Part shown: positions 1 to 20,853 of the stretch, piece by piece
Layout of the letters: each line of letters begins with the position of its first letter
How positions within the stretch are numbered: the stretch's first letter is position 1
Virus record (IMG/VR): IMGVR_UViG_3300017753_000144
Coordinates: 1-20,853 of that record
Direction: 5' to 3' (one strand)
Length of the DNA stretch: 20,853 nt
DNA from: a virus
The notes under the pieces: model-generated
What the model saw: only the letters and a program-made list of their open reading frames with translations
Databases searched by the model: none
What the model was told of the DNA's origin: nothing
Made by a program: the position numbers and the translations under genes

Positions 1-346
1 CATTTGCATCATAACCTACTTCATCATCTAGCTCTGTGAATTTCAATGATGTATATGGGTGTCCTGATTTTTCAGACTCATTTGCCCAAGCACCCAAAGA
101 GAAAGACTTATCATTAAGACTAACCTTACCAGACATATCAGGCGCTTTCTCAGACTTCTTTTCATCTTTCAAAAACAAAAGACCAAGACTCACCATAAAT
201 TCATATTTAGGTTGCCCCTCATTGTTATGACTCTTTACAATAGCCCCATAGTATTTTTTTCCGTCAATCTGAAAAGTACCCTTACGCTCTATTGTTGAGT
301 TATTTTCATGCCAGAGATAACCTCTCTTTTCTTTTTCATATTCCAT
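1..346 (-). CDS. DUF736-like small protein, C-terminus cut off by window edge
   Basis: Partial gene: the frame is open from an ATG at 346 to the window edge, 115 codons seen and no stop. The start has an AGGAT box about 8 bases upstream. The second half reads KAPDMSGKVSLNDKSFSLGA followed by W and then SGHPYTSLKF. This resembles the DUF736 pattern (KAPD, then a G-A-W turn, then G-x-x-Y-x-S-V/L-K-h), a small beta-barrel family often found next to plasmid or phage DNA-metabolism genes. The N-terminal part (ERKGTFQIDGKKYYGAIVK) also looks like beta strands. It is the last visible gene of the minus-strand recombination operon, so a role in single-stranded DNA binding is plausible but inferred. 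It begins only 5 bases after the preceding gene's stop, which suggests translational coupling. Confidence 0.5.
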   Translation of the reverse strand, partial: MEYEKEKRGYLWHENNSTIERKGTFQIDGKKYYGAIVKSHNNEGQPKYEFMVSLGLLFLKDEKKSEKAPDMSGKVSLNDKSFSLGAWANESEKSGHPYTSLKFTELDDEVGYDAN

Positions 347-351
347 TGTAA

Positions 352-615
352 TTATCCTATTAATTTGAATTCATAACCTCTGCCATTTTTGATTTTTCTT
401 TTCTCAATGACTTCACCGTATTTTTTTAAATTGTATCTCGCTCTTTGTTTATCCTTTCTTAGGTTTCTTATTGCCGCAGAAATACTTGGCTCACCATAAA
501 AAGTACCGCTTCTGTTTTTTATCACACGCTGTAATGACCAGTAAGTCCACCATGTAACTCCGTCTTTCATGCAAAGATAAACCATATCATCAAGAGTCAT
601 CTTTTTAACTGTCAT
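352..615 (-). CDS. small winged-helix-like protein
   Basis: 87 residues, basic. I place the start at the ATG at 615, which has a GAGGTG Shine-Dalgarno 5 bases upstream. An in-frame GTG at 627 would add four residues but would use the ribosome-binding site as coding sequence. The order is an N-terminal helix with TWWTYWSLQRVI, a second segment GEPSISAAIRNLRK that looks like a recognition helix, then VIEKRKIKNGRGYEFKL, which reads as the beta wing. This is the usual order of a winged helix-turn-helix. The gene overlaps the end of the annealing-protein gene by 11 bases. It could be a local regulator or a DNA-bound accessory of recombination. No specific family is recognised. Confidence 0.6.
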   Translation of the reverse strand: MTVKKMTLDDMVYLCMKDGVTWWTYWSLQRVIKNRSGTFYGEPSISAAIRNLRKDKQRARYNLKKYGEVIEKRKIKNGRGYEFKLIG

Positions 616-1270
616 CTTGCACCTCACTTTTCTCGTAAAGAGATATCAAGGTTTCAAAAGAAACTTTTATTTCACCGTTAGCATCTTCATGGGCTTTCTT
701 TATATCAGCTACATTTCTTTCATACACTTTTCGGCAAAACAACTGGTCTGGCTTACTCATTTGACCTCTGCACTTGTTTAGGTATTCTTCTAGGTCATCA
801 GTGCCGTATGCAACTTTATTATGACTGTTAATCATTTTGTACTTCTTGGTAGACGGTGCTTCTTCTTTTTCTTTGATAGCATGGTCAACTTCTTCAAATG
901 ATGCGTAGTTACCACCTGATAAGCCAATCGCTGAAAGCGCACGCCCGATTGATGACGTAAGGCAGTTTTCTACTGCACTGGTTTTGTTAACCATGCCCGC
1001 GCTTCTGAATTCTTCAGCAAAGTCATTACCTATTTCACGCCATGTTCCATCTACAAAAACATGAATACTGCTCTCAGTCATTACCCTATTTTCATCTGCG
1101 GTATGCACCTTACTTATAATCTTACCGTCAACACCAAAGGCTTCTCTGAACACTTGTACTCTGGTATGTACCTCTGCATACATCTTACCCTTGATATTTA
1201 CCTTATCTTTATCAGATAACTCTGACATCTTTTTCACTGCTGTTATCAGCTTGTCTTCAATTTCACTCAT
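605..1270 (-). CDS. ERF/Rad52-like single-strand annealing protein (probable)
   Basis: 221 residues; start ATG at 1270 with AGAGGTAA about 6 bases upstream. The N-terminal half has the order KMYAEVHTRVQVFREAFG, then two beta-rich stretches (IISKVHTA and SSIHVFVDGTWREIG), then VNKTSAVENCLTSSIGRALS followed by AIGL. The pattern 'VN-x-TSA-x-EN-x-x-TSxIGRAL-x-x-x-G' is typical of ERF-type single-strand annealing proteins of phages, in the Rad52-like recombinase group. Such proteins anneal complementary strands exposed by a 5'-3' exonuclease. The gene directly upstream in the operon encodes a PD-(D/E)XK nuclease, which fits a Red-like pair. The C-terminal third (after about residue 140) is charged and variable. 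The exact family within the annealing proteins cannot be settled by eye. Confidence 0.62.
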   Translation of the reverse strand: MSEIEDKLITAVKKMSELSDKDKVNIKGKMYAEVHTRVQVFREAFGVDGKIISKVHTADENRVMTESSIHVFVDGTWREIGNDFAEEFRSAGMVNKTSAVENCLTSSIGRALSAIGLSGGNYASFEEVDHAIKEKEEAPSTKKYKMINSHNKVAYGTDDLEEYLNKCRGQMSKPDQLFCRKVYERNVADIKKAHEDANGEIKVSFETLISLYEKSEVQDDS

Positions 1271-1287
1271 TTAACTTACCTCTAGTT

Positions 1288-2073
1288 TCAATAAAATAAT
1301 TTCATAGCGCCTTCAATTTCATTGCGCCCCCAAATGTTCCACCAATTATCATTACTCAAATCAGGAGTAAGATTAGATAACTGGCAGACCTCTCTCATAT
1401 CATCACTAAGACTTAACATAAACATCATCTTAGTAACGGTATTCTCAATAAACTTTTTGTGCATATCTATATCAAGCACATCAAAGCTGATTAATTCGCT
1501 TATCTTTGTCGTTGTATAAACATAGTCAATTACTGGCTTTTTTGATGTTGCCAAATGATAGACAGTTAATTGTCTTGAATAATTAGAATTCATTTTTGGC
1601 TTCATTGATGTGGTTTTTAAATCACGCACACAATCATCATATTCCAAATCTAAATAACCCATAAGGGGTACTGGTATGCAGTCAAGATGATGCTCAACTT
1701 TCTTTTGTGTTGCTATGGGTACGCCAAAATCTTTGTATATCGGGATAACTACTTCTAATGTTCTTTTTAGATGCGCCTGTTTCTTTGTTGCGCCTTCAAT
1801 ATCATAATCAGATTTGGATTCTTGAGCTTCTTGCTCAATCCGTGAAAACTCGCCGTTAGCTAAATCCAGAGATTCTTTTATACTGATACCGTCAACAACT
1901 GCTCTGGTAATACCTACCTCAACAGCGTTGCCATAGGTAAATGCGGGCTTATATGCTTGGTCTTTGTAACCCGCCACATTGACTAACCATTTTGCGGGGT
2001 TACTAATAAATAAATTAATTTGTGATGGCGATAAGTATTTTACGCCATGCATTTCAAATGGGCTTTCATGCAT
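1288..2073 (-). CDS. PD-(D/E)XK superfamily exonuclease (RecB/Cas4-like)
   Basis: 261 residues; start ATG at 2073 with AAGGA 7 bases upstream. The N-terminus SPSQINLFISNPAKWL is the helix that opens many RecB-type nucleases. The catalytic core is visible as GYLDLE (D142), then the D-x-K motif DLKTT (D151, K153), followed by QLTVY (Q168, Y172), matching the D...(D/E)xK...QxxxY pattern of the PD-(D/E)XK fold. It probably degrades DNA ends to give single strands for the annealing protein encoded just downstream. It is the first gene of the minus-strand operon and reads from the divergent promoter region at 2108-2159. A Cas4 role is unlikely because the four-cysteine iron-sulfur cluster is not seen. 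Confidence 0.78.
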   Translation of the reverse strand: MHESPFEMHGVKYLSPSQINLFISNPAKWLVNVAGYKDQAYKPAFTYGNAVEVGITRAVVDGISIKESLDLANGEFSRIEQEAQESKSDYDIEGATKKQAHLKRTLEVVIPIYKDFGVPIATQKKVEHHLDCIPVPLMGYLDLEYDDCVRDLKTTSMKPKMNSNYSRQLTVYHLATSKKPVIDYVYTTTKISELISFDVLDIDMHKKFIENTVTKMMFMLSLSDDMREVCQLSNLTPDLSNDNWWNIWGRNEIEGAMKLFY

Positions 2074-2107
2074 ATCAATATCCTTTTCATATTCAATTCA
2101 ATAAGAC

Positions 2108-2159
2108 ACATTACATGAAAAATTTGATGGTTGCAAAAAAAACTTACATGGATTAATCT
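2108..2159. promoter_or_regulatory. divergent sigma-70-like promoter pair sharing one palindromic -35 box
   Basis: The hexamer TTGCAA at 2131-2136 is its own reverse complement. Reading plus, a 17-base spacer leads to TAATCT at 2154-2159. Reading minus, a 17-base spacer leads to TAATGT (plus-strand ACATTA, 2108-2113). Both -10 boxes keep the most important T, A and final T. The arrangement sits exactly between the two divergent operons, where promoters are expected. The plus -10 ends 6 bases before the initiator ATG, so transcription would start at about the start codon. Strengths and use are inferred; nothing was computed. Confidence 0.5.
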
Positions 2160-2165
2160 ACCCTG

Positions 2166-2792
2166 ATGTCTATTGAATGCTTAAATTGGTGTATCAAACA
2201 AAAATGCGCCACACCGTCTACCAAACTGGTACTGTTTGTGCTTTCAAATTATAGTGACGAAAAACATTCTTGCTATCCATCAGAAAAAAAACTTGCGGAA
2301 ATCGTAGGTGTTTCTGAGCGCCAGATAAGAAGATGTTTACATTGGTTAGAGGAAAACAAATATATAACGATACAACCGAGAGCGGGAACAAGTAATCGGT
2401 ACTTCATGAGGGTGGACATGGGTGTCCAGAGGGGTGGACATACACTTCCAGAGGGGGGTGGACATGGGAGTCCGCCTATACTAAAGAAAGATACTAAAGC
2501 TAATACTAAAGAGAAAACCAAAAGTAATTCATACACAAAAGAGTTTGAGATTTTTTGGTCAGTCTACCCAAGAAAAATAGGTAAGTATGGTGCGTTCAAA
2601 TCCTACGAGAAAGTTTCTAAGGAACACCCACACAAATTAATTTTAGAAAGAGCCAAGATATTTTCTAAGAACAACGAAATGACTGAAGAACGATTCATAC
2701 CGCACTGCACCACTTGGTTGAATCAACGGAGATTTTTAGATGTAGAAGTAAAAACTAAAAAGAAAAGTAGCTTGAATAGTTTAGCGGGTTAA
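2166..2792 (+). CDS. phage replication initiator, lambda O-like organisation
   Basis: 208 residues. Residues 1 to about 80 form a winged-helix domain of the HTH_36 kind (CYPSEKKLAEIVGVSERQIR followed by RCLHWLEENKYI and a basic wing). Residues 82-104 are a Gly-rich linker (RGGHTLPEGGGHGSP) encoded by DNA repeats listed separately. A Lys/Thr-rich spacer follows, then a C-terminal domain with FEIFWSVYPRKIGKYGAFKS and HCTTWLNQRRFLD, a motif pair common at the end of phage replication proteins. The order (DNA-binding N-terminus, origin repeats, partner-binding C-terminus) is that of lambda O. The start ATG at 2166 lacks a Shine-Dalgarno sequence and lies just after a -10 box, so the mRNA may be leaderless. 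The next gene is the primase-helicase, its likely loading target. Confidence 0.7.
   Translation: MSIECLNWCIKQKCATPSTKLVLFVLSNYSDEKHSCYPSEKKLAEIVGVSERQIRRCLHWLEENKYITIQPRAGTSNRYFMRVDMGVQRGGHTLPEGGGHGSPPILKKDTKANTKEKTKSNSYTKEFEIFWSVYPRKIGKYGAFKSYEKVSKEHPHKLILERAKIFSKNNEMTEERFIPHCTTWLNQRRFLDVEVKTKKKSSLNSLAG
2411..2478. repeat. three iteron-like repeats within the initiator gene; candidate replication origin
   Basis: Three copies of a 22-base unit starting GGTGGACAT begin at 2411, 2433 and 2457. Copy 1 is GGTGGACATGGGTGTCC plus AGAGG, copy 2 is GGTGGACATACACTTCC plus AGAGG, and copy 3 is GGTGGACATGGGAGTCC plus GCCTA. Copies 1 and 2 abut; copies 2 and 3 are separated by two extra G. Each unit has partial dyad symmetry (GGACA/TGTCC in copy 1, GGAC/GTCC in copy 3, GGA/TCC in copy 2). 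The repeats are G-rich in an A-rich gene. This matches iterons in the middle of lambda O-type genes. Being also coding, the repeats could partly reflect a Gly-rich linker. Confidence 0.6.
2478..2540. repeat. A-rich segment with three ATACTAAAG repeats beside the iterons; candidate unwinding element
   Basis: Directly after the last iteron come three exact copies of ATACTAAAG at 2478-2486, 2491-2499 and 2503-2511, spaced 13 and 12 bases apart. They are followed by more strongly purine-rich, A-dominated sequence to about 2540. In lambda-type origins an AT-rich stretch lies beside the iterons and is the place of strand opening. The same position and composition are seen here; the function is inferred. 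The stretch encodes the Lys/Thr-rich linker of the initiator. Confidence 0.45.
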
Positions 2793-2813
2793 TCAAAATG
2801 AATAGGAGTGAAT

Positions 2814-4550
2814 ATGAAAAAGAATATGTACGATATATTGTCAGAGAATCAAATCAAATTGAAATCTTACGAGGGAAATGAAAAAACTAAATGTAGAGAG
2901 TGTCAACCGCCACACAATAAAAATGACAACCCATTATCTGTAACTTGCGATAACGGTAATGCGGTTTGGAATTGTCATCATTGCGGTTGGACAGGTTCAA
3001 CAAATACTGGCAGTACAAATTTCGTCACGGCGAGAGAGAAGGTTTATGTAGCGCCCAAGCTACCAGAAAAAACAGAAACCCCATCATCAATGTATTCATG
3101 GTTTGCAGAGCGTGGAATCAGCAAAGAAACCGTACAGAAAAAAGGTATCTACATTGAAGATAAATACTGGATAGCGTTTCCTTACAAGGATGAAGAAGGC
3201 AAAGTAGTCAACATAAAGTACAGAACACAAAGCAAGAAATTCAAACAATCACCAAATGCAAAACGCTCACTTTACAACTACGATTTAGTCAAAGATTCGG
3301 AAACAATAATTTTCGTAGAGGGAGAAATGGATTGTCTTGTTCTAATTGAAGCGGGCTTTGACAATAATGTTGTGACACTGCCTGACGGTGCGCCTAAAGA
3401 AGCAAAGTTTAATGAGAAAGATGCTAGGTTTACTGCCTTGGAAAATTGCCCTTTAGATAACGCAAAGAAGGTCATACTTTTTGTAGATAATGACAGCGCG
3501 GGCAGAGCGCTTAACAAAGAATTATTACATAGATTCGGAAAAGAATTGTGTTGGTATGTTGATTACCCATCAGATGCCAAAGATGCAAATGAAGTTTTAC
3601 TCAAGCACGGGGTAAGCAAGATAAAAGAGATAGTAGAGAATGCAAAGCCGTACCCTATTGATGGATTGTTCTCTGCCCACCAATATTACGGCTCTGTGCT
3701 TGACCTTTACAACGGCAACTACACAAAGCCAATCAGCATAGGATATGAAAACCTAGATGAAAATTACAAAATTCTCAGAGGTACATTTCACACATGGACA
3801 GGTATTCCGAATCACGGAAAGTCCTCGTTTCTTGACCAATGCTTGATAAAGATAAGTGAAAAACATAACTGGCGTTTCGCTGTGTTTTCACCAGAGCATT
3901 CAGTACAGATGCACTTGCGCAGATTAGTGCAACTAAAATTAGGCAAGGCTTTTGATGAGGGATTTGCTAATCGCATGACTAAGGAAGAACTGCAAGGCGC
4001 TCTTGAATGGATAAATGAACACTTCTACTTCTTGGAAACCAAAGACACTACGCCAGACATTGACTATCTCATTGATAAAGCAAAAGGTGCGGTCTTGAAA
4101 TATGGTTGTGATGGTTTAGTAATTGACCCTTACAACGAAGTTTCAGCACTCCGCGGCAATATGAGAGAAGATGAACACATAAGAGATTTCATCAGCAAGC
4201 TAAAACGATTTGCAAGAGTCCATGATGCCTGTGTCTGGATTGTTGCTCACCCAACCAAATTACAGAAAGACCAAAACGGAAGCTACCCACCACCAAGCAG
4301 TTATGAGATTTCTGGGTCAAGTCATTGGAGTAATATGAGTGATGCAATCATAACAGTACACCGAGATTTTGATACAGATGTTACAAGAGTGATTACCAGA
4401 AAGATAAGAGAGCAAGGATTATATGGTCGTATTGGTGAAGCCACATTCAAGTACAATAAGACAAAAAAGAACTTTGAGATATATAAGGAACTAGATGTTG
4501 TTGATATACCTCATTGGACAGATGAAGATTATGAAAATATAAGGGGATGA
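2814..4550 (+). CDS. bifunctional primase-helicase (T7 gp4/Twinkle-like)
   Basis: 578 residues from the ATG at 2814, chosen because AGGAG lies 5 bases upstream; an in-frame GTG at 2808 overlaps that site. The N-terminus has a zinc-ribbon-like set CREC (C27, C30) and CHHCGW (C54, C57) for template recognition. A Toprim primase core follows with VEGEMD (E169, D173) and VDNDSAG (D225, D227). The C-terminal half is a RecA-fold DnaB-type helicase: Walker A GIPNHGKS at 330-337, Walker B DGLVID ending at D438, then a VAHPTK motif. All parts needed for priming and 5'-3' unwinding at the fork are visible in one chain. It lies 21 bases after the initiator gene and is probably co-transcribed with it. 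Confidence 0.88.
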   Translation: MKKNMYDILSENQIKLKSYEGNEKTKCRECQPPHNKNDNPLSVTCDNGNAVWNCHHCGWTGSTNTGSTNFVTAREKVYVAPKLPEKTETPSSMYSWFAERGISKETVQKKGIYIEDKYWIAFPYKDEEGKVVNIKYRTQSKKFKQSPNAKRSLYNYDLVKDSETIIFVEGEMDCLVLIEAGFDNNVVTLPDGAPKEAKFNEKDARFTALENCPLDNAKKVILFVDNDSAGRALNKELLHRFGKELCWYVDYPSDAKDANEVLLKHGVSKIKEIVENAKPYPIDGLFSAHQYYGSVLDLYNGNYTKPISIGYENLDENYKILRGTFHTWTGIPNHGKSSFLDQCLIKISEKHNWRFAVFSPEHSVQMHLRRLVQLKLGKAFDEGFANRMTKEELQGALEWINEHFYFLETKDTTPDIDYLIDKAKGAVLKYGCDGLVIDPYNEVSALRGNMREDEHIRDFISKLKRFARVHDACVWIVAHPTKLQKDQNGSYPPPSSYEISGSSHWSNMSDAIITVHRDFDTDVTRVITRKIREQGLYGRIGEATFKYNKTKKNFEIYKELDVVDIPHWTDEDYENIRG

Positions 4551-4690
4551 TAGTTATAAAAATAACCCTAACAAGCTGAAAAACCTTCAATACCAACGTA
4601 TACAATGAAAATTAAGTTTGCAATTACAATCAAATTGTTATACGCTTATAGAGTACAACTGCGTTTTTTTAAATAAAGAGGACATTGAAA
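4551..4690. other. 140-base AT-rich gap, possible weak promoter
   Basis: No open frame of note. It contains a TTGCAA hexamer (4618-4623), the same hexamer used as a candidate -35 box elsewhere in the window, followed by several TA-rich possibilities (TTATACGC near 4638-4645 and TTATAG near 4646-4651). None has a convincing 16-18 base spacing. The AGAGGA at 4677-4682 is the ribosome-binding site of the following gene. No terminator hairpin was found after the primase-helicase gene. Confidence 0.3.
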
Positions 4691-5029
4691 ATGAAAAAAT
4701 TGAAAACAAATTGGAATCCAGAATGGTACGTTCACATCAATGGATTTAGATTAGCTGAAACTAAAAGCATTGGTTACAAGTGGGTGCGATACAGAACATC
4801 TAGCAACGATAGATACTCACGCATGAAGCGTGCGGAGTGGGATAAGTGTGTTGTTAGGTCTGCTCAAGAACAGCAACACCAAATAGAAATATTCAACAAG
4901 GCGCGTGAGCTAGGCGTTGAAATGTATGAGAGAGTACGCGCAAACGCTAAACCAACAGCACGCACATTTGCAGATATTGAAGCAGATGTGAACTATCTTG
5001 AAATGTCATTAAAGGGGGTGGCGGCATGA
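4691..5029 (+). CDS. hypothetical protein, 112 residues
   Basis: Start ATG at 4691 with AGAGGA 8 bases upstream; the in-frame TTG at 4685 is too close to that site. The protein opens with KLKTNWNPEWYVHINGFRLA, is rich in Trp, Tyr and Arg for its first 60 residues (YKWVRYRTSSNDRYSRMKRA), and then becomes helical (SAQEQQHQIEIFNKARELGV). No known domain is recognised. The many basic and aromatic residues would suit nucleic-acid contact, but this is only a hint. It opens a chain of four coupled genes between replication and packaging, and its stop overlaps the next start as ATGA. Confidence 0.6.
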   Translation: MKKLKTNWNPEWYVHINGFRLAETKSIGYKWVRYRTSSNDRYSRMKRAEWDKCVVRSAQEQQHQIEIFNKARELGVEMYERVRANAKPTARTFADIEADVNYLEMSLKGVAA

Positions 5030-5193
5030 TGAATTACTTTGAAAAAGTCTTTGCTGAAATGAAACGCAAGTATGACCTTGATGACAATACACCAGTATAC
5101 GATTTATCGTTTTATCTTGATGATAGTGATTGGCAAAAACTCACACAGGCAATGAAATATCCCAATGGCATATTGAGAGAGGTGCAATCATGA
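5026..5193 (+). CDS. hypothetical small acidic protein, 55 residues
   Basis: Short gene supported by its coupling at both ends: the ATGATG at 5026 overlaps the previous stop (ATGA), and its own TGA at 5191-5193 overlaps the next start (ATGA at 5190). A GGGGGTG box lies 5 bases before 5026; the second ATG at 5029 is an alternative start. The protein begins MMNYFEKVFAEMKRKYDLDD, then PVYDLSFYLDDSDWQKLTQA, and ends ILREVQS. It looks like two short helices with an acidic middle. No family is recognised. The tandem overlaps show that it is translated as part of the operon. Confidence 0.6.
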   Translation: MMNYFEKVFAEMKRKYDLDDNTPVYDLSFYLDDSDWQKLTQAMKYPNGILREVQS

Positions 5194-5501
5194 ATGGAGA
5201 AGAAGCGCTATCTTTGATTTTAAAAAACAACTTGAGAACTCTTGACCAAATATTCGTGAAGATAAAACCGCACAATGAGCCACAGACAATCAGGCATAAA
5301 GAATATGAAGATTACAGAATGGCGGTAAATCAATTCAACAGTCTGACCGTGATGAATCAAGAGATACTTGACCAACTATTTCCTGATAGAAAAAGAAAAG
5401 GAGTCACGCTCTTACAGGATAGCGTCACGGATTTTAGTAATGATGCAGAATGGGTTGAATGCAGAATCACCACATACAAAACTGGTGCAACTGATGAATA
5501 A
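5190..5501 (+). CDS. hypothetical protein, 103 residues
   Basis: I choose the ATG at 5190, which overlaps the previous TGA and has GAGAGG 7 bases upstream. A longer in-frame ATG at 5130 would overlap the 55-residue gene by 64 bases and lacks a ribosome-binding site. The protein is mostly helical: ALSLILKNNLRTLDQIFVKI, then YEDYRMAVNQFNSLTVMNQE followed by ILDQLFPDRKRK, ending in WVECRITTYKTG. No domain is recognised. The heptad-like leucine pattern suggests a helical bundle. It overlaps the next gene by 8 bases. Confidence 0.55.
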   Translation: MNGEEALSLILKNNLRTLDQIFVKIKPHNEPQTIRHKEYEDYRMAVNQFNSLTVMNQEILDQLFPDRKRKGVTLLQDSVTDFSNDAEWVECRITTYKTGATDE

Positions 5502-6447
5502 CATAATACTGCAACAACTAATACACGGCTATCAAAGTGATGAATGGTTAGATGGTCTAGCTTATCCCGCGCATTGGAATCGTAAAAGTGGTCTTTTGCC
5601 TTTAGAGCAACAGCGCAAATACTTCAAAGATGTGAGTAAAGAAATACAGCAAGCTATGAAGTTTTACATAGATGCGAGAGATACAAAGAATGACCTATCA
5701 CCAGTAGAGATGGAAAAGGTGGTTGAAGATATGAAAATATATCTACCTTATAAATCTTGTTTGATTCAATTTGAAACCAATGAATGCATATATCATGTGC
5801 TAGTCGGTAATCATGGAGAAAAGACAGCAGACACAGAGCAAGATATTATTACTGCACTCATGTTCTATTATCAAAAATCTGACAATCTTTGTGCGCATGA
5901 CTTTTGCACTTATGGATATACTTATCATCATAAAGAAGAAATGAGTCCATACTTAAATAGGCTTGTAAGCAAGGAAGATTACACATTCTGGTTAAAGAAT
6001 CATCCCGAAGGTTGTATTATCACAGACCCCGATAGCAATGATGCTTATACTAATCCGAGTTTGAATGATTGGACAGCGCATATATCAATGGTGATTGTGC
6101 AACTCAATGTGTTGCTTACATATCCTGAGATAGCAGATACCAAAGATGTACTAGGCAGACCCAACAACACAGTAGGACACACACAGCTTAAAAACATCAA
6201 AGACTCTACATTGAGAACTAGACCCAAGTATCAGCATAAAACATTAAAGCTAAATATGTATGGAGAACCATCTAGCGGCGAATCAACAGGGCAACGCTCA
6301 AAAGGTACAGCATTCCACAGCGTAAGAAAGCACATCCGCAAACTAGCAAGCGGGAAGAAAACATTTGTTAAGGCACACTTTAGAGGTAGCAAGGACATAG
6401 GTGTAATTACTAAAGACTATGAGGTGATGTCAGATGCAATAAAATAA
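5494..6447 (+). CDS. conserved-looking phage hypothetical protein, 317 residues
   Basis: Start taken at the ATG at 5494, overlapping the previous stop by 8 bases. A longer reading to 5368 would lie wholly inside the preceding gene. The N-terminal two thirds are helical with Trp, Tyr and Cys residues. The last 75 residues show an ordered basic pattern: RPKYQHKTLKLNMYG, RSKGTAFHSVRKHIRKLASG, KKTFVKAHFRGSKDIG, then KDYEV. From memory, a similar 'H-x-V-R-x-H-x-R ... HxRG ... G-x-x-x-KDY' ending recurs in phage proteins of unknown function encoded close to terminase genes. The histidine and arginine clusters suggest nucleic-acid or phosphate binding; this is inference. No enzyme class is assigned. 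Confidence 0.55.
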   Translation: MNNIILQQLIHGYQSDEWLDGLAYPAHWNRKSGLLPLEQQRKYFKDVSKEIQQAMKFYIDARDTKNDLSPVEMEKVVEDMKIYLPYKSCLIQFETNECIYHVLVGNHGEKTADTEQDIITALMFYYQKSDNLCAHDFCTYGYTYHHKEEMSPYLNRLVSKEDYTFWLKNHPEGCIITDPDSNDAYTNPSLNDWTAHISMVIVQLNVLLTYPEIADTKDVLGRPNNTVGHTQLKNIKDSTLRTRPKYQHKTLKLNMYGEPSSGESTGQRSKGTAFHSVRKHIRKLASGKKTFVKAHFRGSKDIGVITKDYEVMSDAIK

Positions 6448-6488
6448 CATTAGAAGTTATGATTCTTTATGTTAGTATCTGAGATATT

Positions 6489-7046
6489 GTGAGAAAAGAT
6501 GAACAAAAAACAGTCAAATTATGCTCAACCCTGAGAGAGAAGATACGCAATCTGTATGTTCAAGGTATAGAAAGTGAGGGGGGTGAAAGGGTATTATTCA
6601 GTCTGGACAAGTTAGCTGAAGAACACAATGTAGGCAAAAGCACTCTCTACAGGTATGCCAAGAACGAGAACTGGAAGTTCCAGAAAGACCAGTTTCAAGA
6701 ATCTTATTTGCAAAAGCTAGATAACCAGAGAGCAAAAGAACTCGTTACAGAGTCAAAGAAGTTTGATACCAAGACAATCAACATATCAAAACAACTGCTT
6801 AATGAGATTGGAAGATTTATAATAAAGTCTGAAGCAGATGATGAATTAACACCGCCTATGATGAATCAACTTGCGGAAGCAACATACAAAGTACAAAAAG
6901 TAGCGAAACTCGCTATGGGTGAAGCTACAGAGAATATGAGTCTAAATGCAAAAGTCACAGACACATCCGCATTCAGAGAAGCTATGGAATTGCTTGACGA
7001 GGTTGCAGACCAACGCAGAAAAGTCAACGATTCAGCTATACACTGA
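6489..7046 (+). CDS. terS: terminase small subunit (probable)
   Basis: 185 residues. The start is GTG at 6489; no in-frame ATG occurs in the first 100 residues and only a weak GAGAT box precedes it. Residues about 15-60 form a helix-turn-helix: REKIRNLYVQGI, then FSLDKLAEEHNVGKSTLYRY followed by AKNENWKF, the usual DNA-binding module of small terminases. The rest is helical (for example NISKQLLNEIGRFIIKSE) and would make the oligomerisation core. Its place directly before the large subunit, overlapping it by 101 bases, supports the call. Its job would be to recognise the packaging site on concatemeric DNA and recruit the motor. Confidence 0.72.
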   Translation: MRKDEQKTVKLCSTLREKIRNLYVQGIESEGGERVLFSLDKLAEEHNVGKSTLYRYAKNENWKFQKDQFQESYLQKLDNQRAKELVTESKKFDTKTINISKQLLNEIGRFIIKSEADDELTPPMMNQLAEATYKVQKVAKLAMGEATENMSLNAKVTDTSAFREAMELLDEVADQRRKVNDSAIH

Positions 7047-8253
7047 ATGGCTAAAGACAGCTAGACCTAAACAGCTACCGCCGAAAGAAGATTTCTTTAT
7101 CTGGCTAATACTGGCGGGTCGTGGTTGGGGCAAGACTCGTACAGGTGCGCAAGACATAGCTTTATACGCACTCAGAAATCCAAATACCATCAGCGCAGTT
7201 ATAGCGCCAACATTCGGTGATTTAAGGCGAGTCTGTTTTCAAGGCAACAGTGGTCTTTTATCTATTATACCCAAAGACTGCTATTCAACTGAGTTTGGTA
7301 CATACGGCTATTCATCAACGATATGTGAGATAAGATTATCTAACGGCTCAAAGATTGTAGGGTACGCCGCACATAATCCAGATAGATTGAGAGGTAGTCA
7401 GTTTCATAGAGCTTGGGCTGACGAGCTTTGTGCTTGGGAATATCCAGAAGCATTTGACCAGTTAATGTTTGGGTTGAGATTAGGTGATGACCCTCAATGC
7501 ATAATAACAACAACACCGAAGCCAACTGGATTGCTAATGGGATTACTAGACCGTGAAGATGTAACGATTACCAAAGGCAACACTTTTGAGAATGAAGCTA
7601 ATCTTGCAACATCAGCGCTTGAAATGATGCGCTCAAGATATGAAGGCACTACATTAGGTAGGCAAGAACTCTATGCAGAGGTGTTAGAGGATATAGAAGG
7701 CGCTCTATGGTCAAACAAGCTGATAGATGAAGCTAGACTGCCTTATGATACCGAAAAAGAGCTTATACAAATTATAGTGGCGATTGACCCCGCAGTCACA
7801 GCTAATGAGAACTCAGATGAAACAGGAATAATTGTGGTTGGTAAAGATGCAAATAATGAGTATTATGTACTTGAAGACTTATCGGGCAAGCATTCTGCTG
7901 ATGGTTGGGGTAAGATAGCTATAAAGGCTTACTATGAATGGGAAGCTGATAGGATTGTGGCAGAGGTAAACAATGGTGGTGACTTAGTGGAAAGATTAAT
8001 TCGCAACATAGATATGAATGTTCCATATAGGTCAGTTAGAGCGTCACGAGGTAAAATGGTTCGTGCTGAACCTATTGCGGCTCTATACGAACAAAGGCGC
8101 GTTCATCATATTGGTGTTTTTAAAGAACTGGAATCGCAGATGTGTTCCTACACAGGACAAAACAAACCGAGTCCTGATAGATTAGATGCCTTAGTTTGGG
8201 GATTGTCAGAACTAAGCAAGTCGCGTGGCATCGTTAATTGGAGAATTAGCTAA
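6946..8253 (+). CDS. terL: terminase large subunit (packaging ATPase and nuclease)
   Basis: 435 residues if the ATG at 6946 is used; TTG codons at 6994 and 7003 are shorter alternatives, and family members usually begin close to the segment ARPKQLPP. The ATPase shows an adenine-region and Walker A stretch FFIWLILAGRGWGKTRTGAQ (K63) and Walker B AWADE (D159, E160), followed by a TTTPKP coupling motif. The RNase H-like nuclease shows VAIDPA (D281), VAEVNNGG, and PDRLDALVWG (D411, D414). This is the Terminase_6 / Terminase_6C layout. It packs DNA into the prohead through the portal encoded by the next gene, whose start overlaps this stop by one base (TAATG). Confidence 0.9.
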   Translation: MQKSQTHPHSEKLWNCLTRLQTNAEKSTIQLYTEWLKTARPKQLPPKEDFFIWLILAGRGWGKTRTGAQDIALYALRNPNTISAVIAPTFGDLRRVCFQGNSGLLSIIPKDCYSTEFGTYGYSSTICEIRLSNGSKIVGYAAHNPDRLRGSQFHRAWADELCAWEYPEAFDQLMFGLRLGDDPQCIITTTPKPTGLLMGLLDREDVTITKGNTFENEANLATSALEMMRSRYEGTTLGRQELYAEVLEDIEGALWSNKLIDEARLPYDTEKELIQIIVAIDPAVTANENSDETGIIVVGKDANNEYYVLEDLSGKHSADGWGKIAIKAYYEWEADRIVAEVNNGGDLVERLIRNIDMNVPYRSVRASRGKMVRAEPIAALYEQRRVHHIGVFKELESQMCSYTGQNKPSPDRLDALVWGLSELSKSRGIVNWRIS

Positions 8254-10289
8254 TGGCATTATTGGATAACATTAAGAATGTATTTACCATCAGAGGTAAC
8301 GAATACAAAAGAGCAAGCAACATGGTCGGATATTTTGGTGTTGGTGCGAGTGAAGGCAAACAATACAAATACCAAGACTTAGCAAAAGAAGGCTACCTAA
8401 AGAACGCAATTGTATATAGATGCGTTAATGAGATATCTAAAGGCGCGGGTGCTGTAGATTATTGCGTTAAAAGCGGTGATACCATGCTAGAAAATCACCC
8501 ATTGCAAGTATTGATAGACAGACCAAACCCATTGCAATCAAACACAGAATTTTTTAATGCTTTATTTGGCTTCTTACTTCTTAGTGGTAATGCATATATC
8601 CTGAGAGTGGGTGGAGAGATAGGCGCACCAAAAGAACTTCATCTGCTTAGACCAGACAGAATCCGCATCAATGGCGGTAAAAAGCCCATACCAGAAAGCT
8701 ATGACTATGTAATCAATGGTAGAGTGCAAGCATCTTATCCAGTAGACCAAGACACAGGTTATAGTCAACTCAAGCACATCAAGCTATGGAATCCATTAGA
8801 TGATTTCTACGGTTGTTCACCTTTATCTGCGGCGGCAGTAGAAGTAGACCAACATAATCTATCAAGCAAGCACAATATCAACCTACTAAACAATGGCGCT
8901 AGACCTAGTGGGGCGGTAATATTTAAACCTAAAGATGAATCAGGGTTCAATGTAAATCTAACAGAGGGGCAAAGACAGCAACTCTTAACAGACCTAAACA
9001 ATAGATTTCAAGGTGCGGGTAATGCGGGCAGACCGTTATTGTTAGAAGGTGACTTTGATTGGAAAGAGATGGGATTGAGTCCAAAAGATATGGATTTCAT
9101 CAACCTAAAACACATGAGCGCCACAGACATAGCCTTATGCTTTGGCGTGCCAAATCAATTAGTGGGCGTACCTGATGCACAGACTTACTCTAATGTTGCA
9201 GAAGCTAGACTTGCTCTATATGAAGAAACAATCATACCTCACCTAAAGTTAATACAATCAGATATCAATGAATGGTTAGTGCCTATGTTTAGCGAGAATG
9301 TAAGATTTGAGTATATGTATGAGAACATCCCCGCACTATCTGAGCGCAAAAGAAAGACTTATGAGAATGTAACAAGCGCTGTAAGAGAAGGCATAATGAC
9401 TCGTAATGAAGCCAGAGAGATACTAGGTCTTAGTCCTATTGATGGTGGTGATGAAATATATATATCATCAACCTTGTTCCCAATAGGCTCAGAATCAACA
9501 CCAGAGCCTACACCAGAGGAAGAAGAACTGGATATTCAAGACTATGAAGATGAAGAAGAAGATGATGATGAAAAGGACATAGACGACATTATCTGGGATG
9601 AGGATGTGAAGGCTATTGCAGACATAGACCTTACACCAACAGATGGCATGGCGAGTGAAGCAGAGCGCGGGCTTAAATGGAGAAAAGAATTCAATCGTGG
9701 TGGCACTATGGTAGGTGTAGCCAGAGCCAATCAATTAGTTAGAAAAGAAAACTTATCGCCTAGCACGGTACGCCGAATGTTTAGTTTCTTCAGTAGACAT
9801 GAAGTGGATAAGCAAGGGCAAGGATTCAAGGTAGGTCAGGAAGGCTATCCAAGTGCGGGCAGAATAGCATGGGCGCTCTGGGGTGGTGATGCGGGATTTG
9901 CATGGTCAAGAAAGAAGCGTAACCAATTAGAAGCCGAAGCAGAGAAGATGCTAAAGCAAGATAAACATACAGGTATCACTGAACTGAAAGCACCAATATC
10001 AGCAAAAGTGAAAGAGGGGTTGAAAAACAAAGTAGAGAAACACAACGAGAAGTACGGAGATAAACCAACAAAGCGGGCAACACTAAGAATGCTTGAAGCG
10101 GTATTTAGGAGAGGGGTTGGCGCATATAACACGAACCCACAGTCAGTAAGACCAAGTGTAACCAATCAAGACCAGTGGGCTTATGCCAGAGTAAACAGTT
10201 TTCTAACGGCATTGCGTACTGGTAGGTTTAGAAGTGGTAAACACGATACAGACTTATTCCCTAAAGGACACCCATTGTCTAGTAAGTAA
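8253..10289 (+). CDS. HK97-type portal protein with two extra C-terminal modules
   Basis: 678 residues, much longer than the usual 400-450 for this family. Residues 1 to about 410 are the portal: NAIVYRCVNEISKGAG, HPLQVLIDRPNP, FLLLSGNAYI, and SATDIALCFGVPNQLVGVPD then YSNVAEARLALYEETIIPHL. An acidic linker follows at about 420-455 (EEDDDEKDIDDI). Module 1 (about 460-560) has EAERGLKWRKEFNRGGTMVG, RRMFSFFSRHEVDK, and YPSAGRIAWALWGGDAGFAW. Module 2 (about 575-678) has KHNEKYGDKPTKRATLRMLE, FRRGVGAYNTNPQSVRP, WAYARVNSFL and KHDTDLFPKGHPLS. Both look like conserved modules I associate with phage virion genes, but I cannot name them. The portal forms the dodecameric DNA gate at one head vertex. 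Confidence 0.85.
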   Translation: MALLDNIKNVFTIRGNEYKRASNMVGYFGVGASEGKQYKYQDLAKEGYLKNAIVYRCVNEISKGAGAVDYCVKSGDTMLENHPLQVLIDRPNPLQSNTEFFNALFGFLLLSGNAYILRVGGEIGAPKELHLLRPDRIRINGGKKPIPESYDYVINGRVQASYPVDQDTGYSQLKHIKLWNPLDDFYGCSPLSAAAVEVDQHNLSSKHNINLLNNGARPSGAVIFKPKDESGFNVNLTEGQRQQLLTDLNNRFQGAGNAGRPLLLEGDFDWKEMGLSPKDMDFINLKHMSATDIALCFGVPNQLVGVPDAQTYSNVAEARLALYEETIIPHLKLIQSDINEWLVPMFSENVRFEYMYENIPALSERKRKTYENVTSAVREGIMTRNEAREILGLSPIDGGDEIYISSTLFPIGSESTPEPTPEEEELDIQDYEDEEEDDDEKDIDDIIWDEDVKAIADIDLTPTDGMASEAERGLKWRKEFNRGGTMVGVARANQLVRKENLSPSTVRRMFSFFSRHEVDKQGQGFKVGQEGYPSAGRIAWALWGGDAGFAWSRKKRNQLEAEAEKMLKQDKHTGITELKAPISAKVKEGLKNKVEKHNEKYGDKPTKRATLRMLEAVFRRGVGAYNTNPQSVRPSVTNQDQWAYARVNSFLTALRTGRFRSGKHDTDLFPKGHPLSSK

Positions 10290-10294
10290 TACCT

Positions 10295-12433
10295 ATGTTA
10301 GACCCTTACTCACACAGAGAAAACGCTGTCAGGGCGCACACAGGGGCTAGAATTCTTGCAAAGATACAGCAAAAACGCCTTAATTCCTTTAAACAAGGCA
10401 GAATCAATGTCAGGAAAGAAGTAAGAAGGCAACGCCGATTACGCAATAATTTAGAGAAAATGGTATTCAGAAGATTGAGTAGCTTACTACCCAAGCACAT
10501 AAGAACACAGGCAAGTATATTCAAAGTATCAGGGTCATTCTCAAGGAACGCATCAAACAGGCAACTAGAAAACGAACTCTTTGCCGTTATGAGTAAGCAC
10601 TACCGTAGAATATTTATGACGGTATTCAAAGACAATGAGTCAAGATATGAAAAGATAAACAAAAGCGTAGATGTAACCGTGTTTGGTAGAAACAGAGATA
10701 TTGAAAGATTAATCAGTGTCTACAACAACGATAGAAACCTTTATCTAGCAAATATGACTCAATCAGTGACTAGGAATATCCAGAATGTCATTACAAAGGG
10801 TAGAGCAGATGGCGCTACATTAGACCAGATATCCAAAAACATTAGGAACACAGCACCCATAGCAAGACGCAGAGCCGCCGCTATTGCCAGAACAGAAACA
10901 CACAATGCCGCTAGTTTTGCACAGCATGAGTATCACGGAATCATACAAAACGAGTATGGCGTTAACATGATGAAGAAATGGGCGGCTACTAATGACCTAA
11001 GAACACGGTCAGCGCATAGCGCGGTCAATGGACAGACAAGGGCTATGGATGAAGCATTTGATGTAGGTGGCGCTCAGATGATGCACGCGGGTGACCCTAA
11101 AGGTGGTGCAAAGAATGTTATCAACTGTAGGTGTGTCATTATTTATGTTGATGCAGATGAAATAGAGGAAGCAGTAGATACAACAGCGCCATCAAGAAAA
11201 CCAGTAAACGATTTTGGTGAACAGCACCCAGATGAAATTAAACCAAACAAAGAATCATTCAAAGGTGATGAGAATATAAGTATCGTGAATAGAAGGGCGC
11301 AACCGTTGAATGATGTCACTCATATAAGAAAAGGTGCTTTCTTTCATCATAGTGGCACGATTAATATGGGGTCAAACTATGGAAGGTCAGGCGCTTCATA
11401 TAATAGCGTGTGGCGGCATGAAAAAGGACACGCATTTGATTACGACACGAAATTTATGTCTGTGATGGGTGATTATGCCGCTAGAGCAAAATTTTTAAAT
11501 ATAGGGCATGACAAGCTGATGCGGTCTAAGATAAAAAATGCCGTTGACATTGAATCTGATAAAATTAGAGGAGTAGGGTCAGGAAAATCAACTTACATCA
11601 GTAGATTCGGTATATCATCTTTCATGGCAAAACAAATTTTAGATGATAGGAAACTACTACGGAAAAGAAACAATGACATCAAAAAGAAAAGAAAAAATAA
11701 AGATTTAGAAAAAAATACTACAGCTAATGATTTAAAACTTGGTGTTTCATCTAAGGTAGTGACAAAGAGCAGAGAAATAGAAGTATTAGGAGAAAAAAGA
11801 ACAATAACAGATGACAAAACTATATGGGAAACAAACCTAAGTAAAGCGCAATTCATTAAGAAATGGAAATCAGAGCTTGATAAATCAGAATCAATTTTGA
11901 AGTATGATGATTTAAAAGTATTGTATGGTGATGATTTTCTTGAATCTGCTTACGATATTGCAAAATTACCAAATAACATGGAAACCTCGTATTTCGGTAC
12001 AGGCAAAAGTTTCCGTGATTTGTCATCTTGGCTAACAAACTTAAAGTATAACAATCTCGGTAATGGGTCAGATTGGTTAAAGTCAAACTTCAATTATTAT
12101 CTAGCAAAATCACAAAAATCAGAATCTATAAAAGACATAACAAACTTTTCTGATTTGATAGGTTCAATAACTAATAATAGCGTAATGGATGGTCATACCA
12201 AAAGGTACTATTCAAGTTTCCCAAAACTTGCAACTGGCTTGTCTGACGGTCACTTAACAGAAACATTTGCAAACTTTACTTGTTTATTGGGAAGTAAAAA
12301 TGCTGATACATGGCGTAAAGTCTTGGCATACCACACGCCTGATTCATTAAAAGAATATGATGAAATTATGGAAGCACTGGCAAAAGCTAAAGCCATAGAT
12401 GAAGCAGATGTGGCTTTGATGGATTTAACATGA
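10295..12433 (+). CDS. Mu F-like minor head protein fused to an HExxH metallopeptidase-like domain
   Basis: 712 residues. Residues 1-160 are basic and helical. The Mu F head-morphogenesis domain lies at about 165-290: ARRRAAAIARTETHNAASFA, KWAATNDLRTRSAHSAVNGQ, and the closing NCRC (C278, C280). After a Pro-rich break comes an unrelated C-terminal region, about 310-712. It contains VWRHEKGHAFDY with H375-E376-K-G-H379, the HExxH zinc site of metallopeptidases, and far downstream HLTETFANF (E656), a suitable third ligand for a gluzincin-like site. Mu F proteins sit inside the head near the portal, and C-terminal effector domains on them are known from polymorphic phage toxins. No clear ribosome-binding site precedes the ATG. 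The C-terminal half looks richer in A+T than the Mu F half. Confidence 0.75.
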   Translation: MLDPYSHRENAVRAHTGARILAKIQQKRLNSFKQGRINVRKEVRRQRRLRNNLEKMVFRRLSSLLPKHIRTQASIFKVSGSFSRNASNRQLENELFAVMSKHYRRIFMTVFKDNESRYEKINKSVDVTVFGRNRDIERLISVYNNDRNLYLANMTQSVTRNIQNVITKGRADGATLDQISKNIRNTAPIARRRAAAIARTETHNAASFAQHEYHGIIQNEYGVNMMKKWAATNDLRTRSAHSAVNGQTRAMDEAFDVGGAQMMHAGDPKGGAKNVINCRCVIIYVDADEIEEAVDTTAPSRKPVNDFGEQHPDEIKPNKESFKGDENISIVNRRAQPLNDVTHIRKGAFFHHSGTINMGSNYGRSGASYNSVWRHEKGHAFDYDTKFMSVMGDYAARAKFLNIGHDKLMRSKIKNAVDIESDKIRGVGSGKSTYISRFGISSFMAKQILDDRKLLRKRNNDIKKKRKNKDLEKNTTANDLKLGVSSKVVTKSREIEVLGEKRTITDDKTIWETNLSKAQFIKKWKSELDKSESILKYDDLKVLYGDDFLESAYDIAKLPNNMETSYFGTGKSFRDLSSWLTNLKYNNLGNGSDWLKSNFNYYLAKSQKSESIKDITNFSDLIGSITNNSVMDGHTKRYYSSFPKLATGLSDGHLTETFANFTCLLGSKNADTWRKVLAYHTPDSLKEYDEIMEALAKAKAIDEADVALMDLT

Positions 12434-12708
12434 AATACGAATATTGGTTAGTAAATGGAGTCATATATGACAAATTTTTTGAAGTAGAGAAATTAGATGT
12501 TTTGTATGGCAATTATCTTTTTATAACGAATGAAGATGCGGGTACACATATACCCACATATAAATTTCCTGATGGAGATATGCTTAAAAAAACAGATATA
12601 AACAAGATAGCTAAACTGATACAAAGAGCAATAGACAACAACACGAAACTCAAGGCAGAGGATATATCTGAGATAGTAACTGATTATCCAGATGATGTTC
12701 TGATATAA
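12430..12708 (+). CDS. small acidic protein overlapping the Mu F-peptidase stop; possible immunity partner
   Basis: 92 residues. The ATG at 12430 overlaps the preceding TGA (ATGA), so the two proteins are likely made together. The sequence is acidic (about 17 Asp/Glu against 11 Lys/Arg) and starts with aromatic-rich strands (KYEYWLVNGVIYDKFFEVEK), followed by LFITNEDAGTHIPTYKFPDG and a helix with INKIAKLIQRAI. No family is recognised. Small, acidic proteins directly behind a toxin-like domain are often its inhibitors, so an immunity role is a reasonable guess. It could equally be a small virion component. The gene ends in the A-run of a terminator hairpin. Confidence 0.6.
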   Translation: MKYEYWLVNGVIYDKFFEVEKLDVLYGNYLFITNEDAGTHIPTYKFPDGDMLKKTDINKIAKLIQRAIDNNTKLKAEDISEIVTDYPDDVLI

Positions 12709-12728
12709 AAAAACCGCCCGAAGGCGGT
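12707..12728 (-). terminator. intrinsic terminator of the minus-strand cassette
   Basis: A perfect 6-pair stem ACCGCC/GGCGGT (12713-12718 with 12723-12728) encloses four bases. On the minus strand the loop is TTCG closed by C and G, an unusually stable tetraloop, and the stem is followed by seven T (the A-run at 12707-12713). This is a strong terminator for the genes at 12752-13873. In the plus direction only a weak T-tract (TCTTAATAAT) follows, so it may also slow plus-strand transcripts after 12708. Confidence 0.85.
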
Positions 12729-12751
12729 CTTAATAATCATGCAGTGAAGGA

Positions 12752-13216
12752 TTAAGCTACTTTATTTTCTTCAACTTCTGACTTACAGACCCCATGCCTA
12801 AGTAAAACTTGATTTGAAATGAGCCTGTAGTGCTTCTCTGTAATGAGATGTAAAAGGTCATTACCAGATTCAGAGAGTCTAACTGAAAATAGCCCATTCA
12901 CTAAAGGATATACAGTGAATAATCTCATTCCAATAATGCTTGTTTTTTTCTCTATACGATTCCATGTTGAATAATTTATTTGTTCCAAATCAATCATTTT
13001 CATTTTAGGATGGAATTCAGAGCCACAACCTCTTTCAAAACACCATTTATTAAAAGAAATATAGCAACAGAAATTAGTTAGCGCGATTATTTCATTGTTG
13101 GTTAATGGCTTGCGGTCGTTTTCAGATAAATATACAGCAACCGCGCCAATCATTTCATTAATATAAACATTCCATTCAGGTCTTTCTGATTTTAACGAAC
13201 TCATTTTCTTATTCAT
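12752..13216 (-). CDS. hypothetical protein, 154 residues (reversed cassette)
   Basis: Start ATG at 13216 with AAGGGGAT about 6 bases upstream. It begins with a Lys/Ser-rich tip, then a helix WNVYINEMIGAVAVYLSEND and LTNNEIIALTNFCCYISFNK. The cysteine-containing part CFERGCGSEF and the stretch SIIGMRLFTVYPLVNGLFSV are followed by a helical end. No known domain is recognised. It is the second gene of a two-gene unit read against the surrounding head genes, ending at the terminator at 12707-12728. The position fits a moron, an accessory gene expressed independently of the late genes. Confidence 0.55.
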   Translation of the reverse strand: MNKKMSSLKSERPEWNVYINEMIGAVAVYLSENDRKPLTNNEIIALTNFCCYISFNKWCFERGCGSEFHPKMKMIDLEQINYSTWNRIEKKTSIIGMRLFTVYPLVNGLFSVRLSESGNDLLHLITEKHYRLISNQVLLRHGVCKSEVEENKVA

Positions 13217-13237
13217 TTTTATCCCCTTTGGAGTGGC

Positions 13238-13873
13238 TTACGCCACCCCCATAGTTTCAAGTAGTTTATTTTTAGCAATCTTCTTGCCGTTAAGTGAGAA
13301 AGCGCATCTGTAACTGGTGCTACGCCTTGTGTATATGCTTTTCTGTCTAGTGATTGTCAGAGTTATATCACCAATGCTTACGCTTTTTGTGATTGACTTC
13401 TGATAACCCGCTAAGTAGTTTCTTCTTTTGCCGTATTGGTTTTCAACAACTTCATAATCATTGAAGCCTTCTGCAACTTCTGTTTCCATGTTTACTAATA
13501 ATTCTTTACCATCAGCAACATTCATTAAAGGGTTACCGTTTACTGTTTCAATTTTTTCTGCGAGATATTTGATGTAATTTTCTGCACTTGAGATAGAGAA
13601 TTCTAATTCTCTGGCAGTGTCATCATCCACACCGCCTAATGATTTTAATTCTTCTCTTTTTACTTTTATCTGATATTGAATGTTAGAAATAGTAGCTTCA
13701 GCAACCAACTTAGAAACTTCTAATGGCTCTATGTCAGAGCCTTTGCAAGTGCCATTAAAAAAACCAAACTGAACATCATAGCCATGTTTAGCAATCAAAT
13801 TATCATTAGTGCTGACCGCTTGCACTCTACCGCAAACTTGGCAATGCCCTTTATGTGTGTGTGTATCTCTCAT
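13238..13873 (-). CDS. hypothetical protein with N-terminal zinc-binding motif, 211 residues
   Basis: Start ATG at 13873 with AAGGAA 6 bases upstream. The N-terminus reads HKGHCQVCGRVQAVS (C11-x2-C14), then LIAKHGYDVQFGFFNGTCKG. This set of Cys and His residues looks like a small zinc-binding module, which I remember as a recurring opening of phage hypothetical proteins. A coiled-coil-prone middle follows (IQYQIKVKREELKSLGG ... RELEFSISSAENYIKYLAEK), then a beta-rich basic C-terminus (SIGDITLTITRQKSIYTRRS). The gene is the first of the reversed cassette, 21 bases before its partner, and faces the capsid-block promoter. Function unknown. Confidence 0.6.
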   Translation of the reverse strand: MRDTHTHKGHCQVCGRVQAVSTNDNLIAKHGYDVQFGFFNGTCKGSDIEPLEVSKLVAEATISNIQYQIKVKREELKSLGGVDDDTARELEFSISSAENYIKYLAEKIETVNGNPLMNVADGKELLVNMETEVAEGFNDYEVVENQYGKRRNYLAGYQKSITKSVSIGDITLTITRQKSIYTRRSTSYRCAFSLNGKKIAKNKLLETMGVA

Positions 13874-13904
13874 ATTTTTTCCTTATATTTAATTAAACAA
13901 CACA

Positions 13905-13935
13905 ATAATAGTAACACCTATAGTTATTATTGCAA
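13905..13935 (-). promoter_or_regulatory. candidate promoter of the reversed cassette
   Basis: On the minus strand TTGCAA (13930-13935) is followed after 16 bases by TACTAT (plus-strand 13908-13913), or after 19 bases by TATTAT (13905-13910). Either could be the -10 box; the transcript would reach the AAGGAA ribosome-binding site about 25 bases later. The segment also holds inverted 7-base arms AATAATA (13904-13910) and TATTATT (13925-13931), 21 bases apart centre to centre, which could be an operator over the promoter. All AT-rich, so chance matches are easy. Confidence 0.4.
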
Positions 13936-13978
13936 CTACTTTAATACTTTTTTATGAAGTTTTTTTTAACCGTTTTTT

Positions 13979-14026
13979 TTGACCTCTGGTTAATTTATTG
14001 TAAGATTGTTTGTGTTGGGCTAATAT
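13979..14026 (+). promoter_or_regulatory. candidate promoter of the capsid gene block
   Basis: TTGACC (13979-13984) with a 16-base spacer leads to TAAGAT (14001-14006). A second option is TTGTAA (13998-14003) with a 17-base spacer and TAATAT (14021-14026). Three T-runs lie upstream at 13948-13953, 13960-13967 and 13973-13980. This is the only sizeable gap before the protease gene, and the cassette behind it is reversed, so the capsid block needs a start signal here. The ribosome-binding site AGAGGAAA is at 14041-14048. Confidence 0.45.
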
Positions 14027-14055
14027 GGGTGAAACTTAATAGAGGAAACCTTTAA

Positions 14056-14997
14056 ATGAACACTGGAAATGCGATGCTAGATGTTCAGGCTAATGAGCCT
14101 ACTTTGAAAGAAGATTCTATAGAGAATGATGCAAAGGAAGAAATCAGGCGTGATGTATTCACTACTGAAGAAGAAGCTCAAGACAGAGCAAAAGAATTAG
14201 GATGTGACGGAATCCACAAACATGATGAAGATGGCAATACAATCTATATGCCATGCAAAACACATGAGGAATATGTACTTGCTACAGGTACAGATGTAAA
14301 AAGCCAACACATTGAATTCAAATCAGAAATAAAAGCATACCAAGACGAAGAAGATGAAGAAAAAGGCGAGTATGGTCGTTTTGAAGGTTATGCATCTGTA
14401 TTTGAAAATACTGACTTAGGTAATGATGTAATTAAGACAGGCGCTTTCAAAAAGAGTATAAGACGGCGCGGCAATAAAGGTGTCAAACTTCTATACCAAC
14501 ATAAGAGCGATATGCCTATTGGTGTATTTGATTCTATTAAAGAAGATGACCACGGTCTTTATGTAAAAGGTAGACTTGCATTGCAGACACAGGCGGGCGG
14601 TGAAGCCTATGAATTATTAAAAATGGGTGCTTTAGATGGAATGTCTATAGGATTTAGAGCAGACCCTAAAACGATTACTTACGACAAGCGTTCTAAAAAA
14701 AGAATGATTGGTGAAGTAGATTTAATGGAAATTAGTCTAGTCACGTTCCCGATGAATCCGAAAGCTACGGTGATGTCGGTAAAAGGCGAAGCGGTTTCTA
14801 TTAGAGAGTGGGAAAATGGAATGCGAGATGCCTTCAATCTTTCTCGTTCTGAAGCAAAGATGGCGGCAAAAGCCGTTCATCATGCCTTTGAATCTAAATC
14901 AAGTAGTGAGATGCTACGAGAGAAAGAAGAAAAAGAGCAAAAAGAACTGGTAGATGCCATAAAAACCTTAACTTTAACCCTAAAAACATCTAACTAA
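14056..14997 (+). CDS. prohead protease, HK97 gp4-like (peptidase family S78)
   Basis: 313 residues; start ATG at 14056 with AGAGGAAA upstream. The protease core spans about 85-240: GRFEGYASVFENTDLGNDVI, LLYQHKSDMPIG with the likely catalytic H149, ALDGMSIGFRA with the nucleophile S197, and LMEISLVTFPMNPKA, a typical S78 ending. It cleaves the scaffold part of the capsid protein during head maturation and sits directly before the capsid gene, as expected. Residues 1-75 form an extra N-terminal piece with a short module AQDRAKELGCDGIHKHDEDG then IYMPCKTHEEY, holding two Cys and several His. The C-terminus (after 250) is helical and charged and may act as internal scaffold. Confidence 0.87.
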   Translation: MNTGNAMLDVQANEPTLKEDSIENDAKEEIRRDVFTTEEEAQDRAKELGCDGIHKHDEDGNTIYMPCKTHEEYVLATGTDVKSQHIEFKSEIKAYQDEEDEEKGEYGRFEGYASVFENTDLGNDVIKTGAFKKSIRRRGNKGVKLLYQHKSDMPIGVFDSIKEDDHGLYVKGRLALQTQAGGEAYELLKMGALDGMSIGFRADPKTITYDKRSKKRMIGEVDLMEISLVTFPMNPKATVMSVKGEAVSIREWENGMRDAFNLSRSEAKMAAKAVHHAFESKSSSEMLREKEEKEQKELVDAIKTLTLTLKTSN

Positions 14998-15010
14998 AAA
15001 GGAAATTAAA

Positions 15011-16234
15011 ATGTCTGGAACTGAAGATGTAAAAACAGTCTTACAGGAGTATGGTCAAGCATTTGATGAATTCAAAAAAGCTAATGACGAGAAACTTGAT
15101 AGACTAGAAAAAGGTTTGGGTGAAGATGCTTTGTTGAATGACAAGATGAGCAAGATTGAAGCAAAACTTGATTCTCTTGAAGATATCAACCAAACACTCA
15201 CACAAACTAAAGCCGCGCAAGATGGCGTAGCTGAAAAAGTAGAGCAACTAGAAACGGTTCTTGCTAGACCCAATTCTGGTTATGATGCTAAATCAGCAGA
15301 CGAGCTTTGCGTAGCATTTGAGTCATATTGTCGTAAAGGATTTGATTCTTTATCTGATATGGAAAAGAAAGCACTTACTGTAAGCAATGACACTACAGGC
15401 GGTTACTTAGCACCCCCAGAATATGTAAGAGAGTTACTTAAAACTGTAACTGAAATCTCACCTATTCGTGGTATTGCTAGACTCCGTACTACTGGTCAGC
15501 GCAGTATCCAAGTACCTAAGAGAACTGGTCAGTTTGCCGCATCATGGGTAGCTGAAAGCGGAACTCGTGCAGAAACTACTGGATACGCTGTAGGTCTTGA
15601 AGAAATACCCGCACATGAGCATTACGCTCTAGTGGATATCTCTGAGCAAGACTTAGAGGATTCAGTATTTGATTTAGAAGCAGAAATGCAATCAGAATTT
15701 GCAGAGCAATTTGCAAAAGCTGAAGGTACTGCTTTTGTATCAGGTAATGCAGTAGGTAAACCAGAAGGCTTCATGACTAACGGTGACGTTGGTGAAGTAG
15801 TATCTGGTCATGCTTCTACTATATTAGCTGACGGTCTTATCGGTCTGGTACATGGCATCAAGTCTGAGTATGCAAAGAACGGTACTTTTGTTTTTAACAG
15901 AACTACTCTTTCTAGCATCCGTAAGCTGAAAGATACTGCGGGTCAGTATGTTTTCCAAGCGGGCATGATGCTTACAGGCGGTGTGACTAACACTGTATTA
16001 GGATATCCATACGTTGAAGCAACTGATATGCCATCTGAAGGTAGTAACACTTACCCAGTAGCATTCGGTGATTTCTCTCGTGCCTACATGATTGTAGACA
16101 GGGTATCTATGGCGGTCTTGCGTGACCCATTCACACAGGCTACTACTGGTAACGTGCGATACATTGCACGCCGTAGAGTCGGTGGACAAGTGGTTCAAGC
16201 TGAGGCTATCGTTAAACAAAAATGTTCAACATAA
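15011..16234 (+). CDS. major capsid protein, HK97 fold
   Basis: 407 residues; start ATG at 15011 with AAAAAGGAAA upstream. Residues 1 to about 90 are a charged coiled coil (FDEFKKANDEKLDRLEKGLG, KIEAKLDSLEDINQTL) corresponding to the delta scaffold that the upstream protease removes. The body begins around residue 120 with SNDTTGGYLAPPEYVRELLK, and carries ISPIRGIARLRTTG, QFAASWVAESGTRAETTG and EIPAHEHYALVDISEQDLED, the HK97 E-loop and spine signatures. It ends with GDFSRAYMIVDRVSMAVLRD. This Phage_capsid pattern and the neighbours leave little doubt. Hundreds of copies build the icosahedral shell. The stop is 18 bases before the next start. Confidence 0.92.
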   Translation: MSGTEDVKTVLQEYGQAFDEFKKANDEKLDRLEKGLGEDALLNDKMSKIEAKLDSLEDINQTLTQTKAAQDGVAEKVEQLETVLARPNSGYDAKSADELCVAFESYCRKGFDSLSDMEKKALTVSNDTTGGYLAPPEYVRELLKTVTEISPIRGIARLRTTGQRSIQVPKRTGQFAASWVAESGTRAETTGYAVGLEEIPAHEHYALVDISEQDLEDSVFDLEAEMQSEFAEQFAKAEGTAFVSGNAVGKPEGFMTNGDVGEVVSGHASTILADGLIGLVHGIKSEYAKNGTFVFNRTTLSSIRKLKDTAGQYVFQAGMMLTGGVTNTVLGYPYVEATDMPSEGSNTYPVAFGDFSRAYMIVDRVSMAVLRDPFTQATTGNVRYIARRRVGGQVVQAEAIVKQKCST

Positions 16235-16252
16235 GGGTATAGGTGACTAATT

Positions 16253-16717
16253 ATGAAAGATTTAAGCAATAATATTGTCCCAGTAGTGAGCTTAGCCGCC
16301 GCTACAAGAACTGCCGCCGCTAACGGAACAGGAGTAGACCTACAAGGTTATGAAAGCGCTACTGTTCTTGTTGATGTAGGTGCGGAAGGTGATACTCTTT
16401 CTGGTTCAGTATATTTTGAAGTTTCATTGGAGGAATCTGATGATGATTCAACTTACACTGATGTAGCACAAGCTAGTATCGTAGATGGCACTATTGCATC
16501 TGGTGGTATTTTCTTGAAGCTAGACGGAACTACAGGCGGAAACCCAGATTCAGCGGGTGGTATTTTCCGTGTTGGATATGTCGGCAATAGTCGGTATATA
16601 AGAGTAGTCTTAGCTAAAACTGGCACACACTCTAACGGTACGCCTTTAGGGGCAATGGTCGTTAAAGGTCATGCTAGACATTCAGCGGACAACGCTTTCA
16701 CTGCGCATAATGCGTAA
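16253..16717 (+). CDS. decoration-like virion protein, beta-rich, 154 residues
   Basis: Start ATG at 16253 with TAGGTGA about 7 bases upstream. The opening DLSNNIVPVVSLAAATRTAA then GTGVDLQGYESATVLVDVGA, and the ending YIRVVLAKTG followed by MVVKGHARHS, follow a pattern I know from many small phage proteins encoded right after the capsid gene. The protein is almost all beta strands, with no Cys and low charge. Head decoration or head-surface stabilisation is likely from position and build, but the sequence does not prove it. A tail-side structural role is an alternative. Confidence 0.65.
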   Translation: MKDLSNNIVPVVSLAAATRTAAANGTGVDLQGYESATVLVDVGAEGDTLSGSVYFEVSLEESDDDSTYTDVAQASIVDGTIASGGIFLKLDGTTGGNPDSAGGIFRVGYVGNSRYIRVVLAKTGTHSNGTPLGAMVVKGHARHSADNAFTAHNA

Positions 16718-16728
16718 ATAAGTGTAAA

Positions 16729-16802
16729 TGAGTTAGGTGACTGTTTCTTTTATAGGCAAAGCAATACACCATTAAGCGAAAGGAAGCAGTTACCTTAACT
16801 CA
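16729..16802 (+). promoter_or_regulatory. long RNA hairpin between virion genes
   Basis: Bases 16729-16751 pair with 16779-16802 on the plus-strand RNA: 23 pairs (20 Watson-Crick, 3 G-U), one bulged base (16795) and a 27-base loop. The three imperfect pairs are G16739-U16791, U16744-G16786 and U16748-G16782; they pair only in the plus-strand RNA, so the structure appears to belong to this mRNA. No T-run follows, so it is not a standard terminator. It ends 11 bases before the AGAGGTAA ribosome-binding site of the next gene. Possible roles are RNase III processing, protection of the capsid-gene message, or control of the next gene. Confidence 0.7.
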
Positions 16803-16824
16803 AATAACCGAGAGGTAATGCCTT

Positions 16825-17175
16825 ATGGCAAACAAACAATTTAAAGTCTTAGTACCAAAAGTAGGTTCAGATAACAAAGATGGCACTGAAGCAAGACTCT
16901 ACAAACATAATGAAGTGGTAGATGCTAAGTCAAAGTGGCAAGAAGAATTGATGGAAACATTTGTGGCGAATGGGTGGGCTATGGAAGTTAAGATGGAATC
17001 AACTGCTGATGTTGAGGAAGCCGAGCCAGTAAGAGCCAGAGATGATAAAGGTCACTACATTGCAGATGACCCAAGCACCCCTGATGTTAATGAAGCCTAT
17101 AAAGGTGGAGAAGCACCTAAAAAGACTACTAAGAAAAAGAAAACTACCAAGAAAAAAACGAAAGCAAAAGCCTAG
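16825..17175 (+). CDS. small virion-block protein with Lys-rich tail
   Basis: 116 residues; start ATG at 16825 with AGAGGTAA 6 bases upstream; stop TAG. Residues 1-55 form a compact start (FKVLVPKVGSDNKDGTEARL, WQEELMETFVANGWAMEVK). The middle has RARDDKGHYIADDPSTPDVN then EAYKGG, a 'RDxKGxxxxDDPSTPDxNEA' string I recall in several phage structural-region proteins. The last 18 residues are almost only Lys and Thr with two Ala, like a histone tail, so contact with packaged DNA is conceivable. No function is known to me. It lies within the capsid block behind the hairpin. Confidence 0.6.
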   Translation: MANKQFKVLVPKVGSDNKDGTEARLYKHNEVVDAKSKWQEELMETFVANGWAMEVKMESTADVEEAEPVRARDDKGHYIADDPSTPDVNEAYKGGEAPKKTTKKKKTTKKKTKAKA

Positions 17176-17245
17176 TTTTCTGGTATTATCAATCTAAGCA
17201 GATGCAATATGGTAGATACCATGCTAATTAGAGGAATAGGTATTC

Positions 17246-17596
17246 ATGAGCGCGGGTTATCATCATTTTGTAATAGAACAAGGGGCTACATTCGGACAAG
17301 TCCTGACACTGAAGGATTCTAGCGGTACAGTAATTAATTTAACTGGTTACAGTAGCGCTGAAATGGATTTGAGAGAAAATCCTGAGTCTGACAGCGTTAT
17401 CATGACATTAACTACAGCAAACAGCAGAATCGCTTTAGGTGGTGCGGCGGGTACTGTCACATTATCAATAAGCGCTACAGATACAGCTAATCTATCAACT
17501 GGTGATGGCGTATATGACCTAGAGATTGTAACTGGCAGTAGTATATACCGTATTCTTGAAGGTACTTACAGCGTAAGAAGGAATATGAGTAGATGA
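17246..17596 (+). CDS. small structural protein, beta-rich, 116 residues
   Basis: Start ATG at 17246 with AGAGGAATAGG upstream. The sequence HHFVIEQGATFGQVLTLKDS, INLTGYSSAEMDLRENPESD, then a short ITLG-type hairpin (RIALGGAAGTVTLSIS) and GVYDLEIVTGSSIYRILEGT resembles a family of small phage proteins with an immunoglobulin-like beta fold encoded next to tail-fibre genes. The ending YSVRRNMSR is basic. It probably joins or anchors the fibre encoded next, whose start overlaps this stop (ATGA at 17593). This is inferred from position and fold. Confidence 0.62.
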   Translation: MSAGYHHFVIEQGATFGQVLTLKDSSGTVINLTGYSSAEMDLRENPESDSVIMTLTTANSRIALGGAAGTVTLSISATDTANLSTGDGVYDLEIVTGSSIYRILEGTYSVRRNMSR

Positions 17597-20500
17597 GTGG
17601 TACAGACAACATTACTATCAATCCTACTAGTACCATTAATCAAATTGAAGTAACTGACTCAACAAACATCTCAATAGTAACCGTTGGTACTCAAGGTCTA
17701 GCGGGTGCAAATACTTTACTTGGCAGAGATGTTGATTCTGCAACTGCAAGCACGGCGGGGTCATTGGTTATATATGACCATGACAATACAGAATGGATAG
17801 ATAGCCAATCAACAAGAGCGCAATCCGTACCCGCAAAAATATACAGTCTAATATTCACCAGTGGTGGTGCTACTGTCACAGGCGTACTAGATGAAGATAA
17901 TCTAGGCTCAGACAGCAACAGCAAACTTGCCACACAGCAATCAATTAAAGCGTATGTAGATGCACAGATAACAGCGCAAGATATGGATTTTCAAGGCGAT
18001 AGTGGTGGCTCTTTATCCATAGACCTAGATAGCGAAACATTCACCGTAGCGGGCGGTACAGGCATTGATACTGTAGGTGGCACTAATACCATTACTGTCA
18101 GCATAGATTCAACTGTAGCGACATTGAGCGGCTCTCAGACACTAACAAACAAAGTATTAACAAGCCCAGATGTAAACGCACCAGATATAGACGGTGGAAC
18201 AATAGATGGGGCAACCATAGCAACATCAAACATCACAGTAGGCTCTGGTAAAACATTAGATGTATCAGGTGGAACATTTACCCTAGCAAATAACCAAATA
18301 TCAGGTGATAAAGTAGAGGGTGGTACTATTGCCGCAACTACAATCACAGATTTAGCTTCAACTACGGTAGATACCACAAACATTGAAGTAACAAACATAA
18401 AAGCAAAAGACGGCACTGCGGCGGGTTCAATAGCCAACTCAACAGGTGTTGTCACATTAGCAAGCTCAGTATTAACAACGACAGACATCAATGGCGGTAC
18501 TATAGACGGAACTAATATAACTGTAGGTAGCGGTAAAACCCTTGATGTATCAGGCGGTACATTCACATTAGCTAATGACCAAATAAGCGGAGATAAGATA
18601 CAAGGCGGTACAGTCGCATCAATGACCATTACGGCAATGACAGGTACGCTAGAAACTGCCGCACAACCTAATGTAACTTCACTAGGTACACTATCCGCAC
18701 TAACCGTTGATGATATAGCGTTAGATGCCAAAACAGTAACAATGACAGGCTCATCTGGTGATACGGCTACCTTAGTAGTAGGTACTAACGGAACGCTTGA
18801 TATAACAACTACAGATGCTTCTGCGGCGGCGGCTAATATTCAAATTACTGCTGATGGTACAGCAGAACTAGCGGGAACTACCGTAACCTTAGATTCAAGT
18901 GGCGGTATTACGCTAGATGCAGACGGTGGCACAATTACATTTGCAGACGGTGGCTCATCATTAGGAACAATTACATCTTCTGGTTATACAGGTGATGTTG
19001 TTGGTAACGCTTCTACTGCAACGGCTCTGGCTACTGCAAGAACAATAGGCGGTACATCTTTTGATGGAACAGCAAACATATCTGTAGCATTGGCAGATAC
19101 GGCTACTGCTTTAGCTACTGCGAGAACAATACATGGCGTATCTTTTGACGGTACAGCTAATATAGACCTCAGTGAAGTAATATCAGACACAGTAGGGGCT
19201 ATGTTTAGCTCAAACACGGAAACAAATATAACCGTTACTTATCAAGATTCAGACAATACTATTGATTTAGTAATTGGCACGCTTAACCAAGACACTACAG
19301 GTACAGCAGACAACTTTACAGTGACCGCTAACAACTCTACTGATGAAACGGTATATCCAATATTTGTTGACGGTGCTACTGGTTCACAAGGTGCTGAAAC
19401 TGATACTGGTTTAAGCTATAACCCTAGCTCTGGAAACCTAACAATAGGTGGTGCGCTTGTAGCCGCAACCTTAGACATATCAGGTAACGTAGATGTAGAT
19501 GGTACATTGGAAGCTGATGCTTATACTGTAGATGGCACGGCATTAGATGAATTCATAGCTGATACCGTTGGCGCAATGGTTTCTAGTAACACAGAAACGA
19601 ATGTAACTGTTTCATACCAAGACTCTGATAACACATTAGATTTCGTAGTAGGAACTTTAAATCAAGACACAACAGGTAACGCCGCAACTGCAACAGCGCT
19701 AGAAACAGCAAGAAACATAGCATTAGCGGGTGATGTAACAGGTACAGCATCATTTGATGGCACAGGCAATATATCTATAACTTCAACAATAGCCGCAAAT
19801 AGTGTGGCTTTGGGTACTGATACAACAGGTAATTATGTTGCAACAATAGCGGGTACATCAAACGAGATTGAGGTAAGTGGGTCAGGCTCAGAAAGTGCGG
19901 GCGTAACAATCGGCTTGCCAGATAACGTCACAATAGCGGGCAACCTAACTGTTACAGGTGATTATACAGTCAATGGTGATACTACAACTGTTAATACAGC
20001 AACCTTAACCGTTGAAGACCCTCTAATTAAATTAGCAAAAGCAAACTCAAGCGCTGATTCAGTAGATATAGGTTTATATGGATTGTATGACACATCTGGT
20101 TCTCAAGACTTGTACTCTGGTCTATTTAGAGATGCTAATGACTCAGGAAAGTGGAAGCTATTCAAAGACTTACAAGCAGAGCCAACAACCACAGTAAATG
20201 TATCAGGAACAGGTTATGCGGTTGGAACTTTAGTAGCAAATTTAGAAGGGGCGGTCACAGGTAACGCAAGCACGGCTACAACCCTAGCAACGGCACGCAC
20301 AATCGGTGGTACAAGTTTTGACGGTTCAGCAAATATCGCAGTAGCATTAGCGGATACCGCAACCGCACTAGCAACCGCACGGAATATTGGTGGTACTTCA
20401 TTTGACGGAACTGGAAATATAGATGTAGCTTTATCTACTCTTGCAACCAACATAACCGTATCAGCGAATAACTCAACTGACGAAACTGTCTACCCATTGT

Positions 20501-20853
20501 TTGTAGATGGGGCAACTGGAACGCAAGGGGCAGAAACAGATACAGGTCTTACTTATAATCCTTCAACAGGAATGCTAACAAGCAGTGGATTCACAGGTGC
20601 ATTGACAGGTAATGCTTCAACCGCAACCACATTAGCCACAGCGCGTACCATTGGTGGTACATCATTTGATGGGTCAGCAAACATAGCGGTAGCACTTGCC
20701 GCCACTGCAACTACACTAGCTACGGCGCGTACCATTCATGGTGTAAGTTTTGATGGATCAGCTAATATTGATCTATCAGAGGTTATTTCAGATACCGTAG
20801 GTGCAATGTTCTCATCTAATACAGAGAGCGGCATAACGGTAGCCTATCAAGAC
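17593..20853 (+). CDS. giant repetitive tail fibre protein, C-terminus beyond the window
   Basis: Open frame of 1087 codons with no stop, starting at the ATG at 17593 that overlaps the previous stop; AAGGA lies about 11 bases upstream. The N-terminus has SIVTVGTQGLAGANTLL and a repeated GSGKTLDVSGGTFTLAN module, and the rest is built of Gly/Thr/Ala/Ser/Asp-rich repeats such as GNASTATALATARTIGGTSF then DGTAN, and NSTDETVYPIFVDGATG. One non-repeated segment, VDIGLYGLYDTSGSQDLYSG then LFRDANDSGKWKLFKDL, is typical of marine phage fibres. There are no Cys, no signal peptide and no enzyme motif so far. It would form a long trimeric beta-fibre for host attachment. The receptor-binding tip and any chaperone are expected past 20853. 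Confidence 0.82.
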   Translation, partial: MSGTDNITINPTSTINQIEVTDSTNISIVTVGTQGLAGANTLLGRDVDSATASTAGSLVIYDHDNTEWIDSQSTRAQSVPAKIYSLIFTSGGATVTGVLDEDNLGSDSNSKLATQQSIKAYVDAQITAQDMDFQGDSGGSLSIDLDSETFTVAGGTGIDTVGGTNTITVSIDSTVATLSGSQTLTNKVLTSPDVNAPDIDGGTIDGATIATSNITVGSGKTLDVSGGTFTLANNQISGDKVEGGTIAATTITDLASTTVDTTNIEVTNIKAKDGTAAGSIANSTGVVTLASSVLTTTDINGGTIDGTNITVGSGKTLDVSGGTFTLANDQISGDKIQGGTVASMTITAMTGTLETAAQPNVTSLGTLSALTVDDIALDAKTVTMTGSSGDTATLVVGTNGTLDITTTDASAAAANIQITADGTAELAGTTVTLDSSGGITLDADGGTITFADGGSSLGTITSSGYTGDVVGNASTATALATARTIGGTSFDGTANISVALADTATALATARTIHGVSFDGTANIDLSEVISDTVGAMFSSNTETNITVTYQDSDNTIDLVIGTLNQDTTGTADNFTVTANNSTDETVYPIFVDGATGSQGAETDTGLSYNPSSGNLTIGGALVAATLDISGNVDVDGTLEADAYTVDGTALDEFIADTVGAMVSSNTETNVTVSYQDSDNTLDFVVGTLNQDTTGNAATATALETARNIALAGDVTGTASFDGTGNISITSTIAANSVALGTDTTGNYVATIAGTSNEIEVSGSGSESAGVTIGLPDNVTIAGNLTVTGDYTVNGDTTTVNTATLTVEDPLIKLAKANSSADSVDIGLYGLYDTSGSQDLYSGLFRDANDSGKWKLFKDLQAEPTTTVNVSGTGYAVGTLVANLEGAVTGNASTATTLATARTIGGTSFDGSANIAVALADTATALATARNIGGTSFDGTGNIDVALSTLATNITVSANNSTDETVYPLFVDGATGTQGAETDTGLTYNPSTGMLTSSGFTGALTGNASTATTLATARTIGGTSFDGSANIAVALAATATTLATARTIHGVSFDGSANIDLSEVISDTVGAMFSSNTESGITVAYQD
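18229..18612 (+). repeat. tail-fibre repeat C: two 33-codon copies
   Basis: Copies at 18229-18327 and 18514-18612 encode nearly the same protein, opening NITVGSGKTLDVSGGTFTLA and continuing with an ISGDK motif and GGT. The only amino-acid changes are N to D, V to I and E to Q near the end. Many codons differ between the copies. The spacing is 285 bases, the in-between part also ending in an INGGTIDG-like lead-in. Confidence 0.85.
19003..19302 (+). repeat. tail-fibre repeat A, full-length copy 1
   Basis: A 100-codon unit: two ATARTI-GG/HG-TSFDG-TANI half units followed by SEVISDTVGAMFSSNTE, TVTYQDSDNT and GTLNQDTTG. Further copies are partial: 19549-19677 (second half only), 20260-20436 (first half), and 20608-20853 (copy cut by the window edge). 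Protein identity is high while codons differ widely. Confidence 0.88.
19312..19443 (+). repeat. tail-fibre repeat B, copy 1
   Basis: A 44-codon unit with ANNSTDETVYPIFVDGATGS then QGAETDTGL and YNPSSGNLT. The second copy is at 20449-20580, same length, with a handful of conservative changes (I to L, S to T). A B unit follows A copy 1 after three codons, and B copy 2 lies between A copies 3 and 4. Confidence 0.88.
19549..19677 (+). repeat. tail-fibre repeat A, copy 2 (second half only)
   Basis: 43 codons matching the second part of repeat A (19174-19302) in exact register and length: DTVGAM-SSNTETN, SYQDSDNTLDFVVGTLNQDT. It is followed by a degenerate first-half-like stretch (NAATATALETARNIALAGDV), so the A units seem circularly permuted through the fibre. 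Confidence 0.82.
20260..20436 (+). repeat. tail-fibre repeat A, copy 3 (first half)
   Basis: 59 codons with two half units: GNASTATTLATARTIGGTSF then DGSANIAVALADTATALATA and RNIGGTSFDGTGNIDVALS. The SEVISDTVG part is absent; repeat B copy 2 follows four codons later. Confidence 0.85.
20449..20580 (+). repeat. tail-fibre repeat B, copy 2
   Basis: 44 codons aligned without gaps to 19312-19443; reads SANNSTDETVYPLFVDGATG then TQGAETDTGLTYNPSTGMLT. Confidence 0.88.
20608..20853 (+). repeat. tail-fibre repeat A, copy 4 (runs off the window)
   Basis: 82 codons aligned without gaps to the start of copy 1 at 19003; the window ends inside its YQDSDNT motif, so the repeat, and probably the alternating A/B pattern, continues. 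Confidence 0.88.

Follow-up and report, generated by a model that had tools for sequence, protein, structure and literature searches.

The replication origin of phage lambda is the classic example of how DNA strands are opened, and what its AT-rich sequence contributes on its own is still debated. In oriLambda, the origin lies inside the gene for the winged-helix-type initiator O, where four dyad iterons with spacings of 20, 24 and 23 nt occupy codons 117-144 of 299 (39-48% of O), between the parts for the DNA-binding and C-terminal domains. The AT-rich flank is strand-asymmetric, with 73% AT and 71% purine in the 48 nt past the last iteron. In the lambda O-P replicon, the gene downstream encodes the helicase loader P and the helicase is the host DnaB; in P22, the next gene encodes a DnaB-type helicase. 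The oriLambda type, which P22 gene 18 and the Stx phages also represent, is the nearest known relation of the origin described here. Lambda, P22 and phage L carry different iterons within the coding region (PMC8022706), lambda O binds its AT-rich tract as single-stranded DNA, and unwinding requires this tract (PMC7466680), and lambda iterons bind dimers, whereas plasmid iterons bind monomers (PMC5043065). The iteron plasmid origins (RK2, F and P1) also have direct repeats beside an AT-rich region with short repeats. A winged helix, a repeat-bearing linker and an FW..YP...TWLN-type C-terminal domain are found in the PHROG 270/HTH_36 initiators of SfV (orf39) and of Vibrio, Arthrobacter and Acinetobacter phages.

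Here we analysed a record of 20,853 bases (the window, meaning this whole stretch) from a marine tailed phage with an HK97-type capsid, a terminase and a replication module, as recognized with Pfam. An earlier note had read a lambda-like origin into the initiator gene of this phage. The layout shared with lambda and the conservation among relatives at the DNA level supported this reading, and positions 2408-2530 very probably form a theta-type replication origin built like oriLambda, inside the initiator gene, as far as the binding and opening steps are concerned. Three features go beyond the earlier note, namely a fixed 4-nt register, an A-rich element common to lambda, and a primase-helicase that replaces the equivalent of lambda P.

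The initiator and its predicted structure

The initiator gene (2166-2792, + strand) encodes 208 aa and stands at the head of a rightward operon. Its product matched Pfam HTH_36 (8.6e-10) and the PHROG 270 replication initiation protein (5.5e-37 over residues 6-197, a span with both winged helix and C-terminal domain), and the C-terminal domain alone matched PHROG 270 at 8.3e-16. PHROG O-like families gave matches (family 391 at 4.3e-13), Pfam Phage_rep_O reached only 0.075, which does not pass the cut-off of that family, and the protein may be a remote homologue of lambda O.

An AlphaFold2 model built on 46 aligned sequences predicted a confident winged helix at residues 3-81, a disordered linker with pLDDT <50 at residues 87-104 and 107-109, and a compact four-helix C-terminal domain at approximately residues 124-192. 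The modelled winged helix matched many solved winged helices (Z ~10; best rmsd 1.6 over 66 residues), which is a generic result, and a sequence search of solved structures with the initiator profile gave only weak matches to DnaD and transcription factors. A Pfam search with the C-terminal domain alone gave no family for the window's protein, and a structural comparison with 16 chains produced no usable match (the best had Z 2.2 and rmsd 3.9 over 56 residues). Kinship of this domain with known loaders is thus neither established nor excluded.

Iterons and A-rich element in the linker

Three 22-nt repeats lie at 2410-2431, 2432-2453 and 2456-2477, with start-to-start distances of 22 and then 24 nt and copies 77% identical to copy 1. 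They were already described in the earlier note and are real. An exact search of the record for GGTGGACATNNNNNTCC gave three matches, all on the + strand at the initiator iterons, and the reversed control gave none. The internal dyad symmetry ascribed to all three is strong in copies 1 and 3 and weak in copy 2. Iteron 1 (GGACATGGGTGTCC, 2414-2427, + strand) has perfect 5-bp arms (GGACA-TGGG-TGTCC) and iteron 3 (GGACATGGGAGTCC, 2460-2473, + strand) has 4-bp arms (GGAC-N6-GTCC), whereas iteron 2 (GGACATACACTTCC, 2436-2449, + strand) is an imperfect dyad with GGA-N8-TCC only, its TTCC right arm being shared with the relative L007. The iteron block has an AT content of 37%, compared to 61% for the whole record.

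Adjoining the repeats is an A-rich stretch (2478-2530, + strand) with 75% AT and 68% purine on this strand, which is the proposed DNA unwinding element. It contains the three exact repeats that had been pointed out, ATACTAAAG at 2478-2486, 2491-2499 and 2503-2511 (all + strand), and the first of them begins exactly 4 nt after the right arm of iteron 3. ATACTAAAG is found three times in the record, all of them here; shuffles gave an expectation of 0.43, and 1 of 100 shuffles reached three. In a literature search with the ATACTAAAG sequence, the matches listed, 15 of 119, were all unrelated.

The iterons fall in codons 83-103 of 208 (40-49% of the initiator), which is the same relative place as in lambda O, as had been claimed. 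Both they and the ATACTAAAG repeats are in codons for the linker that is predicted to be disordered and that joins the winged helix to the helical domain. A location between the DNA-binding and C-terminal parts of the initiator gene is a lambda-type feature that was thus also found here, together with an origin inside the initiator gene, a winged-helix-type initiator, dyad iterons approximately 20-24 nt apart and an AT-rich strand-asymmetric flank. There are three iterons with GGACN6GTCC here rather than the four of lambda. Compared to the plasmid iterons of RK2, F and P1, the dyads suit dimers and the origin lies inside the initiator gene.

The repeats might instead be features of the protein, where a linker of low complexity and a segment rich in Thr and Lys would produce a likeness of the DNA as a by-product. 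Most relatives show strong conservation of N-T-K-[DE] at the protein level, with T114 and K115 invariant, and lambda O carries DTKDTITKEK at the corresponding place. Against this, the copies are read in different frames, both within the window and among relatives. Iteron copy 1 is translated as VDMGV and copies 2 and 3 as GGH, so what is repeated is the DNA and not a peptide. Likewise, copy 1 of ATACTAAAG is read Ile-Leu-Lys and copies 2 and 3 are in the Asp-Thr-Lys and Asn-Thr-Lys frames, so their likeness does not stem from a repeated peptide. Iterons, dyads and ATACTAAAG copies are also far fewer in synonymous shuffles with the protein held constant (see below), and we consider a protein-level origin of the repeats to be extremely improbable.

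Conservation at the DNA level

We searched 2.9 million viral contigs by protein and obtained 6, 55 and, as the best of 318, 80 relatives. All of these come from contigs of uncultured viruses, and approximately 90 distinct relatives from public viral contigs were compared. For the synonymous shuffles, each protein was kept fixed and the codons were redrawn from local usage. In 15 near relatives, there were 33 GGACN6GTCC sites with at most one mismatch, whereas 500 synonymous shuffles averaged 4.6 and never exceeded 11. Across 24 linkers, 81 dyads were counted (shuffle mean 17.6, maximum 31), and the control region, codons 1-75, had 35 dyads compared to 33.0 in the shuffles. Of 24 non-redundant genes retrieved by protein search, 20 contained ATACTAAAG, where 5.85 were expected and 12 was the maximum in 1000 synonymous shuffles, and so did 31 of 36 further genes retrieved in the same way (near-identical genes included). 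No member of the family with the same initiator was found to lack the repeats, and each full-length linker inspected by eye had two or more dyad sites with an A-rich element after them.

All 15 near relatives shared the layout of a 14-bp iteron, 4 nt, and then ATACTAAAG or a variant differing at one base. The window and L007 have it in frame 0 and the other near relatives in frame 1. By eye, L387 and L397 also had the 4-nt gap between the iteron and the ATACTAAAG position, and the L397-L399 clade carried ATACTAAAG only in the degenerate form ATAATAAAG. The iterons vary by clade, for example GGGGTGTAGATACCCC in L050, GGTCTACAGACCCC in L057 and GGTCACTGATAACC in L217, whereas ATACTAAAG remains constant. 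The suggested covariation of the repeats with the winged helix was seen insofar as the iterons differ between clades whose recognition helices differ, in a comparison made without statistics. A scan of the DNA alone for two ATACTAAAG copies 2-5 nt apart gave at least 116 pairs, of which at least 84 were inside initiator ORFs (near-identical contigs included). A scan for two GGACAN4TGTCC dyads hit many contigs, mostly outside the initiator family.

The distant initiators from Arthrobacter, Vibrio, Acinetobacter, Pontimonas and EBPR phages have other direct repeats in the same linker. The PHROG 270/HTH_36 initiators introduced above are less than 30% identical to the present one and differ from it in their repeat sequences, several having a second repeat of the GAACC type. 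This second repeat (GAACCAGTCA, GAACCGTCC) was observed just past the iterons in L311 (SfV), L016 and L017 (Vibrio), L019 (Arthrobacter) and L014 (EBPR).

After its last iteron, lambda has ACAAAAGACACTATTACAAAAG, which amounts to two ACWAAAG elements (dinucleotide-shuffle p 0.003). In PhiR12_5, Proteus V3, P22, Mannheimia phage 1152AP2 and RCIP0034, iterons of other sequences are likewise followed by an ACWAAAG pair (p ≤0.002 each), and a matching ACAAAAG pair stands after quite different iterons in lambda, P22 and a Mannheimia phage; the two P22 copies are in different frames. Several of these phages have the segment by common descent and are thus not independent cases, and the pair is not universal among O-like genes, since it is absent from HK225, Kp5LV and SfV. 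The ATACTAAAG repeats in the window are stricter than the ACWAAAG elements of lambda. A partial literature search found no earlier report of an A-rich element common to lambda-type origins, although older comparisons of lambdoid origins exist.

Taken together, the excess over the shuffles, the 4-nt register kept in two frames, the retention of ATACTAAAG while the iterons change and the ACAAAAG pairs of lambda, P22 and Mannheimia clearly point to selection that acts on the DNA of the repeats and not on the protein.

Regulators typically have dyad sites to which a winged helix binds, and the site here is near the beginning of the replication operon. The dyads could thus be operators through which the initiator or another regulator controls its own gene and the primase-helicase, with no origin at this place. 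However, the site is approximately 245 nt downstream of the start codon and not at a promoter, and promoter-like matches in 1900-2900 were at chance level only. The initiator gene and its iterons were also found without a primase-helicase downstream, and control by operators would leave the fixed register with the A-rich element and the lambda layout unexplained. An operator function in place of an origin is therefore improbable.

For the lambda-like origin, the dyads and the predicted fold suggest that winged-helix dimers of the initiator would bind the three iterons in a first step. The bound array would then strain the DNA and open the adjacent A-rich region, where the ATACTAAAG repeats would be exposed as single strands and, by analogy with lambda O, probably held by the initiator. 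Strand melting and the firing of an origin at 2408-2530 are what we infer from these sequence comparisons. With iterons that are free to change and a 9-mer, ATACTAAAG, that is fixed in register, the family offers a natural experiment on the opening element, and the 9-mer can be recoded synonymously, leaving the protein untouched.

The primase-helicase and the C-terminal tail

The next gene (2808-4550, + strand) encodes a primase-helicase with a zinc finger, a TOPRIM domain and a DnaB/T7-type helicase (Toprim and DnaB_C in Pfam; PHROG 239 DNA primase/helicase, 1.3e-94), and this protein is the proposed partner of the initiator. A lambda-style origin here adjoins a T7-type primase-helicase. The downstream loader P and the use of host DnaB that mark the lambda O-P replicon were looked for, and the TOPRIM primase-helicase was found instead; the locus is thus a variant of oriLambda and not a member of the O-P replicons.

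The initiator ends in N-x-LAG (tail codons S-L-N-S-L-A-G, 2769-2789, + strand), whereas lambda O ends in NTDWIYGVDL. An N-x-[LI]-A-G tail was present in 70 of 73 initiators beside this primase-helicase and in 0 of 7 without it. Among 45 non-redundant rows, this helicase followed all 38 initiators that end in [LI]AG and none of the 7 others. Another 35 testable sequences, all with this helicase, comprised 32 that end in [LI]AG and three from one clade that end in I-Q-G. These three (L387, L388 and L394, with the tail S-W-I-Q-G beside a primase-helicase) weaken the association as a perfect rule, as do the distant initiators L107, L142, L160 and L167, which have other tails beside more distant helicases. 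The tail codons among the relatives include six Leu/Ile codons, all four Ala codons and all four Gly codons. This variety indicates that the tail is conserved as a peptide, and it ruled out that LAG is an artefact of a ribosome-binding site.

The co-occurrence suggests a third step, in which the initiator would use its C-terminal part, with N-x-[LI]-A-G at the end, to recruit the primase-helicase encoded next to it, and the phage enzyme would then stand in for lambda P and host DnaB. We give this recruitment by the tail an even chance. The origin could be lambda-like and the tail nevertheless unrelated to helicase recruitment, tail and helicase gene travelling together as neighbours. In most genomes, approximately 50 nt at most separate the tail codons from the start of the helicase gene, modules of phages are exchanged as blocks, and there are just 3-5 independent changes of tail and helicase: each changes five times on the winged-helix tree, and the three supported independent pairs are all concordant (sign test p 0.25). 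Travel as neighbours, however, does not account well for a tail that is conserved as protein across variable spacers, nor for its retention in mini-initiators that lack the entire C-terminal domain. Its probability is somewhat short of even. For the recruitment reading, the tail provides a candidate docking signal of three residues that can be tested.

The mini-initiators are 115-129 aa long and retain the winged helix, the iterons, ATACTAAAG and the N-x-LAG tail; they include L040, L042, L045, L048, L049, L052, L055, L058, L060, L066, L086 and L217. Initiators without an adjoining helicase often end in [ND]W-x-x-[DEG]-[LV] (L039, L053, L054, L059, L064, L196, L210 and L218), and by eye these tails resemble the C-termini of lambda O (L312), HK225 and Kp5LV. 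A modular initiator may tentatively be proposed, although we regard it as rather doubtful as a whole. The winged helix and the iterons would diverge together, ATACTAAAG would be a widespread opening element that is common to lambda and P22 and recognized as a single strand, and a swappable C-terminal peptide, either N-x-[LI]-A-G or the lambda O-like [ND]W-x-x-[DEG]-[LV], would set which helicase is loaded, the primase-helicase of the phage itself or one derived from the host. If this were true, the mini-initiators of approximately 120 aa would, to our knowledge, be the smallest lambda-type initiators.

GC skew and flanking genes

The cumulative GC skew, which the earlier note had proposed as a check, had its minimum in the window at 2281, approximately 130 nt before iteron 1, at a divergent switch of gene direction. 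In five longer related contigs, the skew tracked gene direction and had no minimum at the initiator. The GC skew thus neither supports nor refutes the origin, because it follows gene direction. A scan of 84,980 species genomes for a host assignment gave no match, and an Rfam search gave none reaching the gathering threshold.

The genes on the other side of the switch (605-2073 of the window, - strand) are leftward early genes, divergent from the initiator, and include a PD-(D/E)XK nuclease (Pfam 7e-6). Genes like these accompany the initiators of other clades in other orientations. At the far end of the window, 17593-20853 is a repetitive, tail-fibre-like ORF on the + strand of at least 1087 aa that runs off the end of the record.

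Follow-up and report, generated by a model that had tools for sequence, protein, structure and literature searches.

A Mu F head protein gene with a predicted lethal-factor-type zinc-peptidase extension and a linked small acidic partner gene in an uncultivated phage

Genes and features of the locus

The window, the whole analysed stretch of 20,853 nucleotides from IMG/VR record IMGVR_UViG_3300017753_000144, carries a set of phage head genes. The portal protein gene (8253..10289, forward strand; PF04860, E 2.7e-74) is followed by a forward-strand open reading frame (ORF) of 712 residues (10295..12433), in which a Mu F domain occupies residues 161–283 (10775..11143; PF04233, E 1.8e-17, 64.5 bits against a cut-off of 29.6). 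The residues N277-C278-R279-C280 lie near the end of this domain, where the preliminary description had placed them. The C-terminal extension of 413 residues (residues 300–712, 11192..12430) is basic, with a pI of 9.2. The stop codon TGA of the gene (12431–12433) overlaps the ATG (12430–12432) of a 92-residue ORF on the same strand (12430..12708), the product of which is acidic (pI 4.6, charge about −6); both the overlap and the acidity had been described, and the coordinates and composition bear them out.

Downstream lie two reverse-strand ORFs of 154 residues (12752..13216), differing between relatives, and 211 residues (13238..13873; 303–305 residues in the relatives L001–L003), neither of which has a Pfam match. 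A terminator-like hairpin on the reverse strand (12710..12731) separates them from the small gene; one was found against a mean of 0.7 in shuffled sequences, which is weak evidence, and a promoter scan returned fewer sites than in shuffles. Further along, the forward strand encodes an S78 prohead protease (14056..14997; PF04586, E 1.5e-33), previously noted as a separate gene, and the major capsid protein (15011..16234; PF05065, E 6.2e-74).

Conserved motifs and predicted fold of the extension

The zinc motif HEKGH (residues 375–379, 11417..11431) is preceded by W373-R374 and followed by D382, and the glutamate proposed as the third zinc ligand, E656, is located within ETFANF (12260..12262), both at the positions first reported. 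Between them are situated a variable insert, running from the HExxH helix to the conserved C-terminal core (approximately residues 385–610, 11447..12124, delimited by alignment A3 and the model secondary structure), and a second conserved motif, D620..G633-H634...Y638-Y639 (12152..12211). The insert between HExxH and E656 differs in length within the family, which agrees with the earlier suggestion that the long gap may hold an inserted domain.

A first pattern scan gave 27 aligned family genes (alignment A3), with the truncated L016, L028, L049, L063, L067, and L004 left out of both the alignment and the partner count, and with duplicates (L037, L050, L055, L061, L062, L073, L079, and repeat copies of L001–L003) merged. 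D382, D620, G633, H634, Y638, and E656 are invariant in 27/27 members; a second clade has His at the position of D382. Since the pattern that retrieved the scanned members itself included HExxH, the presence of this motif in A3 is no independent evidence. A second scan with a pattern free of HExxH yielded 57 further loci, corresponding to 38 distinct genes as judged by the last 150 residues. HExxH is present in all 57 loci, and a later E-x-[hydrophobic]-A was located in 56 of them by regular expression and in the remaining one, L108, by eye. Conservation of HExxH in homologues, chosen beforehand as a point on which the peptidase claim could fail, therefore holds throughout this sample. Furthermore, the extension is under purifying selection, with peptidase dN/dS values of 0.18–0.30 in three comparisons.

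Known families offer little likeness. No Pfam or NCBIfam model scores above its cut-off in the extension, and PADLOC has no match to it; across the 27 members, the best peptidase family model gave E 0.0043, and PF18818 (MPTase-PolyVal) gave E 0.046 in a single member. A structure model of residues 300–712 and a fold search had been proposed in the preliminary description as a check. The 413-residue model (pLDDT 85.3, pTM 0.87) aligned in VIA-align with the catalytic domain of anthrax lethal factor (4dv8; Z 11.1, rmsd 3.3, 157 aligned residues), the only strong match among solved folds, the next other protein scoring Z 4.2. Foldseek found no significant match in the PDB, where the best lethal factor row had E 0.76 and probability 0.09, and in BFVD only two phage proteins fell below E 0.001. 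In the model, HExxH and E656 are located on helices 68–84 and 352–366 (extension model numbering), so that an HExxH helix is followed by a Glu helix, as in lethal factor. The VIA-align match and the order of the motif helices support a predicted lethal-factor-type zinc-peptidase fold, in which E656, invariant and on the later helix, is a conserved candidate ligand.

The small acidic partner gene

In the aligned set, the small gene adjoins all 27 distinct genes, each of which has a complete 3′ end; 23 are in tandem and 4 are inverted. In leave-one-out models, run without L001, L045, and L052 and with relatives below 55% identity kept in the training sets, the partner ranked first in 22 of 24 tests (in the window, rank 1 of 221 ORFs, E 2.5e-5). 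In the two L032 tests, it was second, behind the other, sister partner of that locus. At L031, the partner starts well inside the peptidase frame. The sample from the second scan shows the same arrangement: leaving aside two of its 38 genes that lie too close to the end of a contig, a co-directional follower of 50–105 residues is found in 32 of the 36 evaluable genes compared with 11 of the 127 other long ORFs (Fisher p 2.7e-20). The other four have neighbours detected by HMM, in tandem at L096 (56 bits), inverted at L101 and L127 (43 and 26 bits), and inverted and weak at L108 (11.6 bits, E 0.096). The coupling of the small gene to the peptidase, as originally proposed, is thereby extended to the family, but coupled translation is not essential, since the neighbour is inverted in seven loci in total (L108 weak).

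Homologues of the small gene away from the peptidase, which had been named as evidence against the pairing, were absent among the matches listed, within the limited sensitivity of such searches. Partner model A8 matched, among the viral contig matches listed, only its own three source loci, and the L040 partner had no match in named phages. The same search with the small protein of the window gave one weak Vibrio phage match (E 0.6) inside a capsid gene, regarded as chance. The small proteins of the second clade resemble those of the first at a marginal level only (E 0.015 against A7), and their match to the group of the window falls short of significance. The partner structure model is mediocre (pLDDT 75, pTM 0.68), and its fold search gave a best Z of 2.7 with no informative match.

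Two other candidates were rejected. The family phrog_653 touches a 31-residue stretch of the partner in the window and three near relatives, is absent from the other 17 virus records searched, lies also within a 1150-residue Nodularia phage frame, and has matches in 6 of 14 control genomes. A partner HMM likeness just before the L039 peptidase domain (15.8 bits) is not repeated in L028, L029, or L046.

Distribution of the family and phage lifestyle

Against named phages and plasmids, the extension of the window has no relatives (tblastn, E up to 1). Six other members (L060, L032, L046, L077, L017, and L019), compared with named phages, reached four Nodularia phage records only, via L060. In Nodularia phage kac65v151, gp123 has retained the C-terminal half but lacks HExxH; a partner-like gene, gp122, adjoins it, and gp123 also adjoins a transposase gene. 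The carriers vary within the family, comprising Mu F types, DUF2213–topoisomerase fusions, and linker-only carriers, some without a recognised Mu F domain. A strict DNA pattern run against genome_contigs (84,980 species) matched one stretch, a 296-residue Nocardia ORF (L081, HEFGHAVD), which was not placed in the family.

The preliminary description had tied the pair to temperate phages. This tie is doubtful, as a search limited to the tyrosine integrase family PF00589 gave no match in any of 22 records, which are mostly fragments. The same results bear on the possibility that the small protein shields lysogens or siblings while the peptidase acts as a poison against competitors, the arrangement envisaged for temperate MuF toxins; the enzyme and its delivery would be as proposed below, but the purpose of the partner would differ. 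The gene order does resemble that of MuF toxins, 89.4% of 191 of which are followed by an ORF below 150 residues according to Jamet et al. 2017 (PMC5576092), and the position of the partner on the opposite strand in the seven inverted loci would allow its expression independently of the late genes. The same account describes MuF toxins as exclusive to temperate phages, with p = 0.055 in its own toxin-gene test. Lysogen immunity nevertheless lacks support here because of the integrase result in these mostly fragmentary records, and prophage copies look rare because the strict pattern met only one non-family stretch; we regard this purpose of the partner as unlikely.

Absence of the cassette in close relatives and joint replacement of peptidase body and partner half

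The close relatives L008 and L009 contain a bare Mu F gene without the small gene, and their match to the window protein extends as far as residue 291; in L009, 67 nt separate the Mu F stop from the protease gene. The piece absent from both corresponds approximately to 11168..13990, with the right edge placed by eye from a similar leader before the protease gene. The cassette is dispensable because these close relatives do without it; their lineage keeps the same head genes, so that head building does not need the extension, in line with the earlier claim that head maturation requires no second peptidase.

The window and L003 differ in another way. In 150-base steps, nucleotide identity is 87–99% in 9000–11399, drops to 37–69% in 11400–12600, and returns to 94% at 12600–12749. 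Correspondingly, dS is 0.107 in the Mu F part, 1.697 in the peptidase, 0.873 in the N-terminal half of the partner, and 0.121 in its C-terminal half, and the protein identity is 99% in the Mu F part and 63% in the extension. The peptidase body and the N-terminal half of the partner were thus replaced together, as a block of approximately 11400..12600, in this one pair of close phages. The window and L002 exhibit no such contrast (dS 0.317 in Mu F, 0.223 in the peptidase, and 0.099 in the partner). The next reverse-strand ORF also differs between the window and L003, so the spot is variable in general.

Both observations weigh on the view that the peptidase processes itself or the head, cutting the Mu F protein or its neighbours and freeing it for ejection, with the small protein as a timing inhibitor or assembly chaperone and no host target involved. 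Autoproteolysis has been proposed for the zincin domains of packaged polyvalent proteins, such as P1 DdrB (Iyer et al. 2017, PMC5512222), and the partner beside 27/27 genes, together with the integrase count, is easier to reconcile with a role in assembly than with lysogen immunity. However, the L008/L009 lineage retains its head genes although its Mu F protein has no extension; in the window protein, nothing but the peptidase is recognised in addition to Mu F, which leaves little for self-cleavage to release; and exchange of the peptidase body beside a 99% identical Mu F part is more in keeping with an outward target or with specificity for the partner. Processing of this kind is considered improbable.

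Proposed role of the cassette

The reading that we prefer, and consider rather probable, is an effector–partner cassette on a head protein, in which a predicted zinc protease is delivered to the host and silenced by the acidic partner in the producing cell. The Mu F part, on which the assumption of packaging is based, would bring a small number of copies into the head, close to the portal. As a gluzincin-type zinc endopeptidase, the extension would have H375, H379, and E656 as ligands, E376 as the general base, and D382 adjacent, and the variable insert may select the substrate. The peptidase would enter the cell with the phage DNA and cut a host protein. The 92-residue protein is probably translated from the same message through the stop–start overlap; this acidic protein would bind the basic peptidase domain and hold that domain in an inactive, or a correctly folded, state within the producing cell, and its N-terminal half would fit the variable peptidase body.

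Another reading is an inactive module, in which the fold would be kept for binding a host factor, DNA, or the portal, with the small protein devoted to its folding. Catalysis by the extension is a prediction, and the HExxH-free gp123 with its partner-like gp122 would suit this view. It is very improbable, however, given HExxH and the later Glu in 57/57 loci of the second scan, the pattern of which lacked HExxH; gp123, next to a transposase gene, may be a remnant.

For the effector–partner cassette, the original proposal of a host-directed effector with an inhibitor stands in part: the fold match, the conserved E656, the dispensability, and the linked small gene speak for it, while the temperate setting is doubtful. 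More tentatively, a broader reading is possible, in which the family makes up a large, hitherto undescribed class of effector pairs in phages that are mainly non-temperate, each pair consisting of an acidic partner and a protease with the lethal-factor fold, carried on several head proteins. On this reading, the partner would inhibit the protease during assembly and stay behind when the head is packaged, so that the protease becomes active only after ejection, and the protease body and the partner face would be swapped together between close phages. MuF toxins and packaged zincin domains have been predicted before, but few of them have a defined partner, and the published accounts cited here give no known host target for the peptidases among them. 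In the present family, protease and partner stay together across approximately 20% sequence identity, several carriers, and gene inversion. The close-phage swap and the family provide cognate and non-cognate pairs for following delivery, cutting of the target, and silencing during particle assembly.

Comparison with known systems

An inward position of the Mu F part has a precedent in SPP1, where few copies of gp7 are brought to the procapsid interior by the portal protein (PMC6316719). The closest likeness is to the MuF polymorphic toxins (PMC5576092), which share the Mu F N-terminus, the variable C-terminal extension, and the small downstream ORF. By the definition used for them, the window has an N-terminal Mu F domain with an extension of at least 100 residues (413), variable compared with the conserved N-terminus, and an ORF below 150 residues (92 residues, ATGA overlap) directly downstream, which supports an effector–partner pair of this kind. 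A toxin domain common to other polymorphic toxin families, reported for 75% of their toxin domains but not all, was not found in the extension by Pfam, NCBIfam, or PADLOC. A metallopeptidase domain is reported in 20% of the 191 MuF toxins; the present domain has no Pfam or NCBIfam match that reaches the cut-off. Unlike the toxins as described there, the family is also found where no Mu F domain is recognised in the carrier, and the 22 records yielded no tyrosine integrase; the partners in the aligned set are all homologous to one another, and at some loci they are inverted.

Apk2, a MuF toxin with tested immunity proteins (IapK; PMC12226406), resembles the pair in having an inhibitor that binds it and is largely specific to it, but it is an adenosine 3′-pyrophosphokinase rather than a peptidase and is described in prophages.

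The zincin-like MPTase PF18818 (PMC5512222) shares HExxH, a Glu on a later helix, and variable inserts between helices; one phage clade has an Asp three residues past HExxH, corresponding to D382 here. Starting from one such domain, the profile search reported there likewise arrived at lethal factor 4dv8, and the phage proteins are packaged. That account gives most weight to a processing role, with host targets as a further option. In contrast, the PF18818 model reaches only the one member noted above, and its description there includes no linked small partner. For the His conserved at the end of strand 2 in that family, the candidate here is H352, invariant among the four closest sequences but not in A3. 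Among PHROG families, the C-terminal part of phrog_4728 ('head morphogenesis') matches L019 (E 2.0e-11) and L044 (E 1.8e-10), whereas its match to the window protein is confined to the Mu F part; phrog_4415 ('peptidase') matches two members weakly (E 0.028–0.041).

The catalytic domain of anthrax lethal factor (4dv8 and others) resembles the extension in predicted fold over the 157 aligned residues, with 13% identity in the aligned part; the extension differs in its long insert, its phage head protein carrier, and the bacterial target expected.

Organization of the Mu F gene region

The window is a 20,853-base virus record from IMG/VR in which the genes follow in the order portal, Mu F gene, small gene, two reverse-strand ORFs, S78 protease, and major capsid protein. 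The Pfam domain PF04233 covers residues 161–283 of the 712-aa Mu F gene product (10295–12433, +). The C-terminal extension (residues 300–712) reaches the cut-off of no Pfam or NCBIfam family, has no match in PADLOC, and has none in PHROGs when scanned alone. The residue positions of the preliminary description, N277, CRC 278–280, H375, E376, H379, and E656, agree with the window sequence, as does the overlap of the Mu F gene's TGA with the ATG of the 92-aa ORF (12430–12708, +). Farther downstream, a 1,087-aa open frame (17593–20853, +) contains repeated ATALATARTIGGTSFDGTANI-like units and runs past the window end; it is perhaps a tail or fibre protein.

A predicted zinc peptidase with a lethal-factor-type fold

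Viral contigs were scanned with a DNA pattern for W-R(or similar)-H-E-x-G-H-A, which returned 67 stretches, and an HMM of the four close sequences singled out the real members among the 6,647 ORFs of the collected loci. Among the 27 aligned members, of which the 22 more distant rows share 17–30% identity with the window, every row keeps D382, D620, G633-H634, Y638, and E656; the same holds for HExxH, although it was part of the selection pattern. A second scan, guarding against this bias by using only the second motif (D620 to Y639 in the window), gave 67 stretches with 57 new loci and 38 distinct genes. HE..GH lies upstream of the second motif in all 57 loci, and HExxH conservation thus held under a pattern that omits it. 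E-x-[hydrophobic]-A follows the second motif in 56 of the 57 by pattern, and by eye in the remaining one (L108). A second clade among these loci carries HExxHxxH plus E..AH. In this sample, HExxH and the second motif are 82 to 243 residues apart, and the inserted domain suspected in the long HExxH–E656 gap corresponds to a variable-length insert. The extension belongs to a new family and is predicted to be a zinc peptidase.

The AlphaFold2 model of the extension, built on the 27-member alignment, has a pLDDT of 85.3 and a pTM of 0.87. HExxH is situated in helix 68–84 and E656 in helix 352–366 (extension numbering), and the ten-residue blocks holding them have mean pLDDT values of 97 and 98; H375, H379, and E656 would meet at the metal site. 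In VIA-align, ranks 1–23 are all lethal factor entries, the catalytic domain matching at best with Z 11.1, rmsd 3.3, 157 residues, and 13% identity, and the best other protein reaches Z 4.2. Foldseek alone found nothing significant in the PDB; its viral hits were two proteins, of which one carries the name "Phage head morphogenesis domain containing protein" (E 4.8e-5).

The carriers of the domain vary. In a Pfam check of 20 chosen members besides that of the window, Mu F was above cut-off in 11 (4/10 in a first set, 7/10 in a second), and L018, L029, L060, the second L032 gene, L107, L112, and L096 showed no Pfam domain at cut-off. In L044:2935–7110 (+) and L031:2811–6935 (−), DUF2213 and topoisomerase IB (both by Pfam) precede the lethal-factor-fold peptidase in a single frame of 1,375–1,392 aa. 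L039:2572–5445 (+) contains, between the head part and the peptidase, a stretch resembling XopAD-type effector C-termini (NF041399, E 2.3e-22, well below the whole-protein cut-off of that model). The Mu F–peptidase gene L104:8038–11442 (+) holds an intein/Hint-like insert past the Mu F match (PF13403, E 3.1e-7, above cut-off; PF14890, E 1.3e-7, below cut-off). One phage, L032:1–3462, has two consecutive peptidase–partner pairs. Of the domain, Nodularia phage kac65v151 gp123 (L085, NC_048756 139462–140285) retains just the C-terminal half and lacks HExxH; it adjoins a transposase gene, and gp122 beside it is partner-like (HMM E 9.9e-7 among 152 ORFs).

The linked acidic partner

A small gene lies at the end of all 27 aligned peptidase genes, in tandem in 23 and inverted and convergent in four (L035, L045, L046, and L059). 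The tandem partners begin mostly within about 25 nt of the peptidase stop, that of L031 earlier. Leave-one-out models, trained without relatives of at least 55% identity and searched against 48–232 ORFs per locus, placed the partner at rank 1 in 22 of 24 tests; in both L032 tests the neighbour ranked second, after that locus's other partner. The window partner scored E 2.5e-5 (rank 1 of 221), and the weakest score was that of L035 (E 0.061); the linkage of the small acidic gene seen in the preliminary description is borne out. Profile comparisons gave E 1.4e-5 for the window group against the inverted group, 1.6e-4 for window against the rest, and 0.0032 for inverted against the rest, and none of 200 column shuffles per comparison matched the real score. 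By these models and profiles, the partners of the 27 aligned genes are homologous.

Among the 38 distinct genes of the second scan, 36 were evaluable. A co-directional follower of 50–105 aa occurs after 32 of these; among 127 other long ORFs, not all of which are genes, 11 have one (p 2.7e-20). For the four remaining genes the HMM detects a neighbour, which is inverted in three, with a weak score in L108 (11.6 bits, E 0.096); overall, seven inverted partners are found, one weak. Second-clade followers are only marginally related to those of the first clade (E 0.015 with A7, 0/100 shuffles), and profile comparisons with the window's group and with the inverted group were not significant. The pI is 4.1–5.3 over 44 computed partners (21 tandem and 23 second-clade, inverted ones left out).

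Joint exchange and optional presence

The arrangement of the window's peptidase/small-gene region recurs in its near relatives L001, L002, and L003. Between the window and L003, DNA identity is 87–99% across 9000–11399, falls to 37–69% from about 11400 to 12600, returns to 94% in the 3′ half of the partner gene, and drops to 31–38% in the next reverse ORF (12750–13199), which is variable too; it is 94–97% at 13200–13499, 69 and 85% at 13500–13799, and 92–100% beyond. At synonymous sites the two diverge by 0.107 for Mu F, 1.697 for the peptidase, 0.873 for the partner N-half, and 0.121 for the partner C-half, so the peptidase body and the partner N-half were exchanged as one block, as expected of a matched pair, in this single phage pair. 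No such contrast exists between the window and L002 (0.317 in Mu F, 0.223 in the peptidase, 0.099 in the partner). The dN/dS values indicate purifying selection on the peptidase (0.18–0.30) and, less clearly, on the partner (0.23–0.58).

In L008 and L009, the Mu F proteins end at 295 aa, their Mu F part being 66% identical to that of the window. Only 67 nt separate the Mu F stop from the S78 protease gene in L009, without the extension, the small gene, or the reverse genes. Since the leader before the protease gene is alike by eye in L009 and the window, the optional piece, present in the window and absent from L009, measures about 2.8 kb and runs from near 11168 to near 13990. Because Mu F is bare in the L008/L009 lineage, the peptidase is not needed there for head building; this fits the earlier proposal that heads do not require a second peptidase.

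Within the reverse block (12752–13873, −), the first ORF has 154, 77, or 100 aa depending on the relative; the second has 211 aa in the window and 303–305 aa in L001–L003, as if internally shortened in the window. In L001:4118–6204, the Mu F part is broken, giving frames of 73 and 614 aa, and the peptidase part is open; either an assembly error or a deletion could account for the split.

Proposed mechanism

The portal protein carries SPP1 gp7 into the procapsid, and gp7 helps infection start (PMC6316719). The likeliest reading is that the protease would enter the cell together with the phage DNA, and that the partner would restrain it during particle assembly. Alternatively, the partner may act as a chaperone in folding. 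A role in lysogen immunity, as in the MuF toxin literature (PMC5576092), may apply but finds no support here: PF00589 occurs in none of 22 records, which are mainly fragments and include L009, the bare relative, and the Nodularia phage that has the remnant, and in genome_contigs a strict pattern had one match, which falls in a protein not placed in the peptidase family.

Comparison with known systems

The general kind, MuF toxins and packaged zincins, is already known. Of the MuF toxins, 20% have a metallopeptidase (PMC5576092), and packaged zincins of one phage clade have an Asp three residues past HExxH (PMC5512222). The peptidase may already be among the domains counted by Jamet et al.; the open-access literature searched yielded no description of it together with the partner. 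Lethal-factor-like toxins for PVC and T2SS delivery were listed by Zhang et al. 2012 (PMC3482391), paired with a different immunity protein. We regard as new the conserved partner family and its joint replacement with the peptidase.
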